A program made the translations under genes and the position numbers. A stretch of 64,000 nucleotides of DNA, from NCBI GenBank assembly GCA_002238415.1, contig MPMI01000005.1, positions 62,001 through 126,000 of the forward strand. The letters are read 5' to 3'. Within the stretch, counting starts at the first letter, position 1; the number at the start of each line of letters is the position of its first letter. This DNA comes from Desulfurellaceae bacterium bin18. GTDB lineage: Bacteria > Desulfobacterota > Binatia > Bin18. Positions 1-64,000 of this stretch are shown one piece after another. The notes below the pieces were generated by a model. It was given only the letters and a program-made list of their open reading frames with translations. It was not told the DNA's origin and did not search any database.

Positions 1-492
1 TGATGTCAGACCGTGGACCATCATCCACAGAACATTGGCTTCTTTATCAATATCAATGCCTTGAAATCCGCGTTCCTCAACCCAGGTCTTCAACGTTGCC
101 CGCATCACAGCCCAGCTCTGCCGCATGCGCTCACGCTGCTGCGGTGTGCCCATCGTTTCCGGACTCATGTCCTGAAACATGAGTTGATAAAAAGTTGAAT
201 TCTCCAGTCCAAATCGAATATAACGCTGGCCCATTTGAAAGAGTTGTTCTTCCAGCGTGGGCTCTGCTCGGGCAAGCTCCATTTCTTTCGTGAGCAAATC
301 GCCAGCTTGCAACTTCAGTGTCAGCAACAAGTCTTCTTTGCTGTCAAAATGCTGATAAATAGCGGTTGCACTATAGCCTAACATGCCAGCTACAGCCCGC
401 ATGGTGAGTCCAGCTGCTCCTTGTTCTTCAACGATGCGGAGGGCGGCTTTAAGAATATCTTCTCTCAGGGTTGGGTTTGCAGTACGTGGCAT
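1..492 (-). CDS. TetR/AcrR-family transcriptional regulator (3' end outside window)
   Basis: The reading frame begins at the ATG read leftward from 492 and stays open to the window edge, giving 164 residues without a stop. The N-terminus shows a TetR helix-turn-helix: LREDILKAALRIVEEQGAAG followed by the recognition region GYSATAIYQHFDSKEDLL (about residues 28-50). The rest is the helical ligand-binding domain, lacking its last residues. Family members are ligand-released repressors. The gene reads the same way as the DUF2141 and DUF4188 genes behind it. A similar imperfect palindrome lies upstream of this gene and upstream of the DUF4188 gene, so it may control itself and them (inference). 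The inducer cannot be told from sequence. Confidence 0.9.
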   Translation of the reverse strand, partial: MPRTANPTLREDILKAALRIVEEQGAAGLTMRAVAGMLGYSATAIYQHFDSKEDLLLTLKLQAGDLLTKEMELARAEPTLEEQLFQMGQRYIRFGLENSTFYQLMFQDMSPETMGTPQQRERMRQSWAVMRATLKTWVEERGFQGIDIDKEANVLWMMVHGLTS

Positions 493-523
493 GACTTGGA
501 TTTTTGCTGTTGAGGTTGTTATC

Positions 524-540
524 TAACGCTGTAAAGTAAC
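524..540. promoter_or_regulatory. Candidate TetR operator upstream of the tetR gene
   Basis: The sequence TAACGCTGTAA (524-534) followed by AGTAAC forms an imperfect dyad 32-48 bases upstream of the TetR start. Its reverse complement matches 1827-1843, upstream of the DUF4188 gene, at 13 of 17 positions. The repeat is seen directly; binding is inferred. Confidence 0.4.
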
Positions 541-584
541 AAGACTCCAGCAAAAGGGCAAATTTGTGAGCGCCACTTGCATGG

Positions 585-700
585 TATCGTGGAAGACCTG
601 CCAGCAGACGCCCTGGACTGACGAGGCCGACGGCAGTCAGGACAAACGCGGACTGTAAGAACTCACGGCGACGCCTGGGTTGCTCCTTTTCTGTTTCTGT
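585..700 (-). pseudogene. Orphan twin-arginine signal peptide remnant
   Basis: Read leftward, one frame encodes QPRRRREFLQSAFVLTAVG followed by LVSPGRLLAG: a twin-arginine motif, a hydrophobic core and an AxA-like end, a textbook Tat signal. There is no convincing start codon ahead of it, and the frame leads into unrelated sequence near tetR rather than into a recognisable mature protein. It is probably the stump of a deleted exported protein that once sat between the DUF2141 gene and tetR. Confidence 0.4.
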
Positions 701-739
701 CTCCCTCAGGGAGCGAACGGGGTGAGGACAGCCCTCCAG

Positions 740-1123
740 CTACTTCAACTCTATGTCTAGTTTGAGCGGTGCGTTATCAACTGTAAACGAAATGGCCGTA
801 AACTCTGGCGGGCCAAATGTCCCACGCACGTTATTACTAAACCCGTACGCTTCAGTTGGAATACCGAGCACGTTGGCATCAAGTTCTTCATTCTCATTCT
901 TGTCGTGAAAAGCGGCGATAGCGTAGGTTCCCGGAGGAAGGTCCGCAAAGATAACGCGGAGCGAATTGGCACGCGCACGTCTTTGCACTCCGCCGAATAT
1001 CTTCTCGGCCTTATAGCCTGCCTCGCTATCGTACAGGGCAACCTGTAGCCCACCTGTAGCCGTAAACCCTGTCAACATGACTTCGATATCTGCAGCCAAC
1101 CCGACACGAGGCAGCAAGGCCAA
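740..1123 (-). CDS. DUF2141 family secreted protein
   Basis: The protein is 127 residues from a TTG start and matches the DUF2141 pattern: a beta-rich domain with GGLQVALYDSEAGY, DLPPGTYAIAAFHDKNENEELDAN and a G-x-P-x-E-x-YGFSNNVRG segment near residues 85-100. These are small exported proteins of unknown function. The frame continues upstream as KYGIGIGIFTLALLPRVGLA to a stop, and that stretch looks like a signal peptide, so the real start probably lies further out. No ATG, GTG or TTG is available there, so the start is uncertain or the 5' end is damaged. It lies between tetR and the DUF4188 gene on the same strand. Confidence 0.75.
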   Translation of the reverse strand: MALLPRVGLAADIEVMLTGFTATGGLQVALYDSEAGYKAEKIFGGVQRRARANSLRVIFADLPPGTYAIAAFHDKNENEELDANVLGIPTEAYGFSNNVRGTFGPPEFTAISFTVDNAPLKLDIELK

Positions 1124-1255
1124 AGTGAAGATTCCGATCCCAATACCATATTTTGATACAAGACGCGTTTTTTATCCTTTCCGGTCAATCCCGCGTCCCT
1201 CAGGGGAGCGGGAGGGTATGGGTGGGGGAGATACACTGCTCAGCTATCATTACCT

Positions 1256-1792
1256 TTACGCCGTTACCTCTTTCCTCTTCTCTACTCCAGCTGTATCAAG
1301 CGGCGCATCTTCTCCCTGACTCTGATTCAATCGACCCTTGGCTGTATTCTTCCGACCGATAGCAGGAACCAGCCTGCCCGCTCGCCCCAGACCATACGCC
1401 GGCATATTGCCGTAAAAGGATTCGTACTGTCCTTCCGCTACGCAGTAGGTCTCATGCCAAATCCCGACATCGCCGTTCATCCCCACCTTCCGGTTAAACG
1501 CCGCCCACGCAGGATAATGCCACCCCCTCCGGTCACGTGCATAGGTATGCAGATGCTCAAACGAGCGCCAGTACTGCACGACTGAAAAATTGGGAAACCC
1601 CGGCTGATAGCGAAAGCCAAGCAGGCCAGAATCGGGATTTGCTGACAGCTCCTCCAGCATGGCTGGCATAGCCCGAAAGACGGGCAGCCACTTATGGACC
1701 TTCCACAATTTATTAATCCGCATACCGATCAGAAACACGACAAACGACCCGTCTATTTCTGCGGCCATGCGTTGAGGGATGATCTGCGCCAT
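1256..1792 (-). CDS. DUF4188 domain-containing protein
   Basis: The 178-residue protein fits DUF4188: [19 protein letters not shown] near residue 17, [20 protein letters not shown] near residue 58 and [13 protein letters not shown] near residue 92. The family has a dimeric alpha/beta-barrel fold resembling heme-dependent dehydratases and small monooxygenases; no substrate is established. It starts at an ATG preceded by AAAGGAGGC. The last 40 residues are charged and low in complexity. An AT-rich promoter region with a candidate TetR operator lies just upstream, so it probably heads the leftward unit ending with tetR. Confidence 0.8.
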
Positions 1793-1826
1793 ATGATAGC
1801 CTCCTTTTTGATTATTATATTACAAT

Positions 1827-1843
1827 GTTAAGTAACGGCGTTA
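1827..1843. promoter_or_regulatory. Candidate TetR operator upstream of the DUF4188 gene
   Basis: The sequence GTTAAGTAACGGCGTTA contains the near-perfect dyad TAACGGCGTTA (1833-1843). It lies 35-51 bases upstream of the DUF4188 start in AT-rich sequence. It resembles the reverse complement of 524-540 at 13 of 17 positions. Confidence 0.4.
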
Positions 1844-2045
1844 ATTAATAATGTCAAGCGATTTTGAGAGCATTGTAGTAGCGTAATTTCGACTGGCAGC
1901 TCTCTCTTGAGTAGAGGAGTGCGATACCTCGACTGTCTGTTGCCGTGAGGTTGTCCTTCGGCTTTGCTGACGCTACGCTCGCAAAACGACCGAACCGTTC
2001 TTCCCTGTGGAAATCGGAAGGACGGGCTCGTCCAAGGGAGGGAGT

Positions 2046-3464
2046 ATGTCTGCTGCCGAACTCTGTTTTCTCAGCGCCACCGAACTGGCCGGGCGTATAC
2101 GCACCCGCGAGGTGTCATGCCGGGAAGTCATGGAAGCGTACCTAGCGCGGATCGATCGCATCAATCCGCGGGTAAACGCGATTGTGACCCTGTTGGCGGA
2201 GCGTGGACTGGAGCGGGCAACCGCAGCCGATGCAGCGCTCGGGCGAGGCCAGGAGGTCGGCCCGTTGCACGGCTTGCCCATTGCCCACAAGGATCTGGTC
2301 TTGACCAAAGGCGTCCGCACCACGCTCGGCTCGCCAATCTTTGCCGATTTTGTTCCCGACCAGGACGAGATTATTGTCGAACGCCTGCGTGCGGCCGGTG
2401 CGATTGCCATCGGCAAGACGAATACGCCCGAGTTCGGGGCCGGCTCGCAAACGTATAACGAGGTGTTTGGGGAGACACTCAACCCATATGATCTCTCCAC
2501 AACCTGTGGTGGCAGTAGCGGCGGAGCTGCGGTGTCGCTAGCGACCGGGATGCTGCCGATTGCCGATGGCAGCGACCTGGGCGGCTCGCTGCGTAATCCA
2601 GCCAGTTTTTGCAATGTGGTGGGGTTTCGGCCCTCGCCCGGCCGGGTGCCCACCTGGCCGCACCGGGTCGGCTGGTTTCCGCTCGCCGTCGAAGGACCGA
2701 TGGCTCGTACCGTGCAGGATGTGGCGCTGTTGCTGAGCGCCATGGCCGGGCCTGACCCTCGCGTGCCGATTGCCAATAGTGAATCGGGCGAGCAGTTCCT
2801 TCAGCCCCTTGAGCGCTCTTTTACGGATACCCCGATTGCCTGGAGTCCGACGCTGGGCGGCCTGCCGGTGGACGCCCGCGTGACCGCGGTGCTCGAAAGT
2901 CAGCGTAGCGTGTTTACCGACCTGGGTTGCGTCATCGAGGAAGCGACGCCCGATTTCAAAGACGCCGATGAGGTCTTTCGCGTCTGGCGGGCGTGGTATT
3001 TTGATCTGTCCTTGGGCGAGTTGCTGCCCGAACACCGGGACAAAATGAAGGACACGGTCATCTGGAATATCGAAGAAGGGACAAAACTCACCGGCCCGCA
3101 AATCGGGCGGGCCGAGAAAAAGCGCACGCTGCTCTATCACCGGGTACGTGAGTTCATGGAACAGTACGAGTTCCTGATTCTGCCCGTCTCACAAGTGCCA
3201 CCATTTGATGTCAAACAACGCTACGTGCGTGAGATTAACGGCGTCCAGATGGAGACGTATTTGGACTGGATGCGCTCGTGTTATTACATCAGCGTCACCG
3301 GATTACCGGCTATCTCAGTGCCGTGCGGTTTCACGCCGGAGGGCTTACCCGTTGGTGTGCAGATCGTTGGTCGGCATCAGAACGAACTGGGCGTGCTTCA
3401 GTTGGCCTATGCGTTTGAGCAGGCCACGCGGGTGGGGGAGAGAAGGCCAGAGGTTGAGGATTAG
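2046..3464 (+). CDS. Amidase (amidase signature family, GatA-like)
   Basis: The 472-residue enzyme carries the amidase signature. A lysine occurs in PIAHKDLVLTKGV (about residue 80), and the serine-rich CGGSSGGAAVSLATGMLP block around residue 155 supplies the cis-Ser/Ser/Lys triad, followed by ADGSDLGGSLRNPA. Such enzymes hydrolyse amides, or act as the GatA amidotransferase subunit. No gatB or gatC is adjacent, so a free-standing catabolic amidase is more likely. I chose the ATG at 2046, preceded by AAGGGAGGGAG, over an upstream in-frame ATG. A flavin monooxygenase follows on the same strand after 57 bases. Confidence 0.92.
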   Translation: MSAAELCFLSATELAGRIRTREVSCREVMEAYLARIDRINPRVNAIVTLLAERGLERATAADAALGRGQEVGPLHGLPIAHKDLVLTKGVRTTLGSPIFADFVPDQDEIIVERLRAAGAIAIGKTNTPEFGAGSQTYNEVFGETLNPYDLSTTCGGSSGGAAVSLATGMLPIADGSDLGGSLRNPASFCNVVGFRPSPGRVPTWPHRVGWFPLAVEGPMARTVQDVALLLSAMAGPDPRVPIANSESGEQFLQPLERSFTDTPIAWSPTLGGLPVDARVTAVLESQRSVFTDLGCVIEEATPDFKDADEVFRVWRAWYFDLSLGELLPEHRDKMKDTVIWNIEEGTKLTGPQIGRAEKKRTLLYHRVREFMEQYEFLILPVSQVPPFDVKQRYVREINGVQMETYLDWMRSCYYISVTGLPAISVPCGFTPEGLPVGVQIVGRHQNELGVLQLAYAFEQATRVGERRPEVED

Positions 3465-3521
3465 GGGTTGGGGAAGCGGGCAGCGTTCTGAGCAATTCGT
3501 AATGAAGAGGAGGACTATCCC

Positions 3522-4538
3522 ATGCAATTTGGTTTTATGGAGGATTTTCGGAACCCGGAACCTTGGGCGCGGCCATTTCCCGAGCTGTATAACGCGATCT
3601 TAGACCAAACCGTTCGGGCCGAGGAACTTGGCTATGATCATGTCTGGCTGACCGAGCACCATTTTACTGAGGATGGCTATAATCCGTCGCTGCTACCGAC
3701 CGCGACGGCGATTGCCACCCGAACCAGCACCATTCGGATCGGGACGTTTATTCTGCTGCTGCCGTTTCAGCATCCGATTCGGGTGGCTGAAGACGCCACC
3801 TGTGTCGATATCTGGTCAAACGGCCGGTTCGACCTGGGTGTTGGGCAGGGCTATTCGTACATGGAGTTTGACGCCCTGTGTATGCCGCGCAAAGAACGTT
3901 CGGCGCGTTTGCGCGAGGGTGTTGAGTTGATTCAAAAAGTCTGGACTGAGGATGCGGTCACGTTTGACGGGCGTTTTACCCAGGTGAAAGATCTGACCTT
4001 GAGCCCCAAGCCGGTGCAGCAACCCATGCCGCTGTGGATCGGCGCGCGGGCCGAGAAGGCGACCCGCAACGCGGCCCGGCTGGGCTGTCATCTCATGGCA
4101 ACCATCGGACCCGACCCGGCACCGTGGTATATTGACGAGCTGAAAAAATGCGGGCGCAATCCGGACGATTTCAACATCGCGCAATTACGTCTGGTGTATC
4201 TGGCCGACACCGAAGACCAGGCCTGGGAAGACTGCCAGGATCATTTGTTCAGTATGATGGAGTTCTACGGTCATATTTTGGCTGAGGCGAATGATGCGCC
4301 TGGAGATAAAGATGTATGGCAGTTCACCGAGCCGAGCGAACTCCGCCACTCGGCCTTTGGTGAAGCGGTGATGATCGGCACGCCGGACCAGGTCGCCCGA
4401 AAAATGGAACGCTTCAAAGACGAGTTCCAATGCACGCATTTCATCATGAGCACGCAACTGGCCGGCATGGACCCCAAGAAATCGACCCGCTCGCTGGAGC
4501 TGTTCGCCAAGGAGATAATGCCGAGCTTTCGGGGGTAG
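3522..4538 (+). CDS. Luciferase-like flavin-dependent monooxygenase
   Basis: The 338-residue protein has the bacterial luciferase-like TIM-barrel pattern: WLTEHHFTEDGYNPSLLPTA near residue 48, IRIGTFILLLPFQHPIRVAE near residue 72, GRFDLGVGQGY near residue 100 and PLWIGARAEKATRNAARLG near residue 170. The family uses reduced flavin (FMNH2 or F420) to oxidise small organics. AGAGGAGGAC lies just before the ATG. It is one of five family members in this window and closely resembles the one at 12971. It follows the amidase and may be co-transcribed with it; the substrate is unknown. Confidence 0.92.
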   Translation: MQFGFMEDFRNPEPWARPFPELYNAILDQTVRAEELGYDHVWLTEHHFTEDGYNPSLLPTATAIATRTSTIRIGTFILLLPFQHPIRVAEDATCVDIWSNGRFDLGVGQGYSYMEFDALCMPRKERSARLREGVELIQKVWTEDAVTFDGRFTQVKDLTLSPKPVQQPMPLWIGARAEKATRNAARLGCHLMATIGPDPAPWYIDELKKCGRNPDDFNIAQLRLVYLADTEDQAWEDCQDHLFSMMEFYGHILAEANDAPGDKDVWQFTEPSELRHSAFGEAVMIGTPDQVARKMERFKDEFQCTHFIMSTQLAGMDPKKSTRSLELFAKEIMPSFRG

Positions 4539-4557
4539 GGGGAGGAATGTCCTCCCA
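4539..4557. other. Short spacer after the monooxygenase gene
   Basis: GGGGGAGGAATGTCCTCCCA forms a small GGAGGA/TCCTCC hairpin directly after the stop, a possible weak terminator without a T run. Confidence 0.3.
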
Positions 4558-4598
4558 CCCCTTTGATGATGCGCACCGAGTAGATCGGTTGGCAGGGG
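4558..4598 (-). pseudogene. Fragment of a second RelE/ParE-type toxin gene
   Basis: This stretch is nearly the same as 5256-5296 inside the intact toxin gene. Read leftward it encodes QPIYSVRIIKG, matching QPIYSVRITKG of the intact toxin. It is a stump of a paralogous toxin joined to the end of a broken PIN-domain gene. Confidence 0.6.
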
Positions 4599-4603
4599 TA
4601 GAC

Positions 4604-4756
4604 TTATGCTGCGAAGGGGCGCAGCAGGTTGTGAAACGGTTGCGTGTCCTTCAATCGATACGTCTCGAAATCGCGCTGATCCGTGGAAAGAATCCGGCCC
4701 TCTCCAAGTTCGGTTGCCGCCACCACCGATCGCGTGACGACGAGCGTTTCGTCAAG
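4604..4756 (-). pseudogene. PIN-domain (VapC-like) toxin, C-terminal fragment
   Basis: Directly behind the RHH antitoxin gene, the leftward frame reads LDETLVVTRSVVAATE, LGEGRILSTDQRDFETYR and LKDTQPFHNLLRPFAA before a stop. The segment with a conserved Asp in STDQRDF is typical of the end of a PIN RNase. The N-terminal half with the first acidic residues is missing, and no start codon fits. This is a truncated vapC whose antitoxin survives. Confidence 0.7.
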
Positions 4757-4757
4757 G

Positions 4758-5003
4758 CTACTCCCCCAAGTCACGTATGAGGTAACGCTTGTACTGGCTC
4801 GCCAAGTCTGCGGGACCTGTAGCGCAGCCCACGAAGTCGCTGCTCAACAAGGCGTCGAGCTTGTCGCGGGACCGCCCGGCCTGTTGGCGGTGCAAGAGGT
4901 CGATTGCGCGTTTGACGATCTCGCTTGTGCTGAGCCGTGTCAACGATTGGAGTTGCCGCAGCTTCTCCGCTCGCTCGTCATCCAATTTCGCATTGATTCG
5001 CAT
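4758..5003 (-). CDS. Ribbon-helix-helix antitoxin (CopG/VapB-like)
   Basis: The 81-residue protein opens with MRINAKLDDERAEKLRQLQ and continues LTRLSTSEIVKRAIDLLHRQ, the strand-helix-helix pattern of an RHH DNA-binding antitoxin. The C-terminal half should bind the toxin. The expected partner downstream is only a PIN C-terminal fragment, so this antitoxin is now an orphan. A 17-base dyad at 5040-5056 overlaps its likely promoter and is a good candidate for autoregulation. Confidence 0.8.
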   Translation of the reverse strand: MRINAKLDDERAEKLRQLQSLTRLSTSEIVKRAIDLLHRQQAGRSRDKLDALLSSDFVGCATGPADLASQYKRYLIRDLGE

Positions 5004-5039
5004 ATGACATCCTCGGACAGGTATTCACGAGCGCAGCGT

Positions 5040-5056
5040 GTATGACGGCATCATAC
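5040..5056. promoter_or_regulatory. Palindromic operator upstream of the RHH antitoxin
   Basis: GTATGACGGCATCATAC has perfect 6-base arms around a 5-base centre, 37-53 bases upstream of the antitoxin start. Read leftward it includes TATGAT, a fair -10 box. RHH antitoxins commonly repress from such dyads (known for the family); binding here is inferred. Confidence 0.45.
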
Positions 5057-5158
5057 AATTTCGCTTATTTTCGGAATAACAACCTCGGGTTCAGCGTTGC
5101 CCGGAGTTTGGATTAAACCCTGAATCTTTTCTGTAGCGAGTACTAGCCGATAATTGTC

Positions 5159-5428
5159 CTATCGCCTGCCAAGAACGTGCTCATAGTCTGCATGCGAGCC
5201 GACCCAGAACCATAACATACCCTTGGTGTCTCGTTTGCCGATGGCGCGGTAGCCTTTGGTGATGCGTACCGAGTAGATCGGTTGGGATGGGTGGACCTGT
5301 TTGAAACGGAGGCTCTGATCCCAGGGATTGGCCTCGAATCGCTGATACGCGGTCTTCACCTGTCGTTGGATTGCGTCCGGCAGGGTCTTCAACCGCTGGC
5401 GAAACTGCCGGGTGGTCCGGGATCTCAC
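5159..5428 (-). CDS. RelE/ParE-superfamily toxin
   Basis: The 89-residue basic protein has the short RelE/ParE fold pattern: TTRQFRQRLKTLPDAIQRQV (helices), then RFKQVHPSQPIYSVRITKGYRAIGKR (beta strands with basic residues near positions 43-68) and a C-terminal strand WFWVGSHADYEHVL. Toxins of this fold cut mRNA at the ribosome or inhibit gyrase; which applies is not clear. Its start overlaps the end of the upstream antitoxin gene by four bases (ATGA), as expected for a translationally coupled pair. A fragment of a close paralogue lies at 4558-4598. Confidence 0.85.
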   Translation of the reverse strand: MRSRTTRQFRQRLKTLPDAIQRQVKTAYQRFEANPWDQSLRFKQVHPSQPIYSVRITKGYRAIGKRDTKGMLWFWVGSHADYEHVLGRR

Positions 5429-5643
5429 AGGGCGTCCGGGTCGAGTGCTTCGGTTAGCCCTTTGCGGTCTTCTTGCTCGGCCTCTGCTGCGAGTTGTTCA
5501 AGCGTATCATGCGAACGTGCAAATGCGGCCTGCCACCGCCGCTCATCTGCGATCTCTTCCAGAATAAGCGCGGCGATAGCGTTTTGTTGATCTACGGGAA
5601 GTCGTTTGGCCTGTTCCACTGCCTTGTCAAGCATTTCGCTCAT
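5425..5643 (-). CDS. Antitoxin partner of the RelE/ParE-like toxin
   Basis: The 72-residue protein MSEMLDKAVEQAKRLPVDQQ continues with NAIAALILEEIADERRWQAA and ends acidic. This helical, acidic composition is usual for the small antitoxins paired with such toxins. The ATG at 5643 follows GAGGAACTC; longer forms of this frame overlap the SDR gene and are not credible. The ribosome-binding site sits in a small perfect inverted repeat (5646-5660), which could tune translation. It overlaps the toxin gene by four bases. Confidence 0.8.
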   Translation of the reverse strand: MSEMLDKAVEQAKRLPVDQQNAIAALILEEIADERRWQAAFARSHDTLEQLAAEAEQEDRKGLTEALDPDAL

Positions 5644-5645
5644 GG

Positions 5646-5660
5646 TCAGAGTTCCTCTGA
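5646..5660 (-). promoter_or_regulatory. Inverted repeat enclosing the antitoxin ribosome-binding site
   Basis: Read leftward, TCAGAGGAACTCTGA forms 6-base arms around GAA and contains the likely Shine-Dalgarno AGAGGAA. It could be an operator or a weak translational hairpin. Confidence 0.3.
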
Positions 5661-5731
5661 TCAAAAGATGAGCCCGACAGGCTAAAAAAGCAAGCGCATT
5701 TAGGATATAGGAAGGCCAACAGGAGATATGT

Positions 5732-6493
5732 ATGCGGTTTGAAAATACGGGTGTCCTGATTACAGGCGCGGGCAGTGGGATCGGGCGAGCGGCAAGCTTG
5801 GCCTTTGCCACGGAAGGTGCGGCTATTGCTGCAGCAGACCTCCGGCTTGAAGCGGCCCAGGCAACCGCCAGCGCGGTTGAGGAAGTAGGGCGTAAGGCCG
5901 TGGCCCTCCAGGTCGATGTTACGCAACCGGACTCGGTGCAGGCTCTGGTAGAGCGGGCCGTGGCCGGACTCGGCTCACTCGATGTGCTGATCAACAGCGC
6001 GGGGGTGCGCGAGATCGTACCGTTCCTGGAATTGCCTGCCGAAGAATGGACGAAGGTCATCGGTACGAACCTGACCGGGACGTTTCTGTGCAGTCAAGCC
6101 GTTGCCCAGCACCTGATTGCGCAGAATAAAAGCGGAAAGATCATTAACCTGTCGTCGGTCGCCGGTCTTATGGGCGTGCCGAACCGGGCGGCCTATGTGG
6201 CCTCCAAGCATGGGGTGGTCGGCCTGACCAAGGAGATGGGGATGGAACTGGCCGATAAGCATATTCAGGTCAACGCCATTGCCCCTGGTGTGGTCGAGAC
6301 CGCCATGACCGCGGGCTATTTTGATAAGCCGGATATCGTGGCCTCGCTCAAAAAAGCACATCCGGCCGGACGCTGGGCGCAGCCCGAAGAAATTGCCCGG
6401 CTGATGTTGTTCCTGGCGTCTGAGGACGCAGACTTCATGACTGGTACAACGATTCCGATTGACGGTGGGTTTGTGGCCGGAAAGGCTATCTAA
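5732..6493 (+). CDS. Short-chain dehydrogenase/reductase (SDR)
   Basis: The 253-residue classical SDR has the cofactor motif TGAGSGIGRA (residues 11-20), NSAG near residue 88, catalytic Ser about 142 (NLSSVAG), and Tyr155/Lys159 in YVASK. The C-terminal GTTIPIDGGFVAGKAI is typical of FabG-like members. It would oxidise or reduce a hydroxyl/keto group with NAD(P). AGGAGATATGT precedes the ATG. The CoA-transferase gene starts 11 bases after its stop, so both likely serve one acyl-CoA pathway. The substrate is unknown. Confidence 0.93.
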   Translation: MRFENTGVLITGAGSGIGRAASLAFATEGAAIAAADLRLEAAQATASAVEEVGRKAVALQVDVTQPDSVQALVERAVAGLGSLDVLINSAGVREIVPFLELPAEEWTKVIGTNLTGTFLCSQAVAQHLIAQNKSGKIINLSSVAGLMGVPNRAAYVASKHGVVGLTKEMGMELADKHIQVNAIAPGVVETAMTAGYFDKPDIVASLKKAHPAGRWAQPEEIARLMLFLASEDADFMTGTTIPIDGGFVAGKAI

Positions 6494-6504
6494 GGGAGTG
6501 TGAC

Positions 6505-7743
6505 ATGACCGAACAGAGACAGATTCTTGAAGGGGTGCGTATTCTTGACCTGACCCAATGGCTGGCCGGACCGCAGGCCACGCGGCTGATGGTGGACCTT
6601 GGGGCCGAAGTCATCAAGGTTGAACTCCCACCCAAAGGCGAACACAGTCGGCATATCCGCATCGTGCCCAAGGACGGCAAGGATGGCGCCACGCCGAGCT
6701 ATTTCATCATGCATAACCGGGGCAAGAAGAGCCTGTGCGTGGATATCAAAACTCCAGCCGGCCAGGCCGTCATCAAGGATTTGGTCCAGCACTGCGACGT
6801 GCTGTTCGAGAACTTCACACCCGGCATCATGGAGCGCTACGGCCTGACCTATGAGAGCCTGTCCGCCGTCAACCCGAGTCTCGTCATGTGCTCGGTCTCG
6901 ACCTATGGGCAGACCGGCCCATACTCCCGTCGCATCGGCAACGACCTGGTCGCCCTGGCGGCCGGCGGCTTGCTGCATCTGGTCGGCGAGCCGGACGGCT
7001 ATCCGGCCTATCCAGCCTCGGCCATTGGCGATCACATGACCGCGCTCAACGCCTTTGGCGCGATCATGGCGGCCCTGTTCCATCGCCAGCGTACGGGCGA
7101 GGGCCAGCATATCGACCTGGCCCTGGTGGACTGCACCTATAACTCGCACGACTGGGCGCTGGCGGCCTACAGTGTGACCGACGGAGCGGTCGACCCGCAA
7201 CGCGGTGGCTCGCAGCGGGCCGGGGCGTTTCCCTACGGGGCGTTCAAATCAAAGGACGGTTATATCGCCATCGGACTGATTACCGAGGACCACTGGGTGA
7301 CCCTGGTCAAACGCATGGGGCACGAAGAGTTACTGACCTCGCCCGAGTTCAAGACCAACCGCTGGCGCATTCAGAACGCCGACGCCCTGCGGGTCATTAT
7401 CGAAGAGTGGCTGCAATCGCTGCCAAGCGACGAAGAGGCGATTCGGATTATGGCCGATGAACTCCGCCTGCCGGTTGCTCCGATTCTGTCCATCGGCCAA
7501 TTCGCGGAAGACCCGCATTTAAGTAAACGTATGGTCGAAACCGTGCCCAACCCGGACTACGGCGAGTTGAAGCTGCTCCAATCCCCCCATAAATTCTCCA
7601 AAACCCCGCCGCGCATCCCCGGACCGGCGTCACGCCTGGGTCAACATACGGACGAGTTGCTGGGCGGCTTATGCGGATATACGGCCGAGCAAATACAGGA
7701 ATTAAAGGACCAGGGCATCCTTGTTGAGAATGCGGAGGGGTAG
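6505..7743 (+). CDS. CaiB/BaiF family CoA-transferase
   Basis: The 412-residue family III CoA-transferase begins LEGVRILDLTQWLAGPQATR and shows LGAEVIKVE (about residue 32), NRGKKSLCVDIKTPAGQ, and NFTPGIMERYGLTYESL. The expected catalytic aspartate falls in AIGDHMTALNAFGAIMAAL near residue 175. Such enzymes move CoA between carboxylic acids through an enzyme-bound anhydride. GGGAGTGTGAC precedes the ATG, and the gene is tightly linked to the preceding SDR. A diverged remnant matching its last 15 codons occurs at 8532-8576. Confidence 0.93.
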   Translation: MTEQRQILEGVRILDLTQWLAGPQATRLMVDLGAEVIKVELPPKGEHSRHIRIVPKDGKDGATPSYFIMHNRGKKSLCVDIKTPAGQAVIKDLVQHCDVLFENFTPGIMERYGLTYESLSAVNPSLVMCSVSTYGQTGPYSRRIGNDLVALAAGGLLHLVGEPDGYPAYPASAIGDHMTALNAFGAIMAALFHRQRTGEGQHIDLALVDCTYNSHDWALAAYSVTDGAVDPQRGGSQRAGAFPYGAFKSKDGYIAIGLITEDHWVTLVKRMGHEELLTSPEFKTNRWRIQNADALRVIIEEWLQSLPSDEEAIRIMADELRLPVAPILSIGQFAEDPHLSKRMVETVPNPDYGELKLLQSPHKFSKTPPRIPGPASRLGQHTDELLGGLCGYTAEQIQELKDQGILVENAEG

Positions 7744-7773
7744 CTGGTTCTCGGCTCATGACAAGGAGAACGT

Positions 7774-7932
7774 ATGCAGAAGCGGAAAAAAACGGAGGGC
7801 AGTTGGAGGACGAGTGGGGTGCTGACAGTCGGGCTCGTCTGTGCTGTGGACCTGCTGCCGCTGGCCGTTCACGCCCAAAACGCGACCTACAACCAGACCG
7901 TAAAATTCCAAAATTCGGGAGCCATTCTTTGA
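7774..7932 (+). pseudogene. Truncated secreted-protein gene (signal peptide stump)
   Basis: After a good ribosome-binding site (ACAAGGAGAACGT), an ATG opens 52 codons: a basic start MQKRKKTEGSWRTS, a hydrophobic core VLTVGLVCAVDLLPLAVHAQ and a plausible AxA cleavage site. A stop follows exactly where the repeat element at 7929-8262 begins. This looks like a normal exported-protein gene whose mature part was lost when the element or a deletion arrived. Confidence 0.6.
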
Positions 7933-8262
7933 CAAAATTCAGGATCACTTCCCCCAGAAAAGGTGAGAAATCGTGAAATATTTCATGCCGATTTTCGCTG
8001 AAATCCTGAAAAGTGAAGCGAGGACAGGTATTTAGGGATTTTTCACGAAAAATGAAAATTTCATGGAATTTCATAAAATTTCACGCCTATTTCATGCCTA
8101 TTTCATGCCTATTTCAGCCCTAAATTCTGACTTTGTAACGGTGTTTTGAGCATGTTTAGGGATCGTCGATGGGCGTCAAGCGGTCCCGAGAAGGGGGTAA
8201 TGGTGGGCGTTTTTCACCTTCCATGAAAGGCGAAATTTCACGCGAAATGAAATTTTCCAGAT
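7929..8262 (+). repeat. Copy A of a palindrome-rich ~340-bp dispersed element
   Basis: The stretch is noncoding and filled with TTTCATG, TTTCACG, GAAATTTC and the 12-base palindrome TGAAATATTTCA. It matches copy B (23711-24075) in inverted orientation. The best block is TGAGAAATCGTGAAATATTT at about 7963, followed by CATG. The clustered CACG-T-like half-sites resemble an iterated protein-binding array. No terminal repeats or transposase were recognised. Confidence 0.65.
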
Positions 8263-8531
8263 GTTGATATGCCGTCTGACGTACAGGCAGAGGTCGAAGT
8301 CGGAGGGGGAGAGCCGGTGGGCCTGGAGGACGAGGGAGGGCCAGTGGGGATCGATCTGGAGGAGGCGGAAGGGCATCTCTGGGCGGTCCGGGTTGGGGAT
8401 GACAGCTTGGTGGATGCTCTGCTTGAGACGGTAGCGGGTATTGTGGATGAAAAGAGCTAGCCTCCACGCGGCACCATATTGCCGAGGCACGCAAGTAGGA
8501 AATCACTTCTCATAGGGAGTGCGGCAGGCCG

Positions 8532-8576
8532 GACTAAAGGACCGGGGCCTCCTTGTTGAGAATATGGACGGGTAGC
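8532..8576 (+). pseudogene. CaiB/BaiF CoA-transferase 3'-end remnant
   Basis: The frame reads GLKDRGLLVENMDG and stop, matching ELKDQGILVENAEG and stop at the end of the intact CoA-transferase gene (7744). It is the tail of a paralogue or of a diverged duplicate. Nothing upstream of it in frame belongs to the family. Confidence 0.6.
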
Positions 8577-8959
8577 TGAAACGTTGCTTATTACCAAGTG
8601 GTATGCCTCAGAGTTGAAGGAGCGCAATCTTCTATCGGTTGCGTTCATACGTTCTGGCCTTAGAGGACCTGTTGCGATAGGTAATAGTGATACATTTTTG
8701 CTTATAGCCACAATGGTCGGTTTTGTAATAACTGCTTTATCTTTCGAGAAGCATAGTGACGGCGGGGAACAGTGGTGATGAAGACAAGTTTCTCAACCGC
8801 GACCCAAACGGGGCTAAGGTATCCACTCAGTCCGACTGCTACAGACTCGATACCGATTTCGCCGATTCCGGCAGTGAACGTTGCCGCAGTTCCTTTCGAA
8901 AAGTGTGCCAGAATGAGTAAGGTGGCAATGCGTAAAGTCAAGGTAAGAAGGAACGACCT
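8577..8959. other. Intergenic region, no supported gene
   Basis: Short frames exist on both strands (for example leftward 9064 to 8702, 120 residues, and rightward 8772-8963). None has convincing initiation signals or recognisable sequence. It is treated as decayed sequence between gene stumps. Confidence 0.4.
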
Positions 8960-9211
8960 GTGATCAGACTGATCAAGCCACTGAGTGGTATAATCACTCA
9001 AGTCATCATCGATGAAGAAGGCTTCATGAGCGTCTACGTAGCCCACCCCGCCTGTGGTGCTCATACATCATATGCTTTTGGGTCCCTTGAACTGGAAGAC
9101 GGAGACCTCAAGTGTGATAGCTGTGAGGACACATTACTAGAATGGGTGGTGGAGGACGACGATGTGCCTGATGCTACGGGACTAGGACCTGAGAAGGATT
9201 ACTCTCTGTAG
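8960..9211 (+). CDS. Small acidic protein of unknown function (possible Zn ribbon)
   Basis: The 83-residue protein starts at GTG with AAGGAACGACC upstream. It is strongly acidic and has a cysteine pair CDSC near residue 54 plus a lone cysteine near 32, hinting at metal binding. I do not recognise the family. It precedes, on the same strand, a phospholipase-D-fold protein and an effector-like protein, and may belong to that accessory cluster. Confidence 0.5.
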   Translation: MIRLIKPLSGIITQVIIDEEGFMSVYVAHPACGAHTSYAFGSLELEDGDLKCDSCEDTLLEWVVEDDDVPDATGLGPEKDYSL

Positions 9212-9240
9212 CGTCTACGCTTGGTGACAGCACTCAAGGT

Positions 9241-10083
9241 ATGGTCCAACTCCTCAACCGACCTTGGCGCAACGATCTTGCCGCCCTAGCTGCTACTGCT
9301 GACAGGTCTGTCCTTATTGTTGCCCCGTACATCAAGCACGCTGAAGCAACGTGGTTCTGTAAACTTTTGCGCCCAGGTGTTGAGGTCATAACGCTTGCTA
9401 ATATAGACGCGGAGGCCGTCAGCACGTCGGCCCTGGACTTGGCCGCTTTACGATGCCTCGCGGAGGTATCTCCTTCTGCGAAGCTTATTGCGTTATCGAA
9501 CCTGCACGCAAAAGTATTCGTCGCTGACGAGAAGGTAGCGATCATAACATCGGGCAACTTGACACGGGCAGCGCTCGACAGAAATCTTGAGTATGGAGTA
9601 TTGCTTAACGAAACCGGGTTGGTCCGAGCAGTGCGCAGCGACATGCTCTCGTTTACCCGTCTCGGTAGCCAAGTGGATACGAGTACTATTACCGCCCTTA
9701 CTCCCCTGGAAACAGAGCTTCGCCAAGCCCGGGCCAATATAACGGGTAGTGCTACACCAGCCGCAAAACGCAGATTTGCCGAGGTCATGAGGCAAGCGCG
9801 ACCGGCGCTCGCTTCCATACAGGTAGGCAATCGAAGCGCCCATGCCGTGTTCGGCGAGGCGATTCAATTCATCTTGTCCCGTGGACCACAAACCACAAAG
9901 GCAATTCAACAGGAAGTACGTCATCTCATGCCAACTCTTTGCGACGAGCATGAGTATTTCATGATAAAAGGCGAGAGGTATGGGAAAGCATGGAAGCGTC
10001 GATTGCGTCATGCACAACTGCACCTCAAGCGTAAGGGGATCGTCACCTACAATGCTGGTGCGAGAACTTGGGAACTCATCTGA
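9241..10083 (+). CDS. Phospholipase D-like (HKD) protein with winged-helix-like C-terminus
   Basis: The 280-residue protein has one HKD-type motif: HAKVFVADEKVAIITSGNLT at about residues 88-107, where His, Lys and the GN-x-T segment match PLD-superfamily nucleases. One motif means activity would need a dimer. The C-terminal third (AIQQEVRHLMPTLCD, then GKAWKRRLRHAQLHLKRKG) looks like a small winged helix seen in restriction-type proteins. It is likely a nuclease in a defence-type setting; the downstream gene has an effector-like domain. The start lies close after CAAGGT, so initiation is less certain. Confidence 0.75.
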   Translation: MVQLLNRPWRNDLAALAATADRSVLIVAPYIKHAEATWFCKLLRPGVEVITLANIDAEAVSTSALDLAALRCLAEVSPSAKLIALSNLHAKVFVADEKVAIITSGNLTRAALDRNLEYGVLLNETGLVRAVRSDMLSFTRLGSQVDTSTITALTPLETELRQARANITGSATPAAKRRFAEVMRQARPALASIQVGNRSAHAVFGEAIQFILSRGPQTTKAIQQEVRHLMPTLCDEHEYFMIKGERYGKAWKRRLRHAQLHLKRKGIVTYNAGARTWELI

Positions 10084-10116
10084 TAAACCGATCAGGCGTA
10101 AGACCGAGGTGACGTA

Positions 10117-10815
10117 ATGAGCAACTTTACCAGCCCCGCAATACAGGCAATGAATCTCGTTCGATACATTGGAGATGAAGTAGTACGGTTAGGTAAACCA
10201 ATTGAGATGCTTGACTGCGCTGACATTCAGGAAATCATTGGCGCTCCCAGTGGTGAATTTGTGGAACAACTCATTGAAGACCTAAAGAGACGTGGCACCA
10301 TCAAGGGGGATCTTAATCCAGAAATGGGAGGTTCTTCTTCATTCTTTTCCGTCACTCTTACTCTCGACGGATGGGAGCAGTACGAGGCGGAAAAACGCGG
10401 TGAGTTCTCGGGTAACTACGGCTTCATTGCCATGCAGTTCGGAGACCCCAAACTCGACCCTTTTATGAAAGACATTGTAAAGCCTGCGGTGAAAGAAGGT
10501 ATTGGCTATAAACTCGTTGATATGCGTGATGTCGGGCGGGCCGGAGTTATCGACAACATCATGCGCACCCAGATTAGGGATGCTGCGTTCGTTATCGTTG
10601 ACCTGACGCACGGCAACCCGGGAGCCTATTGGGAGGCAGGTTATGCCGAAGGGCTAGGTAAGCCTGTTCTCTATATCTGTGAGAAAGCAACATTTGATGA
10701 AGATGGGACCCACTTCGACACTAATCACTGCACAACGATTTTCTGGTCCAGAGACGATGACGAGGATTTCAAGCAAAAGTTAATCGCCACGCTTCGCCGC
10801 TCACTCAACCTATAA
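10117..10815 (+). CDS. Nucleoside 2-deoxyribosyltransferase-like / TIR-like-fold protein
   Basis: The 232-residue protein has an N-terminal helical part (residues 1-85) and a C-terminal Rossmann-like domain. That domain opens with YGFIAMQFGDPKLDPFMKDI, then YKLVDMRDVGRAGVIDNIMR, AAFVIVDLTHGNPGAYWEAG and AEGLGKPVLYICEK. The pattern of hydrophobic strands, a DLT-x-x-N-x-G-x-x-E motif and an E-x-G-x-A segment is that of 2-deoxyribosyltransferase/TIR-like domains that hydrolyse nucleotides or NAD. In accessory regions such domains often act as defence effectors (inference). It starts 34 bases after the PLD-like gene. Confidence 0.7.
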   Translation: MSNFTSPAIQAMNLVRYIGDEVVRLGKPIEMLDCADIQEIIGAPSGEFVEQLIEDLKRRGTIKGDLNPEMGGSSSFFSVTLTLDGWEQYEAEKRGEFSGNYGFIAMQFGDPKLDPFMKDIVKPAVKEGIGYKLVDMRDVGRAGVIDNIMRTQIRDAAFVIVDLTHGNPGAYWEAGYAEGLGKPVLYICEKATFDEDGTHFDTNHCTTIFWSRDDDEDFKQKLIATLRRSLNL

Positions 10816-10848
10816 ACTTGCCCAAGAGCGAACACCCTAGACCAGTAG

Positions 10849-10874
10849 GTCGGATTAGCAAAGCGTAATCCGAC
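10849..10874. repeat. REP-like hairpin 1
   Basis: GTCGGATTA and TAATCCGAC flank an 8-base loop GCAAAGCG. The element recurs inverted at 12287-12312 with changed but still paired stem bases, so the hairpin itself appears conserved. Confidence 0.65.
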
Positions 10875-10988
10875 ATCCTCAACTGTTTGGAGCGTTCTCG
10901 ATAAACGGCAGGTATGCTTCGGTTTGCGTTGACGACAAATCAGGGTAGGATGGCTTGAAACCAAGCAAGCCACGGCAGGCAAAGGGCA

Positions 10989-11482
10989 TGGTCAGCGATC
11001 AGACTCGAAACACCATTTGGCAAGGACTGTTGGATATGGCCAGACTCGTCCGTTACTACGAGAGCCTAGCCGACCGGCATCGACGCAAACACTTTTGGAT
11101 TCGCGTCGTGCTCCTTGCCGCGGCGGCGAGTGGCATTGCCGCCTTGCTTGATCTGTTTCCAGAGGTCGTTCAGATTGTTGCAGGCGGTCTGGTCGCCCTG
11201 TGTGTCGTGTGGGACTTTGTGTCAGACTACGCAAAAAAAGCGGCCATCCTGCATGCAATCAGTATTGAATGCAGCGCTCTTGAGGTCGAATGGCAAGACT
11301 TGTGGGGCGATCTTGAGAACATCGACGACACGGAGGCTCGACAACGCAACACCCGCCTGTCACGGAGACTCAACGAGGTCACCGGATGGGCGGGGCATAC
11401 CGATATTCAAGAAGACCCAAAGCTGAACGAAAAATGCGAAGCCGCAGCCTACCGGGTGATGCAAGATCAATATGGCGTCTAA
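10989..11482 (+). CDS. Two-transmembrane SLATT-like protein
   Basis: The 164-residue protein has a helix with YYESLADRHRRKHFWIRVVL, two adjacent membrane helices (about residues 38-80: VVLLAAAASGIAALLDLF and IVAGGLVALCVVWDFV), then a long amphipathic tail. This arrangement is that of SLATT-type 2TM proteins, proposed pore-forming effectors associated with nucleotide-signalling defence systems. Its own regulator is not obvious nearby. The ATG at 10989 follows GGCAAAGGGC; an upstream ATG in frame is possible. Its stop overlaps the start of a polyproline micro-ORF. Confidence 0.65.
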
Positions 11483-11615
11483 CGTGAGAACCCGGACAGC
11501 CTCAGGGAAGCCTGCAAGGCCAGGTAAGACGCCACCACCTCCCCCGCCTCCCAGGCCCGAGCCGGAACAGGGTAAACCAAAACCCAACCAGGGTAAGAGC
11601 CAGGGCAAGAAATAG
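11472..11615 (+). CDS. Polyproline/basic micro-protein overlapping the 2TM gene
   Basis: A 47-residue ORF starts at the ATG inside the last codons of the 2TM gene. It encodes a short basic head, KTPPPPPPPRPEPEQGKPKP and an NQGKSQGKK tail. The overlap of 11 bases suggests translational coupling. The protein would be unstructured. From memory, small proline-rich ORFs do occur beside 2TM proteins in other genomes; this needs checking. It could be an immunity or adaptor peptide for the membrane protein (inference). Confidence 0.55.
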   Translation: MASNVRTRTASGKPARPGKTPPPPPPPRPEPEQGKPKPNQGKSQGKK

Positions 11616-11782
11616 TCCCTAGAGTTATTACCGAGACCAACGGCTCGTTGAACTGCGCCACCGCTGGCCCAACTCGTCCGAATGGGATGGACGAGACGAT
11701 GGCCAAAGCACTTAAGACCCGTAGCCGACCGTCGAGTGGGTGTGGTTTGACCAGGTTGCTTCTCGTTGCTACTTCTCTGTGT

Positions 11783-12076
11783 ATGAGATCGGTCGGAATA
11801 AAAGTATTGAACAGCCGGTTGAGCGAGTATGTGCGGCTCGCCGCCTCGGGCGAGACCGTTCTGGTCACGGACCACGACCGTGTTGTCGCGGAAATCGGTC
11901 CCCCGAGAGAAGCTAGAAGCCCGATGCTCGCCGATGCCCTGCTGGCCGAGGCCGTGCGCAAGGGGTGGCTGACGCCGCCAACGCTGCCCGCCACGGGGGA
12001 GCCTCCGACTCCGGAGCGAGTTGCGCCGCTCTCTACTCTTCTTGGCGAACTGGATGCCGATAGAAGCGAACGGTGA
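11783..12076 (+). CDS. Phd/YefM-family antitoxin
   Basis: The 97-residue protein contains GIKVLNSRLSEYVRLAASGE and TVLVTDHDRVVAEIGPPRE, the Phd/YefM fold signature (about residues 4-45). The C-terminal SPMLADALLAEAVRKGWL and TPP segment would wrap the toxin. The ATG at 11783 sits at the start of the fold; upstream extensions of this frame look random. Its stop overlaps the GTG of a PIN-type gene by GTGA, the usual antitoxin-toxin coupling. That toxin is broken. Confidence 0.85.
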   Translation: MRSVGIKVLNSRLSEYVRLAASGETVLVTDHDRVVAEIGPPREARSPMLADALLAEAVRKGWLTPPTLPATGEPPTPERVAPLSTLLGELDADRSER

Positions 12077-12261
12077 TCTACCTCGATACCTCTGTTGTGC
12101 TCGCCCAACTCCTGGCGGAAGACCGCCGCCCACCCGCGCCCTGGCTATGCCCGTCTACGACCTGGAACTCTCCTGAACCGTGCGAAGGATTAGGGTCGGA
12201 ACGAGGCGGGCGACGGAAAGGCGTTGTGCGAATTGCTGGAATTGAATCTGACGCAGGGTGA
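12073..12261 (+). pseudogene. PIN-domain (VapC) toxin, truncated
   Basis: The frame starts with IYLDTSVVLAQLLAEDRRPP, which has the first PIN motif with its catalytic Asp (residue 4). After about residue 22 the sequence loses all family resemblance and stops at 62 residues instead of about 130. A frameshift or deletion just after the first helix is likely. The coupled antitoxin upstream remains intact. Confidence 0.75.
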
Positions 12262-12286
12262 GTGAAAAGTGATTGGTGGAGGAGAT

Positions 12287-12312
12287 GTCAGGTTACGCTT
12301 CGCTAACCTGAC
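12287..12312. repeat. REP-like hairpin 2 (inverted relative to hairpin 1)
   Basis: GTCAGGTTA and TAACCTGAC flank CGCTTCGC. Its reverse complement matches 10849-10874 with surrounding GTAGGTC and GACAT bases conserved. The differences in the stem are compensatory. Confidence 0.65.
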
Positions 12313-12383
12313 CTACGGCTAGCCTTCTTTGGCCAAGTTGAGCGTAATCTGGATTGCATGAACGGCAGCGGAGGGAGCACAGT

Positions 12384-12878
12384 ATGGACGAGCGTATCTA
12401 CAACCGAAACCGAAAATGGACGCGAAAGACGTTCCTAGATAATTTCACCATCGCAGAAGAACGTCATGCCGCGCAACGCCTTTTAGACGTAGCCCGAGAT
12501 TCTGGTGCCGCCTTTCACTGGGGACCGAGTGGTGTGAGCATCCGCATGCGATGCTCGCTTTGGGGAAACCCAGTCTCCGTCGCTTGGCTCTACCCGCCGT
12601 CAACCACAGACAACGGGTGGATGAAAACCCGAGATTTCTCTTTCGGAGTCGCAATACTTGACGAAGAGCCGCCTCCGCCGCCCGCATTGAGCACCGTCCT
12701 TAAGCAATGGGCGGATCAATTTGGAGCCGATAGTTTCACCATTAGGGTGGTAAAAGCTAGCGGGCTACCTGTCAAAGGCGTAGACGCGTGGTCGGTCGAC
12801 TACCCCGACGCGGTCCAGCACCTTGACCTTCTCTCGAAGCGACTTGCCAATATCCTGACGAAACTGAAATCGCTGTGA
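12384..12878 (+). CDS. Hypothetical protein
   Basis: The 164-residue soluble protein starts at an ATG with GGAGGGAGCACAGT upstream. It has RKTFLDNFTIAEERHAAQRL near the N-terminus, a hydrophobic beta-like centre and EEPPPPPALSTVLKQW around residue 94. I do not recognise a family. It sits alone between a decayed toxin gene and the metabolic block starting at 12971, and may belong to the accessory cluster. Confidence 0.6.
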   Translation: MDERIYNRNRKWTRKTFLDNFTIAEERHAAQRLLDVARDSGAAFHWGPSGVSIRMRCSLWGNPVSVAWLYPPSTTDNGWMKTRDFSFGVAILDEEPPPPPALSTVLKQWADQFGADSFTIRVVKASGLPVKGVDAWSVDYPDAVQHLDLLSKRLANILTKLKSL

Positions 12879-12970
12879 TGAGGCAGCACACTGTGCCCCG
12901 GCGATAGACAAGCGCGGGAGTTTTTGTTTTTCTAGGCAGCCTCTACTACGAACCCAAAAGGAGAACGCAT

Positions 12971-13984
12971 ATGCTGCCAGTTGGTTATCTCCCCTGTACT
13001 CAAGACCCCCCGTCCGGGACGAATATGGGACGGGTGATTGATGAAGTTATTGCCGAAGCCCAGGCCGCGGAGGCCAGTGGCTGGGACGGTTGCTTTCTGA
13101 CCGAACACCACCAGCAGGAAGACGGCTATCTGCCCAACCCGTTGCTGCTAGCCGGCTTGGTCGGGATGAAGACCGAACGCATAAAGGTCGGCACGTGCGT
13201 GTTGTTGATGCCGCTCCACCATCCCGTCCATGTTGCGGAAGACTGCGCCGTGATCGACCAGGCGACCAAAGGGCGGCTCGTTCTGAGTCTCGGCGTGGGG
13301 TATCAGCAGCACGATTTCGACGCGTTCGAGATTCCGATCACCGAGCGGGCCACCCGGACCGAAGAAGCCATCGACATTATCCGCAAGAGCTGGACGGGTG
13401 AGCGCTTCTCTTTTGAGGGCAAGCATTTTCGCTATCAGGACACCCTGATTACACCCGGCCCAAGTCAACAGTCCGGTCCGCCGATCTGGATGGCGTCCTG
13501 GACGCCGGTCGGACTGCGCCGGGCAGGGCGGCTGGCGGATGGCTGGATCGCCGACCCGGTACAGAGCCTTGGGGTCATTAAAGACTATGCCAGCCGCTAC
13601 CGGGCAGCCGCGGAAAAGGCGGGCCGCAAACCGTATATCTGCCTGATGCGCGATGCCGTGCTGGCCGACAGCATGGCCGACGCCGAAGCCGCCAGCGAGC
13701 CGACCATGTATACCCACCGCTTCTACTTTCAGTATGACGCCTATGTCCAGGATGAACACATCAAGGACGTCAAGACCCCTGAAGAGCTGAGCTTTGGCAT
13801 AGCCTCCAAGGAGCGGCTGATTGTGGGCTCGCCCGAAGACTGTCTGGAGCAACTCCAGATGTGGAAAGAGGCGATTCAGCCGGATTATTTGATCATGCGC
13901 TTTCGACAGCCGGGTGGTCCGTCGCACGAGAATACGCTGCAAGCGATACGCACCTTTGGCGAAAAGGTCATTCCGAAGTTGTAA
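12971..13984 (+). CDS. Luciferase-like flavin-dependent monooxygenase
   Basis: The 337-residue protein resembles the one at 3522: CFLTEHHQQEDGYLPNPLLL near residue 39, IKVGTCVLLMPLHHPVHVAE near residue 64, GRLVLSLGVGYQQHDFDAFE, and PPIWMASWTPVGLRRAGRLA. It should use reduced flavin to oxidise a small organic molecule. AAAAGGAGAACGCAT precedes the ATG. It heads a rightward run with MmgE/PrpD and a further monooxygenase, suggesting one catabolic unit. Confidence 0.92.
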   Translation: MLPVGYLPCTQDPPSGTNMGRVIDEVIAEAQAAEASGWDGCFLTEHHQQEDGYLPNPLLLAGLVGMKTERIKVGTCVLLMPLHHPVHVAEDCAVIDQATKGRLVLSLGVGYQQHDFDAFEIPITERATRTEEAIDIIRKSWTGERFSFEGKHFRYQDTLITPGPSQQSGPPIWMASWTPVGLRRAGRLADGWIADPVQSLGVIKDYASRYRAAAEKAGRKPYICLMRDAVLADSMADAEAASEPTMYTHRFYFQYDAYVQDEHIKDVKTPEELSFGIASKERLIVGSPEDCLEQLQMWKEAIQPDYLIMRFRQPGGPSHENTLQAIRTFGEKVIPKL

Positions 13985-14042
13985 GGGCGTTTCTTTTCCA
14001 GCGATCCTCACCCCGACCCTAGGGGAGAGGGGAGGGCCATAT

Positions 14043-15416
14043 ATGGAAATTCCGCTGACCCAACATCTGGCCGCATTCTGTACCCGGCTCGACTACGACA
14101 GCCTGCCGGTCGAGGTGGTCGATCGGGCCAAATACTTCTTTCTCGACTATCTCGGTGTTGCGGTGCGGGGCTCGCTGTCCGATTCCAGCCAGCCGCTCTA
14201 CCGCCTGGCGGACAGTCTGTCCTCGACGGGGCAGGGAACGGTCCTGGGCCGTGCGGAGAAGGCGAACTTTCCGTATGCGGCCCTGGCCAACGGTACGTCC
14301 GCCCATAGCCTGGAACTAGACGACACCCATCAGGCCGGCTCGATTCATCTGGGTGTGTCGGTCTTTTCCGCGGCGCTCGCCGTGGCAGAGCAGGTAGGCG
14401 CGAGCGGCAAGGATTTTCTTACCGCCAGCGTGGTCGGCTTTGAGGTCGCGGCCCGGCTGGCCATGGCCCTCAAACCGACCGAGCACTACGGCCGCGGGTT
14501 TCATCCCACGGCGACCTGCGGCACCTTTGGCGCTGCGGCCAGTGCGGCCAAGCTGCTGGGCTTGAGTGAAGCCCAACTGCTGTCCGCCCTCGGCATTGCC
14601 GGCAGCCAGTCTGCCGGGTCGATGGAGTTCCTGGCCGAGGGAGCCTGGACAAAACGCTTCCATCCGGGCTGGGCCGCGTTCAGCGGCGTTCATGCCGCCC
14701 TGCTGGCAAAAGAAGGCTTCATTGGCCCGCGTACGATCCTCGAAGGGCGGGACGGCTTTCTCAAGGCGTATGGGGTGCGGCCCGAGCCAGGCAAAATCAG
14801 CGAGGGTCTGGGCGAGGATTTCCAGATTCTGCAAACCGCGGTCAAACCGCACGCCTGCTGCCGCTATACCCAGGCTCCGATCGACGCAGTGCTCAGCCTC
14901 GTACGGGAACATGATGTGCAACCCGAGCAGGTTGAGCAGGTTACCATCGGCATGCTCGAAACCGGCATTCCGGTCATCTGCGAGCCGGCCGAGCGTAAAT
15001 ATCGTCCCACGAATGTGGTTGAGGCCCAGTTCAGCTTGCCCTTTGGCGTCGCAGTAGCGTTGGCCAAACGACGGGCCGGGCTGGATGAATTTTCCGAAGC
15101 CATGCTGGAAGATGCCGCAGTCGGAGCGCTCATGGCCAAGGTCAGGTATGAACATGACCCGCAACTGGAAGAAAACTATCCCAAGGAATGGCCGGCCTGG
15201 GCGCGTGTTGCTCTGGATACCGGACGAGAAGTCTCTGCTCAGGTGCGTTTCCCAAAAGGCGACCCGGAGAACCCGTTGTCGTGGGATGAACTGACGGCGA
15301 AATACGCCGATCTCGCGACCGCGGTATGGACGGATGAACACGCCAGCCGGGTGTGCGAGGCGGTTCGGGCGCTTGAAGCCGAATCCGATCTGCGTAAGGT
15401 GACCCAAGAGTTGTAA
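14043..15416 (+). CDS. MmgE/PrpD family protein
   Basis: The 457-residue protein fits the MmgE/PrpD family (2-methylcitrate dehydratase and relatives): AKYFFLDYLGVAVRGSLSDS near residue 30, NGTSAHSLELDDTHQAGSIH near residue 83, HPTATCGTFGAAASAAKLLG near residue 155 and KPHACCRYTQAPIDAVL near residue 275. Members are dehydratases or isomerases of polycarboxylates; cis-aconitate decarboxylase is a relative. The exact substrate is not predictable. The ATG at 14043 follows GGGGAGGGCCATAT, part of a repetitive GAGAGGGGAGGG tract. It lies between two flavin monooxygenase genes. Confidence 0.9.
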   Translation: MEIPLTQHLAAFCTRLDYDSLPVEVVDRAKYFFLDYLGVAVRGSLSDSSQPLYRLADSLSSTGQGTVLGRAEKANFPYAALANGTSAHSLELDDTHQAGSIHLGVSVFSAALAVAEQVGASGKDFLTASVVGFEVAARLAMALKPTEHYGRGFHPTATCGTFGAAASAAKLLGLSEAQLLSALGIAGSQSAGSMEFLAEGAWTKRFHPGWAAFSGVHAALLAKEGFIGPRTILEGRDGFLKAYGVRPEPGKISEGLGEDFQILQTAVKPHACCRYTQAPIDAVLSLVREHDVQPEQVEQVTIGMLETGIPVICEPAERKYRPTNVVEAQFSLPFGVAVALAKRRAGLDEFSEAMLEDAAVGALMAKVRYEHDPQLEENYPKEWPAWARVALDTGREVSAQVRFPKGDPENPLSWDELTAKYADLATAVWTDEHASRVCEAVRALEAESDLRKVTQEL

Positions 15417-15449
15417 TTGAAAGCGAGCGTCGTACTGGAGGAATGAAGA

Positions 15450-16517
15450 ATGGATTATGGTTATGTGTTTCCTGGTGGAGTGCATGTCTACAAAGATGTC
15501 ATGCTGGCGGAAAAGCGCGGCTATACGCACGCCTGGCTGTATGACTCCCAAATGTTGTTCAGCGATGTGTATGCATCCCTGGCCTTGTGCGCGGTGAATA
15601 CCAAAAAGATCAAGCTGGGGCCTGGGGTGACCAATCCGGCCTCGCGCATCGCACCGGTCACGGCCGGCGCGATTGCGTCCATTAACGAACTGGCGCCCGG
15701 CCGGACCATCCTCGGGATCGGAACGGGGAATACCGCCCGGCGGACCCTGGGTATGCCCGCAGCCCGGCTGATAGACATGCGCGAGCACGTCGAGACTTGC
15801 CGCGACCTGTTGGCAGGCAAGACCACGCCCTACCAGGAAGGCCACCGGCGCCGCATGGTGAAGTTCCTCAACCCCAAGGGTGGCTGGATCAATATCAGGA
15901 AAAAAGTGCCAATTTATGTCGCGGCGAGTGGTCCCAAGACCCTGGAACTGGCGGGCGAAATCGCTGACGGCATTATTCTGTTTGGCGCCGTCAGCCCCAG
16001 CCTGATTGAGTTTGTGATGAATCACATCCGGACCGGAGCCGAGCGGGCCGGGCGCAACCCCAAGCGGATTTATACTCTATGCATGACCGCCTTCCATCTC
16101 ACCAACAAGGGCGAGTCGCTCGAAACCTCGAAAGTCCGCAGCGCCGTCGGGCCGTTTGTCTCGTCCTCCAGTAATATTTTTGCCTTTTCCTGCCCCGACC
16201 CGAAAGACCTGCCGGCTGATGTGCGGGACGACCTGATGGCTTTCAAGAATGCCTATCGTGCGCCCGAGGGTTCGATCGAAACCCGCCACCTCAAGCTCTA
16301 CGCCGATTATCTGCAAGGCTTTAAGAAGGAGCACGAGCCGCTAGTCACGGAGAAGATGATTCGGGCCACCACGCTGACCGGTACCAAGGAAGAAGTGCTG
16401 GAATCGGTCAAAGCCATGAAGAAAGCCGGCATCAAGCAGGTCGCGGTCCAGCCGGTGACGGACGCCCGGACAACCATTGACGCCTTTGCCCGCGCCGTTA
16501 TTCGCAAGATGAAATAG
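15450..16517 (+). CDS. Luciferase-like / F420-dependent oxidoreductase
   Basis: The 355-residue protein is of the methylene-H4MPT-reductase-like branch of luciferase-like proteins. It shows GYTHAWLYDSQMLFSDVYAS near residue 25, KIKLGPGVTNPASRIAPVTA, INELAPGRTILGIGTGNTAR near residue 85 and VAASGPKTLELAGEIADG near residue 155. TGGAGGAATGAAGA precedes the ATG. It may share a transcript with the MmgE/PrpD gene 33 bases upstream. F420 or FMN use cannot be decided. Confidence 0.9.
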   Translation: MDYGYVFPGGVHVYKDVMLAEKRGYTHAWLYDSQMLFSDVYASLALCAVNTKKIKLGPGVTNPASRIAPVTAGAIASINELAPGRTILGIGTGNTARRTLGMPAARLIDMREHVETCRDLLAGKTTPYQEGHRRRMVKFLNPKGGWINIRKKVPIYVAASGPKTLELAGEIADGIILFGAVSPSLIEFVMNHIRTGAERAGRNPKRIYTLCMTAFHLTNKGESLETSKVRSAVGPFVSSSSNIFAFSCPDPKDLPADVRDDLMAFKNAYRAPEGSIETRHLKLYADYLQGFKKEHEPLVTEKMIRATTLTGTKEEVLESVKAMKKAGIKQVAVQPVTDARTTIDAFARAVIRKMK

Positions 16518-16545
16518 CAGCCTGGGAGGAAAACCGTGCCTATCG

Positions 16546-16977
16546 CTACGAAGTGTATGGAACGAGCACGGCAGTGCCGGTAATGGCGCGCTCGCCGTGC
16601 TCATTCTCAACAACTAAATCGCAGTACACGGTCGGCACGCCGTCTTCCTCGTTTTTCTCGGTAATCATGCCCCACAGCGCAATCGTATCGCCGTGGCGTA
16701 CGGGGGTGCGAAAGGTGGTGTTCAGGCTGCGCAGCCGCCAGCCCACAAAAAAGTCTTTGAGCATCTGACAGAGATACGTGGTGCTCAGAGGACCGGGAAT
16801 AATGGGCTTGGTCAGCCCGGCCTGCTCGGCGTCCTTCTGATGGAAGAAGAATTTGAGGCCGGTGATCCGGACTGCATCGGCATAGCGGAGCACCGTCTCT
16901 TTTGTCGGGGTTTTCCAGACCGGTCCGATCTCGTCGCCGATCTCTATGGCGTCAAAGGATTTTGGCTGCGACTTCAT
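16546..16977 (-). CDS. MaoC-like hot-dog dehydratase
   Basis: The 143-residue hot-dog protein has EIGDEIGPVWKTPTKETVLR near the start, a centre with KPIIPGPLSTTYLCQMLKDF, and the end HGERAITGTAVLVPYTS. MaoC-like proteins hydrate enoyl-CoA thioesters. The canonical catalytic Asp and His are not obvious (AGLTKPIIPGPL replaces the usual active-site stretch), so it may be a non-catalytic or divergent member. It follows the leftward monooxygenase gene by six bases and faces the 15450 gene. Confidence 0.8.
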   Translation of the reverse strand: MKSQPKSFDAIEIGDEIGPVWKTPTKETVLRYADAVRITGLKFFFHQKDAEQAGLTKPIIPGPLSTTYLCQMLKDFFVGWRLRSLNTTFRTPVRHGDTIALWGMITEKNEEDGVPTVYCDLVVENEHGERAITGTAVLVPYTS

Positions 16978-16983
16978 GGCTGC

Positions 16984-17928
16984 TTACCGGAAGGCGGGCA
17001 TGACTTCGTTGGCAAAGATTTTGAGCGTGGCCAGAAAATCGTCCTGAGCCATATCGCTGAACATCATGGTGAACAGAGTCACGCCTTTCTTGTTTTTCTC
17101 CTGCAAGGCGCGGATGACTCCGCCCGGGTCGCCGCATACACCGCATTTGTCGAGGTTGGCCAAACGGCCCAGGGTCTTTTTGGCCCGAGGATATTTGCTG
17201 TCAAAATCTTGTTTGTCTTTGCCCAGGACAACCAGGGTTTGTTCGGAGATCTCAATTTCTTCCGGGTTGCGGCCGATGGTTTTACAATGGTCGGTAATGA
17301 CCGCCCACTTCTGCTCTATTTTATGCGCCGCGGCCGCCGGACAGTTCCAGCGGTCGGCGTGTTCGGCCACGATCTTGAGCCCCTTGCGCTCGGCCATGGC
17401 CCCGATCGTAATGGGCGGGTAGGGCTGCTGAATTGGTTTGGGGTTACAGTGCGCCTCTGCGATGGTGTAGTGTTCGCCCGCATACGACGCCGCGTCTTCG
17501 GTGAACATCTTCTTCATGATTTCGACGCCCTCTTTCATCTGGTCCGCTCGGGTGCCGCCAGAGGGAAAGGGATAGCCGTATGCCTCATACTCCTCGTTCA
17601 TCCAGCCGGCTCCCAGGCCGATTTCAACCCGGCCTGCGCTGATATTGTCCAGGCTGGCCGCCATCTTGGCCAGAAAGGCAGGGTTGCGATAGGAGTTGCA
17701 CAGCACCAGGCCGCCAATACGGAGCGTTTTGGTAACCATGGCCATGGACGACATGACTGTCCAGCCCTCCAGGAAATCGACCTGGGTCATACCGCGCGGC
17801 CACATGTGATCGGTAAACCAGATGGAGTGAAAACCATACTCCTCGCAGGCCAGGGCGCGTTCTTTGAGCAGCGGAAACGGCAGGCCGATTTGGGGCTGAA
17901 AAAGACCAAATTGAATGGGACGGTCCAT
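16984..17928 (-). CDS. Luciferase-like flavin-dependent monooxygenase
   Basis: The 314-residue protein has FGLFQPQIGLPFPLLKERAL at the start, FHSIWFTDHMWPRG near residue 32, RIGGLVLCNSYRNPAFLAKM near residue 63, GRVEIGLGAGWMNEEYEAYG and YPPITIGAMAERKGLKIVAE. GAGGAGAATCCT precedes the ATG at 17928; further in-frame ATGs upstream look spurious. It overlaps functionally with the MaoC-like gene 6 bases downstream, suggesting a two-gene unit. Confidence 0.92.
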   Translation of the reverse strand: MDRPIQFGLFQPQIGLPFPLLKERALACEEYGFHSIWFTDHMWPRGMTQVDFLEGWTVMSSMAMVTKTLRIGGLVLCNSYRNPAFLAKMAASLDNISAGRVEIGLGAGWMNEEYEAYGYPFPSGGTRADQMKEGVEIMKKMFTEDAASYAGEHYTIAEAHCNPKPIQQPYPPITIGAMAERKGLKIVAEHADRWNCPAAAAHKIEQKWAVITDHCKTIGRNPEEIEISEQTLVVLGKDKQDFDSKYPRAKKTLGRLANLDKCGVCGDPGGVIRALQEKNKKGVTLFTMMFSDMAQDDFLATLKIFANEVMPAFR

Positions 17929-18166
17929 AGGATTCTCCTCTCGTGTGTCAGGGCGTGCGGTTGACTCGCTATTTAATCCCCCCCGAGAAGGGAGGAGAAC
18001 CGCTCGCAACTGAGCGCTTTCCAGTTCCGTAACTGTCGGATACGTAGCTCCTTTAGCATGATTTCTGGAATATTTTTATCTGCTTCCATTCACTATAGGA
18101 TATAGCGCAATCATGCGGAGAGTATAGGGCCGAGAGTTGGAAGAGGGACACGCCGTGAATAATAAC
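17929..18166. other. Promoter-like intergenic region before CRISPR repeat R1
   Basis: No gene is seen. The AT-rich part 18050-18120 could contain a leader for the rightward repeats or the divergent promoter of the leftward monooxygenase gene. No clear -35/-10 pair was fixed. Confidence 0.3.
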
Positions 18167-18203
18167 ACTGCTCGCCTGTTCTCTATGAAGAGGGAATTGA
18201 AAC
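18167..18203 (+). CRISPR. Solitary degenerate CRISPR repeat (R1)
   Basis: From 18173 the sequence CGCCTGTTCTCTATGAAGAG continues GGAATTGAAAC, matching the array repeat with one change. The first ~6 bases have diverged. There is no second repeat at one spacer distance; instead a gene starts 27 bases downstream. R1 is 706 bases from the next repeat (R2). Confidence 0.85.
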
Positions 18204-18230
18204 ATTGACGGAAGTGAGGAGAATCACCGT

Positions 18231-18791
18231 ATGAATAAGCACAAGCTCCGGGAATTGATGACTCATTTGCAATCAATTCCCCATTATCCGCATCCACCCA
18301 AAATAGACTATGATTTTACCGGATACCAAGAACCAGTGGAATCTTCGCTGACCACATATCCCGATTACTTTTCGATGGATTATCATTGTGACATTTTACA
18401 CGAAAAAAGCGGCGACATTATGGTTGGCGATCTCGCGGCTCACGGTCTTGTCATGCAAAACTGCTTTACGGGCGTGCCGGATGAGCCGAAGGGATTCCGA
18501 CAGCATGTAGCCGCATTTGCCACGGCGTTTGCCATGCCATCGAAAGTGGCGTGGGAATTGGCGTGGCCCCATCTGAAAGATACCTGGCGTATCACTTCAG
18601 CAGAGATGGCCCGAGCTTTGGGAAAGGCGCTGAATGGTGGGACACTCGTCTACCATTTGTGGGATCATGTATTTGATCGATGTCCCATGACAGAAATAGC
18701 GCATGCCGGATATGATTTGGAAGTTCGGAAACAATGGGAAGGGTTTGATTCCTTACCGTGGTATTTGCGAGATGGAGAGGAAGGAACATAA
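18231..18791 (+). CDS. Hypothetical protein located between CRISPR repeats
   Basis: The 186-residue protein starts at ATG after GTGAGGAGAATCACC. I do not recognise a family. It is rich in His, Trp and Tyr, has no membrane segment, and contains SAEMARALGKALNGGTLVYH in its second half. It starts 27 bases after solitary repeat R1 and is followed after two bases by a micro-ORF that ends inside repeat R2. The pair thus occupies a cassette bounded on both sides by CRISPR repeats. A plasmid or phage origin is likely. Confidence 0.6.
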   Translation: MNKHKLRELMTHLQSIPHYPHPPKIDYDFTGYQEPVESSLTTYPDYFSMDYHCDILHEKSGDIMVGDLAAHGLVMQNCFTGVPDEPKGFRQHVAAFATAFAMPSKVAWELAWPHLKDTWRITSAEMARALGKALNGGTLVYHLWDHVFDRCPMTEIAHAGYDLEVRKQWEGFDSLPWYLRDGEEGT

Positions 18792-18793
18792 CG

Positions 18794-18931
18794 ATGTTTC
18801 CTCAAGCAGAATTGGATGCCATGTGGGCACAGGCGGTGGCCGGCATTCCGAAAAAGAAATCGGGACGACCAAAAGGTTCGCGCCGAAACAAACCCGCACC
18901 GAAAAGCAAGTTACACGCCTGTTCCCTATGA
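18794..18931 (+). CDS. Basic micro-protein ending inside CRISPR repeat R2
   Basis: The 45-residue ORF encodes MFPQAELDAMWAQAVAGIPK and an AT-hook-like basic stretch KKKSGRPKGSRRNKPAPKSK. Its last seven codons lie in repeat R2, which supplies the TGA stop. The G-R-P-K-G core resembles DNA minor-groove-binding AT hooks. It follows the 18231 gene by two bases. The repeat may have replaced its natural 3' end. Confidence 0.5.
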   Translation: MFPQAELDAMWAQAVAGIPKKKSGRPKGSRRNKPAPKSKLHACSL

Positions 18932-19532
18932 AGAGGGAATTGAAACAGTACTGCTCACGAAAATCAATCGCGATTTGCTTTTGGTTACACACCTGTTCCC
19001 GATGAAGAGAGAATTGAAACCTTATTTTTGCCACGATTATCAAGATTTGATAAGTGTTACACACCTGTTCCCGATGAAGAGGGAATTGTGCGACATGAAG
19101 TCGCTTAAGGTGATGGTCCATTTGGACCCAGCTAGTATACAGACTGACATCACGACCCACATGCGTCCTGAGTAATCGGGGGGGTGTGAAGCTGGGACGA
19201 AAGCCTAATGGCAGCGAGAACCATAATCAAAGCCAGGGCAAGATGTAGGTTGACATGGTGAACGAAAGTGAATCCTTGCACAAGTAGGCGTCGTTACCTC
19301 CAGCTTCCGAAATCTATGGTTGATACGGAAGTATTGAGACAACAGAAGTACTAAACTCAAGCGATCATACGGGCAGCGGAAACGCCAGCCGTCAGCGGGG
19401 TTATGCGGTCATATGACTCACATACTCTGTCACCTTCAAGCTACCATCGCTTGAGCCGTGTGCCGTGAGAGTGGCACGCACCGTTCTTAGAGGGGAAAGG
19501 AACTGAAAAGTTCCCAACCTACTCGACGAAAC
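18910..19532 (+). CRISPR. CRISPR mini-array (R2-R4), last repeat interrupted by a group II intron
   Basis: Three 37-base repeats start at 18910, 18984 and 19056. The unit begins GTTACACACCTGTTCCC and ends GAGGGAATTGAAAC; the terminal ATTGAAAC resembles a type III/I 5' crRNA handle for rightward transcription. Spacers are 18947-18983 (37) and 19021-19055 (35). Repeat R4 reads 19056-19087, then 440 bases of intron, then its last five bases GAAAC at 19528-19532. R2 and R3 differ by a few bases. The nearby cas10 remnant suggests a type III system that has lost most genes. Confidence 0.93.
19088..19527 (+). ncRNA. ORF-less group II intron inside CRISPR repeat R4
   Basis: The 440-nt element begins GTGCG (5' consensus GUGYG) and ends CTCGAC (3' AY). 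A 34-nt domain V sits at 19453-19486: GAGCCGTGTGCC, loop, then GGCACGCACCGTTC, with the catalytic AGC-type strand. A domain VI hairpin GGAACT-GAAA-AGTTCC follows at 19498-19513, with an unpaired A near the 3' end. No reverse transcriptase/maturase ORF is present. Splicing at these ends would join AATT to GAAAC and restore a perfect 37-base repeat. It would need a maturase in trans, or splices poorly. Class is not assigned. Confidence 0.9.
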
Positions 19533-19534
19533 CT

Positions 19535-19813
19535 GTGACTGGCCATGTCCCCCCAGAAATCGTGATTGCCTTTTGGGGACGCTGTGAAAGCTATCATATC
19601 CCCAAAGACCTCGCACTACAAGAAGCAATGGAATTGTGGATGAAGAAACCGTTACCACGAAAGAAAGCAACACCCCAACAAAAACCAAACGGAGGTGCGT
19701 ATAAGGATACAGTGAAAGCAAGAAAACGCCGGAAAAAGCCAACAAAACCCAGCAACGTAGAGAAAAGGAGGCAAATTATTCAACAGCATGAAACAGCAGC
19801 CAAACAATCGTGA
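19535..19813 (+). CDS. Lys/Arg-rich hypothetical protein next to the interrupted repeat
   Basis: The 92-residue frame opens with GTG two bases after the repeat ends. It has a folded-looking head (IVIAFWGRCESYHIPKDLAL, then QEAMELWMKK) and a very basic tail with KARKRRKKPTKPSNVEKRR. The start is uncertain: an internal ATG at 19628 is possible. If the intron is removed, the repeat's GAGGG would lie about 11 bases before the GTG and could serve as a ribosome-binding site; unspliced RNA lacks one. Likely a small nucleic-acid-binding plasmid/phage protein. Confidence 0.5.
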   Translation: MTGHVPPEIVIAFWGRCESYHIPKDLALQEAMELWMKKPLPRKKATPQQKPNGGAYKDTVKARKRRKKPTKPSNVEKRRQIIQQHETAAKQS

Positions 19814-19816
19814 TTG
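19805..19816. promoter_or_regulatory. Palindrome upstream of the 19840 gene
   Basis: CAATCGTGATTG is a dyad with 5-base arms around GT. The same 12-mer lies at 20417-20428, before the ParB-like gene, and 11 of 12 bases recur at 19557-19568. Likely a shared operator. Confidence 0.45.
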
Positions 19817-19839
19817 TGGACGGTATGAAAGGAGGTTCC

Positions 19840-20343
19840 ATGAGGGCAATTGTATATCCGGTCGGGGCTGAATACACACGGAAAAACTTGAAAAAGCTCG
19901 ACCAGTCCATTCGGGATACATCGACGGCAATTCAGCAACTGTACGATCTTGATGAGTGGGATCAAGCCAGCCGCGAAAAGGCCAAAGAAATTTGGCTTAT
20001 GCTCACACAGCAACGCTACAGCGATGTGGATCACGCCCTCCATGCATGGCGATTGAACGCACCGCATAAAATGGCGTTTGTTCAGTTTTTGGCGTATGTG
20101 AAGGAGCAGTGTCTGGCTCGCGTGCATTGGCTTCGATTGTTTGAACAGTTGACAGACCGCCCTTTACCCGAGGAGGAAGCTAATCACATGCTGAAATATC
20201 CGGTGCAACCGGAACCCTCGCCAGAAATTGATCAGTTGTTGGGTCTTGTGGAATGGATCGATAGCGTGACGGTCAATCTCGTGAGCGAGAAGGGAAACGT
20301 GATGGTTTACTTTCCAGAACCAAAAGAAAAGGAGGATAGATAA
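19840..20343 (+). CDS. Hypothetical protein of a plasmid/phage-like cluster
   Basis: The 167-residue protein begins at ATG with the strong site AAAGGAGGTTCC. It is largely helical (YTRKNLKKLDQSIRDTSTAI, then QQLYDLDEWDQASREKAKEI) and has no recognised domain. It lies between the basic protein next to the CRISPR array and a ParB-like gene, all on the same strand. A palindrome at 19805-19816 sits in its leader. Confidence 0.65.
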   Translation: MRAIVYPVGAEYTRKNLKKLDQSIRDTSTAIQQLYDLDEWDQASREKAKEIWLMLTQQRYSDVDHALHAWRLNAPHKMAFVQFLAYVKEQCLARVHWLRLFEQLTDRPLPEEEANHMLKYPVQPEPSPEIDQLLGLVEWIDSVTVNLVSEKGNVMVYFPEPKEKEDR

Positions 20344-20416
20344 CACAAAAAGGTACGAAACATGCTAGACAACCCGCCCAACGCAATACAAGCGACCACG
20401 CCAAACCATCAGGCTG

Positions 20417-20428
20417 CAATCGTGATTG
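20417..20428. promoter_or_regulatory. Palindrome upstream of the ParB-like gene
   Basis: A second exact copy of CAATCGTGATTG lies 47-58 bases before the ParB-like start. See 19805-19816. Confidence 0.45.
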
Positions 20429-20474
20429 CTGTTGTGACACCTTGTATGATGGAAGCCTGTCAGGAGAAAAACGT

Positions 20475-21440
20475 ATGGCCGAAAAACGCACAGCAAAACC
20501 GACTTCGATGGACGCAACCGAGTTCATTGAAAAAGTATCCGTTATTGAAGGCAGCAATATCCGCCTCGATCTAGGAGAGATCGAAGAATTTGCTAAAGAA
20601 ATCCAGGGCCAAGGCCAACTCTACGAGAACATCCGCATCCGTGAGGCGACAGCCGAAGACAAAGCAGCCGGCGTCACGACTCCTTATGCTTTGAATGCGG
20701 ACGGCCACCGGCGACATGCGGCTCTGGCCTATCTGGTCGAAAACGATTTGGTTGAAGATTTTGCGGAAGTTCCGGTCACAGTTGTGTGTGCCGGTACTCG
20801 CACCGATGTTTTGGTGGAAATGTTGGCAACGGGTTCGGAAGTGGACAAAAAAGCGCTCACAGCCGTGGAGGAAGCCAACGGTTTTACCCAACTTCGGGAC
20901 GAGGGCCACTCGGTTGAAGAGATTGCCAAACTGGTCGGAAGGACCGGGCAGTTTGTTCGAGACCGGATGCGATTGTGGAAAGCTTCGGAAGAGTTGAAAG
21001 ACGCTTCGAAAGACCTGTCCAAGGGCGGAATCGGTACATCGATGGCCGTTCAGATTGCTCGGGCACATCCTGACGATCCTGAGAAGCAGAAAGAACTTGT
21101 GGCCCGCGCCCAACAAGGCCCAGAAGCGCGAAGCGAGATTAGCCGCGAACTCGACATGGATGGCGGAAAAAAGCGCCGCGAAAGGGAAGAGGAGGTTCGG
21201 GAAACCCAACTCAAAGAGTATTTGTCCTCACTGAGGAATCTGATCGTAGACGCGCAAAAGAAGCGCAACTGCCCGCAGGAGATCAAGGACATCCGGCTGG
21301 ACAGCGAGGACCCGCTCGACAAAGTGGCCGATGGGTCCACCCTGAACCGGATTATCTTTGCCTACGGTAAAGCCCGAGGTGCTCTGGAAGCCTTGGGCGG
21401 CGAAGATGCTGACAAGACCAACATCTGGGATTACTCCTAG
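20475..21440 (+). CDS. ParB/Spo0J-like nuclease-HTH protein
   Basis: The 321-residue protein has a ParB-type N-terminal domain (IRLDLGEIEEFAKEIQGQGQ, then ALNADGHRRHAALAYLVEND near residue 75, matching the GERR box region). A helix-turn-helix follows: LRDEGHSVEEIAKLVGRTGQ, then FVRDRMRLWKAS, near residues 140-170. A charged coiled region completes it. Such proteins bind centromere-like sites of plasmids and phages or regulate genes. No ParA partner is present. TCAGGAGAAAAACGT precedes the ATG at 20475. It runs into the decayed cas10 gene on the opposite strand. Confidence 0.82.
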   Translation: MAEKRTAKPTSMDATEFIEKVSVIEGSNIRLDLGEIEEFAKEIQGQGQLYENIRIREATAEDKAAGVTTPYALNADGHRRHAALAYLVENDLVEDFAEVPVTVVCAGTRTDVLVEMLATGSEVDKKALTAVEEANGFTQLRDEGHSVEEIAKLVGRTGQFVRDRMRLWKASEELKDASKDLSKGGIGTSMAVQIARAHPDDPEKQKELVARAQQGPEARSEISRELDMDGGKKRREREEEVRETQLKEYLSSLRNLIVDAQKKRNCPQEIKDIRLDSEDPLDKVADGSTLNRIIFAYGKARGALEALGGEDADKTNIWDYS

Positions 21441-21481
21441 GTAATCCTGAGCGTGCGCTCAGCCTGTGCGTTCTCTATTAG

Positions 21482-22804
21482 CTAGATGACTTCTTCCCAG
21501 TCGGCAGCCAATTTCCAGGCAAAACCCAGTTGGGAGAATTCTCCATCCACACCGGCCCCTTCAAACCTCACCAAGTATCGTGCCTGGACGACCCGGTGCC
21601 CTATCTCCACATGATGTTTGCAGGCGGGGCAGGTCCCTCCAGAACCCTTGACAAAATCGGACTGACACACCGGGCAGACACTCATAGACTTCTCATAGTC
21701 AGGCAACTCGAAGAGCGACGCCTCCAGTACGGAGTAGAATTTCTGCCGCTTGGCCCGCCCCAGGTTATAGCCCGATTGCTGCATCAAACACGGGAAGTTG
21801 GCCAGCAATTCCTTATTGGCCGGGGTGGCTGCGCTCACCAATGCCAACTCGCCCTGGTGCTGCCCGACCAACCAGCGATTGACCTTCTCCTCTGCCTTTG
21901 CCAGCTTGGTTTTCACTTCATTGGTATGGGGGGCCAGGATCGAAAAGTGCCCACCGCCGCAGTACAGCAGGTTGGTCGGTGGCAAATTCAGTTTGCACAA
22001 GTAGTAGCGCCCTACGGGCTCGGCTAGCAGCACCAGAAACAGAGACCGGCCCCGTAAACGCTTGGCCATGTTTTTCGTTCCACCCTCCTCGGCTGGGCTG
22101 GCGAGTTTGTAGAGAAAGGACTGGATGCCGGATATATCCCCTTGAATGAACAGAAACGGATTCTCTGCCGAATCCGCTTCGTGCAAGCATGACGCAATGG
22201 CGGCCACTGACCGGGCGTGGTCGTAGAGCGAGATATCCGGGTGCGATTTGGAAGCCGCAGAAGCCACGTGGCTCAGATGTTTACGGATTGCCCCTAAGAA
22301 GGTCTCGATTCAACCCGTCAAGTCGCCATCGGGTAGTTTCTCGATCTCGGCGCAAAACTGCTTCCAGGCCCGGTCGTGTTCGTCCGGTGGTTGTTTCCAT
22401 TCGGGCCACTTGACCCTCTTGACAGACATCTGTTCTGGAAAGGGGTTGGCGAAATCCACCGGCCCAGGGACGTACCGATACACATCCTCTGGTGGTTCGC
22501 CTTTACTGATATCTACGGACGTTAGGACACTGACCAGGGATCGCAAAGTCTCGGGTCTGCCATCTACCCGCCGACCTGCTGCGGCGAGACAGTCGGCTTC
22601 CCTCAGCAAGGGATTATCCAACTCGACGAGTAATCGGCGAATCTCCTCCAGAATTGGTGCTAAGCAGCGGAAGCGGGCCAGATATTTAGTGACGAAAAAG
22701 TCACCGTAGGTGGCGGGGTGCGTCCGCTGGTCCGATTTCCTGAATTCAAATCTGCCTATATCATAGAGCAAAGCCCCTATGAGCAGCGATTCTTTGGATG
22801 CCAT
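21482..22804 (-). pseudogene. cas10: cas10/csm1 (type III CRISPR), nonsense-interrupted and C-terminally truncated
   Basis: Reading leftward from the ATG at 22804, the N-terminal part has ESLLIGALLYDIGRF, an HD-domain motif where the His is replaced by Tyr. At 22310-22312 an in-frame TGA interrupts the same frame. Beyond it come NPFLFIQGDISGIQSFLY, LLYCGGGHFSILAPHT (palm-1 region) and the zinc finger CPVC...CPAC. The gene ends about 20 residues after the beta strand following the zinc finger. The palm-2 domain with GGDD and the C-terminal D4 domain are absent. Cas10 makes cyclic oligoadenylate; this copy cannot. A deletion junction with the ParB-like side is likely near 21441-21481. Confidence 0.88.
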
Positions 22805-22817
22805 AACGTATGCTTCC

Positions 22818-23024
22818 TCATAGGCAAATCTGCCCCTCGATACAGTGGCGGCCTGAATGATCTCCACCGGACCGACTACTCGTTTCAAGGTGGCATGCCG
22901 GCGCCAAGCCGAAAAATGCAGTTTCCTGCGACTGTCCGTCGGAGAATCGATACGTCGCCTTTCTGTATCCGATCTGCCTGTTTTCCAGGCCTCGGCCAAG
23001 AAATGTTACCAGCGTGTGGGCCAT
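22818..23024 (-). pseudogene. CARF-domain CRISPR-associated protein, N-terminal fragment
   Basis: The leftward frame from ATG 23024 reads MAHTLVTFLGRGLENRQIGY and RKATYRFSDGQSQETAFFGL, then loses similarity. The start (beta strand, F-L-G-x-G, Y-R-x-A-x-Y-x-F) is the pattern of Csx2/Can/Card-type CARF proteins, which bind cyclic oligoadenylate made by Cas10. Only the first ~50 residues remain. It precedes the broken cas10 on the same strand, consistent with a former type III operon. Confidence 0.7.
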
Positions 23025-23051
23025 ACATCCATCCGACTGCCGAACCTTCAA

Positions 23052-23382
23052 TTTATCTCCGCCGGCCTCATCGCTGCCGCTGGCAACCTGCTCTCACATT
23101 TTGGAGCCTTGCTCATAAAAGCATGTGGCCCAGATGCCGCTGAACGGTTCGTCCTCGCCCGGCATGCGCTAGGTCACGACCTTGGCCGATTCCAGAGCCA
23201 CGCCAATCAGAGCGCGGGGCTGGTCATAGGCTTCGGTCAGATACAGGTCTATTATCGGTAGTGTCTCATGTTGAAAACGGCTGCTCAGGAAACACGTCGA
23301 AGACTGCTCTCGGCACCCAGGGGTGACGCGGACGCCAGCGCAACGCATACCGTTCCCTTAACACACCGGGCGCGCGTTTGTC
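23052..23382. other. Decayed sequence upstream of the CRISPR-associated remnants
   Basis: A leftward frame near 23255-23170 reads LPIIDLYLTEAYDQPRALIG and VALESAKVVT before a stop and looks protein-like, but I cannot assign it. No complete gene is supported here. Confidence 0.35.
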
Positions 23383-23420
23383 CCTATCATTTGATAGGAA
23401 AATGCCTATCGTTTGATAGG
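23383..23420. repeat. Tandem palindromes, 22-base period
   Basis: CCTATCATTTGATAGG (23383-23398) and CCTATCGTTTGATAGG (23405-23420) are dyads with 7-base arms, spaced 22 bases, and each followed by AAAATG. This is typical of a cooperative binding site for a regulator or partition protein on one DNA face. Confidence 0.55.
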
Positions 23421-23710
23421 AAAATGGCCCGGCTCTTCCCCGGCGACGGGCCGGGACGCTCAAGGCGGGAGCCGGGCGCTACGCGCACCGCGCACCGCCG
23501 CGCGAACGGGGGAAAGGGCAGGGCGGAAGCGGCGAAGAACCAGTGCAAAAGGAGACACTCCCCAGGTGCGCCGACCGCGCCCGGCACCGCGCCCGAGCAA
23601 GGGCCTTGCCCAGCGCTGGGGAGACCCGCCGCGCGCACCGGCAGAGCCGGGCCACCAGCCCCCCCATTCCGCCCCGGCCCGAGCTGTACGCGGGAGGGGA
23701 ATAGGCCCTG
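23421..23710. other. Very GC-rich noncoding stretch
   Basis: About 290 bases of strongly GC-biased sequence with long open frames on both strands that encode only Ala/Pro/Arg/Gly-rich low-complexity peptides. No gene is supported. Its composition contrasts sharply with the AT-rich repeat element next to it. Confidence 0.5.
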
Positions 23711-24075
23711 AAATTTTCAGGTTTCATGAAATTTCACCCTGGATGAAATAGGGCACTCCTGTTCACCCCCCCCGCATTCCACGTCCTCGGCGGCCTCATG
23801 CCGGGCGGCTGGTGCGGGCTCCCCTTCACCCGGCCCCGCTCCTACAAGTGCCCCCCCACCCACTCAAACGCGGTTCCCTAATCAGACATTAAGCGCACGT
23901 TAAACGTGAAATAAACGTGAAATATCGTGAAATTTCATGAAAATTTCATTTTGCGTGAAATCCGCTTAACCCCCCGTCCTGACTCGACTTTTTACAATTT
24001 CAACAAAAACCGCCATGAAATATTTCACGATTTCTCATGTTTTGGGGGGGGAAGGTGGTCCTGACTTTTGCAACA
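23711..24075 (-). repeat. Copy B of the palindrome-rich dispersed element
   Basis: Read leftward, the order of blocks matches copy A: CAAAAGTCAGGACCACCTTC, then TGAGAAATCGTGAAATATTT, a TTGAAAT-to-AGGACGG stretch, a TTTCACG/AAAATGAAA/TTTCATG cluster and a final TGAAAATTTCAGG. Copies A and B are inverted and about 16 kb apart. A ~90-base insert with TTCATCC..CCACGTCC separates the clusters here. Confidence 0.65.
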
Positions 24076-24286
24076 ACATGGGCCGTCACGCTGCGACGCG
24101 GAGAAGAAATTTCAAAGGGAGACACTACCCTATTATCCTCTCGGCCGCGCGGCGTCTATTGCCGTGTCAGCGAGGGATTTTACCTTGACAATCATGAGGA
24201 CCACAGACAAGATGCCAGGAACGCCCGAGACGCCACGGACAGGCAATGAATCCCATCTTGTCCGACAGTGCCGGAGTAGGACAGCT

Positions 24287-25435
24287 ATGGATTTTGAACT
24301 GACGCAAGAACAGCTAATGATCCGCGACCTGTGTCGTGATTTCGCCAAAAAAGAGATCGCCCCATACGCGGACGAGTGGTCCGCCGCGGAGCATTTCCCG
24401 ACGGAAATTTTTCACAAACTGGCCGAGTTGCAGTTGATGGGGCTGCTCATCCCCGAGGAGTATGGAGGCTCCAACGCCGGCACTATGGGCATGGTCATGG
24501 CGATTGAGGAGTTGGGCAAGGTCGATCAGTCGATTGCCACCACCCTCCAGGCCCATCTGACCATAGGCTCGCTACCGTATCTGCACTTTGGTACGGACGA
24601 ACAAAAGAAAAAATGGCTGACTCCCCTGGCCCAAGGGGAACACCTCGGAGCCTTCGGCCTGACCGAACCCCAGGCCGGCTCGGATGCCGCCAATATTATG
24701 ACCACGTCCCGTCTTGAGGGCGATTATTGGGTAGTGAACGGCACCAAGAGCTTTATCTCCAATGCGGGCACGCCGCTGAGTTACGGCCTGGTGGCACTCA
24801 CCACGAATGGCAGTAGCGACAATGGCAAAAAACAATACAGCGCGCTGATTATTCCCAAGGGCACGCCCGGTTATACGGTTGGCCAGCGGTATAAAAAAAT
24901 AGGCTGGCATACGGTCGATACGCGGGAGCAGATTTTTGAGAATGTCCGGGTGCCGCGCAAAAATCTCCTGGGCGCGCAGGGCTCGGGCTTTCGGGCGTTT
25001 TTGAAGACGCTCGAATGCGGGCGCATTTCAGTCGCCACGCTCGGCTTGTCGCTGGCCGAAGCCTGCCTGGATTTGTCGCTCAGACATGCCTTGGAGCGTC
25101 AAACCTTTGGTCAGCCCCTGGCCTCACATCAGGCTATCCAGTTCAAACTGGCCGATATGGCGACCCAGGCCGAGATGGCGCGGCTGATGATCTACCGCGC
25201 TGCCACGCTCCGCGACGAGGGCAAACCCTACGCCAAAGAGGCGGCCATGGCCAAGTTGGCCTCGTCTGAAATCGCGGTCAAGACGGCAGAGGAAGCCGTC
25301 CAGATTCACGGGGGGTATGGCTATATGCGTGAATCGCCCGTCTCCCGTTTCTATCTGGACTCAAAGATTCTCACCATCGGTGAAGGAACCAGCGAAGTGC
25401 AGCGGATGGTGATTGCCCGCCAGTTGGGCTGTTAA
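24287..25435 (+). CDS. Acyl-CoA dehydrogenase
   Basis: The 382-residue flavoenzyme begins MDFELTQEQLMIRDLCRDFA. It has FGLTEPQAGSDAANIMTTSR near residue 125, SFISNAGTPLSYG, and IHGGYGYMRESPVSRFYLDS near residue 345, where the Glu of MRESPV matches the usual catalytic base. The end TIGEGTSEVQRMVIARQLG is family-typical. It would introduce a trans-2 double bond into an acyl-CoA. I chose the ATG at 24287; a longer frame upstream overlaps repeat sequence. An SDR follows. Confidence 0.94.
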   Translation: MDFELTQEQLMIRDLCRDFAKKEIAPYADEWSAAEHFPTEIFHKLAELQLMGLLIPEEYGGSNAGTMGMVMAIEELGKVDQSIATTLQAHLTIGSLPYLHFGTDEQKKKWLTPLAQGEHLGAFGLTEPQAGSDAANIMTTSRLEGDYWVVNGTKSFISNAGTPLSYGLVALTTNGSSDNGKKQYSALIIPKGTPGYTVGQRYKKIGWHTVDTREQIFENVRVPRKNLLGAQGSGFRAFLKTLECGRISVATLGLSLAEACLDLSLRHALERQTFGQPLASHQAIQFKLADMATQAEMARLMIYRAATLRDEGKPYAKEAAMAKLASSEIAVKTAEEAVQIHGGYGYMRESPVSRFYLDSKILTIGEGTSEVQRMVIARQLGC

Positions 25436-25503
25436 AACTGGGGATTGGGAACAGGGGATTCGGGAATGGCTCTCCGATCCCTCACCCCTAAAGGATTCCT
25501 ACC

Positions 25504-26268
25504 ATGCTTCCATATTTTGATCTTTCCGGGAAAACGGCCATTATCACCGGCGGCAGCAAGGGCCTGGGCGAACAGATGGCCTACGCCCTGGCGGAGGCCG
25601 GGGCGGATGTGGCGCTCGTCAGCCGGACGCAGGCCGACCTGGATGCGGTCTCGTCCGCCATCCACGCAGCCACCGGACGCACGGTGATCGGCGTTGCCGC
25701 GGATGTTACCAAAGACGTCGATATTCGGGCCATGGTGCAAACGGTCATGGCCGAATTCGGCCAGATCGACATTTTGATTAACAACGCCGGTATCGGCGGG
25801 ACGACTCCGGTGCACAATCTGAGCGAAGAAGAGTGGGATCGCTTTATGAACCTCAACCTCAAGGGTCCGGTGCTGTGTGCCAAGCATGTCGGGGTAGAGA
25901 TGGCCAAACGCAAAAAGGGCAATATTATCAATGTGTCTTCCCTGTTTTCGAAGATTGTTGCGCGTTATATGGCCGCCTATGGGGCAACCAAAGCAGCCCT
26001 GGTGTCTTTTACCCGTACCCTGGCGCTCGAATGGGCTCGGGATAATATCCGGGTGAATGCCCTGTGTCCGGGCTATTTTGACACGCCGATGAACCATGAA
26101 TTCTGGGAGACCAAGGGCGGTAAGGGGATTATCGGTAAAATCCCGATGCAGCGGGTTGGTGACCCCAAAGAACTCAAACCGGCGATTATCTTTCTGTCAT
26201 CGGACGCGAATACCTTCATGACCGGCACGACGCTCTTCGTCGATGGCGGACATAGTTTAGTTGGGTAG
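25504..26268 (+). CDS. Short-chain dehydrogenase/reductase (SDR)
   Basis: The 254-residue SDR has TGGSKGLGEQ (residues 15-24), NNAG at 93-96, Ser145/146 (NVSSLF), and Tyr159/Lys163 in YGATK. The C-terminus ends TTLFVDGGHSLVG. It is gluconate-5-dehydrogenase-like in general pattern, with unknown substrate. It follows the acyl-CoA dehydrogenase and may act on the hydrated product. Confidence 0.93.
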   Translation: MLPYFDLSGKTAIITGGSKGLGEQMAYALAEAGADVALVSRTQADLDAVSSAIHAATGRTVIGVAADVTKDVDIRAMVQTVMAEFGQIDILINNAGIGGTTPVHNLSEEEWDRFMNLNLKGPVLCAKHVGVEMAKRKKGNIINVSSLFSKIVARYMAAYGATKAALVSFTRTLALEWARDNIRVNALCPGYFDTPMNHEFWETKGGKGIIGKIPMQRVGDPKELKPAIIFLSSDANTFMTGTTLFVDGGHSLVG

Positions 26269-26295
26269 GGGGATCGCTCAGAGCGGAGAGTGCGT

Positions 26296-26502
26296 ATGGA
26301 AAAATATCGCTTTTCTGTCGTTATTGAAAAAGACTCAGACGGATATGTTGCCTTCTGCCCTGAATTGCAAGGATGTTATGTGCAGGGAGATATGTATGAG
26401 GAGGTTCTCATGAATATGAAGGACGCTATCCGCTTACATATTGAAGACAGAGTCAAGGACATGCCAAGTTCCCTCTCCCCTTTGGGGAGAGGGCTAGGGT
26501 GA
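26296..26502 (+). CDS. HicB-like antitoxin-domain protein with repeat-derived tail
   Basis: The protein is 68 residues. Residues 1-55 match the short HicB-like fold: EKYRFSVVIEKDSDGYVAFC, PELQGCYVQGDMYEEVLMNM and KDAIRLHI. The last residues (SSLSPLGRGLG) come from a REP-like palindrome that overlaps the gene's 3' end. No hicA gene is adjacent. It may be an orphan or a domain with another partner. Confidence 0.75.
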   Translation: MEKYRFSVVIEKDSDGYVAFCPELQGCYVQGDMYEEVLMNMKDAIRLHIEDRVKDMPSSLSPLGRGLG

Positions 26503-26506
26503 GGGG
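26471..26506. repeat. REP-like palindrome 1 (CCCTCTCCCC type)
   Basis: CCCTCTCCCCTTTGGGGAGA and the following GGGCTAGGGTGAGGGG form a hairpin with a tail. Its reverse complement resembles 26859-26893, so the two flank the DUF559 gene in inverted orientation. Confidence 0.65.
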
Positions 26507-26514
26507 AAATCTAA

Positions 26515-26910
26515 ATGAGAGCCGTCCCTTCCAACCTTCATGATTCTGCTCGCCGATTACGTCGTGATCTGACAAAAGCTGAGCGCTATCTCTGGAGACA
26601 CTTACGTGACAGACAGGTCGTCGGTGCTAAATTCCGCCGTCAGCACGTCATTCCTCCTTTCATCGTAGATTTCTGTTGTCCAGAACAAGGGATCATCATC
26701 GAACTTGATGGCGGACAGCACGCCGTACAAGTAGAGGCCGATCAGCGACGGACAGTGTTCCTGGAGGATCAAGGGTATCAGGTCGTCCGCTTTTGGAACC
26801 ATGAAGTACTCACAAACCTTGATGGAGTCTTGGAACGTATTACGACCGTTCTGAGTAACCCTCACCCCAGCCCTCTCCCTGCTAGGGAGAGGGAGCACAT
26901 GTCTGCATAA
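26515..26910 (+). CDS. DUF559 (Vsr-like endonuclease fold) protein
   Basis: The 131-residue protein has the DUF559 pattern: LRRDLTKAERYLWRHLRDRQ, VVGAKFRRQHVIPPFIVDFC and IIIELDGGQHAVQVEADQRR, continuing with RTVFLEDQGYQVVRFWNHEV. The D-F-x-x and E-L-D-G-x-x-H residues mirror the catalytic core of very-short-patch-type endonucleases. The last ~15 residues are read through a REP-like palindrome. Function in this genome is unknown. Confidence 0.9.
   Translation: MRAVPSNLHDSARRLRRDLTKAERYLWRHLRDRQVVGAKFRRQHVIPPFIVDFCCPEQGIIIELDGGQHAVQVEADQRRTVFLEDQGYQVVRFWNHEVLTNLDGVLERITTVLSNPHPSPLPAREREHMSA
26859..26893. repeat. REP-like palindrome 2
   Basis: CCCTCACCCCAGCCCTCTCC continues CTGCTAGGGAGAGGG. 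It is an inverted relative of 26471-26506. A partial relative is at about 14008-14036. Confidence 0.65.
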
Positions 26911-26924
26911 ACGGGAGGTAACAC

Positions 26925-28238
26925 ATGGAACCCTGGCAGCATACGTATAAGGATAAGCTCATCTCAGCCGAACAGGCTGCCCACCTCGTCAAATCGGACA
27001 GTTTAGTCCGGCTGCATATCGGCAAACCGCCTATCCCCATTCTGGACGCCTTGGCCGCACGGAATGGAGAGCTGGAACAGGTGACCCTTATCCAATGTTA
27101 TCCTTTGTACGAACATCCCATCTGGAACGAGGCGGCCTACGACGCCTCGTTCGAACGGATCGTTGACTATGTGGGGGCCGGCTGCCGGGTGGGTATGAAA
27201 AAGCACTATGTGGATTTCATGCCGCTCGACTATCCCCAGTATGCCAAGCAGGCCGAACAGGGCCGGACCAATACCTGGAACTCCGATATCTTCTTTGGCG
27301 TGGTCTCGCCGCCGGATGAAAAAGGTTATTGCAGCTTCGGTAACGCCCTCTGGTATAACAAGGACGTGGCCAGGGCGGCCAAGTGTTTTGTCGCAGAGGT
27401 TGATCCGGCCTGTATCCGGACCCACGGCGACAACTGGATTCATGTGTCTGAGATCGACTATCTGGTCGAAGAGACCAAACCGTTTCCGCTCGGGACCCCC
27501 CCGCCGCCGGACGAGGAACAGGGCACCTTGGAGGTCATTGGCGAATTTGCCTCAACCCTGATTAAGGACGGCGACACCGTTCAAATGGGTATTGGTGCGA
27601 TCTCCGAGGCCATTGGTCTGTTTCTGATGGATCGGAACGATCTGGGGATTCATAGCGAAATCATGACCGCCAGCCATGTTGAACTGGTCAAGCGCGGCGT
27701 GGCGACGGGCAAATACAAATCGATGCATAAAGGCAAGGCGGTCGCGGCCATGGTCGTTGGTGGCGCGGATTTGGAATTTGTGAATGACAACCCGGCCTTT
27801 GAGTTGTACAGCGTGCTGTATACGAACTCGCTGCTGACCATTGCCGCCCAGAAGAGTCAGGTCGCGGTGAACAGCACGCTGTCCATTGATCTGACCGGAC
27901 AGGCCGCGGCCGAGTCGCTCGGCCCGCAGATGTACTCCGGTATCGGCGGGCAGATGACGTTTATGATGGGCTCGATGTACTCGGAGGGGGGGCGATCCAT
28001 CATGGTGCTGCCGTCCACGGCGCGCCGAGGCTCACTGTCCCGTATTGTTCCCATGCTGGAGCCGGGGAGTACGCTGACCACGCCACGCCAGTACACGGAC
28101 TATGTGGTGACCGAGTTTGGCATGGTAAATCTTCAAGGCAAGACGCAACGCCAGCGCGCCGAGGCCCTGATCAGCATTGCGCACCCCGACTTCCAGCCTG
28201 AACTGCAACACGCGGCAAAGAAAATGTTCTGGCCCTAG
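26925..28238 (+). CDS. Acetyl-CoA hydrolase/transferase family protein
   Basis: The 437-residue protein fits the 4-hydroxybutyrate CoA-transferase/acetyl-CoA hydrolase family: SDSLVRLHIGKPPIPILDAL near residue 25, FFGVVSPPDEKGYCSFGNAL near residue 125, DGDTVQMGIGAISEAIGLFL near residue 215, LGIHSEIMTASHVELVKRG with the candidate catalytic Glu, and GIGGQMTFMMGSMYSEGGRS near residue 347. It exchanges CoA between carboxylates. GGGAGGTAACAC precedes the ATG. Confidence 0.92.
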   Translation: MEPWQHTYKDKLISAEQAAHLVKSDSLVRLHIGKPPIPILDALAARNGELEQVTLIQCYPLYEHPIWNEAAYDASFERIVDYVGAGCRVGMKKHYVDFMPLDYPQYAKQAEQGRTNTWNSDIFFGVVSPPDEKGYCSFGNALWYNKDVARAAKCFVAEVDPACIRTHGDNWIHVSEIDYLVEETKPFPLGTPPPPDEEQGTLEVIGEFASTLIKDGDTVQMGIGAISEAIGLFLMDRNDLGIHSEIMTASHVELVKRGVATGKYKSMHKGKAVAAMVVGGADLEFVNDNPAFELYSVLYTNSLLTIAAQKSQVAVNSTLSIDLTGQAAAESLGPQMYSGIGGQMTFMMGSMYSEGGRSIMVLPSTARRGSLSRIVPMLEPGSTLTTPRQYTDYVVTEFGMVNLQGKTQRQRAEALISIAHPDFQPELQHAAKKMFWP

Positions 28239-28263
28239 GCCAGACCGATCCGAAGGAGAAACA

Positions 28264-29955
28264 TTGCGAGTACGTTGGTTGACAACCCTTCTGGATATAA
28301 GGGTAGGGGCAGCCCCAGGGGGCTGCCTTTTTCGTCGGAGCGCCGTGGGGCTGGCAGCGCTGTTCGTCCTGCTCCTGCCCGTACCGACTTGGTCCCAAAG
28401 TGTTGACGAACTGCTCTCCAACCCGGCGGCCTTTGACCGGCAAAAGGTTAAAGTGACCGGCCAGGTCACGACCCTCATCGTTGAGGAAGGCGAAAAACCG
28501 TACACCAAGTTTAAGCTACACGATGCCAGTGGTGAGATCTCGGTCTTTATGCGCGGTGTCCAGGCGCTGACTGAGGGTGAATCGTATGAGGTCGATGGCG
28601 TTTTTCTGGTCAAACCGGCCAGCGACGAATCGACGCAGGTCAGCGGGATTGTGGGTCAGACCGTTCTTCCCTTGGAGCAGGAACCCCTGGCAGAAGAGCC
28701 GCTGGAGTTTGTGGAAGAGGAAACGGCTGAGGAGTTCGAGTCGCAAGGGCGGGCGGACGAGCTGGCAGAATCTGAAGAGACGGCTGCGGATGACATACCA
28801 GGTCTCTTGGTGTCCGATCTGTTAGAGGACCCAGAGGCGTTCGATCGACAGGTCGTCAGCCTTGCGGGTGAAGTCACGACCCTGAGAGTCACCGAGGGAG
28901 ATAATCCTTCCATCAAGTTTAAGCTACACGATGCCAGTGGCGAGATCCCGGTCTTTATGCGCGGCGTCCAGGCGTTGACTGAGGGTGAGAGGTATGAGGT
29001 TGGCGGGGTGTTTCTGGTCAAACCGGCCGCCGCCGGGTCGACGCAGATCAGCGGGATTGTGGGCCAGACTATCCTTCCTCTGGAGAGGGAACCCCAGACA
29101 GAAGAGCCGCTGGAGTTTGCAGAAGAGGAAACGGCTGAGGAGTTCGAGTTACAAGAACTGGAGGACGAGCCGCTGGAGTTTGAAGAGGCGGCTGTGGAGG
29201 GCCCCCCAGGTCTCTTGGTGGCTGACCTGTTAGAAGACCCGGCTGCGTTTGATCGGCTGGCGATCAGCCTTGCGGGTGAAGTCACGACCCTGAGGGTCAC
29301 CGAGGGCGACAATCCCTCCACGCGGTTCAAGCTGCACGATGTCAGCGGCGAGATCCCGGTTTTCATGCGTGGCGTCGGGTTGCTGACTGAAGGTGAATCG
29401 TATGAGGTTGATGGTGTGTTTCTGGTGAAGCCGACTAATGACGGAACAGGTGAGGTGAGCGGTATTGTGGCTGGGACGGTTGAACCGGTTGAGGCGGAAA
29501 CCGCGCCCGTGCGGGTAGCCGCGGCTCCGACAGACGAGCCGGCAGCACCCCCCGCCTATACGGCGCCGGTCTATGCGGTGCGCGATCTGCTCGCCGATCA
29601 GGCGCAGTTTGATCGACGCTTCGTGAGTGTGACCGGACAGGTGACCAGCCTGACCACCCGCTATGGGGCCCGGACGTACCAGAAGTTCAAGCTCACAGAC
29701 AGCAGCGGGACAATCCCGGTTTTCATTCCGGGCACCTCTTCGTGTGAGCTGGATCAGATTTGTAAAGTCACCGGTGTGTTCCTCATTAAAAGAACACAGG
29801 GCAGGGAGTCCGAGATCAGTGGCATTAAGGCCGACGCCATCGAAAAGGTGGAAGATGCGCCCTATCTACAATGGGCGAGCACAGTATTCCGGGAGCGGCT
29901 AGGTGAGCCGGGTTCCAACACCCGGTTACCGGGCGGATTTGCGATCCCGGAATGA
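28264..29955 (+). CDS. Secreted protein with four OB-fold repeats
   Basis: From the TTG at 28264 (site AAGGAGAAACA) the protein is 563 residues; a GTG at 28345 is an alternative start. After a signal peptide (LAALFVLLLPVPTWSQ) come four ~85-residue repeats at about residues 44, 178, 315 and 436. Each has DLL-x-(D/N)P-x-x-FDR, V-x-V-x-G-x-VTTL, FKLHDASGEIPVFMRG and Y-x-V-x-GVFLVKP. Linkers are strongly acidic. This is a tRNA_anti-like/NirD-type OB fold repeat; the role is unknown but periplasmic or extracellular ligand binding is likely. The 5' end contains an apparent 45-bp in-frame insertion (28294-28338). Confidence 0.75.
   Translation: MRVRWLTTLLDIRVGAAPGGCLFRRSAVGLAALFVLLLPVPTWSQSVDELLSNPAAFDRQKVKVTGQVTTLIVEEGEKPYTKFKLHDASGEISVFMRGVQALTEGESYEVDGVFLVKPASDESTQVSGIVGQTVLPLEQEPLAEEPLEFVEEETAEEFESQGRADELAESEETAADDIPGLLVSDLLEDPEAFDRQVVSLAGEVTTLRVTEGDNPSIKFKLHDASGEIPVFMRGVQALTEGERYEVGGVFLVKPAAAGSTQISGIVGQTILPLEREPQTEEPLEFAEEETAEEFELQELEDEPLEFEEAAVEGPPGLLVADLLEDPAAFDRLAISLAGEVTTLRVTEGDNPSTRFKLHDVSGEIPVFMRGVGLLTEGESYEVDGVFLVKPTNDGTGEVSGIVAGTVEPVEAETAPVRVAAAPTDEPAAPPAYTAPVYAVRDLLADQAQFDRRFVSVTGQVTSLTTRYGARTYQKFKLTDSSGTIPVFIPGTSSCELDQICKVTGVFLIKRTQGRESEISGIKADAIEKVEDAPYLQWASTVFRERLGEPGSNTRLPGGFAIPE
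28308..28332 (+). terminator. Intrinsic-terminator-like hairpin inside the OB-repeat gene's 5' end
   Basis: GGCAGCC and GGCTGCC flank CCAGGG and are followed by TTTTT. It could end transcripts of the upstream CoA-transferase gene. It also lies within the long open frame if the TTG start is used. Confidence 0.5.
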
Positions 29956-29985
29956 GGGCGACGCTCCCGTCGCCCTCATGAGATA

Positions 29986-30375
29986 TTAACCAACCAGAAT
30001 TTCTTTGGCGTGGATCGTATCCAGGTATTCCCGCACGGCTTTGATTTTGCCGTCCGATAATTCAATCAGAAAGTGATACTGGTTGTTATAGACCTTGCCG
30101 TTGGCCAACTCGCCATACGACTCGGCCTCAACCGCAACCCGGTCCCCCTCGGCAATTACGCCTTTGGGCGTGATTTTCAGGCCGTTGGGCATAGCCGCGC
30201 CAATGCCTTTGACCAGTTCGCCGAACTCCGCCTTGGTCTTGGTGCCGGACAGCTCGAACTTACCGGCCACCCACCACGTGGCGTCGTCGGTCATCTGACC
30301 CAGTGCGGCGTCAAAATTCCCGGCGGAAAAATTCTCAAAGAAACCTAAGACAACACCTTTACTCGCGTCACTCAT
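29986..30375 (-). CDS. SnoaL-like (NTF2 fold) protein
   Basis: The 129-residue protein has VVLGFFENFSAGNFDAALGQ, MTDDATWWVAGKFELSG near residue 27, and an end YHFLIELSDGKIKAVREYLD with THAKEILV. These are the strands of the SnoaL/NTF2-like cone fold, used by ketosteroid isomerases, dehydratases and small binders. AAAGGAGGCTGTAT precedes the ATG at 30375. The gene reads opposite to its neighbours. Confidence 0.85.
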   Translation of the reverse strand: MSDASKGVVLGFFENFSAGNFDAALGQMTDDATWWVAGKFELSGTKTKAEFGELVKGIGAAMPNGLKITPKGVIAEGDRVAVEAESYGELANGKVYNNQYHFLIELSDGKIKAVREYLDTIHAKEILVG

Positions 30376-30629
30376 ATACAGCCTCCTTTGCTGTGCATCA
30401 TCATATCGATGCCGATCAGGGTAAGATGTTCCCTTATAGCCCACCTGTCTGAGGCTTCGCAAGCGAAGCGGTGAGCGGATAGGACGTACCTTCGTTCAAA
30501 GTTTCGAGAGTTAGCTGCGTATCCTCATCCCCACTTGTCGCACCGCATGATAAAGATAACAAGCGAATACGTGAAATCTCGAAGATATGGGAATAGACGA
30601 TATGAGGGTTATGGCAATAATCGTGGTTG

Positions 30630-30722
30630 CTGTCCTAATTTGAGCCCGAGTGTCCTAATTTGCCAGGTTAAGTATTTGATTTTTCGAGTGCTCAAAAGCT
30701 CAAAGTGCCCAAATTAGGACAG
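30630..30722. repeat. MITE-like hairpin element
   Basis: CTGTCCTAATTTG (30630-30642) pairs with CAAATTAGGACAG (30710-30722); a second direct copy TGTCCTAATTTG sits at 30651. The ~93-base element is AT-rich and lies just before a low-GC gene group. It may be a miniature transposable element or a regulatory hairpin. Confidence 0.5.
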
Positions 30723-30750
30723 TACCTAATCGTGGTACAGGAAGGAAGCA

Positions 30751-31524
30751 ATGGCAACAGACTTCAGCTTTGCACGAAACCTGATTGACGAGCTCGACGG
30801 ATGGGTGAACGAACTCGCCGCTCCTCTGATGCCGCCTCGTCTAATTAACACTGGACAGGGTATGAGTCGGCTTGAGTTACGCAAACACACACCACATACC
30901 GTCATGATTGGAAAGTGCGTTCGAGCCGCGAGCGGTATTCGTGCAGCGCTCACTCTTGCCGACCTTGGCTACGTGGTAGAGTGTGCCGCCCTGTTGAGAG
31001 ATGTCTCCGAATTTTGCACCGAAATCATGGCTATTAGCAGTGCGTTGAATAGGAAGGGCGAACTGCCACGCACCGTGCAGACTTTTGTGGAGCAGTATTT
31101 TGCTCCGATACCGAAAACGCCAGAGGAGTTGGAAGCAGCCGACCGTGCCCGCTACGTAAGCCGAGAGAAGCTGCTCAAGGAAGTAGGAGGTTTTTTGGCT
31201 GCGAGCGCGAATGTAGACAGTAAACAATCTCTTCCCGTCCTTAGGTTCCTTAACATGATCTACGATAAGTACGTGCATGGCGCTTATGAAACTACTATGG
31301 AACTGTGTGACCCCGATACCAGTCGCTTCATGATGCGCGGTCATCTCTCCCCATCGAAGCGGCAGGAGTTCGCCGAGGCTGTGTTTCTGAAACTTCATGA
31401 AGTTGTAATTGCTATTGAACACACCGCCGCAGTTACCGGGCAGACGGAAATTTGCGAAGCGGTACGTAATGCGCGTCGTACCATGGATGGTTCGATTGCT
31501 TTACCTGCGACGAAGCCGCGTTGA
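30751..31524 (+). CDS. Hypothetical helical protein (possibly DUF5677-like)
   Basis: The 257-residue protein is soluble and mostly helical. It has IRAALTLADLGYVVECAALL and RDVSEFCTEIMAISSALN near residues 65-100, a pattern resembling proteins that carry an R-x-x-x-E in a helical repeat (DUF5677-type). I am not certain of the family. The ATG follows CAGGAAGGAAGCA. It opens a group of acquired genes. Confidence 0.55.
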   Translation: MATDFSFARNLIDELDGWVNELAAPLMPPRLINTGQGMSRLELRKHTPHTVMIGKCVRAASGIRAALTLADLGYVVECAALLRDVSEFCTEIMAISSALNRKGELPRTVQTFVEQYFAPIPKTPEELEAADRARYVSREKLLKEVGGFLAASANVDSKQSLPVLRFLNMIYDKYVHGAYETTMELCDPDTSRFMMRGHLSPSKRQEFAEAVFLKLHEVVIAIEHTAAVTGQTEICEAVRNARRTMDGSIALPATKPR

Positions 31525-31558
31525 GTCCGATATGCTTTTCGACACTAGGAGAATTGAA

Positions 31559-32446
31559 ATGAAGCGACATCTTCAGTCATTTTGGCTTTTGTTCTTGCTC
31601 ACTACGAATCCGGCAATCGCGGACACGAAGAATGTAGAAGTTGATATCGGTGGCGTAAAAATTGATGTTAAAGCGCCAAATGGGTTCTACGAAATTAGTT
31701 CTCTCTCTTCCGAAACACGAAAAATCGCGGAGACGATGACGCCGCCGACTAATCGTCTTTTAGCGGTGTTTGTATCAGAAGAAGATTTAGGAAGAATAGT
31801 GAAGGGCGAATCGCCTATATTTGAGCGCTATATATTTTTACAGGTTTTCCGAAGACTGGAAGCTACGACTATTTCCAATACGGATTTTCAAAAACTTATA
31901 ACTCATTTCAAGGGTCAACAGAACATATTATTCGACGAGAATAAAGATATGGTGGACAGCCTACTTGAAGGCGCCACCAAAAAAATGTCTAAGGAGTACG
32001 ATTTCTCGCTAAAAATGAAACTTGGAGAGAATATATCATTAGGTATATTTCTCGAACAACCAAACGCTTTTGGGGCCGTAAATTTGGTGAAATATCGAGT
32101 TAATGCAGAAGGGAAAGAACTTGATTCTATTGTCGCTGGGGGCATTTCATACGTTTTAACCAGGGGCAAGTTGTTGTACGCCTATGTTTACAGTGTTTAT
32201 GAAACACAAGATGACGTTGATTGGGTTAGGGCAAAATCTAAGGAATGGGTAAATTCACTCTTAGCATCTAACGAAACGTCCACATCAGATTCCGCCCAGA
32301 GTAGTTCTCCGATAACGGGAATCGATTGGGAGCGGATTGTGAGTAAAGGAATCGTCGGCGCTGTAGTGGGTGGTCTGCTCGCTCTGATAATAGGGTTATT
32401 TCGTCGTATGAAAAGTTCTTTCAAGAGAGATATAAAAAATGTCTAA
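31559..32446 (+). CDS. Signal-bearing membrane-anchored hypothetical protein
   Basis: The 295-residue protein starts at ATG 31559 after TAGGAGAATTGAA. It has a signal peptide (FWLLFLLTTNPAIA), a long extracytoplasmic part, a Ser/Thr-rich linker near residue 245, and a C-terminal membrane helix IVGAVVGGLLALIIGLF followed by basic residues. So it sits in the inner membrane, with its domain outside. Base composition is clearly more AT-rich than the surrounding metabolic genes. No family recognised. Confidence 0.65.
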   Translation: MKRHLQSFWLLFLLTTNPAIADTKNVEVDIGGVKIDVKAPNGFYEISSLSSETRKIAETMTPPTNRLLAVFVSEEDLGRIVKGESPIFERYIFLQVFRRLEATTISNTDFQKLITHFKGQQNILFDENKDMVDSLLEGATKKMSKEYDFSLKMKLGENISLGIFLEQPNAFGAVNLVKYRVNAEGKELDSIVAGGISYVLTRGKLLYAYVYSVYETQDDVDWVRAKSKEWVNSLLASNETSTSDSAQSSSPITGIDWERIVSKGIVGAVVGGLLALIIGLFRRMKSSFKRDIKNV

Positions 32447-32547
32447 CCACCGTTTATATTCACCACCCTATGATAAGGAGAAAATGCCGATACCTCATAC
32501 CCCATACCCGATATACCCCTCAAGAGGTCGAATCGTGAGGGGAAGCA

Positions 32548-32766
32548 ATGTATGCGCAACGGATTCGGGACAAGCTGGACCCTCAGCACAAGGGTAAGTT
32601 CTTAGTCATCGACATTGAAACAGGTGACTACGAAATCGACGCGGACGACTTGGTCGCAACGCAACATCTCCTAACCACTCATCCCAATGCGGTTATTTAT
32701 GGTTTGCGGATTGGCTTTCCAACTGCCTATCGCATTGGCGGTGGATTCTCGGTGAAGACACAATAA
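32548..32766 (+). CDS. Small conserved-type protein coupled to an aspartic protease gene
   Basis: The 72-residue protein contains KFLVIDIETGDYEIDADDLV and IYGLRIGFPTAYRIGGG. Proteins of this type are commonly encoded directly upstream of a small retropepsin-like protease and may form a toxin-antitoxin-like or processing pair (from memory, needs checking). Here the stop overlaps the next ATG as TAATG. It starts after GAGGGGAAGCA. Confidence 0.65.
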   Translation: MYAQRIRDKLDPQHKGKFLVIDIETGDYEIDADDLVATQHLLTTHPNAVIYGLRIGFPTAYRIGGGFSVKTQ

Positions 32767-32971
32767 TGACTGGACAGGTTACGGCGAACCGAGAAGCGGT
32801 TATCGAATTGGAAATTGCTGGCTCAGAGCAGAGAAGAGAAGAGAAAAAGTTGAGACCGTGATTGATACGGCCTTCAATGGCTATGCCTCTAACATGACAA
32901 CCGCCCCTTTCCCCCATCCACTTGTCTTCTTCACTGTATGGGTGCTGCTTCCTTCAACTTCATTCTTCTAA
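32766..32971 (+). pseudogene. Clan AA (retropepsin-like) aspartic protease, frameshifted
   Basis: The first frame encodes MTGQVTANREAVIELEIAGS and ends early at TGA. From 32849 another frame reads VETVIDTAFNGYASNMTT, which carries the catalytic D-T-x-F-N-G motif (normally DTGFNG). A one-base shift in an AGAGAAGAGA run splits the gene, and the protease then ends early at 32971. It overlaps the end of a gene on the other strand. Confidence 0.7.
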
Positions 32972-33949
32972 ATACAAGTAGTCTCTCGCTTCTTGTACAT
33001 GTGCTTCTAAAGGCTTCATTTCACTATGGCTCGACAGCCCATCTATTAAATAATAGAAGCACTCAGTTCTTCCATTCATAAGAACATCTGACAATAGAAC
33101 TAAGTAGATAGCTGCGGCGTAGATGTTAAGGATTAGTATTCCGTCCACAGAATAAGGATTTGTATTGAATTTGCATTGATCTAGCGTTTGAAGCACGTCT
33201 CTTAATTTTTTGAGCTTTTTATCTTTACTTCCGAGATAGGCTTCGAGGTTGATGACGGAATCCCTATCCTCTTCCTTGAAACTACGCGCCACAGGAACAC
33301 TGTCAGTTATTCTGCATATAGCTTCATATATACAATTTAGCCGTTCTTCTACGTCTTCTTTGGTATCTGCTGATATGGAGGACCAAAAACACCTAAATCT
33401 TTCATCTCTATTCTCCCGATTACTGATGGATTTCTCAAACATAGTTAAGAATTCATTGAACAGGAATTCTAAGTGATGCCCTTTCTTTTTGTTCTCTTTA
33501 ATCCATCTATCAAATTGCTCTTCTCCAAAAGCAGATACCATTACCCCCTTTAGTAGAAATTCAAAAGATTTTCCTAAATGATACATGCTTGTATCCAAGG
33601 GGATTAAATACCTTTCCAGAAAAATCGGCATATCTTTTCTTTTACACCGACCGAAAGGTAGCCTCACGGTTATAGCACCACCGATGACCGCAGATATTTC
33701 TTCTTCTGGCCCTTTTCCCGCGTAATATATTTCCTGTGTTTCTTTATCCCATTTCTTTAACATGGTCTGACTTATTCTTTTCTGTTCTTGAAAAGCCAGT
33801 TTTGCCAATAGTCTGATGTTTTCGTAAAACTTCCATTCTCGCAAAGAATCTCCGTTAAAATTCTTGAACTCATTGGAGATGGTGAGATAGGATATCGATT
33901 CCAACTCTTTTTCTTCTTTTTCCTTCACATCATAACTTTTCTGTTGCAT
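32960..33949 (-). CDS. Low-GC hypothetical protein
   Basis: The 329-residue protein is rich in Lys, Glu and Phe and mostly helical. It includes GGAITVRLPFGRCKRKDMPI, a segment with FLERYLIPLDTSMYHLGKSF, and a hydrophobic helix ILILNIYAAAIYLVLLSDVL near residue 275. I do not recognise it. Its AT-rich codon use differs strongly from most genes here, pointing to recent acquisition. The start ATG follows AAAGGGATTCTA. Confidence 0.65.
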   Translation of the reverse strand: MQQKSYDVKEKEEKELESISYLTISNEFKNFNGDSLREWKFYENIRLLAKLAFQEQKRISQTMLKKWDKETQEIYYAGKGPEEEISAVIGGAITVRLPFGRCKRKDMPIFLERYLIPLDTSMYHLGKSFEFLLKGVMVSAFGEEQFDRWIKENKKKGHHLEFLFNEFLTMFEKSISNRENRDERFRCFWSSISADTKEDVEERLNCIYEAICRITDSVPVARSFKEEDRDSVINLEAYLGSKDKKLKKLRDVLQTLDQCKFNTNPYSVDGILILNIYAAAIYLVLLSDVLMNGRTECFYYLIDGLSSHSEMKPLEAHVQEARDYLYLEE

Positions 33950-34031
33950 TAGAATCCCTTTCAGCCGGCGACCTGTCGGTTCTCATGAATGAGGTCAGCG
34001 ACGAATTTTTTAGGCCGCCCTATGCGCTGCC

Positions 34032-34220
34032 TCATCTACCTGGCGGGATTTCCCGGTTCTGCTGTTGATAGGCGAGAACCATTTCATGTAGGGCGTCTTT
34101 GAGCATGCGCCGACATTCTTCCAGGTCTTTGCCCTCGGTCACGACCTCCGGCCATTTGACGAGCTGTCCCATATAGCCTGCCTTAATCCTGGTGTAGGTG
34201 GCGGTGTAAGTGTGCGACAT
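34032..34220 (-). CDS. HicB-like orphan antitoxin
   Basis: The 62-residue protein MSHTYTATYTRIKAGYMGQL continues VKWPEVVTEGKDLEECRRML and ends with a helix, which is the compact HicB fold. No hicA is adjacent. An ATG at 34247 in the same frame overlaps the stop of the ilvD-tail copy as TGATG and is an alternative start. It lies just outside the hicAB cassette bounded by the two ilvD tails. Confidence 0.75.
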   Translation of the reverse strand: MSHTYTATYTRIKAGYMGQLVKWPEVVTEGKDLEECRRMLKDALHEMVLAYQQQNREIPPGR

Positions 34221-34245
34221 ATTGCCACTTGGGTTCACTCTTGCC

Positions 34246-34334
34246 ATCAACTATTGCCAGGCTGGGTCACTGCACCCTCGGAGGCGGAGCTGACCTGGGC
34301 CGCATATTTGGCGAATACGCCGGCGGTGTAACGC
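34246..34334 (-). repeat. Duplicated 3' end of ilvD (left copy)
   Basis: The 89 bases match 35094-35182 without gaps, differing mainly at synonymous sites. Read leftward they encode RYTAGVFAKYAAQVSSASEG and AVTQPGNS with the stop, nearly identical to the end of IlvD. The copy is diverged like an allele of another strain. Confidence 0.85.
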
Positions 34335-34338
34335 TGGA

Positions 34339-34776
34339 CTAGGCGGCTCTTGCCTCTACTACTAAGCGTTGCCCGAGTGCTTTGAGGGCCGCTTCGACTT
34401 GGCCAATATGCGAACGATGGTCCAGGTCGAGTAGACGCCGGACCGTCCCCTCTACGGTTCCGAGTCGCTTGGCCAGTGTCACGTTTCCGATCTGTTGTTC
34501 GTGCATGGTCCGATAGAGGGCGAGCTTGGCCGCTACCAGTGCTGGAAGCTCGACAAGCGGACGGCTACGGGCTGGAGACGGGAGCGGAATATCGCGCCCA
34601 TCGTTCACGTAGCCGCCGAGCGCCGCAACGAGACAATCCGCAGCCTCGGTCAATGCCTCGGTACGAGTCGCGCCCTCGGTCAGTGCCTCTGGAATGTCGG
34701 GAAACGACACGAGCAGGGTGCCGTCGCCCTGCGTCTCCAATTTGGCCGGATAAGCCAGTCGCAGAGATTTCGCCAT
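34339..34776 (-). CDS. hicB: HicB antitoxin (with C-terminal DNA-binding part)
   Basis: The 145-residue protein has the HicB fold MAKSLRLAYPAKLETQGDGT, LLVSFPDIPEALTEGATRTE and ALTEAADCLVAALGGYV. A C-terminal HTH-like region follows: LALYRTMHEQQIGNVTLAKR and LGTVEGTVRRLLDLDHR. It should neutralise and autoregulate the HicA encoded 34 bases upstream. The gene pair lies between two copies of the ilvD tail. Confidence 0.9.
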   Translation of the reverse strand: MAKSLRLAYPAKLETQGDGTLLVSFPDIPEALTEGATRTEALTEAADCLVAALGGYVNDGRDIPLPSPARSRPLVELPALVAAKLALYRTMHEQQIGNVTLAKRLGTVEGTVRRLLDLDHRSHIGQVEAALKALGQRLVVEARAA

Positions 34777-34810
34777 GATCCTTACTCTTTTCTCTTCTCG
34801 CGTAATGGCC

Positions 34811-35032
34811 CTAGTTGCGTCGGATATCCTTACGAGACAAGCCGAGTTGTGAAAGCATCGAGACAAGCAGGCCGGGGCTCATCTCTTTCCGGCGATCCTT
34901 GACCGTGGTGAAGTGCTCCCCGTAATAGAGCCGTCCGTGACTTCCCTTTCCCCTTCGACTCTCAAAGCGAACCGCGATTCCACGATCTCGGCCAAGCCTT
35001 CTGATGCGCCGAATAAACTCTTCGCCAGTCAT
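34811..35032 (-). CDS. hicA: HicA mRNA interferase toxin
   Basis: The 73-residue protein has the HicA dsRBD-like fold: TGEEFIRRIRRLGRDRGIAV, RFESRRGKGSHGRLYYGEH with the conserved G-K-G-S-H catalytic His, and TVKDRRKEMSPGLLVSMLSQ, then LGLSRKDI. It cleaves mRNA independently of translation stress in known members. It is encoded first, followed by hicB, in the usual order. Confidence 0.92.
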   Translation of the reverse strand: MTGEEFIRRIRRLGRDRGIAVRFESRRGKGSHGRLYYGEHFTTVKDRRKEMSPGLLVSMLSQLGLSRKDIRRN

Positions 35033-35093
35033 GCTCTACCGTACATAAGTGTACAAGATGGTGTCAGATGTGTCTGCTCTGGTCAGTTCTTGT

Positions 35094-35182
35094 ATCAACT
35101 ATTGCCCGGCTGGGTCACCGCGCCCTCGGAGGCAGAGGTGACCTGGGCCGCATACTTGGCGAACACGCCGGAGGTGTAACGC
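35094..35182 (-). repeat. 3' end of ilvD, right copy of the direct repeat
   Basis: This is the authentic ilvD tail matching 34246-34334. The two copies bracket a ~760-bp segment carrying hicAB, as if a cassette carrying its own ilvD tail had inserted at the stop codon. Confidence 0.85.
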
Positions 35183-36751
35183 GGGGCCGGTGGTTGCCAG
35201 GCAGACAAGCGGGTTTGTATTTCGGTATCGCTCAGCTCAACATTGAGCTGACGGTTTTCAATATCGATCACTACCACGTCGCCTTCCCGGAGAATCGCGA
35301 TAGGGCCGCCAACCGCAGCTTCCGGCGCAATATGACCTGCCATGAGGCCGCGTGTCGCTCCGCTGAAGCGTCCGTCCGTGATTAAGGACACGGAGTCGCC
35401 GAGCCCTTCGCCCACGATGGCCGCGGTCACGCCTAACATCTCTCGCATGCCCGGCCCGCCCCTCGGACCTTCGTAGCGAATGACCACGACATCGCCCTCT
35501 TTGATGTGACGTTGCGTGACCGCTGCCATGGCGTCTTCCTCACACTCGAAGAGACGGGCCGGCCCGCGGTGATACGAGCGCTCATGACCGGCGACCTTGA
35601 TGACACAACCGTCAGGCGCGAGATTCCCCCGCAGAATGACCAGGCCGCCGGTGTCTTTGAGCGGCTGGGCCAGCGGCAGAATGACGTCCTGGTCCGGTGT
35701 TTCAACGGCTTTTGCCGCCTCAACGGCAAGGGTTTCTCCGCTGGCGGTCAGTTGTCCGCCGTCAACGAGTCCACCGTCAACCAGGCGCTGGGCAATCAGT
35801 TGGATGCCGCCGGCTTTATCCACGTCAGTGGCCACATATTTCCCGCCGGGTTTGAGGTCGGCAATGAGCGGGGTACGGCGACTGACCGCATCAAAATCGT
35901 CGATAGCGAGCGGAATACCGGACCGCGTTGGTTGATCCGCCGGTTGCAGCCACACAGGCAATGGCGTTCTCAAACGCCTGACGGGTCAAGATGTCCAGCG
36001 GCCGGAGATTCTTGTTGAGCAGGTCCATCACGCGCTGCCCGCACTGGACCGCGACCGCGTCTTTGCGAGTAGCGGTCGCCGGCACGCTGCCCGTACCCAT
36101 GGGCGACAGGCCGATGAATTCCATGACGGTGGCCATGGTGTTGGCGGTATACTGTCCCCCGCAGGCCCCGGCCCCCGGACAGGCGAAGTCTTCGATATGT
36201 TTGAGGTCGGTGTCACTCATGCGTCCGGCGGCATTGGCTCCAATGGCCTCGAACACGTCCTGGATGGTCACGTCCCTGTCCTGAAAGCGGCCAGGCGCGA
36301 TCGATCCGCCGTACAACAGCAGCCCTGGAACATTCAGGCGGGCCAGGGCAAGGGCACCGGCGGGAATGGTTTTGTCACACCCCACGATAATGACCATGGC
36401 GTCAAACATATAGCCCCGACCGACCAGCTCAATCGAGTCGGCAATGACTTCGCGGCTGACGAGGGAGGCTTTCATGCCCTCCGTCCCCATGGTGACTGCG
36501 TCGCTGATGGAGATGGTATTGATTTCCATGGGCGTGCCGCCGGCCTCCCGCACGCCCTGCTTGACTTTGTCGGCCAGCCGGCGCTGATTGAAGTTGCACG
36601 GCATGGTCTCAATCCAGGTGTGTGCCACACCGACCAGTGGCTTGGCCAGATCGTCATCCGTAAAGCCGATAGCCTTGAACATGGAGCGCGCCCCGGCGCG
36701 GTCGCGGCCCTCGGTAATGATGTGACTGGAGTGTTTGGGATTGAACGCCAT
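35095..36751 (-). pseudogene. ilvD: Dihydroxy-acid dehydratase (ilvD), frameshifted by a short deletion
   Basis: The gene starts at ATG 36751 after AAGGAGGGTGC and encodes MAFNPKHSSHIITEGRDRAG, the Fe-S ligands GCDKTIP and CPGAGACGGQYTANTM, and reaches CVAATGGSTNAV. There the next frame resumes with GIPLAIDDFDAVSRRTPLIA. About ten codons expected between them (LHLLAIAREA-like) are missing and the frame is shifted, consistent with loss of about 29 bases near 35933. The C-terminal part, including GRFSGATRGLMAGHIAPEAA, is otherwise intact. IlvD makes 2-keto acids in branched-chain amino acid synthesis. It may be a real null or an assembly error. Confidence 0.88.
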
Positions 36752-36927
36752 AGCACCCTCCTTCGTGGTAAAGCAATAGTGGCAAAGCAATAATATGCTC
36801 TTCCTGCTCTATAGTCTTGTCGGACGAATCAGCGCAAGCCTGTAGCCCGGCCGTCACCCTTGACAGTCGGGAGTCATCTTGTAGCTTGTGGGCGACTCTG
36901 GATAGATGAGTAGGAAAGTAGAGGACT

Positions 36928-38094
36928 ATGGCCGAACCGCTGAGCGCCTCGGAATTACTTGGGCACGACAACATTATTGACGCCGACGGGCATATTCTGG
37001 AGCCACCTGATGTGTGGGAAAAATACATCGATCCGGCCTTTCGAGAGCGAGCGGTGCGTATCCGTCTGAACGCTGACGGTAAGGAATACCTCGAACTCGA
37101 CGGCCGGCCGTCACGCTTCTTCAATATCAAGGCGTTTGCCTCACTCGGCGGAATGGGCCGTAGCGCGTCTGAAATTGTTACATCCATTAAAACCCGGACC
37201 TATACCGAAGCGGCGCCCTTTGGTGCGATGGACCCGAAAGAGCGGATTGCCTTATTGGACCAAGAAGGACTGCGGGCAGCGATTCTCTACCCAAGTATCG
37301 GCTTGGTCTGGGAGTGCGAGACGGAAGACCCGGCCTTAGCCGACGCCTATGCCCGTGCCTATAATCGCTGGATTGTTGACTTCTGTTCCGACACGCACGG
37401 CCGTCTGGTGCCCATTGCACATATTGCATTGACGAGTGGAGAGCAGGCGGCCACCGAGCTGGAACGGGCGGTCAGAGCCGGGTGCAAGGGCGCGTTTCTT
37501 GCGCCGTTTACGATTACCACAAAAGCCCACGCCCATCCGGACTACGATCCGTTTTGGGCCGCCGCGCAAGATTTGGATGTTCCGGTTGGGATCCACCCCA
37601 TGGCCGAGCATCCCAGCAAACGTGTGTACCAGCGCTTTACGGATATCAAGTGGGCGGACTGGTATCAGACCATGCTTGGTGCCCAGGGGCCGCAGCAGGC
37701 TTTTTACATCTTGTTTCAGTACGGCTTGTTCGACAAATTCCCGCGCCTCAAGATCGTACTCCTGGAGTCGGGGGCTGGCTGGATAGGTGCCGCGCTTGAC
37801 CGGATGGATGCCACCTATGGGACCGCGCTCGGGCATAGCGTGCGCCTCAAAGAAAAGCCGAGTTTTTATTTTCAGCGCCAGTGCTGGATATCGGGTGACC
37901 CGGACGAGACCGCGCTGGCCCATATCGTGGAACATGTAGGCAACGATCGTTTCTTCTGGGCGACGGACTACCCGCATTTTGATCATCCGGGCAATTATAT
38001 TGAGGCGCTGCACAATCTGGTGCGTCCTCTGTCAGATACGGCTCGAAAGAATTTGCTGGGCGACAGCGTTGCGAAAGTCTACGGACTGGCTTGA
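36928..38094 (+). CDS. Amidohydrolase-superfamily protein (ACMSD-like)
   Basis: The 388-residue protein has IIDADGHILEPPDVWEKYID near residue 16 (metal-site region), AILYPSIGLVWECETEDPAL near residue 113, PVGIHPMAEHPS near residue 221 with a conserved His, and FFWATDYPHFDHPGNYIEAL near residue 345 with the catalytic Asp. This is the amidohydrolase_2 group of TIM-barrel decarboxylases and hydrolases. The substrate is unknown. Confidence 0.92.
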   Translation: MAEPLSASELLGHDNIIDADGHILEPPDVWEKYIDPAFRERAVRIRLNADGKEYLELDGRPSRFFNIKAFASLGGMGRSASEIVTSIKTRTYTEAAPFGAMDPKERIALLDQEGLRAAILYPSIGLVWECETEDPALADAYARAYNRWIVDFCSDTHGRLVPIAHIALTSGEQAATELERAVRAGCKGAFLAPFTITTKAHAHPDYDPFWAAAQDLDVPVGIHPMAEHPSKRVYQRFTDIKWADWYQTMLGAQGPQQAFYILFQYGLFDKFPRLKIVLLESGAGWIGAALDRMDATYGTALGHSVRLKEKPSFYFQRQCWISGDPDETALAHIVEHVGNDRFFWATDYPHFDHPGNYIEALHNLVRPLSDTARKNLLGDSVAKVYGLA

Positions 38095-38126
38095 TACTGC
38101 ATCTGCATAAGGGAAAGGGGGAGGGT

Positions 38127-38957
38127 ATGCTTGAGACCATTGCTTCCGGATACGGACTGCTTGAAGGTCCGCGAGTAGATGCCGCGGACAATTTATACTT
38201 CAGTGATGTGACCAACGGCGGGGTATACTGTCGCGCGCCGGGCGGAGAGATTTCGACCGTTGTACCGCGCCGGCGCGGGGTGGGGGGTATCGCTCTGCAT
38301 GCGGCTGGCGGCTTGGTCATCTCCGGCAAGAACGTGTGTCACGTCAAAGACGGCACAACGCGTATCCTGTTCCAGCGCGATGATATTCCTGGCTTTAATG
38401 ACCTCTTCACGGATTCTCAAGGCCGTGTCCTGGTCGGCTCGCTGCGCTCCGACCCCTTCAAGCTCAAGGCCCAGGTCCCTGGCGAGTTGTGGCGGCTGGC
38501 GGGCGAGGACTCGGCGGTTGAACTGTACGGCGATGTCGGTATCACCAACGGCATTGGCTTCTCACCGGATGGGAGCAAGCTCTACCATTCGGACAGCGTG
38601 CCGCGTCATATCATCTTGCACGACGTGGCGGCTGACGGGTCGATGACGAACCGCCGCGTTCTGGCCAGTCTACCCGCCGATTGGGTGCCCGATGGTCTGG
38701 CGGTTGATGAGGACGGCTGCGTGTGGGTCGCTGTCTATGGCGGCGGCTGCGCACTCCGTTACACCCCTGAAGGCAAGGAAGACCAAAAAGTTGAGGTGCC
38801 GGCCAAGGCGGTCACGAGTTTATGTTTCGGCGGCGCGGACCGACGCGACCTGTATATTGTGACAGCCGATAATACCGAAGAGCCGGACCGTAAGGGAACG
38901 ATTTTCCGTACCCAGGTGGATACCCCCGGTCTGGCGGTGACGCCGGCAAGCATTTAG
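38127..38957 (+). CDS. SMP-30/gluconolactonase family lactonase
   Basis: The 276-residue beta-propeller protein has GLLEGPRVDAADNLYFSDVT at the start (with the metal-binding Glu), PGFNDLFTDSQGRVLVGSLR near residue 95, ITNGIGFSPDGSKLYHSDSV near residue 148 and PDGLAVDEDGCVWVAVYGGG near residue 192. Such proteins hydrolyse lactones with a divalent metal. GGGGGAGGGT precedes the ATG. It follows the amidohydrolase by 32 bases and may act in the same pathway. Confidence 0.92.
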   Translation: MLETIASGYGLLEGPRVDAADNLYFSDVTNGGVYCRAPGGEISTVVPRRRGVGGIALHAAGGLVISGKNVCHVKDGTTRILFQRDDIPGFNDLFTDSQGRVLVGSLRSDPFKLKAQVPGELWRLAGEDSAVELYGDVGITNGIGFSPDGSKLYHSDSVPRHIILHDVAADGSMTNRRVLASLPADWVPDGLAVDEDGCVWVAVYGGGCALRYTPEGKEDQKVEVPAKAVTSLCFGGADRRDLYIVTADNTEEPDRKGTIFRTQVDTPGLAVTPASI

Positions 38958-38988
38958 CCCGTAGGGTGGGGACCTCCGGCAATCGACT

Positions 38989-40164
38989 TCACTCGACCTT
39001 CATAATGCGGTCCAAGAGCCGCTCTCGGACCGTTGCGTCTGTCGCCAAGTCAACCGCCGTCCAGGCCAGTGACAGGGCTCCGTCAACAATGGCTTTGTCC
39101 GCGGCTTCGGTCACGCAGTGCGCGGTGAACTCGGGCTGGTGGTTGACGGCGGGCAGCGAATCAATACCAATGGCGGGGTGAATGGCCGGCATCGCAAGGG
39201 AGACATTGCCCATGTCCGTTGAGCCGGCCGCCCGTTTGAGAGACACATCAACCGGTGGAAAAACTCGGCCCAGCGCTTCGGCATTCTGACGATAGGCGGC
39301 TGCCATATCCGGGTCGTGCAGCATTTCTGCATATGGTTTTTCCCCGCCGTGGATTTCAAGTTTGGAGCCGGTTGCCAGCGCGCCCGCTTCAAAGCACCTG
39401 ACAACCTTCTGTTTGATCTCGTCGAGGTCCGCCAGGGTATTCGCCCGGACAATATACTTCGCCACCGTGTGGGCGGGGATGATGTTGGGCGCGTCACCTC
39501 CCTTGGTAATCATGCCGTGAATGCGGTCTGTGGATCGGATGTGTTGGCGGAGCAGGCCAATGGCGGTTTGGGCGACGGTCAAGGCATCCGCGGCATTAAT
39601 GCCACGCTCGGGAAAGGCCGAGGCATGCGCCTCTTTGCCGTGATAGCAGACCTCAAACATGGAGGCGGCAATAATGGGGAATTCGACCACGTCCAGCGGT
39701 GCGGGATGGACCATCATCGCCGCGTGCAGGCCTGCAAACGCACCGCGTTCGAGCAAGAGAATTTTCCCCCCGGCGTCACATACTTCCTCTGCCGGGGTAC
39801 CAATCACGCTTACACTCAGGCCCACCTCATCCGCAATTTTTGCCGCGGCAATCCCCGCCCCAACCGAGGCCGCGGCAATAATATTATGACCACAGGCATG
39901 GCCGATCCCCGGCAGGCTGTCATATTCGGCACAGATGCCGATATGCAGCGGTCCACTCCCGGCCCGGGCGATAAACGCGGTCGGCAGATCGCAGATGCCC
40001 GTTTCAACCGAGAAACCCGCGTCGGCCAGCGTTTCCGATAGCCAGTGGGCCGCCTTTTCTTCTTCAAAACCAGTTTCCGGATTGGCGTGAATCCGGTGAC
40101 TCAGGGCAATGATCTCGTCTCGTGCCCGGTCAAATCGTTCCTGGGCTCCAGCCTTGGCATCCAT
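38989..40164 (-). CDS. M20-family amidohydrolase (amidase), copy 1
   Basis: The 391-residue protein matches the M20 peptidase family: ALSHRIHANPETGFEEEKAA near residue 20, HIGICAEYDSLPGIGHACGH near residue 72 (metal His, Asp and Cys), IGTPAEEVCDAGGKILLLER, and ALGRVFPPVDVSLKRAAGST, then DMGNVSLAMPAIHPAIGID. It resembles AbgB-type p-aminobenzoyl-glutamate hydrolases. It is a close paralogue of the 40703 gene, and the two flank a DoxX-like gene. Confidence 0.92.
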   Translation of the reverse strand: MDAKAGAQERFDRARDEIIALSHRIHANPETGFEEEKAAHWLSETLADAGFSVETGICDLPTAFIARAGSGPLHIGICAEYDSLPGIGHACGHNIIAAASVGAGIAAAKIADEVGLSVSVIGTPAEEVCDAGGKILLLERGAFAGLHAAMMVHPAPLDVVEFPIIAASMFEVCYHGKEAHASAFPERGINAADALTVAQTAIGLLRQHIRSTDRIHGMITKGGDAPNIIPAHTVAKYIVRANTLADLDEIKQKVVRCFEAGALATGSKLEIHGGEKPYAEMLHDPDMAAAYRQNAEALGRVFPPVDVSLKRAAGSTDMGNVSLAMPAIHPAIGIDSLPAVNHQPEFTAHCVTEAADKAIVDGALSLAWTAVDLATDATVRERLLDRIMKVE

Positions 40165-40305
40165 ATATTCTCCTTTTTCTCTGTCTGCCTTACCACACGT
40201 CCTTCTTTGGCGTCCAGGAGAAAATGTCCTTCCAAATCGATGAAAGAACGTGGTACATGAAGGTAAGGCGCCTGTGAGAGCGAGAGAAAAGAAGGAGGGT
40301 TGCGT

Positions 40306-40698
40306 ATGGATACTGTCTGGTGTGGACAACTCGCTGTTTCGGTCTTTTTTGCCATCGCTTTTTTACAATCAGCCGCAGACAAGTGGGTTGATAGCGCGGG
40401 GAATATCGAGTTTTTCAGCGGACATTTTTCCAACAGTCCGCTGGCCGGCATGGTTCCGGCGATGTTCTGGACTATCACGGTCCTTGAATCGCTGGCCGGC
40501 GTGTTGAGCGGCCTTGGCGCGTTGATGATCCTGCTCGGCATGGGAACGGGTATGGCCGTGTGGGGGCTGGTGTTCGCAACCGTCTCGTTGCTGTGTCTGT
40601 TCTTCGGCCAACGCCTGGCCCAAGATTACGCCGGCGCGGCAGTGATCGCCGCCTACTTTGCCGTGGCGCTGCTGGGCTTTGCCATCCTGGGCGGATGA
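40306..40698 (+). CDS. DoxX-like four-helix membrane protein
   Basis: The 130-residue protein has four predicted membrane helices: LAVSVFFAIAFLQSAA, MVPAMFWTITVLESLAGVLS, GTGMAVWGLVFATVSLLCLF and AAVIAAYFAVALLGFAILGG. This pattern is of DoxX/DoxD-type proteins, of unknown specific function. GAAGGAGGGTTGCGT precedes the ATG. It is divergent to the first M20 gene and convergent with the second. Confidence 0.75.
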   Translation: MDTVWCGQLAVSVFFAIAFLQSAADKWVDSAGNIEFFSGHFSNSPLAGMVPAMFWTITVLESLAGVLSGLGALMILLGMGTGMAVWGLVFATVSLLCLFFGQRLAQDYAGAAVIAAYFAVALLGFAILGG

Positions 40699-40702
40699 TG
40701 CC

Positions 40703-41884
40703 CTAGGCGGTCGCTCCGGAGGCTTTCCGCCGTATCAGCCGGTCACGTATCTGCTCATCGGTCGCCATATCAATGGCTGTCCAGGCCATGGACAGAGCGC
40801 CGTCGATCAGGGCTTTGTCCGCGGCCTGTGTCACGCAGTGCGCGGTGAATTCGGGTTGGTGATTCACGGCAGGCAACGAGTCAATCCCGATAAACGGGTG
40901 GATCGAGGGCAGGGCCAAAGACACATTGCCCATGTCCGTTGAGCCAGCCGCGCGCTCAATTGCCGGGCCACGCTCTGGAAAATTGCGCCCGAGTGCTTCC
41001 GCGTTGCGCTGGTAGAACTGCGCGATCTCCATATCGGAGCGGTGCTCCGCATAGGGCTTGTCTCCACCGACGATTTCGAGCGTTGACCCGGTTGCCAAGG
41101 CACCCGCTTCAAAACAGCGCTGGACCTTTTCTTTGATACTATCCAGCTCGTCCAGGGTCTTGGCGCGGACAATATATTTGGCCTCGGTCTGAGCGGGGAT
41201 GATGTTCGGCGCGTCCCCACCATGGGTGATAATACCGTGGATGCGGTCCGTCGAGCGAATGTGCTGGCGCAGCAGACCGATAGCCGTTTGGGCCAGTGTA
41301 AAGGCGTCAGCCGCATTGATGCCGCGTTCGGGAAAGGCCGAGGCGTGGGCGGCCTTGCCCGTATAACGCACATGAAACATGGAGCAGGCGATAATGGACG
41401 GGTCAACTACATCCATGGGGGCGGGATGGACCATCATGGCGGCATGGGCATCTGTGAATGCGCCGCGTTCCAAGAGGAGAATCTTGCCCCCGGCGTTCCC
41501 GGCCTCTTCGGCGGGGGTGCCGAGTACACTCACGCTCAGGCCCACCTCGTCCGCGACCTGAGCCGCCGCAATACCCGCGCCCACCGCAGACGCGGCGATG
41601 ATATTATGGCCACAGGCATGCCCGATGCCGGGCAAGCAGTCGTATTCGGCGCAGATGGCAATATGCAATGGGCCGCTGCCGGCACGGGCCACAAAAGCGG
41701 TTGGCATATCGCAAATACCGGTTTCTACGCTAAAGCCGGCGTTGCTGAGCGTTTCTGAAATCCAGGCGCAGGCTTTCTCCTCCTCAAAGCCAAGCTCGGG
41801 ATGGGCGTGAATCCGATGGCTCAGGGTAATCAGGTCATCTTGAGCTTGGGTGAATCGTTCCTGCGCGCCGGACTTCGCATCCAT
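40703..41884 (-). CDS. M20-family amidohydrolase (amidase), copy 2
   Basis: The 393-residue protein is very similar to the copy at 38989 along its length: ITLSHRIHAHPELGFEEEKA, HIAICAEYDCLPGIGHACGH near residue 72, and AIERAAGSTDMGNVSLALPS. The two probably arose by duplication and may have different substrates. AAGGAGAACCTT precedes its ATG. Confidence 0.92.
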   Translation of the reverse strand: MDAKSGAQERFTQAQDDLITLSHRIHAHPELGFEEEKACAWISETLSNAGFSVETGICDMPTAFVARAGSGPLHIAICAEYDCLPGIGHACGHNIIAASAVGAGIAAAQVADEVGLSVSVLGTPAEEAGNAGGKILLLERGAFTDAHAAMMVHPAPMDVVDPSIIACSMFHVRYTGKAAHASAFPERGINAADAFTLAQTAIGLLRQHIRSTDRIHGIITHGGDAPNIIPAQTEAKYIVRAKTLDELDSIKEKVQRCFEAGALATGSTLEIVGGDKPYAEHRSDMEIAQFYQRNAEALGRNFPERGPAIERAAGSTDMGNVSLALPSIHPFIGIDSLPAVNHQPEFTAHCVTQAADKALIDGALSMAWTAIDMATDEQIRDRLIRRKASGATA

Positions 41885-41991
41885 AAGGTTCTCCTTTTTT
41901 CCCTCTTCCTCGGGGCGAGGGCTGGGGGGAGGATTTCCTCCGCCCTAACACACCGGCGTATCTGACGTCCAGCGGGAGATGAAAATCGCTC

Positions 41992-42023
41992 TTGACTCCG
42001 TACCCGGGTCCGGGGTGTATGAT
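41992..42023 (+). promoter_or_regulatory. MerR-type promoter of the merR-copA operon
   Basis: TTGACT (41992-41997) and TATGAT (42018-42023) are separated by 20 bases, longer than normal. The spacer has a GTACCCGGGTCCGGGGTG dyad-like block. MerR-type activators typically bend such long spacers; the following gene encodes one. Confidence 0.65.
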
Positions 42024-42044
42024 ATTGTACAGATAGGAAACCGT

Positions 42045-42455
42045 ATGACAGGCATCAGTGGATTAACTATAGGCGAGGTGGCAAAGCAGGCCGAGGTGAA
42101 TATCGAAACCCTGCGCTATTATGAACGGCGAGGAATTCTGCCCAAACCGCCACGGAGCAGGACGAACTATCGCCGCTATCCTGAGACGGCCGTCCAACAG
42201 GTCCGTTTTATTAAACGTACCCAAAGACTCGGTTTTTCGCTGAATGAGATTTCGGACTTGCTCTTTCTCCGTAGAGGTCCTCAGACGAGTCGCGCAGCGG
42301 TTAAAGCCCGGGCGGAGGCGAAATTAGAAGACATTGAGGCAAAGATTCTGCATCTCACGGAAATGCGAGACGCTTTGGCACACGTGACTGCTCTGTGTGA
42401 CGGTAAGGGCTCAATCGACGGCTGTCCTATTTTGCATGCTATGGAAGGGGAGTGA
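42045..42455 (+). CDS. MerR-family metal-responsive regulator
   Basis: The 136-residue protein has the winged helix LTIGEVAKQAEVNIETLRYY with ERRGILPKPPRSRTNYRRYP, then a coiled coil. The metal loop has two cysteines eight residues apart (CDGKGSIDGC), as in mercury MerR; but the partner cysteine expected near residue 80 of MerR is not seen (SRAAVKARAEAKLEDI). With CopA next, Cu(I)/Ag(I)/Au(I) sensing is more likely. It directly precedes copA with no gap. Confidence 0.88.
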   Translation: MTGISGLTIGEVAKQAEVNIETLRYYERRGILPKPPRSRTNYRRYPETAVQQVRFIKRTQRLGFSLNEISDLLFLRRGPQTSRAAVKARAEAKLEDIEAKILHLTEMRDALAHVTALCDGKGSIDGCPILHAMEGE

Positions 42456-44735
42456 ATGGCAGCTGTTGCTGAATCCACACAAAACCCGACCTCGGCCCGT
42501 ATTGGTATTCGCGGCATGCACTGTGCCGCGTGCGTTGCCAAGGTCGAACGGGCTCTGTCCCAGACGCCGGGTGTCCTGCGAGCGAGCGTCAACCTGGCGA
42601 GTGAAGAAGCCCAGGTGGAATATCTGCCCGCTCAGGTCAGCCTGCCCGGCCTTGGCGCGGCGGTTGCCTCAACCGGCTTTGAAATGGTCGAACGCGGAGA
42701 GGCCGCCCAAGAGGAAGTCGAACGCCAACACTGGGACGACTACCTCCTGCTGAAAAAGAAGCTGATCGTTAGCGCCCTGTTGACGGTGGCGATCCTGATA
42801 GGGTCTATGACTCCGCTGCTGTCCTTCCTGCCGTTCGGCGTACCGGTGTGGTTATTCGTCCTCACCACTCCGGTCCAGTTCTGGGTCGGCGGACAATTTT
42901 ACCGGAGCGCCTGGGCCAGGGCGCGGCACGGCTCCAGCGATATGAATACCCTGATCGTGGTCGGGACCTCGGCGGCCTATCTCTATAGTACGGTGGCGGT
43001 GTTTGCGCCTGGCTTTTTCGTGACAGTCGGCCAGCAGCCCCAGATGTATTTCGATACTGCCGCAGTGATTATCACCCTGATCCTTCTGGGTCGCCTGCTG
43101 GAAGCGCGAGCGAAGCGAAGAACGACCGAGGCCATTCGGCGGCTTGCTCAGTTGCAACCTAAAACGGCGACGCTACTGCGCGGAGAGGGAGAGCAGGAAG
43201 CCGTTCCGGTCGAGCAGGTCCAGGTCGGCGACCGTGTCCTCGTCCGGCCCGGTGAGTCCATTCCTGTAGATGGTATCGTCCGGGCTGGCTCATCCGCGGT
43301 TGACGAATCCATGCTGACCGGTGAGAGCCTGCCGGTTGAAAAGCAGCCCGGAGACAGGGTGACGGGGGCGACGCTCAACACCGCGGGTGCGCTGACCGTG
43401 TTGGCGACCAAGGTTGGCAAAGAGACGGCCCTGGCGCGCATCATCGATCTCGTCCGCCAGGCCCAGGGCTCAAAAGCGCCGATTCAACGTCTGGCCGACA
43501 CGATTGCGGCCTATTTTGTACCGGCGGTTATTGCGACTGCCGTTGTCACCTTTTGCCTCTGGCTTCTCCTCGGACCGGACCCGTCTCTCACTTTTGCCCT
43601 GATGACCTTTGTGGCCGTGCTGATTATTGCCTGTCCGTGTTCGCTGGGCCTGGCAACCCCGACCGCCATCATGGTCGGGACCGGACGTGGGGCCGAGTCC
43701 GGTGTGCTCATCAAAGGCGGAGAGATATTGGAGCGGGCGCACACGCTGACCACCGTGGTCTTTGACAAAACCGGCACCCTGACGACTGGAAAGCCTGCGG
43801 TGACCGAGGTTGTTCCGTCCGAGACGCTGCCCGAGCGGGTAAGGCTGAGCCGTGCAGAGGTCCTGCGCATGGCCGCGTGTGCGGAATGGCACAGCGAGCA
43901 TCCGCTGGGACAGGCCGTTGTCCAACACGCCCAGGCCCTGGGTATGACGCTCGGGCCGGTCGAGTCGTTTGTGGCCCTGGCCGGACACGGCGTCGAAGCC
44001 CGGCTGGCGGGAAAGTTGATTTTGGTTGGCAGCAGGCAGCTCCTCGCCCAGCGCGGCATCCAGTCCGGCGAGATGCCGGAACAGGCTGAGCGCCTCTCGC
44101 GTGAGGGCAAGACGCCGCTCTATGTTGTGGTCAACCGGCGGGTCGTCGGGCTGATCGCGGTCGCCGATACGCTCAAGCCCCAAGCTGCCGAAGACATCCG
44201 TCGGCTTCAGCGCATGGGGCTCGAAGCGGTCATGTTGACCGGAGATAATCGCCACACCGCCCACGCGATTGCCCGTCAGGCCGGTATTGCACGAGTATTG
44301 GCCGAAGTCCTACCCGAGGAGAAGGCTGCCGAGATCGCGCGCATCCAGGCCAACGGTGCGGCCGTCGCCATGGTCGGCGACGGGATCAATGACGCTCCAG
44401 CCCTGGCCCAGGCGACGGTCGGCATTGCCGTGGGCACCGGGACGGATATTGCTCTTGAGGCCGCGGATATTACGCTGCTGCGAGGTGAATTGAGCGGCGT
44501 GGCGACGGCCATTGCCCTGTCGCGGCGAACGGTCCAGATCATCCGGCAGAATTTATTCTGGGCCTTTGCCTATAACACCGCGGGTATCCCGCTTGCCGCC
44601 GGACTGCTCTATCCGTTCTTTGGGATTCTGCTCGATCCCATGGTTGCCGCGTCCGCCATGGCCTTGAGTTCGGTCTCGGTGTTGACGAATTCCTTGCGAT
44701 TACGGACGATACGCTTAGGAGAGTCTGCCCCTTGA
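42456..44735 (+). CDS. copA: Copper-translocating P1B-type ATPase
   Basis: The 759-residue protein has an N-terminal HMA domain [20 protein letters not shown] (Cys-x-x-Cys around residue 27), membrane helices, [20 protein letters not shown] (actuator TGES), [20 protein letters not shown] (CPC metal site), [20 protein letters not shown] (phosphorylated Asp), and [20 protein letters not shown]. It should export Cu+ from the cytoplasm. It is coupled to the MerR gene upstream. Confidence 0.97.
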
Positions 44736-44766
44736 TGCGTCGGGCACGGCCGACAGGATGCGTCGT

Positions 44767-46167
44767 ATGAGCTACTCCACAACCGTTCGTGGCCAGCGTT
44801 TTTCCTTCGCCGACCTGCGCGAAGTGTTTGCCAAGGCCAATGAAGACAAGTCGGGCGACCGCTTGGCCGGGATTGCCGCAAGCTCCGAGCAGGAACGGGT
44901 TGCGGCCAAGCTGGTCCTGGCCGATATTCCGCTGTCGAACATCGTGGCGAATCCGCTCATAGACCCCGCCCAGGACGAAGTGAGCCGGCTTATCCTTGAA
45001 ACTCACGACCAGGCGGCGTTCCGTCCGCTTGCCCATCTGACCGTCGGCGAGTTGCGTGAGTATGTACTGGACGAGGACCAGGCTAGTGACCGTTTGGGGG
45101 CACTCCACTGGGCGATTGTCCCGGAGGTCGCAGCGGCGGTCACCAAGCTGATGAGTAATAAAGACCTGGTTACGGCCGCCAGTAAAATCCGTAATATCAC
45201 GCGCTGTCGGAACACCATGGGCCAGCCCGGCGTCCTGGGCATTCGGGTGCAGCCCAATCATCCGGCCGACGATCTCGGCGGGATTCTGCTGTCCGCGGTT
45301 GATGGCTTGCTGTTTGGGTGCGGGGACGCCGTCATCGGTGTGAACCCGGCGACCGATTCCGTGGAAACGGTCAGCCGGATTCTGCACGGACTTCAGCGTT
45401 TGATTGAAGTCTATGACATCCCCACCCAATCGTGCTGCCTGGCGCATATCAGCACGCAGCTCGACAGCCTGGAGCGGGGTGCGCCGGTAGACCTGCTGTT
45501 TCAGTCTATTGCCGGGACGGAAGCGGCCAATACGAGTTTTGGGATCAATCTGAATATTCTGCGCGAGGGTCGCGAACGTGTTCTCGAACATCATCAGAGT
45601 CGCGAGGTGGCTTGGGTGGGTGACGCGGTCATGTATTTTGAAACCGGGCAGGGGAGTGCGCTGTCGGCCAACGCCCACCACGGCGTGGATCAACTCACGC
45701 TCGAAGCCCGAACCTACGGCGTGGCCCGTGCCTTTGCGCCCTTTCTCGTCAATACGGTCGTGGGCTTTATCGGGCCCGAATACTTATATGACGAACGCCA
45801 GATCGTTCGTGCCGGTTTGGAAGATCATTTTATGGGCAAGCTGCTCGGACTGCCCATGGGGTGTGACGTGTGTTACACCAACCACGCTCAGGCTGACCAG
45901 AACTCGGCGGATAATCTCTTGCTTCTGCTGACCGCGGCCGGCTGCAATTATTTTATGGGGGTGCCGTGCACCGATGATGTGATGCTGAGCTACCAGTCAA
46001 CCAGCTTTCACGACGCCCTCGGTGCCCGCCAGCTTTTCGGGCTCCAGCCAGCCCCGGAGTTTTTGGCCTGGTTGGAGCAGATGGACATCGTGCGGAATGG
46101 GGGCCTGGTGACATCGGATAGTTCCGCTCGGCAACGCCTTGAGGAAGGTGTCAGGCTGATTGCGTAG
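44767..46167 (+). CDS. eutB: Ethanolamine ammonia-lyase large subunit
   Basis: The 466-residue protein matches EutB along its length: FSFADLREVFAKANEDKSGD near the start, LILETHDQAAFRPLAHLTVG, RNTMGQPGVLGIRVQPNHPA, FQSIAGTEAANTSFGINLNI and GCDVCYTNHAQADQNSADNL. With EutC it cleaves ethanolamine to acetaldehyde and ammonia using adenosylcobalamin. There are no shell or reactivase genes nearby, so this is a minimal cytosolic system. I chose the second ATG (44767) for spacing; 44758 is an alternative. Confidence 0.96.
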   Translation: MSYSTTVRGQRFSFADLREVFAKANEDKSGDRLAGIAASSEQERVAAKLVLADIPLSNIVANPLIDPAQDEVSRLILETHDQAAFRPLAHLTVGELREYVLDEDQASDRLGALHWAIVPEVAAAVTKLMSNKDLVTAASKIRNITRCRNTMGQPGVLGIRVQPNHPADDLGGILLSAVDGLLFGCGDAVIGVNPATDSVETVSRILHGLQRLIEVYDIPTQSCCLAHISTQLDSLERGAPVDLLFQSIAGTEAANTSFGINLNILREGRERVLEHHQSREVAWVGDAVMYFETGQGSALSANAHHGVDQLTLEARTYGVARAFAPFLVNTVVGFIGPEYLYDERQIVRAGLEDHFMGKLLGLPMGCDVCYTNHAQADQNSADNLLLLLTAAGCNYFMGVPCTDDVMLSYQSTSFHDALGARQLFGLQPAPEFLAWLEQMDIVRNGGLVTSDSSARQRLEEGVRLIA

Positions 46168-46175
46168 CCGTAAGG

Positions 46176-46967
46176 ATGATGAAGACTCCTGCGACATCGG
46201 ACAATCGCGACCCGCTGGCCGCCATCCGGACGCGGACCCCAGCCCGGATATTTACCGGTCGGTCCGGGTCGGCTTATCGGACCCAGACGCAGCTCAGTCT
46301 GCGTTCGGATCATGCGTCAGCCAGAGACGCGGTGCAGACCGATATTGATTGGGAGGGGGATCTCGGGCCGGACTTTCTACGAGCGTGGGATGTGTTTGCC
46401 GTCTCCAGCCAGGCGCGGAGCAAAGCCGGATATCTGATGCGACCCGACCTGGGACGCCGACTCAGTGAGCAGGCTCAGGCGGAGGTCGCGAGCCGTTGCG
46501 CTGTCGGTGCCGATCTCCAGGTTGTTATCGGCGACGGACTCTCGGTCGCTGCCGTTATCAGACAGGTGCCCCACCTGTTGCCACTGCTCCATGCCGGCGC
46601 GGAAAAACGAGGCTGGCGCTTTGGCCGGCCTTTTGCCGTCCGCTATTGCCGCGTCGGAGTGCTGAACGACATTGGCGAATTGCTTGCTCCGGCCGTCCTG
46701 GTGCTCCTCATTGGAGAACGGCCCGGCCTGCTGACCGCAGAGAGCCTCTCGGCCTACATGGCCTATCAACCCCGTAGCGGCCATACGGATGCCGAACGCA
46801 ATCTGATCTCCAACATTCATGCTCACGGCGTGGCTGTTGGAGAAGCCGCCGACCGTATTCTGTGTTTGGCCGAACGCATGCGGCGCGCACAACTCAGCGG
46901 GGTTGCGGTTAAAGAAGAGTTCGGTGTGCTGGCGCAGAACGCCACGTCTCTCCTTTCTGACAAATAG
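46176..46967 (+). CDS. eutC: Ethanolamine ammonia-lyase small subunit
   Basis: The 263-residue protein carries EutC motifs: LRTRTPARIFTGRSGSAYRT-like start, LSLRSDHASARDAVQTDIDW near residue 40, KAGYLMRPDLGRRLSEQAQA near residue 83, LQVVIGDGLSVAAVIRQVPH near residue 113 and LISNIHAHGVAVGEAADRIL near residue 210. It supplies part of the B12 site. It starts nine bases after eutB. Confidence 0.95.
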   Translation: MMKTPATSDNRDPLAAIRTRTPARIFTGRSGSAYRTQTQLSLRSDHASARDAVQTDIDWEGDLGPDFLRAWDVFAVSSQARSKAGYLMRPDLGRRLSEQAQAEVASRCAVGADLQVVIGDGLSVAAVIRQVPHLLPLLHAGAEKRGWRFGRPFAVRYCRVGVLNDIGELLAPAVLVLLIGERPGLLTAESLSAYMAYQPRSGHTDAERNLISNIHAHGVAVGEAADRILCLAERMRRAQLSGVAVKEEFGVLAQNATSLLSDK

Positions 46968-47037
46968 CGGTATTCCATTGCGGCTCCCGACAGCTTGTGA
47001 TTTGAAGAGCTGATCTCACCTCAGGAGGATTCTCTGT

Positions 47038-48009
47038 ATGGCAACGCCCGGTATGTTGATAATGAGCAATATGGCCCCAGGCTCCTTGGAGCAGTACACC
47101 ACCTATGTCAAAAAGGCAGAAGAGCGCGGTCTGCGCAATTTCCTGGTAACGGAATCGTTTACCGACTCTTTGGCGCTCGCCCAGCACCTGGCGTCCGTGA
47201 CCTCGAAAATCCAGGTCGGCACGGGCATTACCAACCTCTATCTGCGCAACCCGCTCATTGCGGCCCTGCACGCCATGACCATCGATCGGCTTGCGCCGGG
47301 ACGGCTCTTGCTCGGTTTAGGTACCAGTCATGTCCCCTTAAACAGCATGTTCGGGATAGATATGGCAAAACCGTTGACCGCCCTGCGGGAATATGTGCAG
47401 GCGGTGCGGAACATTTTTGATGGGAAAGATGAGGCGGCTGCTGCACTTGGGCTGCCGCCTATGAAGGCCGATAACAAGATTCCCATTTATCTGGCCGGTA
47501 TTTCGCCCAAGAGTATCCACCTGACCGGCGAACTGGCCGATGGTAGCCTGCCGCTGAATTACGCGCCGCACGGACTGCACGAAGTGGTGGAGGGGATCGC
47601 GACCGGTGCCCAAGAGGCCGGGCGTTCGCCTGCGGATGTCTCCATTGGGCTCATCATGCACTGTTGTGTGTGCGCAGATAAAGCGGTTGCGCTGCGCTCC
47701 GTGCGGCAAACTCTGTCTTTTTATGGACGCATGCCGTATTACAACCGTCTCTTTGTCCGACAGGGCTTTGAGAAAGAAGCGTCCGGTATTATGGCGGCGG
47801 CCGAAAAGAACGACATGGCTGCGGCCGCCGAAGCGGTGTCCGAAGAAATGGCCGAGCAGGTTGCCGCCTTGGGTAGCCCGCAGGAGTGTCAGAAGAAGAT
47901 TGAAGAATTTGAGCAGGCTGGGGCATCGTATGTGATACTGTATCCGACCGCGATTGACGGTGATTATGAGCGAGGTGTCAACGCGGTCCTGGATGCGTTT
48001 GGCGGGTAG
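47038..48009 (+). CDS. Luciferase-like / F420-dependent oxidoreductase
   Basis: The 323-residue protein has LRNFLVTESFTDSLALAQHL near residue 32, KIQVGTGITNLYLRNPLIAA near residue 57, IDRLAPGRLLLGLGTSHVPL near residue 80 and VVEGIATGAQEAGRSPADVS near residue 183. It is the fifth luciferase-like protein in the window, with an F420-type flavour like the one at 15450. AGGAGGATTCTCTGT precedes the ATG. Confidence 0.88.
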   Translation: MATPGMLIMSNMAPGSLEQYTTYVKKAEERGLRNFLVTESFTDSLALAQHLASVTSKIQVGTGITNLYLRNPLIAALHAMTIDRLAPGRLLLGLGTSHVPLNSMFGIDMAKPLTALREYVQAVRNIFDGKDEAAAALGLPPMKADNKIPIYLAGISPKSIHLTGELADGSLPLNYAPHGLHEVVEGIATGAQEAGRSPADVSIGLIMHCCVCADKAVALRSVRQTLSFYGRMPYYNRLFVRQGFEKEASGIMAAAEKNDMAAAAEAVSEEMAEQVAALGSPQECQKKIEEFEQAGASYVILYPTAIDGDYERGVNAVLDAFGG

Positions 48010-48039
48010 GGCGGCTCTCTGCATGAGGTATCTTCCCTC

Positions 48040-48459
48040 ATGAGTCGAAGAACGAAAAAAACGACGGACTCGACCCTCGACACGAGCGCGCCGGCAGTAC
48101 GGGCCGACCGCTGGCTGTGGGCCGCGCGGTTTTATAAGAGCCGTTCCCTGGCGGCTGAAGCCTGTGAGGGCGGGAAGGTCGAGGTCAACGGGTATACGGC
48201 AAAAGCGCATAAGCTGGTGCGGGCGGCCGACATGCTTGAGTTCAGCCATCCGCACGGACCAAAAAAGCTTAAAGTGCTGGCAGTATCCGAACGCCGAGGG
48301 CCGGCAACGGAGGCCCGCCTGCTGTACGAAGACCATTCGCCCCCGCCGCCCGCAGACGTGGGATTTGATTTCTTTGAGCGTCCGTCCGCTCGGGACCGGG
48401 GCAGCGGGCGTCCGACCAAGCGTGAGCGCCGCGAGACCGAGTGGTTACGCAGACGATAA
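48040..48459 (+). CDS. S4-domain RNA-binding protein (Hsp15-like)
   Basis: The 139-residue protein has the S4 pattern [20 protein letters not shown] with [20 protein letters not shown] near residue 45. This is the heat-shock ribosome-rescue protein Hsp15 family. The C-terminal tail is Arg-rich. It starts 30 bases after the preceding monooxygenase gene. Confidence 0.85.
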
Positions 48460-48494
48460 ATGAATAATCAGGCTGAGGACGCGAGGAAAATCCG

Positions 48495-49535
48495 ATGATT
48501 GATCTGCGGAGCGATACGGTAACCTTACCGAGCCAGGCTATGCGCGACGCCATTGCGCAGGCCGAGTTGGGTGACGATGTCATGGGCGAAGACCCGACTG
48601 TCAATCGGCTGGAAGAACTTGCCGCGGAAAAGATGGGCAAAGAGGCCGCTCTACTGGTGAGCAGTGGAACCATGGGAAATCTGGTCTCCCTACTCAGTCA
48701 CTGCACCCGGGGGCAGGACGTCATTCTTGGCGACCAGTGCCATATTTTCAAATATGAGGCTGGGGGAGCGTCGGCTCTGGGTGGGCTGGCCTTTCACACC
48801 GTGCCCACGGGCCGTTTTGGAGAACTCGCCCTGCCGGATATGGAACGGGCCATATATCCCGCTGATGAGCACTACGCCCCGCCGGGCCTGATCTGTTTGG
48901 AGAACACGCATAATCGTTGCGGGGGGACGATCCTGCCGGGCGAGTATTTTCATTCTGTGCGTATCCTGGCCGATACGGCCGGCGTGCCGGTGCATCTTGA
49001 CGGCTCACGCATCTTTAATGCCTCGGTAGCTTTGGGCTGTGAGGTGCCTGCCTTAACCCAGTCTGTCGATTCGGTCCAATTTTGTCTGTCCAAAGGACTG
49101 TCCGCTCCGGTCGGCTCTCTCGTGTGTGGGAGTCAGGAGTTTATCCGGCGGGCTCGGCGTTATCGGAAAATGGTCGGCGGCGGGATGCGTCAGGCTGGCA
49201 TTATTGCCGCGGCCGGAATCGTGGCCCTGAATGAAATGGTCGAACGTTTGGCCGAAGACCACCAGACCGCACGTCGGCTGGCTGAGGGCCTGGCTGAGCT
49301 GCCGGGCGTGCACATCGACCTTGAGACGGTCCAGACCAATCTGGTGATTTTTTCCGTGCCGACACCCCACGCCAACGGCGGCTCTTTTGCCGAGGTGCTT
49401 GGACAGGCCGGCGTTAAAATCGGCGATATCGGTGGCGAACGCTTCCGCGCCGTGACGCATTACGGCATATCGCCCGCGGATATAGATGAGGCGTTACAGA
49501 TCATACGTCAGACCTGGCAGCCGGCCGCGGCCTAA
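48495..49535 (+). CDS. Low-specificity threonine aldolase
   Basis: The 346-residue PLP enzyme begins [20 protein letters not shown]. It has [37 protein letters not shown] near residue 133, [18 protein letters not shown] near residue 167 and [20 protein letters not shown] near residue 196 with the PLP lysine. It cleaves L-threonine/allo-threonine to glycine and acetaldehyde. GAGGAAAATCCG precedes the ATG. Confidence 0.94.
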
Positions 49536-49606
49536 TCGCTGCGTCTATACATCATTTTTCGGCTGGGATAGAGAGAAATGATCAACATCATAGAGGAGGG
49601 AATGTG

Positions 49607-50578
49607 ATGGCAAAGGTACAAACCGTTCTTGGTGATAAGACTTCGGACGAGCTGGGGTTCACGCTCGTACACGAGCATCTGACGGCCGGCTTCCCCGGTT
49701 ATGAATGGGACAATACCAGTTTTGATCGCCGGAAAGAGCTTGATGGAGCAGTGGTCAAGCTCAAAGAGATTAAAGAGCTGGGAGTGACCTCGTTTGTTGA
49801 TCCCTGCCCCATGGAATTGGGTCGTGACCCGGAATTTGCCGCCGAATGTGCCGAGCGGTCCGGGCTGAACGTCATCATTGCCACCGGCCTGTATAACGAA
49901 GCCTTGGGCATCCCGCCGCACTTCCGCAGTCTTGGGGCGGACGATATCGCCGAGGTGTATGTGCGTGAGATCACTGAAGGAATCGGGAATACCGGTATCA
50001 AGGCCGGTATCATTAAAACCGCCACCGGCGGCATTCCGGGCATGACCGAGACGGCGACGAGTATTGGTAAGCACGAAGAGACGTGTTTGCGGGCCGCGGC
50101 ACGGACGCATAAGGCCACGGGCCTGCCCATTCTGTGCCACAACGACGAGCTGGGTCCGTTCGGACGTGAGACCCTGGACGTCTTTGAAGACGAAGGGGTC
50201 GATTTTAACCGGGTGATGATCGGCCACGCGTGTGGTGTGGGTGATATGCGCTACTACTTTGACGTGCTTGAGCGGGGCGCCTGGATCGGTTTTGACCGCT
50301 TTGGAGTCGAAACCATTGCCTCCGATAAAATGCGCCTGGCCTCCCTTATTGGTCTATTAGCCGTTGGGTATGACCGGATCATGCTGTCGCACGATGCCGT
50401 GCACTGCATGATGGGCCGCCAGAGCGAGGCGTGGGAACAGTTCATTGCGGCCTGCCCGAACTGGAACTATTCTCACATACTGAAAAATATCATTCCGCAA
50501 CTGAGCAGAGCGGGTGTGAGTGAGGGCACCATCCATACCATGACGGTTGAAAACCCCAAGAACTACTTTGGGGGATAG
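49607..50578 (+). CDS. Phosphotriesterase-family metal hydrolase
   Basis: The 323-residue protein has the family's metal motifs: LVHEHL near residue 22 (His-x-His), GIIKTATGG near residue 130 (bridging Lys), PILCHNDELG near residue 170, VMIGHACGVG near residue 205 and IMLSHDAVH near residue 265 (last Asp). These TIM-barrel enzymes hydrolyse lactones or organophosphates; here lactonase activity is a guess. GAGGAGGGAATGTG precedes the ATG. Confidence 0.92.
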   Translation: MAKVQTVLGDKTSDELGFTLVHEHLTAGFPGYEWDNTSFDRRKELDGAVVKLKEIKELGVTSFVDPCPMELGRDPEFAAECAERSGLNVIIATGLYNEALGIPPHFRSLGADDIAEVYVREITEGIGNTGIKAGIIKTATGGIPGMTETATSIGKHEETCLRAAARTHKATGLPILCHNDELGPFGRETLDVFEDEGVDFNRVMIGHACGVGDMRYYFDVLERGAWIGFDRFGVETIASDKMRLASLIGLLAVGYDRIMLSHDAVHCMMGRQSEAWEQFIAACPNWNYSHILKNIIPQLSRAGVSEGTIHTMTVENPKNYFGG

Positions 50579-50611
50579 GGGCTGCTCTTTTCTGGGGCCG
50601 GCCGCTAGCCG

Positions 50612-51007
50612 CTACTCTTTCAACTCAATGGAAATCTGACTGTAGCGTGTGTCGCCGACGTTGGTCAGTGTATGGGTCACACCTTTGACCGGGGGCATAA
50701 TGACTTGGCCGGCCTCCGGGTAATGCGTCTGGCGTTCAGGCTCCGGTCCGGCCTTTGTTGCCCTGAGCTTTGAACCCTCAAGGCAAATCACCACCTCGTC
50801 AAACTCGTGCGTATGCTGCCTGGTGGACTGGCCGGGTTCCAGTACGAGTTTCCAGACGGCGATGCGCTCGTGGTCGATAAGCAGGATCGGTTTGACCGTA
50901 GTACCGGCGGCGCTCACTGGCGTGTAGACCAGAATCGCAAGGCCCGCCCCGAGGCCGAATAGCGCCAGCACCAGGCCGACCCCCAGACCCAGGAAAAAAC
51001 GTTTCAT
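50612..51007 (-). CDS. Membrane-anchored cupin protein
   Basis: The 131-residue protein has an N-terminal membrane helix (FFLGLGVGLVLALFGLGAGL) and then a cupin barrel with GQSTRQHTHEFDEVVICLEG near residue 57, where the two His and Glu fit a metal site, and AGQVIMPPVKGVTHTLTNVG. It is probably anchored facing outside. Function unknown. Confidence 0.8.
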   Translation of the reverse strand: MKRFFLGLGVGLVLALFGLGAGLAILVYTPVSAAGTTVKPILLIDHERIAVWKLVLEPGQSTRQHTHEFDEVVICLEGSKLRATKAGPEPERQTHYPEAGQVIMPPVKGVTHTLTNVGDTRYSQISIELKE

Positions 51008-51037
51008 GCCCGGCGCTTTCCCGTGTCGCTGTTCGGC

Positions 51038-51601
51038 CTATTTGGCCCGGGAGACATATGCTCCGGTTTCGGTGTCTACCCGGACGGCTTCGCCCACGTC
51101 GATAAAGCCCGGAACGCGGACGACCAGGCCGGTTTCCATGGTGGCTGGCTTCAACTCGTTGGTGACGGTGGCACCCTTCATGGCAGGTGGGGTGTCGGTC
51201 ACGGTGAGATCGACCGTCTTCGGCAGGCTGACGCCGACCGGATTGTCTTCGTACAGATCGAGGGTGATCTTCATATTGGGGACAAGATAGTGCACCGAGT
51301 CGCCAAGCAGGTCTTTCGACAAGGTAATCTGTTCGTAATCCGCGGAGCTCATGAAGCAGTATTCATCGCCGGATTCGTACAGATATTCCATTTCCCGCTG
51401 TTCGAGCGTGACCCGGTCGACCTTGTCGTTCGAGCTGAATTTATGCTCGGTTTGTAAGCCGCTCCGCAGATTGCGGAGTTTGGTTTGTACAAAGCCGCGT
51501 TTATTGCCGGGAGTCACGTGTATCAGGTCCATGATACGATGGAGATCGCTTTGATAGATGACAAGCGCCCCCACGCGCAGCTGAGTCGCTGGTATCAGCA
51601 T
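51038..51601 (-). CDS. efp: Translation elongation factor P
   Basis: The 187-residue protein has the EF-P three-domain pattern: IPATQLRVGALVIYQSDLHR, then HVTPGNKRGFVQTKLRNLRS with the modification-site Lys34, YLYESGDEYCFMSSADYEQI and the OB domain VVRVPGFIDVGEAVRVDTET. EF-P relieves stalling at polyproline stretches. A polyproline micro-protein occurs at 11472 in this window. No epmA or epmB gene is present here. Confidence 0.96.
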   Translation of the reverse strand: MLIPATQLRVGALVIYQSDLHRIMDLIHVTPGNKRGFVQTKLRNLRSGLQTEHKFSSNDKVDRVTLEQREMEYLYESGDEYCFMSSADYEQITLSKDLLGDSVHYLVPNMKITLDLYEDNPVGVSLPKTVDLTVTDTPPAMKGATVTNELKPATMETGLVVRVPGFIDVGEAVRVDTETGAYVSRAK

Positions 51602-51684
51602 TCGTCCTTAATCCTCCTGTTCGTGGCTATGTTCAGTCGTGTTACTCTACCATTGGCCTGGCAAAGCAGGCAAGGTGAGTCACG

Positions 51685-52101
51685 CTAGTGGAGCTGATCT
51701 TCAGCCGGAGTTGGCGGCGCGAAAATCGGCGAACCATGATGATGCACGATGAACCACTGGCCATCCCGCTTTTCAAACAGATTCGTCGTCAGAATCCGCG
51801 ACCGGGAGGTTCCGTCCGGTCCGCCCGATTCGAGATTTTCGATCAGGACCGTCCAGCCCAGGTTCCCTGCCACTTCGACGCGGACATCTGTCAAATCAAA
51901 CCGCATGGATTGTGTATTGGCAAAAATCCGCTCCCAACTCGCCATAACCGGCCCCCAGCCTGCCAGGAGCGGCCAGCCCGGATGGATGCATTTGATGTGA
52001 CTGGCTTGCAGCCAGACCTTTTCCATCTCTGTGATGTTCAGCGTTTCAAAGGCGCGGTAAAATGCCTGGTTTGCCGCAGTGACGGCGTCGCGTTCTTCCA
52101 T
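51685..52101 (-). CDS. SnoaL/DUF4440-like NTF2-fold protein
   Basis: The 138-residue protein has AVTAANQAFYRAFETLNITE and MEKVWLQASHIKCIHPGWPL, then LLAGWGPVMASWERIF, and ends LFEKRDGQWFIVHHHGSPIF. This is the NTF2-like cone used by ketosteroid-isomerase-like enzymes and binders. Catalytic residues cannot be assigned. It follows the cupin gene 52111 on the same strand. Confidence 0.85.
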   Translation of the reverse strand: MEERDAVTAANQAFYRAFETLNITEMEKVWLQASHIKCIHPGWPLLAGWGPVMASWERIFANTQSMRFDLTDVRVEVAGNLGWTVLIENLESGGPDGTSRSRILTTNLFEKRDGQWFIVHHHGSPIFAPPTPAEDQLH

Positions 52102-52110
52102 ATGCCTTCC

Positions 52111-52434
52111 CTATGATGGTTTTGGGGCCATGAAAACCAGGACGGTCAGTTGGCCGGCACTTGTATTGCTGACACCGTGCTCGGCCCCGGACGGAGCCAG
52201 GGCAATGTCGCCCGCTCCGAGCTCCCTGGTTTCCTGTCCAATCCGGACCGTGGCCCGCCCGTCAAGCACGTAATAGATTTTGTCGGAGCCGGTATGCGTG
52301 TGGGGCGTCTGTGCCTGTCCAGGTTCAAAGCAGTACACATCGCAGAACATGCGATCGGTTGTAAACAGATTGACTTTTTTCATCTTCTCGGACGCAAAGG
52401 CAATCTGGTCGGCGACCTGCTTGAAAACATCCAT
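52111..52434 (-). CDS. Small cupin protein
   Basis: The 107-residue cupin has FEPGQAQTPHTHTGSDKIYY near residue 37 and LGAGDIALAPSGAEHGVSNT near residue 73, with the His-x-His and final His of the metal site. Small cupins of this type are dioxygenase-like or sugar-binding. The start could be two codons earlier at 52440. Confidence 0.85.
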   Translation of the reverse strand: MDVFKQVADQIAFASEKMKKVNLFTTDRMFCDVYCFEPGQAQTPHTHTGSDKIYYVLDGRATVRIGQETRELGAGDIALAPSGAEHGVSNTSAGQLTVLVFMAPKPS

Positions 52435-52463
52435 TGTCATCCACCTTATGCTGACAAATACAG

Positions 52464-52513
52464 GGACTAGGGATTAGGGATTAGGGATTAGGGATTAGGG
52501 ATTAGGGGTTGGG
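52464..52513. repeat. Telomere-like 7-base tandem repeat
   Basis: GGGATTA recurs in tandem about five times, ending in GGGGTTGGGG. It lies in a spacer between the cupin gene and a zinc-ribbon gene. The region to 52718 holds no other gene; likely a slippage-prone tract. Confidence 0.7.
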
Positions 52514-52718
52514 GAAAACATCTATTATTATCCACCTTTTTGTAAAGAGTGTCATACCACCTTTACGGTACGGCCAAAAGCCCTAAGCCGACTCACGGGG
52601 AGAAGGGTCACCCTTCTCGACGGGTAGCACGTTTGTAAAAAAACTCTTGTCTCTCAAACCCCTTCTCTGGCATACTATAAGGTGTAGGTTTAATTAGTTG
52701 CCCCTGGAGGTAGTTGGC

Positions 52719-52931
52719 GTGGATCTCCCTCGATGTCGAAAGTGCCCAAAAGGAGTGCTTGTTCCTTTATCCGATTACGGTCCGCGAGGATCAGATCTCG
52801 ACTTCAAAGTCTGGGCGTGTACGAATCCGACCTGTTGCTTTACTATTCGGATTGACAAAGGGGTTGTTCGCTTCGGCTTCGGGGAGACCGACGCAAGGCG
52901 TCACCACGAGCATCGCCGCTCGCAAGGATAG
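52719..52931 (+). CDS. Small zinc-ribbon-like protein
   Basis: The 70-residue protein from the GTG at 52719 (site TGGAGGTAGTT) has LPRCRKCPKGVLVPLSDYGP and KVWACTNPTCCFTIRIDKG. Two Cys-x-x-Cys-type pairs ~30 residues apart suit a zinc ribbon; such proteins often bind nucleic acids. A longer TTG start at 52698 is possible. No family assigned. Confidence 0.6.
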   Translation: MDLPRCRKCPKGVLVPLSDYGPRGSDLDFKVWACTNPTCCFTIRIDKGVVRFGFGETDARRHHEHRRSQG

Positions 52932-53081
52932 CTCCCGGTCGGTCCACTCTTTTTCCAGCCCGTTTTTCTCCCTATTTTCTCCGGTTCATATCGTTCCCAA
53001 AGGAGCGATCCTCCGCTCCAGTCTTCGCTTGTTTTGCTCCGTCCATCCTTGGTATGAGAACATGAGAGATGAGGGGAAGAT

Positions 53082-54287
53082 ATGAAACAAGCACTCGCGG
53101 GAGTCCGTGTCCTTGAATTTACCCAGGTTATGGCCGGGCCGTTTTGCGCCATGCTTCTTGGGGACTTGGGGGCCGATGTCATTAAGGTCGAGCCGCCCGG
53201 TGGAGATACCACCCGGCGCATGGGGCAACGACAGGGAATGGAAAGCACCGGCTATTGGGCGGTCAACCGGAACAAGCGCGGTATTGTGCTCAATCTCAAA
53301 GACCGTCGTGCCCAGGATATTACCCGGACACTTGTGCGACAGGCTGACGTTGTTGTGGAGAATTATCGTCCGGGTGTGATGGCCGGATTCGGCTTGGACT
53401 ATGACAGTCTGAGGCAGGAGCAGCCCGGCCTCATCTATGCCTCGGTATCCGGCTTTGGCTCAACCGGCCCGTATGCGCACAAGGGGGGATTTGATCTCGT
53501 GGCCCAGGGCATGTCAGGTATCATGTCCGTGACGGGCGAGGACGGCAGGCCGCCAGTCAAATGCGGGATTCCCGTGACCGACCTTGGAGCCGGTCTCTTT
53601 GCCGAACAAGCCATTCTTGCCGCGTATATTCATCATCTCAAAACCGGCGAAGGCCAATATATAGATACGTCGCTGCTGGAAGCCGGCGTTGCCCTGTCTG
53701 TCTGGGAATCGACCCAATATTTCTCGACTGGGGGCATCCCCGAGCCGATGGGCTCTGCCCATCGGATGTCGGCTCCGTATCAAGCGATCCGCTGCGCAGA
53801 CGGCTATATCAATTTGGGTGCGGCCAATACCCGGACATGGGAGAAGTTTGCCCACGCCATCGGGTGCCCCGAACTGGTAGACCGGCCCGAATATGCAGAA
53901 GACGGTCTCCGCGTCCAGAACCGCCATCAGCTCACACGAGAAATAGAAGCCGTCACGACGCAGCAGCCGCGCTCGCACTGGCTCGCCGTGCTTGAAGAAA
54001 TCGGCGTACCGTGCGGACCAATCTCAAATTATGCCGAGGTGTTTGCCGATCCGCATATTCAGGCGCGTGGTATGGTGCAGGAGATGAAACATCCGGTTGG
54101 GGGAACCGTGCAGGTGTTGGGTCCGGCAGCCAAACTGTCCGAGACACCGGCACAGCTGGCTCGTCGTTCTCCGCTGTACGGTGAGCATACTGCCGAGGTG
54201 CTAGCCGAGATTGGCTGGACGCAGGCTGAGATTCAGGAATTGGAAAAGGCTGGAGTCATAGCGACGCGGCCTGACTCTCCTCAATGA
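53082..54287 (+). CDS. CaiB/BaiF family CoA-transferase
   Basis: The 401-residue family III CoA-transferase has LAGVRVLEFTQVMAGPFCAM, LGADVIKVEPPGGDTTRRMG, NKRGIVLNLKDRRAQDITRT and NYRPGVMAGFGLDYDSLRQE. The catalytic Asp is expected in IPVTDLGAGLFAEQAILAAY near residue 165. It is diverged from the copy at 6505. GAGATGAGGGGAAGAT precedes the ATG. Confidence 0.94.
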   Translation: MKQALAGVRVLEFTQVMAGPFCAMLLGDLGADVIKVEPPGGDTTRRMGQRQGMESTGYWAVNRNKRGIVLNLKDRRAQDITRTLVRQADVVVENYRPGVMAGFGLDYDSLRQEQPGLIYASVSGFGSTGPYAHKGGFDLVAQGMSGIMSVTGEDGRPPVKCGIPVTDLGAGLFAEQAILAAYIHHLKTGEGQYIDTSLLEAGVALSVWESTQYFSTGGIPEPMGSAHRMSAPYQAIRCADGYINLGAANTRTWEKFAHAIGCPELVDRPEYAEDGLRVQNRHQLTREIEAVTTQQPRSHWLAVLEEIGVPCGPISNYAEVFADPHIQARGMVQEMKHPVGGTVQVLGPAAKLSETPAQLARRSPLYGEHTAEVLAEIGWTQAEIQELEKAGVIATRPDSPQ

Positions 54288-55021
54288 TGCGTCAGGAGCT
54301 GTGCCCCATAGACAAACAGCACGCCGGCAAGGGTTGCCACTGGGAGTTGGCGTGAATGGCTGGCGTCATGCGCCGCGGGGAGGAGGCTCCCGGCTCCCAA
54401 ATAGAGAAAAACCCCGCCAAACCACGCCAGCAACAGGGCGAGTAGTGATGTTTGAAAAGTCACGAACGACTGGGCGTAGACGCCAACAAGTGGGGCCAAG
54501 GCGGTGAGAAAGAGCATGATTCTAGTGGCCCGAATGGTCTGCTGCGTACCGAGCATGACACCGGCAATACTCGCGCCGTCCGCTATCTTGTGCAGCGTAA
54601 TACCCAGGGCAATCGCCCAGCCCACATGCTCGCCAGCGTGAAAGCCCTGGCCTATGGCAAACCCGTCAAAAAGACTATGCACCAGAATGCCGGTTGCGCC
54701 CCAGATACCGGCGTGCGGAGCGTGGGCATGATGTGCGGCTTGTTCGGCGGGTGTCTCTCGCTGATGGGTGAGATGCTCAACGAGATAGAAACACAGAAAT
54801 CCTAAGGCGCAGGACAATAAGATATGATGATGGTGGAAGGTTGAGCCGGTAGTTGAGAGCAATTCCAGCGACTCCGGAATCACCTCCATCAATGCCCCGG
54901 CAATCAGCACACCCGCGCAAAAAGCAAAAACTACACCCTGGTAGACCTGGAGGCGTAAAACGAGCAGCCCGCCACCAAGGGTCAGAACAAAAGTTGCGCC
55001 AGCTACCCAGAATGCTGTCAT
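54281..55021 (-). CDS. ZIP-family metal transporter
   Basis: The 246-residue protein has about eight membrane helices and the ZIP signature: HSLFDGFAIGQGFH near residue 135 and ALGITLHKIADGASIAGVML near residue 160, with His/Asp/Glu metal ligands. It also has His clusters FHHHH and AAHHAHAPH. It likely moves Zn2+ into the cytoplasm and is the last gene of the leftward zinc run. The ATG at 55021 is preferred over a TTG upstream. Confidence 0.92.
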   Translation of the reverse strand: MTAFWVAGATFVLTLGGGLLVLRLQVYQGVVFAFCAGVLIAGALMEVIPESLELLSTTGSTFHHHHILLSCALGFLCFYLVEHLTHQRETPAEQAAHHAHAPHAGIWGATGILVHSLFDGFAIGQGFHAGEHVGWAIALGITLHKIADGASIAGVMLGTQQTIRATRIMLFLTALAPLVGVYAQSFVTFQTSLLALLLAWFGGVFLYLGAGSLLPAAHDASHSRQLPVATLAGVLFVYGAQLLTHH

Positions 55022-55185
55022 GGTCGCGTTCCACAAAAAATCGTGCCTGGAGAATACTCTGACCGGGATGGGTCAGCCTACCAATTTGGAGCACGCGGTA
55101 CTATCCCCTTAGAGTTGCCAATACAGGCTAAATGTAGTGGTTGTCCTGTTGCAAAGCTGAAGCAACTCACCCGTGTGGGTATATG

Positions 55186-55848
55186 TCATGAAGAACTGAC
55201 GGACGCCGGGGCGACTCGTGACTCAGCTTCATGCTCCTTGCCCGACAGGCCCTCCAGCCCTTCTTTCACCAGCCAGGGAATCATCAGCAGCGCCGCGACT
55301 GGATCCGCCCACCACCAGCTAAGCGCTGCGTTTGCCCCAAGTCCCAATAATAGAGTAAACGAAAGATAGGAGCAGGCCAGCGTCTCTTTGGCCTCCGCTC
55401 GTAGTGCCCGACTGCCGACCTCTGTTGCCGCCCGTAACTTTCCGAATGAGACCAACGGCATGATGATGAGAGAGGCTGTGGCCAGCAGCAGGCCGATATA
55501 ACTCACGTTCGGGACCTCTTGATGCCACAGCATCCAAACGGACTGGATCAGGACATACAGGGCGAGAGCCATAAAAGACAGGCCCACAAAGCGATGGACC
55601 ACCAGGTCGGCGCGGGCGACCCGGTCAGAATCCGCCCCGCGCGCCTCAAGGCGCAGCCGCCAGATGAGGACACTGGCGGCTGCGAGTTCGATGACGCTGT
55701 TGGAGCCAAATTCAATCAGGGCAATACTCGCCGCTTCAACGCCGGCCCACAGCGCAATAACTGCCTCCACCACGTTATAGAGCATGGTGGTAACAACCAG
55801 GATGATCCCGACCCGCAGCCAGTATGAGGAGCCCTGTGCTTTCTCCAT
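55186..55848 (-). CDS. CDF-like cation efflux membrane protein
   Basis: The 220-residue protein has about six membrane helices, with VEAASIALIEFGSNSVIELA near residue 37, where CDF proteins carry metal-site residues (here E-x-x-x-N), and ETLACSYLSFTLLLGLGANA near residue 153. It lacks the usual cytoplasmic C-terminal domain, so it is a short CDF-type transporter. GGAGGACGG precedes the ATG. It lies in the zinc gene run. Confidence 0.8.
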   Translation of the reverse strand: MEKAQGSSYWLRVGIILVVTTMLYNVVEAVIALWAGVEAASIALIEFGSNSVIELAAASVLIWRLRLEARGADSDRVARADLVVHRFVGLSFMALALYVLIQSVWMLWHQEVPNVSYIGLLLATASLIIMPLVSFGKLRAATEVGSRALRAEAKETLACSYLSFTLLLGLGANAALSWWWADPVAALLMIPWLVKEGLEGLSGKEHEAESRVAPASVSSS

Positions 55849-55929
55849 CCGTCGTCCTCCCTCTACCCCTGTCCTCATATCTTTTCATGGACGGAGGAGA
55901 AAGAAAAACTCGACGAAAAGGAAGGGTAT

Positions 55930-56781
55930 CTAACGCGGCCGCATTGCGCGAAAGAGCCAGACCGCGGCCAACAGCAGGGCAAGACAGGCGGCGGCCATCT
56001 GGCCGGGGGGGTAATCGTACGCATTCGCCACAATAAAGGCGAAAACACTCATGCCGAGCGAGACCAGCGGAGCCAGGATGAACAGGCTGCCGGCCGTTCG
56101 GCCCAGGCTCTTGGCAACCAGGGCCGGCAGCACCAGACTCGCAAAAGCAAACACGACGCCGGAAACACGGATGGAAAACCCGACGGCCAGACCGAGCCAG
56201 GTCGAGAGCAGACCATCCCAGAGCCCGGTTCTCAGGCCGGCCGCGCGGGCCATGACCGGGTCAAGAGTGACCAGCAGGATGGATCGATAATACACAACGA
56301 AGGCCGTGCCGGTCAGCAGCGCCATACCGGCAAAAATCCAGACATCTTCGGTCCGCGCCCCAATGATCGTGCTGGACAACAGGCGGTTGACTTCCTCCAT
56401 GCCGTGCGGGCTGTGGGCCAGCAGCAGAATGGAGGCGCTCACCGAGAACAAAAAGACCCAGCCGGTGATGGCCTCGTGGGTTTCCTGACCGGCCCGCCGT
56501 CCGCCGCCGGTTGTGAGAAAGGCGGCCAGCACGGCAAACAGCCCGCCCATGAGGGAGTGGACCAAATCGGAATTCCACCAGGAATCCGGACCGAGCAGAC
56601 CGCCCGACCAGATGCCTAGGGCAATGCCCAACAACGACGCCTGTGAAACCGCCGCGCCGATGAAGATCTGATCACGGGCGACTACCAGCACCCCGATCAG
56701 CGAGAGCAGAATGCCAATCAGCCAGCCGGACAGATAGGCGTTCTGGAAGAGCGCCCACGAACTCACGAAACTATCGATCAT
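55930..56781 (-). CDS. znuB: Zinc ABC transporter permease
   Basis: The 283-residue protein has about eight membrane helices and the ABC-3 family pattern: GVLVVARDQIFIGAAVSQAS near residue 30, VLAAFLTTGG, and RVSGVVFAFASLVLPALVAK near residue 205. It follows the ATPase gene by eight bases. Confidence 0.93.
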   Translation of the reverse strand: MIDSFVSSWALFQNAYLSGWLIGILLSLIGVLVVARDQIFIGAAVSQASLLGIALGIWSGGLLGPDSWWNSDLVHSLMGGLFAVLAAFLTTGGGRRAGQETHEAITGWVFLFSVSASILLLAHSPHGMEEVNRLLSSTIIGARTEDVWIFAGMALLTGTAFVVYYRSILLVTLDPVMARAAGLRTGLWDGLLSTWLGLAVGFSIRVSGVVFAFASLVLPALVAKSLGRTAGSLFILAPLVSLGMSVFAFIVANAYDYPPGQMAAACLALLLAAVWLFRAMRPR

Positions 56782-56789
56782 TGCGAAGC

Positions 56790-57530
56790 CTAGGAATGCA
56801 GGTCGGACGAACCTTCTGGCGCGACGTGCAGATGAATACGCTGGCCGCGCCCATAGACGCGATCCAGGTTGGATTCGTTCAGCACCTGGGCTTTGGGGCC
56901 GGCAACAAGGGTTCCTTGGGCGACCAGGCCGATATGGGTGGCGTAGCGTTCGGCAATGCCAAGATTATGGGTGACGAACAGACAGGTGTTGTGCTCCCGC
57001 TTGTGAATATCGGTCAAGGTTTGCAGGAAGTCGCCTTCTGCAGCCATGTCAAGGTTGTTCGTCGGCTCGTCCAGAATCAACAGGGCGGGACGTCTCACCA
57101 GCGCTCGGGCAACCAGCGCGCGCTGGCGCTGGCCACCCGACAGCGTCCAGTAGTTCTTATGCTTCAGTTGGGCCAGATCAAATGTGCCCAGTGCCCGGTC
57201 CAGATACTCCCGTCGTGTGGTCCGGTTCAGGTCGGTGCCGACCAGACCCAGACCGACGAACTCACGGATCGTAATCGGTAGCGTGGGATTGATATCGCAA
57301 CGCTGCGGTACAAACCCGACCCCATTAGCTACCTGCCGGTAGAGGCGGCCCGTCTGCGGCTTGAGCAACCCGAGCAAGGTCTGGAGCAGGGTGGTCTTGC
57401 CGCTGCCGTTCCGGCCCAGCACGAACCACAATTCTCCGGCCCGAATGGTCAGATTGACGCGCCCGAGCACGACAAGGTTGCCGTAGCCAACCGACAGGTT
57501 GGTCGTTTGCAGAACAATATCGCTGTCCAT
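56790..57530 (-). CDS. znuC: Zinc ABC transporter ATP-binding protein
   Basis: The 246-residue ATPase has Walker A GRNGSGKTTLLQTLLGLLKP near residue 38, the signature LSGGQRQRALVARALVRRPA near residue 132, Walker B ALLILDEPTNN near residue 152 and a conserved His in LFVTHNLGIAERYATHIGLV near residue 185. It powers ZnuB. Confidence 0.95.
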   Translation of the reverse strand: MDSDIVLQTTNLSVGYGNLVVLGRVNLTIRAGELWFVLGRNGSGKTTLLQTLLGLLKPQTGRLYRQVANGVGFVPQRCDINPTLPITIREFVGLGLVGTDLNRTTRREYLDRALGTFDLAQLKHKNYWTLSGGQRQRALVARALVRRPALLILDEPTNNLDMAAEGDFLQTLTDIHKREHNTCLFVTHNLGIAERYATHIGLVAQGTLVAGPKAQVLNESNLDRVYGRGQRIHLHVAPEGSSDLHS

Positions 57531-57544
57531 GAAGCCGTACTGTA

Positions 57545-57970
57545 CTAGTCGGAAGCCTGACACTGCAAACAGGTCTTACACAGATGCCGGTTCAGCAGAT
57601 GACCGCCCGCCAGCAGCCCGGCTCCGAGGACAACACACACGACCTCGGCCGTCTCTTCGGGAGAAAGGCGCCCAGCGACGATGAGCAGGGTCGCTGCCCC
57701 GAGCAGCAGCAGAGTACGGCGTTGGTGGTGAATGCGAAATCCCCAGCACAGGCTCCCCACGGCCAGTACGAGTGAGGTACCCAGAAGCAGAGTTTCCACC
57801 GATTCGTCAGCAAGAAAGCCGAGCCCTACGAACGGTAGCAGAGACAGGAGCAGGGGAGTCGCCATGCAATGAGTAGCGCAGGCCAGCGACAGCCCCGCCC
57901 CGAGTTGGTCCACCCACAGAGCGGCCGCGCTTGGTTTAGGGGAAAGGGAGAGGGCCGAATGGGAAAGCAT
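57545..57970 (-). CDS. MerC-domain membrane protein
   Basis: The 141-residue protein has four membrane helices and the MerC-type cysteine motif CATHCMATPLLLSLLPFVGL near residue 31, plus a C-terminal CKTCLQC. MerC relatives transport Hg2+; many relatives sit beside zinc-import genes, as here. It is between znuA and znuC, overlapping in function with the importer. Confidence 0.85.
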   Translation of the reverse strand: MLSHSALSLSPKPSAAALWVDQLGAGLSLACATHCMATPLLLSLLPFVGLGFLADESVETLLLGTSLVLAVGSLCWGFRIHHQRRTLLLLGAATLLIVAGRLSPEETAEVVCVVLGAGLLAGGHLLNRHLCKTCLQCQASD

Positions 57971-57988
57971 GCGTCTCGACCCGATGCT

Positions 57989-59038
57989 CTACTTGGTCGT
58001 TCCCGCTAACGCTGCTGCGAGTTGCTTCACGTTGTAATCCAGCATATCGAGGTAGTGTGCCGTGCCAGGGCGAGAGTCGGCTTGTTCGGCCATAGGGACG
58101 ATGGTCGCGCCAGAGCTCTCAGAGACGAATTGGGCATAGCGGGGATCGTAATAGGCCGCTTGCAGAAAGGCTTTCACCCTGTTCGTCTTCATCAACTCGA
58201 TCACCACGCCCATATGTTTCGTGGTTGGGAGTATGCCCGGCAGGGGCTCGAGATAGGCGATGATGTCGAGCCCGAAGAGTGCGGCAAAGTACACCCAGGC
58301 ATTATGGTCGCCGACGATCTTGCTGCCGGCATAGGGCCGCAGGCTGCCGAACCAGCCACCCAGCAGAGCCTCCTGTCCCTGACTCTTGAGAAAACTGTCC
58401 AGCCGTCCGTGCCGGGCCAACACTACCAGCTTCTCAAAGTCGTAGGCGTCCGCCAGAGCTTCGCCGACCAGGGCCACGCCCAAACGTCGCCGGAAGTCGG
58501 CATAGCGCTCGGCGAAATACGGGGCGTTGGTCGGCCGGAGAGCGCTCAGCCGGTCCCGCAGCAGCTGTGCGACACGCAGGCCGTTCGTGGGATCGAGCAG
58601 ATAGTGGGGGTTACCGAATGGATGGATATCTCCCATGGAGCGGTCGACCGGCGTGCTGGAAACCTCAAGCGGAGCGATGGCCGTGGACGCATCGATATAG
58701 CCCTGGCCGCCAAGGAGAATAGCGCCGTTCCGGGCATTTTGCAGCAGGGGCGGCGCCCAGCCAATTTCCAGGTCCAGACCGATCTGGACGTACACATCGC
58801 AAGTACTCAGGGCCTTGATGAAGCTCGGCTTGGGCACCACGAAGTGGGGGTTTTCCGTCCCTTTGGCAAAGACCGTCAGTGCCGTCTGCTCGCCACCAAT
58901 CTCCTGGACCAGGCTGCCGAGGTCCGGCACCGTGGCACAGACTTTGAGCGGCTGTGCCTGGGCGAACGGGGTCAACCACAAGCCGCTAACCAGACTCACA
59001 AGTGTTATTACAGAGATAAGAAAACGGATCATCAACAT
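57989..59038 (-). CDS. znuA: Zinc ABC transporter substrate-binding protein
   Basis: The 349-residue protein has a signal peptide (LISVITLVSLVSGLWLTPFA), then the metal-binding His residues in ENPHFVVPKPS near residue 70, FGNPHYLLDPTN near residue 145 and VGDHNAWVYFAALFGLDIIA near residue 230. It has no His-rich loop. It should deliver Zn2+ to ZnuB in the periplasm. The ATG at 59038 follows CAGGAGAATAGGCCC; it comes after the porin gene with a 23-base gap. Confidence 0.92.
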   Translation of the reverse strand: MLMIRFLISVITLVSLVSGLWLTPFAQAQPLKVCATVPDLGSLVQEIGGEQTALTVFAKGTENPHFVVPKPSFIKALSTCDVYVQIGLDLEIGWAPPLLQNARNGAILLGGQGYIDASTAIAPLEVSSTPVDRSMGDIHPFGNPHYLLDPTNGLRVAQLLRDRLSALRPTNAPYFAERYADFRRRLGVALVGEALADAYDFEKLVVLARHGRLDSFLKSQGQEALLGGWFGSLRPYAGSKIVGDHNAWVYFAALFGLDIIAYLEPLPGILPTTKHMGVVIELMKTNRVKAFLQAAYYDPRYAQFVSESSGATIVPMAEQADSRPGTAHYLDMLDYNVKQLAAALAGTTK

Positions 59039-59061
59039 GGGCCTATTCTCCTGCTGTTCGC

Positions 59062-60696
59062 TTAGAAGTTGTGCGCGGCGTGGGCACCGTACATCCACTC
59101 GAAGCCGAGCCAGATGGTATGCGCGTCGTCCTTGAGGTGGCTGGCCATATCGTAGTTGTACTGGAGTCGGATGCGCGAGAATTCGGACGGCCGCCAGACC
59201 AGCAACGGAGAGAGGCGGTGGCGGTCATCACGGAACGGATCGTTCTTGCGTCCGCCGATGCTCTGCCCACTCCCGCCGGCATACTCATAGCGCAGGCCGG
59301 CAGCCCATCTGGTCTGAAATCCGTATAAAAGCTGGGTGTACAGGCCCCAGTCCTTGAGGGTGCGGCCCGGCAGGCTGGCGAAGTCGCCGGTCTCGGTTTC
59401 CTGGGTGTAGCGGGCCACGTGGTAGTCGCGCTTCATGATCTCGGTCTGCCAGGTCAGGAACGGATAACCGAAATTGCCGGCCGGCTGCCAGCGCCACTTC
59501 ATGTCCAGCCCGTACAGCCAGGTGTCGGCATCCCGCCCGGTCGAGTTTGGCCCGTACAGACCAGACAAGCCAAACACCGCGGTTACGTCGTCGGTAAAGT
59601 TGAACGAGTTTTCCCAACGGGTCAGATAGAGGAAATCTCCAAAGCCGCGCACGTCTTGAGCGATAATCGGCCGGCCGGCGATGCCGTCGCCTTGAATGCC
59701 GCCGGTCGGCTCCTCAGCGTGCGCGTCTTCACCGGCATGGCCGTGTTCGTCAGCCTGTTCGTCTTCACCGGCGTGACCGTTACCGCCCCCGTGGGCATGG
59801 GCCAGTTCTCCGCCCAGGAAGCTGGCCATGGTCACACCGCCCGCGTTCTGCATGCCGAAGTGGAACTCGGAGAACCACGGCGTGGGGGGAAGCCACGAGG
59901 CCCGAAAACCGGCTTGTCGCATGCCGTCTCCGCCGAACATGCGGGAGTTGACCACCGGCTGGTCGATCCAGTCCCAGAAGTGGGGGTGTTGCGGGTTGAT
60001 CAGTCCGAACTCGGTCAGGGAATGGCCGACCTCAAGCTGAAGACTGTAGGGCAGGGCCGACGAGGTGAGAAATGCCTCTTCAAGCTCAAGCGCGGTCTCG
60101 CCGGTGCTTGGGTTGACCGAGGTGAGGATATGCGCCTCGCCAGTGAAATAGGGGTCAACCGCGCCGGACAGGGAAAATTCGGCCTGACCCAGGGTGAAGC
60201 CTCGTTGTTTCGGGTCGTGGCCACCGCCCTGTAGCGTCGAAATCGCGGCGTCTCGCTCGCTGGAGCCGCCGGTGAAGAACAGCACATCGGCCGAAATGTC
60301 AATCAGGCGCAACTGCGTGTTTCCGCCCAGCGGCTGTGACCACAGCGCCCGCCGGTCCGGCTCCGGCTCAAAATCCGGGACGCCGAGTTCGTCAAGCGCC
60401 TGGTCTAATGGGGAGTCAACCTGGACGGCCATACGGTCAACTTGTTGTCGCTGTATGGCCTGGACTTGTGCCTCTTGTGCCTCGACTTTTTGCTTGAGTG
60501 CCTGATCTCGTGAGGTTGAGTCCTTCTGCATCTGCAAAATGGTGTGCTGGAGTTGCTCGACCGTTTGCTGAAGACGGTCAACCTGGCTGCGGAGGGCTCG
60601 GACCTCGGCCGGGTCGCCGGCCTGGGCGCTGGCGCCCGGCGGGGACAAAAGGATGGAGGTGGCCGAGATGAGAGCGATCACGAGTGTTGTACGCAT
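59062..60696 (-). CDS. Zinc-associated outer-membrane porin-type protein
   Basis: The 545-residue protein has a signal peptide (LISATSILLSPPGASA), a coiled coil (ALRSQVDRLQQTVEQLQHTI) around residues 30-75, then a beta-barrel-like region of alternating residues ending in aromatic WMYGAHAAHNF, a C-terminal Phe as in outer-membrane barrels. A His/Asp/Glu loop with HAHGGGNGHAGEDEQADEHG near residue 295 could gather metal. It is first in the zinc operon, with a good promoter and a candidate Zur box at 60709. Confidence 0.8.
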   Translation of the reverse strand: MRTTLVIALISATSILLSPPGASAQAGDPAEVRALRSQVDRLQQTVEQLQHTILQMQKDSTSRDQALKQKVEAQEAQVQAIQRQQVDRMAVQVDSPLDQALDELGVPDFEPEPDRRALWSQPLGGNTQLRLIDISADVLFFTGGSSERDAAISTLQGGGHDPKQRGFTLGQAEFSLSGAVDPYFTGEAHILTSVNPSTGETALELEEAFLTSSALPYSLQLEVGHSLTEFGLINPQHPHFWDWIDQPVVNSRMFGGDGMRQAGFRASWLPPTPWFSEFHFGMQNAGGVTMASFLGGELAHAHGGGNGHAGEDEQADEHGHAGEDAHAEEPTGGIQGDGIAGRPIIAQDVRGFGDFLYLTRWENSFNFTDDVTAVFGLSGLYGPNSTGRDADTWLYGLDMKWRWQPAGNFGYPFLTWQTEIMKRDYHVARYTQETETGDFASLPGRTLKDWGLYTQLLYGFQTRWAAGLRYEYAGGSGQSIGGRKNDPFRDDRHRLSPLLVWRPSEFSRIRLQYNYDMASHLKDDAHTIWLGFEWMYGAHAAHNF

Positions 60697-60708
60697 GGGG
60701 GTTCCTTG

Positions 60709-60725
60709 TTGCATAATAGTTGTAA
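60709..60725. promoter_or_regulatory. Candidate Zur box at the porin-znu operon promoter
   Basis: TTGCATAATAGTTGTAA overlaps the likely transcription start of the leftward zinc run. Its reverse complement shares 13 of 17 bases with 61924-61940 near zur and the CobW-type gene. Binding by the Fur-type protein at 62087 is inferred. Confidence 0.5.
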
Positions 60726-60733
60726 TAGAAACA

Positions 60734-60761
60734 TCATTAAAGAACGACCATGGATTGTCAA
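60734..60761 (-). promoter_or_regulatory. Promoter of the porin-znu operon
   Basis: Read leftward, TTGACA (60756-60761), a 16-base spacer and TAATGA (60734-60739). The candidate Zur box lies just downstream, as expected for repression. Confidence 0.55.
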
Positions 60762-60783
60762 GCCGACCCGGACCGCCATGGTT

Positions 60784-61722
60784 CTAGTGCGGGACGAGAC
60801 ACGAGTCGAGTGCAGCAAGAAGCGCCGAACGGTCAAACGCCGCGCCAATAAACACCAGATGATCCTGAGGTTGTGGGGTCAGGGACACCTGTCCGATAAA
60901 AAACTCTTTTCCAGTGAACTGTAACTCCCATTGTTTCGAGGAGTCGTGAAAGCGAACGAAGCCCTTCGCCCGCCAGACTTCGTCGGGCAATGCTTGCATC
61001 ACTTCGGCAAAGGGCTCCGGGACAAAGGAGCACGGCGCGCGATAGGTTAGCGTGTGGAAATGGTCATGCTGGGGTGCGCGAGCAGTGGTAGGGGCCGACC
61101 GAGTCCCCTGCTGACTCAGTACCTCGGAAAAATCCACATCGGCGTAGGTGGTCAGGAGAATTTTGGCCCGAGAGTTTTTGCGTTGGACGCCTTGAACCGC
61201 TCTTGCGAGTTGCATCCAATGGGCGAGGTCACATTTGTTAATCAAAACGAAGTCTGCCGTCTCAGCAAACGAGCGCAGACCATAGCCTGCCATCTGTTGG
61301 GATGAGCCTCGCGCGTCGATGACGGCAATCATCGCGGCAACAAACGCTTGTGACAGCATCTCTATATGGGTGAGTTGATCCAACAGGCGGACGGGATCGG
61401 CCAGCCCGGTTGCTTCGATAAATATGACATCGGGCTGCTGGGAGATAAGATCCGTGAGGGCGGAGTTCAGATCCGGCCGTAGGGTACAGCAAATACAGCC
61501 ATCGGCAAACGTTTTGGTCGGATAGCCTTGTCCCCGGAGGCGTTCGCTATCAGTGCTCACGTCTCCATAATCGTTAATCAAGATGGCAGGTTGGAGACCC
61601 TGTGACGCGGCATAGGCTAAGAGCCCCTGCAGGAAGGTCGTCTTGCCACTCCCCAGGAAGCCGGAAATGACGTAGATGGGGACGCTGGGAGCGTTCTCGA
61701 ATAGTGTTTTTACAGACAGCAT
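60784..61722 (-). CDS. COG0523 (CobW-like) GTP-binding metallochaperone
   Basis: The 312-residue protein has P-loop ISGFLGSGKTTFLQGLLAYA near residue 18, the metal motif GCICCTLRPDLNSALTDLIS near residue 75 (C-x-C-C), IEATGLADPVRLLDQLTHIE and INKCDLAHWMQLARAVQGVQ near residue 160. A His-rich patch (PQHDHFHTLTY) follows. Zinc-linked members insert Zn2+ into client proteins under zinc shortage. It is transcribed away from zur. Confidence 0.93.
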   Translation of the reverse strand: MLSVKTLFENAPSVPIYVISGFLGSGKTTFLQGLLAYAASQGLQPAILINDYGDVSTDSERLRGQGYPTKTFADGCICCTLRPDLNSALTDLISQQPDVIFIEATGLADPVRLLDQLTHIEMLSQAFVAAMIAVIDARGSSQQMAGYGLRSFAETADFVLINKCDLAHWMQLARAVQGVQRKNSRAKILLTTYADVDFSEVLSQQGTRSAPTTARAPQHDHFHTLTYRAPCSFVPEPFAEVMQALPDEVWRAKGFVRFHDSSKQWELQFTGKEFFIGQVSLTPQPQDHLVFIGAAFDRSALLAALDSCLVPH

Positions 61723-61923
61723 AACGCAAGAGACAGTCGAGTGAGACAGATAGGCACCCCCGACAGAGTAACAGGAGGGAAACCCTGTCGGGGGGCCGGG
61801 CAAGGAAGGCAGGCGCTCATAGCACCCTCTCTCCTCTGCCCGGAGAGGGATTGAGAGACGGTGAACCCTGGGAAAACGAGGTGCGGTTCATCATGGGCCT
61901 CCAGTATCAAGTATTCGATGTAT

Positions 61924-61940
61924 TTGCAACTATATTGTAA
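61924..61940. promoter_or_regulatory. Candidate Zur box between the CobW-type gene and zur
   Basis: TTGCAACTATATTGTAA is a near-palindrome of the form TTRCAA-N5-TTGTAA. It could serve the divergent CobW-type gene and zur. The region 61723-62086 has no gene. Confidence 0.5.
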
Positions 61941-62086
61941 AAAGACTATTATAGTGAACACTTCGTATAAAAGGAGAGGCGTGGAGAAAGGTGTGCTTAC
62001 CTTTCCGTTGTCTGTTGGAAGGAATGGGCCTGAGACACTTTTTTCTTGCCGGAAGTCACAGAAATCGATAGGATGGGCGAGACGCT

Positions 62087-62533
62087 ATGAAAAAGGAAAG
62101 GATCGTTCGATCAATCGCAGAACTCCGCGCCCTGGTTCGATCCACCGGGCTGCGGAGCACAGGTCCCCGTGTTGCTGTGCTGCAGCGGCTTCAGCAGGCA
62201 ATTACTCCTATGAGCCATGCGGAGATCGCCGAAGCCCTGGAGCCGGCGGGATTGGACCGGGCGACACTCTATCGGAATCTCATTGACCTCACTGACGTGG
62301 GTCTCTTGTCGCGAACGGATCATGGCGATCACGTCTGGCGTTTTGAACTCCGCGACAATGCGCACGGCCAGGCCGAACAACATCCTCATTTTACCTGTAT
62401 TGACTGTGGAGAGGTTGAGTGCCTGCCCGATACGAGCATCGAGGTATCCGCACCAGACCGTACGCCTCGTGCAATCAGAAATCACCATTTTGAGGTACAG
62501 ATCACCGGCCTGTGCGACCGTTGCGCCGCCTAG
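62087..62533 (+). CDS. zur: Fur-family regulator, probably Zur
   Basis: The 148-residue protein has the winged helix RSTGLRSTGPRVAVLQRLQQ with MSHAEIAEALEPAGLDRATL, then YRNLIDLTDVGLLSRTDHGD. Metal-binding parts are HPHFTCIDCGEVECLPD near residue 105 and CDRC near the end, giving two Cys-x-x-Cys pairs for structural zinc. Surrounding zinc genes argue for zinc-responsive repression. The ATG has only a weak upstream site (CGAGACGCT). Confidence 0.88.
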   Translation: MKKERIVRSIAELRALVRSTGLRSTGPRVAVLQRLQQAITPMSHAEIAEALEPAGLDRATLYRNLIDLTDVGLLSRTDHGDHVWRFELRDNAHGQAEQHPHFTCIDCGEVECLPDTSIEVSAPDRTPRAIRNHHFEVQITGLCDRCAA

Positions 62534-62545
62534 ACTCGGACGGTA

Positions 62546-62616
62546 GCCCCGGCCCTCGCCGCTGAGCGCAGCCCCGGCCCGCGCTCAGCGGCGAGGGCCG
62601 GGGCTGCGCTCAGCGG
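62546..62616. repeat. Two overlapping, mutually exclusive perfect hairpins
   Basis: Hairpin 1 pairs 62546-62569 with 62581-62604 (24 bp, 11-base loop). Hairpin 2 pairs 62559-62580 with 62595-62616 (22 bp, 14-base loop). They share bases and cannot form together. They lie between convergent zur and the beta-propeller gene and may act as a two-way terminator. Confidence 0.8.
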
Positions 62617-62628
62617 TCACCCGCAACC

Positions 62629-64000
62629 CTAGCGTCCAATCGTGTCTGACAGCTTCATCTTTTTCTGGACGGCAGTAAGATAGCCGCCACCGCCTAGCGG
62701 TGTGGGAACCTCAAGCTCCTGGACGACTTCTGCCTGAGCCGTGTTGATGACCGAGATCAGGCCGTCTCCACCGTGCGTGACAAATCCCCACTGCCCGTCT
62801 GGAGTCAGTGCCGGGAGTCGCAACTGCTGTCCCTCCGCAAATGGCGGCAGGTCTGGATCAAGCGGCTCCTGTAAGGCCGGAAGCGCAATCGTGGTCATGA
62901 TCTGCGTGAATGTCGGAGACTGGGGGTCGGCATCAAGCAGGAATGCGCGATCGCCCTGCGGGCCTTGCAGAATGTAGAGCGCCACGGTTCTGGAGAGGGC
63001 AAAGCGGTGCAACAATCCCGGACCAAGGGCGACTCGGGTGACCGCTCCAGTTTCGAGGTTGCCGACATACGCATCGTTTGACCATTTGGTCCAATCGGTC
63101 GGATCCGCAGAATCATCTCGAATAAAGGAAAAAACCGTCCGTTGGTCATCGGCAAGGCGCACATACAACGCGCGCCCTCCACTGCGCTCAGCAGTGCCAT
63201 AGGGCAGGGTAATACCAGGCGTCAGATCTCCGCCCTCGATGTCTGAGCACTCAATGCCCATGTCCGTCGCTGAGCAATATACTTTCAGCTTATGGCTGAT
63301 TACATCACCCTGAGGCCGGGAACCTAATTCAACATCGCTGAGGAATGCCTCTTCGTTACTGATGAGGCGACTGAGACGAAAGGCTTCATGAATGCCTTCT
63401 TCATGATGTTCCTCTTCGTCCTCGTGTTCGCCTTCGTGTTCGTCCTCATGCTCGCCTTCGTGTTCGTCCTCATGCTCGCCTTCGTGTTCGTCCTCATGCT
63501 CGCCTTCATGCTCGTCGTGTTCGTCCTCACCCTCGTGGTCGTGGTCTTCTTCGCCCTCGTGGTCTTCTTCGCCCTCGTGGTCGTCCTCGCCCTCGTGGTC
63601 GTCCTCGCCCTCGTGATCTTCTTCACCCTCGTGGTCGTGGTCGTCCTCGCCCTCGTGGTCGTCCTCGCCCTCGTGGTCGCCCGCTTCATCATGACCCGGC
63701 GCGCTTTCCGCAAAAGCCAACTCGCTTCCGAGGCGTTGTAAAAGCATGTCGGGGCTTCGGGCGATCGCTATACCGGGCACTTCACTCTCAATAGGGTTCG
63801 TTGCAATGGTGCTATAGGACGAGGAAGTCCACCAGCGTAAATCGACCACGGAGACAGACCCCCCACCTGTGCCGTGGTCGTCCTCATGAGCATGCTCATC
63901 CTCGTCGTGGCCGTCGTGGTCGTCCTCGTGGCCATGCTCATCCTCGTCTTCTCCTTCGTCATGGTCGTCCTCATGGCCATGCTCATCCTCGTCATGGCCG
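62629..64000 (-). CDS. His/Asp/Glu-repeat secreted beta-propeller-like zinc protein (5' end outside window)
   Basis: The frame stays open leftward from the window edge to a stop at 62629. The visible N-terminal part contains GHDEDEHGHEDDHD-like repeats, GSVSVVDLRWWTSSS, then a second tract of 80+ residues of DHEGEDDHEG and EHEGEHEDEHEG units. The rest has strand motifs LYILQGPQGDRAFLLDADPQ and LPALTPDGQWGFVTHGGDGL with ISVINTAQAEVVQELEVPTP, typical of a beta-propeller. It resembles periplasmic zinc chaperones of the AztD type (from memory). Its repeats give the opposite strand long hydrophobic frames that are not genes. Confidence 0.8.
   Translation of the reverse strand, partial: GHDEDEHGHEDDHDEGEDEDEHGHEDDHDGHDEDEHAHEDDHGTGGGSVSVVDLRWWTSSSYSTIATNPIESEVPGIAIARSPDMLLQRLGSELAFAESAPGHDEAGDHEGEDDHEGEDDHDHEGEEDHEGEDDHEGEDDHEGEEDHEGEEDHDHEGEDEHDEHEGEHEDEHEGEHEDEHEGEHEDEHEGEHEDEEEHHEEGIHEAFRLSRLISNEEAFLSDVELGSRPQGDVISHKLKVYCSATDMGIECSDIEGGDLTPGITLPYGTAERSGGRALYVRLADDQRTVFSFIRDDSADPTDWTKWSNDAYVGNLETGAVTRVALGPGLLHRFALSRTVALYILQGPQGDRAFLLDADPQSPTFTQIMTTIALPALQEPLDPDLPPFAEGQQLRLPALTPDGQWGFVTHGGDGLISVINTAQAEVVQELEVPTPLGGGGYLTAVQKKMKLSDTIGR

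Follow-up and report, generated by a model that had tools for sequence, protein, structure and literature searches.

An ORF-less, reduced group II intron in the terminal repeat of a small CRISPR array

The window analyzed here, a 64,000-nucleotide stretch of contig MPMI01000005.1 from Desulfurellaceae bacterium bin18, contains a CRISPR repeat that is divided in two by an inserted element. The locus raises the question of whether a group II intron really lies inside the repeat and, if it does, whether it could still splice and thereby affect maturation of the CRISPR RNA.

Placement of the intron in repeat R4

Four copies of a 37-nt repeat are present in the window, all on the forward strand: R1 (18167–18203), R2 (18910–18946), R3 (18984–19020), and R4, which is the split copy. 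The first 32 of the 37 bases of R4 (19056–19087, the 5′ exon) include the repeat hairpin TTCCC-GATGAAGA-GGGAA and are followed by a 440-nt element (19088–19527, same strand) that begins with GTGCGAC and ends with CTACTCGAC; the missing bases, GAAAC (19528–19532, the 3′ exon), come directly 3′ of it. Excising the element gives a 37-nt R4, GTTACACACCTGTTCCCGATGAAGAGGGAATTGAAAC, that matches R2 at 35 of 37 positions and R3 at 36, in agreement with the original prediction that the element-free repeat differs from R3 by a single base.

The termini of the element follow the group II pattern (5′ GUGYG, 3′ AY), with GTGCG at 19088 and GAC at 19525–19527. The sole Rfam match within the whole window was RF00029 (group II domains V–VI; cut-off, 40 bits), which aligned to 19451–19527 with 57.3 bits and ended on the final intron base. 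The match covers 77 of 77 model positions, and the domain V and domain VI hairpin predicted for the element are both present. An intron elsewhere in the same genome (contig C5, 39410–42280) has the same ends, GTGCGAC...CTACCCGAC, and its excision restores an open reading frame, joining VIYDHEGN to FVEFFSPDD; it is one of two related introns of the genome that show this boundary. The ends of the window element are thus fixed independently of the repeat, by the 3′ end of the RF00029 match and by the ends of the C5 intron. An independently fixed 3′ end mattered because GAAAC alone recurs by chance at other distances; given such an end, the chance that GAAAC forms the next five bases is approximately 1 in 1000. 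Repeat alignment, the RF00029 end, and the C5 intron ends together confirm the proposed structure of R4 as 32 bases, a 440-nt element, and GAAAC.

The starts of R2, R3, and R4 are spaced 74 and 72 nt apart, which is the regular spacing of a CRISPR array, and the intervening spacers on the same strand are 37 nt (18947–18983) and 35 nt (19021–19055) long. R1 is displaced: it lies 706 nt from R2, matches it at 32 of 37 positions, and has diverged in its first 6 bases. R4 is the last repeat of the array; neither its terminal position nor the distant R1 featured in the original prediction. The R1–R2 gap carries a gene (18231–18791) with a homologue, 68% at the DNA level, on contig C29. Neither spacer matched a phage or plasmid sequence, and the spacer cores had no exact counterpart in viral contigs; no further repeats of the R1–R4 kind were found elsewhere in the genome, and the repeat query produced zero exact matches in the viral contig and genome contig collections.

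Several other features were recorded in this neighborhood. A 45-aa ORF (18794–18931) runs into R2 and has its stop codon within the repeat; the corresponding site of C29 (L045) carries an ORF with a similar start and a different continuation. Four copies of the near-palindrome (C/A)AATCG(T/C)GATT(G/T) fall in a 1.5-kb stretch (18965–18976, within a spacer; 19557–19568; 19805–19816; and 20417–20428), and another copy is located 5′ of the C29 homologue of ORF 18231–18791, although the occurrence of such sites across the whole window does not clearly exceed chance. The product of a ParB-like gene (20442–21440) has its closest counterparts, at ~30% identity, among the ParB-like proteins that Vibrio and Gordonia phages encode. 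The G+C content between 18.1 and 21.4 kb is 0.48–0.51 compared with 0.57 in the surroundings, and this stretch may be an integrated element. Further downstream (23383–23426), two tandem copies of CCTATC(A/G)TTTGATAGGAAAATG lie beside a region that is rich in G+C and contains long inverted repeats.

Retained and missing parts of the intron

The related introns on contigs C5 and C68 each encode a group II RT-maturase (TIGR04416, 366–380 bits) with RVT_N, RVT_1, and GIIM domains, and the C68 protein additionally contains an HNH domain. We take this domain set to be that of chloroplast-like IIB introns. The window element has its ends (GTGCGAC...CTAC(C/T)CGAC), the fold of 5′ domain I, and domains V and VI in common with the C5 and C68 introns, but it is only 440 nt long compared with ~2.9 kb and is devoid of their ORF, domains II–IV, and EBS1 hairpins. 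The element probably belongs to the IIB/chloroplast-like lineage, RT-encoding members of which are still present in its own genome. The C5 intron (L010) is full length and sits inside a VOC/glyoxalase-like coding frame; the ~1.1 kb ahead of its RT frame is longer than in its relatives. The original prediction had proposed searching the genome for the same intron and for a free maturase. The element itself proved to be single copy; the C5 and C68 introns are related to it, and the two RT-maturases that were found are encoded within these introns.

BLAST aligned positions 1–249 of the element with C5:42035–42280 at 69% and its domain V region with domain V of the C68 intron at 88%. Over its first ~250 nt, the element can be aligned to domain I from RT-encoding group II introns of the same genome and genus; this alignment and the RF00029 score bear out the proposed group II ancestry. 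Domain I spans 19088–19441 and is conserved in its 5′ part, to ~19340, with the remainder unrecognizable. A consensus fold was built from six relatives with the window element left out; in the 5′ part of domain I, the element keeps 42 of the 44 testable pairs, five of them with pair types absent from the relatives. The domain is closed by a helix of 12 bp with one bulge (19103–19114 with 19429–19441), and 12 pairs were reached in 12 of 2000 shuffled controls. RF02012 scored below its cut-off on the element, and the interior (19343–19428) had no match within the genome. Domain V (19453–19488) has an AGC triad and a GAGA tetraloop. Domain VI (19489–19527) has a 6-bp distal stem and, at 19521, a bulged A, the putative branch A, which is 7 nt away from the 3′ terminus. 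A 10-bp inverted repeat (19356–19365 with 19446–19455) was evaluated as a possible new stem for domain IV and rejected; it overlaps the start of domain V and competes with it.

The intron retains most of domain I together with domains V and VI. The gap between the closing helix of domain I and the start of domain V is only 11 nt, and in the alignment with the relatives, domains II, III, and IV are absent, with domains II and III placed by position. The element has no ORF, with 7–8 stops per frame. The stretch that holds the EBS1 hairpins of the relatives is also absent from the alignment, and the sole hexamer in the element complementary to the exon sequence GGAATT (G-U allowed) is part of the domain VI stem, leaving no EBS1–IBS1 pairing. 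An IBS1-complementary hexamer (G-U allowed) is found in the domain I hairpin region of five of the six relatives (C5, C68, G002, G001, and G009), in C68 and G009 without any G-U pair; a match of this length is expected in about one-third of random 100-nt stretches, which makes single relatives weak evidence and gives more weight to the overall pattern. A C.C mismatch adjoins the AGC triad of domain V, where the C5 and C68 introns have a C-G pair. Group II catalysis relies on J2/3, domain III, and exon binding; therefore, unaided splicing of the element is unlikely.

Cas context and origin of the insertion

A congener assembled as one contig (G006, 98% complete) has a repeat identical to R4 at 32 of 37 positions, present in seven copies at intervals of 70–75 nt. 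This array is located downstream of Cas6, Cas3, Cas8a-like, and Cas7 genes and in the same sense, and another genome (G011) has an array with a related repeat. Because G006 carries its repeat beside type I cas genes, the window repeats are, on the basis of sequence similarity, genuine CRISPR repeats of a type used by a known type I CRISPR-Cas system. The 37-nt repeat is common to the window and the G006 array (L041), in which the spacers measure 33–38 nt; the G006 array is uninterrupted, with seven repeats and an adjacent cas operon, whereas the window array is small and its R4 is interrupted. Neither the G006 Cas6 protein nor PF10040 detected a Cas6 in the bin18 genome (96%-complete assembly), and Cas1 matches were located on contigs C20, C74, and C75, one of them near a long type I-E-like array. 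Since no Cas6 was found, no further repeats of this kind exist in the genome, and the Cas1 matches are on other contigs, the window array is probably orphaned, as judged with a single Cas6 protein and a single Cas6 family in an assembly that is 96% complete. Two other arrays were noted in the same genome: a long one whose repeat is type I-E-like and which neighbors a Cas1 match (L053, 9331–13641), and a short one built on another repeat (L053, 14973–15147).

Type I repeats usually provide an 8-nt handle at their 3′ end. Because the 3′ end of the repeat, ATTGAAAC, corresponds to such a handle, Cas6 is presumed by analogy to cut R4 between bases 29 and 30 (GAGGGA^ATTGAAAC), and the intron starts 3 nt downstream of this presumed cut. 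R4 is the last repeat and the cut would lie upstream of the intron, so the crRNA of the preceding spacer would not need splicing; likewise, as R4 is last, its handle should serve no crRNA. The insertion could therefore be nearly neutral. The original prediction that the intron links splicing to crRNA maturation found no support here, given the terminal position of R4, the presumed cut upstream of the intron, and the failure to find Cas6; the loss of domains II–IV, the ORF, and an EBS1 match, together with the mismatch beside the triad, is further evidence against it.

We consider it likely that the element is a reduced, probably splicing-defective remnant of a group II intron in the terminal repeat of an orphan type I array. 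In this reading, a mobile group II intron would have entered the last repeat of a small type I array between its bases 32 and 33, facing in the sense direction. Presumably it arrived by reverse splicing into DNA, aided by a maturase that a full-length intron supplied. Internal deletion may have come after arrival, in an ancestor that had a maturase and later lost these parts, or before it, if a reduced form was mobilized in trans; because EBS1 is gone, these orders are indistinguishable from the present sequence. Splicing would then have been lost or strongly reduced. What speaks against a remnant is that the 5′ half of domain I is well kept, with compensatory changes, that the bulged A of domain VI is retained, and that neither half of the repeat has decayed, so that the insertion may be fairly recent. 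The conservation of domain I indicates that the lineage was long under RNA selection and could still be, and the related maturases of the genome could act on the element in trans.

The same features could belong to a functional miniature intron, consisting of domains I, V, and VI, that splices with a trans-acting maturase from C5 or C68 and restores R4 in the pre-crRNA. The compensated pairs and closed helix of domain I, the putative branch A, and the two full maturases in the genome would all fit, and ORF-less bacterial introns nearly always co-reside with related introns, the proteins of which possibly help in trans (PMC4424553). We nevertheless regard splicing of this form as unlikely: there is no EBS1 for the GGAATT exon, J2/3 and domain III are missing, a C.C mismatch sits beside the triad, and splicing would restore only a terminal repeat with a handle that is not used by any crRNA.

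The insertion point immediately 3′ of the repeat hairpin (TTCCC...GGGAA) would also be expected if the lineage homes to CRISPR repeats by hairpin or sequence, as IIC introns do to terminators. Such site-directed invasion is highly improbable because the relatives in the same genome are located elsewhere (C5 in a VOC-like coding frame), their proteins are of RVT_N/HNH types and apparently not typical IIC, R1–R3 are uninterrupted, and scans for interrupted-repeat patterns gave chance hits only, none with a domain V. IIC-like terminator homing itself was rejected in view of the protein type and insertion sites of the relatives. An assembly artifact or chimera that fused an intron copy to the array would be compatible with a genome assembled in 83 contigs and with a single-copy element, but both repeat halves are exact and abut the intron termini with single-base precision, and neither the intron nor this repeat has a copy elsewhere in the genome that could drive a misjoin; we hold this to be extremely improbable.

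Recurrence and comparison with known systems

Across the order (16 genomes) and the phylum (395 genomes), no other full-length copy of the element was detected; the matches there were limited to domain V or domain I fragments of other introns. Interrupted-repeat patterns produced 15 hits in the viral and genome contig collections, none with a domain V and several in one recurring coding motif; additional 5′- and 3′-junction patterns, run against viral contigs, gave nothing beyond chance hits. The intron query had no match in phages, and its four matches in plasmids (47–78 nt) were confined to the domain V–VI part. The literature searched, which leaves out most subscription journals, described no group II intron within a CRISPR repeat, consistent with the original prediction that the arrangement is undescribed; an archaeal paper matching "introns in CRISPR" concerned CRISPRi strains instead. 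These data indicate that a CRISPR repeat does harbor a reduced group II intron here, and that this arrangement is rare and, as far as we found, undescribed.

Even as a remnant, the element shows that group II retroelements are able to insert into repeats that encode crRNA, here at a position where a processed array should tolerate them. If the element does splice, it would rank among the smallest known group II introns and pose the question of whether a pre-crRNA can undergo splicing. Strong reduction, with several domains missing, also characterizes the group III introns of Euglena. Those introns are 90–120 nt long, organellar, and spliced (PMC4424553), and we claim no relation between them and the window element. 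Dependence on related maturases is a feature of ORF-less bacterial group II introns (PMC4424553), and the element resembles them in encoding no protein while related maturases are present elsewhere in the genome; it differs in that it also lacks the inner domains and occupies a CRISPR repeat instead of a gene. Insertions of IS elements and prophages into CRISPR arrays or repeats are known (PMC10359306) and resemble the present case in that a mobile element breaks up the repeat or array, whereas the element in R4 belongs to the ribozyme retroelements, reads in the sense direction, and shows no target duplication.

Follow-up and report, generated by a model that had tools for sequence, protein, structure and literature searches.

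The window analysed here is a 64,000-nt stretch of contig MPMI01000005.1 of Desulfurellaceae bacterium bin18 (positions 62,001 to 126,000), and the features relevant to this study are collected in Table 1. A small CRISPR array occupies positions 18910-19532, and its third repeat is interrupted by a 440-nt group II intron that contains no ORF. The repeat is divided into GTTACACACCTGTTCCCGATGAAGAGGGAATT on the 5' side and GAAAC on the 3' side, the exons at the junction reading GGGAATT and GAAACC, and the intron begins with GTGCGAC and terminates with CTACTCGAC. Rejoining the two exons restores a 37-nt repeat, with two and one differences from intact repeats 1 and 2, respectively. The segment comprising domains V and VI (19451-19527) matches the Rfam group II model RF00029 with 57.3 bits (E 1.3e-8; cut-off, 40 bits). 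Immediately upstream of the break, the repeat contains a hairpin (TTCCC/GGGAA) with an 8-nt loop. In Cas6-processed repeats the crRNA handle is generally formed by the last 8 nt, here presumably ATTGAAAC, and the break between ATT and GAAAC falls three bases into this sequence. The initial annotation had located the 5' junction within 19080-19092, an interval that indeed covers it, and had proposed that the intron splits the handle right behind the repeat hairpin; the junction, the rejoined repeat and the Rfam match all bear this out.

Table 1. Features of the CRISPR locus and of the intron within its third repeat (positions in the window)
Feature	Position	Strand	Basis
Lone CRISPR repeat copy, 5' end degenerate	18167..18203	+	repeat comparison
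CRISPR repeat 1, 37 nt	18910..18946	+	repeat comparison
Spacer 1, 37 nt	18947..18983	+	between repeats 1 and 2
CRISPR repeat 2	18984..19020	+	repeat comparison
Spacer 2, 35 nt	19021..19055	+	between repeats 2 and 3
5' exon: initial 32 nt of CRISPR repeat 3, including the hairpin TTCCC/GGGAA	19056..19087	+	sequence comparison
Group II intron remnant, ORF-less, 440 nt	19088..19527	+	Rfam and profile comparison
5' portion of domain I; homology to the family model at positions 1-282	19088..19326	+	nhmmer, E 3.6e-26
Junction at which the relatives' EBS2/EBS1 arm is missing	19327..19343	+	pairing test, family model, motif position
D2/D3-like shortened middle, weak similarity only; motif AGAAGTACTAAACTC at 19344	19344..19450	+	motif, alignment
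Domain V; the lower stem carries one C-C mismatch	19453..19486	+	Rfam match, sequence reading
Domain VI, putative branch-point A, 3' end	19487..19527	+	Rfam match; branch point by analogy
CRISPR repeat 3, last 5 nt GAAAC (3' exon)	19528..19532	+	sequence comparison
csm1/cas10 fragment, profile 177-424 of 753	21482..22267	-	family profile match
csm1/cas10 fragment, profile 2-154 of 753, other frame	22310..22999	-	family profile match

The 37-nt repeat, allowing up to 3 mismatches, matches the window twice, a level reached in none of 100 shuffles. At the same stringency the pattern was found in three places of the bacterium's own genome, all at this locus (the whole-repeat pattern used in this search would miss the split copy), and in 6 of the 292 genomes searched, own genome included; no viral contig matched it. 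Related repeats form regular arrays, spaced by about 70-77 nt, in genomes G006, G008, G043 and G098. In G006, which belongs to the same genus, the first 10 nt of the repeat are identical and 5 of 37 positions differ from the rejoined window repeat; two ORFs of this genome, scanned against protein families, gave no match. The G098 array (locus L159) adjoins cas3, cas8a, cas7, cas5a, cas6, cas1 and cas4. Since the shuffles lack the repeat and related repeats are arranged in regular arrays in other genomes, we consider the window repeat to be genuine rather than a chance resemblance. Two intact repeats and a split one, the related arrays and a csm1 fragment nearby are the characteristics of a CRISPR array. 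No exact match to the first 30 nt of spacer 1 or the first 29 nt of spacer 2 was found in the viral contigs.

The ORFs at 18231-18791 (186 aa) and 19810-20343 (177 aa), situated between and after the CRISPR repeats, show no family match. The same region contains four palindrome-like CAATCGTGATTG sites (18965-18976, 19557-19568, 19805-19816 and 20417-20428), near a ParB-like gene at 20442-21440. Allowing one mismatch, these four matches compare with 0.79 expected, and four were reached in 2 of 100 shuffles; a possible role is that of partition or operator sites belonging to an integrated plasmid. When an orthologous empty site was sought by way of the ParB-like gene, no full-length match was obtained outside the own genome (58 genomes).

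The cas genes of the window, as judged from family searches with a dozen of its 171 listed ORFs, are limited to the two csm1 fragments in different frames, and the single Csm1_B match in the own genome is this very copy. Searches of the own genome for RAMP genes (PF03787) and for Cas6 (PF10040) gave no matches, but the controls were positive in only 4 and 2 of 14 genomes, respectively, and the assembly is 96.4% complete, such that the absence of these genes is not certain. Four Cas1 stretches are distributed over three contigs of the genome, two of which carry arrays with other repeats near the cas1 match. Three such arrays with different repeats were observed near cas1, at positions 144-2042 of locus L019 and at 10330-14700 and 15972-16218 of locus L020. 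The array of the window appears to be a relic near a truncated csm1. Given this relic state, the truncation of csm1 and the failure to find a RAMP or PF10040 Cas6 gene, splitting of the repeat is probably without effect on immunity.

The family affiliation of the intron was assessed through its relatives. RF00029 has three matches in the own genome, namely the window intron and two full-length sisters, which encode intron-encoded proteins (IEPs) of 570 and 559 aa, both of them group II reverse transcriptase (RT)/maturases (TIGR04416) with an HNH-like tail recognised by sequence reading and a weak match to an IscB model. In a comparison with PDB that covers the 559-aa IEP, the closest match is 6me0 (residues 15-554), with an E-value of 2.5e-117, as opposed to 1.8e-39 for the RT of GsI-IIC; we take the former to be the maturase of T.el4h, a IIB/CL intron from Thermosynechococcus, and the latter to represent class C. 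Judging from their translations, the ORFs that host the two sisters are probably glyoxalase-like in one case and DUF1329-like in the other. The intron family is common and widespread: its 5'-end pattern occurs in 78 stretches of the genome contigs and in one viral contig (79 entries). Among the 78 is L115, from a Candidatus Binatota MAG, which appears to be one and the same contig as C522 of G012, a genome of the window's own family. The window intron gave only short matches in plasmids (no more than 15% of the query) and none in phages. As domain I is homologous to the CL-like family, the window intron is presumably of class CL, an assignment that derives from the sisters and this homology rather than from an IEP of its own or a class tree.

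Comparison with the family shows what the window copy has lost. The family model, built from 49 relative introns, spans 584 positions, and the window intron matches it at positions 1-282 only. In a leave-one-out test of the 49 relatives, 42 reach model position 330 and 38 reach position 450; as the remaining 7 of the 49 also stop before position 330, loss of the profile match alone is no proof of a deletion. A D2-like motif, which lies 3' of the EBS1 hairpin and serves as a marker of the arm's far side, could be identified in only 16 of the 49 relatives. In these it falls at intron positions 309-370, and in the window copy at 257. Because domain I homology stops at 282 and the motif resumes early, we conclude that the EBS2/EBS1 arm is missing. 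EBS1 (6 bp) and EBS2 pairing with the 5' exon was found in both sisters and is lacking in the window copy, for which reason we refer to the latter as a remnant rather than an intact member. No IEP is evident in the ORF listing within the 440 nt, a length too short for the 559-570 aa IEPs of the sisters. The two ends of the intron and its domain VI are well preserved, indicating that the intron is not heavily decayed. All in all, its sequence suggests that it is probably dead and neither splices nor moves.

A perfect 10-nt inverted repeat, CTCAAGCGAT and ATCGCTTGAG (19356-19365 and 19446-19455), overlaps domain V, whose folding it might disturb. An inversion of domain III between these two repeats was considered but is not put forward here: the reverse strand could be aligned to domain III (score 19), but the forward strand aligned slightly better (20), and the best scores were reached by 4 of 300 dinucleotide shuffles in the reverse and 4 of 300 plain shuffles in the forward orientation.

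The manner in which the family recognises its targets was examined in the sisters and then in the relatives at large. Both sisters target coding DNA. In the sister on contig C68, a hairpin loop contains TCCGATA, which pairs without mismatch with the final 7 bases of the exon; in that on contig C5, GTTGCTCTT in a hairpin loop pairs perfectly with 9 exon bases; and in each a further hairpin offers an EBS2 candidate of 5 bp. The pairing set comprised 85 entries (the 79 matches, five further entries and the window; not de-duplicated), 57 of which were long enough. Of these, 21 attained a hairpin-loop EBS1 pairing score of at least 5.2 with their own exon, versus 10.5% of swapped pairs. The window intron ranks 53rd of the 57, and no EBS1 was found in it. 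When no hairpin was required and EBS1 was sought by complementarity alone, the search proved too loose and was discarded (16 of 57 versus 12.1 expected, barely above chance); its one 7/7 match in the window copy, AGTTCCC at intron position 422, lies inside the domain VI stem.

For the hairpin test, 79 of the 85 entries, the window included, were retained after dropping those with less than 60 nt upstream or with repeated exons, and 8491 positions served as background. Upstream stems of at least 5 bp occur at 26 of the 79 family sites versus 25.1% of the background, those of at least 6 at 13 sites versus 9.3%, and those of at least 7 at 5 sites versus 3.3%. With stems of 4 to 8, the family sites slightly exceed the background, which amounts to at most a slight tendency and no convincing excess. 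The initial annotation had suggested checking whether related introns lie after hairpins; these sites give no convincing sign of it, and the repeat hairpin as a landing site is not supported, in view of the long EBS1 and EBS2 pairing of the sisters.

No site in a CRISPR array was found among the relatives, many of whose loci have little flank on one side; a repeat-like stretch near one relative's intron (L044) was read as a coding repeat. The pattern of the intron's 3' end followed by GAAAC was present in 1 of 395 genomes, the own genome, and in no viral contig. Of 164 loci, the 13 that contain it all cover the window site itself. Thus, no further insertions into CRISPR repeats turned up, a check that the initial annotation had called for. 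It is highly improbable that the conserved, palindromic and repeated nature of CRISPR repeats makes them a recurrent landing site of IIB/CL introns, partly recognised by their hairpin, with the intron trans-spliced to rebuild the repeat RNA.

What is seen here is very probably a IIB/CL-type intron that has decayed within a CRISPR relic, having arrived there by ordinary insertion and not by hairpin-guided landing. An IIB/chloroplast-like intron would once have entered the last, leader-distal repeat of a small array in the sense orientation. Entry of the ancestor most likely proceeded through ordinary EBS1/EBS2-IBS pairing with the repeat sequence, using a maturase that may have been supplied in cis or by sister introns. 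Comparison with the relatives shows that the present copy is devoid of an ORF and of the EBS arm of domain I and carries a mismatch in domain V; this decay presumably followed the insertion, and splicing and mobility are probably gone.

The initial annotation had pointed to class C (IIC) introns, which would have landed on the repeat hairpin as they do on terminators. The site directly behind a stem of 5-6 bp, the compact length of the intron and the scarcity of stems of at least 6 bp in the background would agree with such an event; however, domain I is homologous to a family whose sisters use both EBS1 and EBS2, the sister IEP resembles 6me0 much more than the class C RT, no terminator-like site was found in 18000-19700, and the stem overlaps IBS1 instead of preceding it. 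According to portions of PMC7923331, IIC pairing involves an IBS1 of 3-4 bp, and there is no evidence for EBS2; pairing in the sisters extends over 7-9 nt and includes an EBS2 candidate. We thus consider a class C landing very unlikely, and assignment of the intron to class C was rejected in view of the sisters' pairing and IEP together with the unconvincing hairpin excess.

A living ORF-less intron, spliced in trans by a sister's maturase such that the repeat is restored in the RNA, would be in keeping with the sister IEPs in the genome and with the retention of both intron ends and domains V and VI; ORF-less introns, as described in parts of PMC4424553, are rare in bacteria and usually occur alongside related IEPs. 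The absence of the EBS1/EBS2 arm, the mismatch in domain V and the lack of any sign of a working crRNA pathway for the window array nevertheless render this quite unlikely. As the genome is a draft of 83 contigs, an assembly artefact that joined an intron fragment to a CRISPR repeat was also weighed, but on either side the exon agrees exactly with the repeat right up to where the intron should begin or end. A faulty assembly would scarcely produce such a junction, and the split repeat is located well inside the contig; we regard such an artefact as extremely unlikely. The site is real and unusual, and its cause is ordinary.

The insertion had also been expected to disable any crRNA from the split repeat unless the intron were spliced first, a claim that is weakened by the position of the break. 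Although the handle is divided, both the repeat hairpin and the presumed Cas6 site remain on the 5' side, and since no repeat follows the split one, no crRNA would be lost unless more repeats once existed. The intron lies in the sense orientation if the array is transcribed, and could have been spliced while intact; now that the exon-binding arm is lost, splicing is unlikely.

Like IIB/CL introns related to 6me0, the window intron has a GTGCGAC 5' end and domains V/VI, and its sisters possess both EBS1 and EBS2 as well as IEPs with an RT/maturase and an HNH-like tail; unlike them, the window copy lacks the ORF and the EBS1/EBS2 arm, has a domain V mismatch and is located inside a CRISPR repeat. 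IIC introns, reported in parts of PMC4424553 to insert at terminators or attC sites, resemble it in compactness and in the hairpin just upstream, whereas the family of the window intron shows long EBS1 and EBS2 pairing and no convincing hairpin preference. A parallel in setting is offered by the IIB introns in integron cassette arrays, for which portions of PMC7923331 speculate on a role of secondary structure: here, too, an IIB intron occupies a repeated, hairpin-forming array element, but the elements are attC sites in those arrays and a CRISPR repeat in ours. Titles and abstract openings in the literature yielded no report of a CRISPR repeat interrupted by a group II intron. The present locus represents a rare and clean case of such an insertion and indicates that CRISPR arrays are not exempt from retroelements; the split position by itself is not evidence of hairpin-guided targeting.

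Two further observations were made in passing. In L093, from a Chlorobiaceae MAG, a family intron directly follows an apparent family-intron 3' end (reverse strand, near 457), the junction reading CGTTACCCGAC and then GTGCGAC, such that the two would form a tandem pair. Near the end of the window, short tandem repeats occur at 63583-63667 and 63929-63993, with more on the contig's next stretch (L013); they probably encode a His/Asp/Glu-rich protein on the minus strand.
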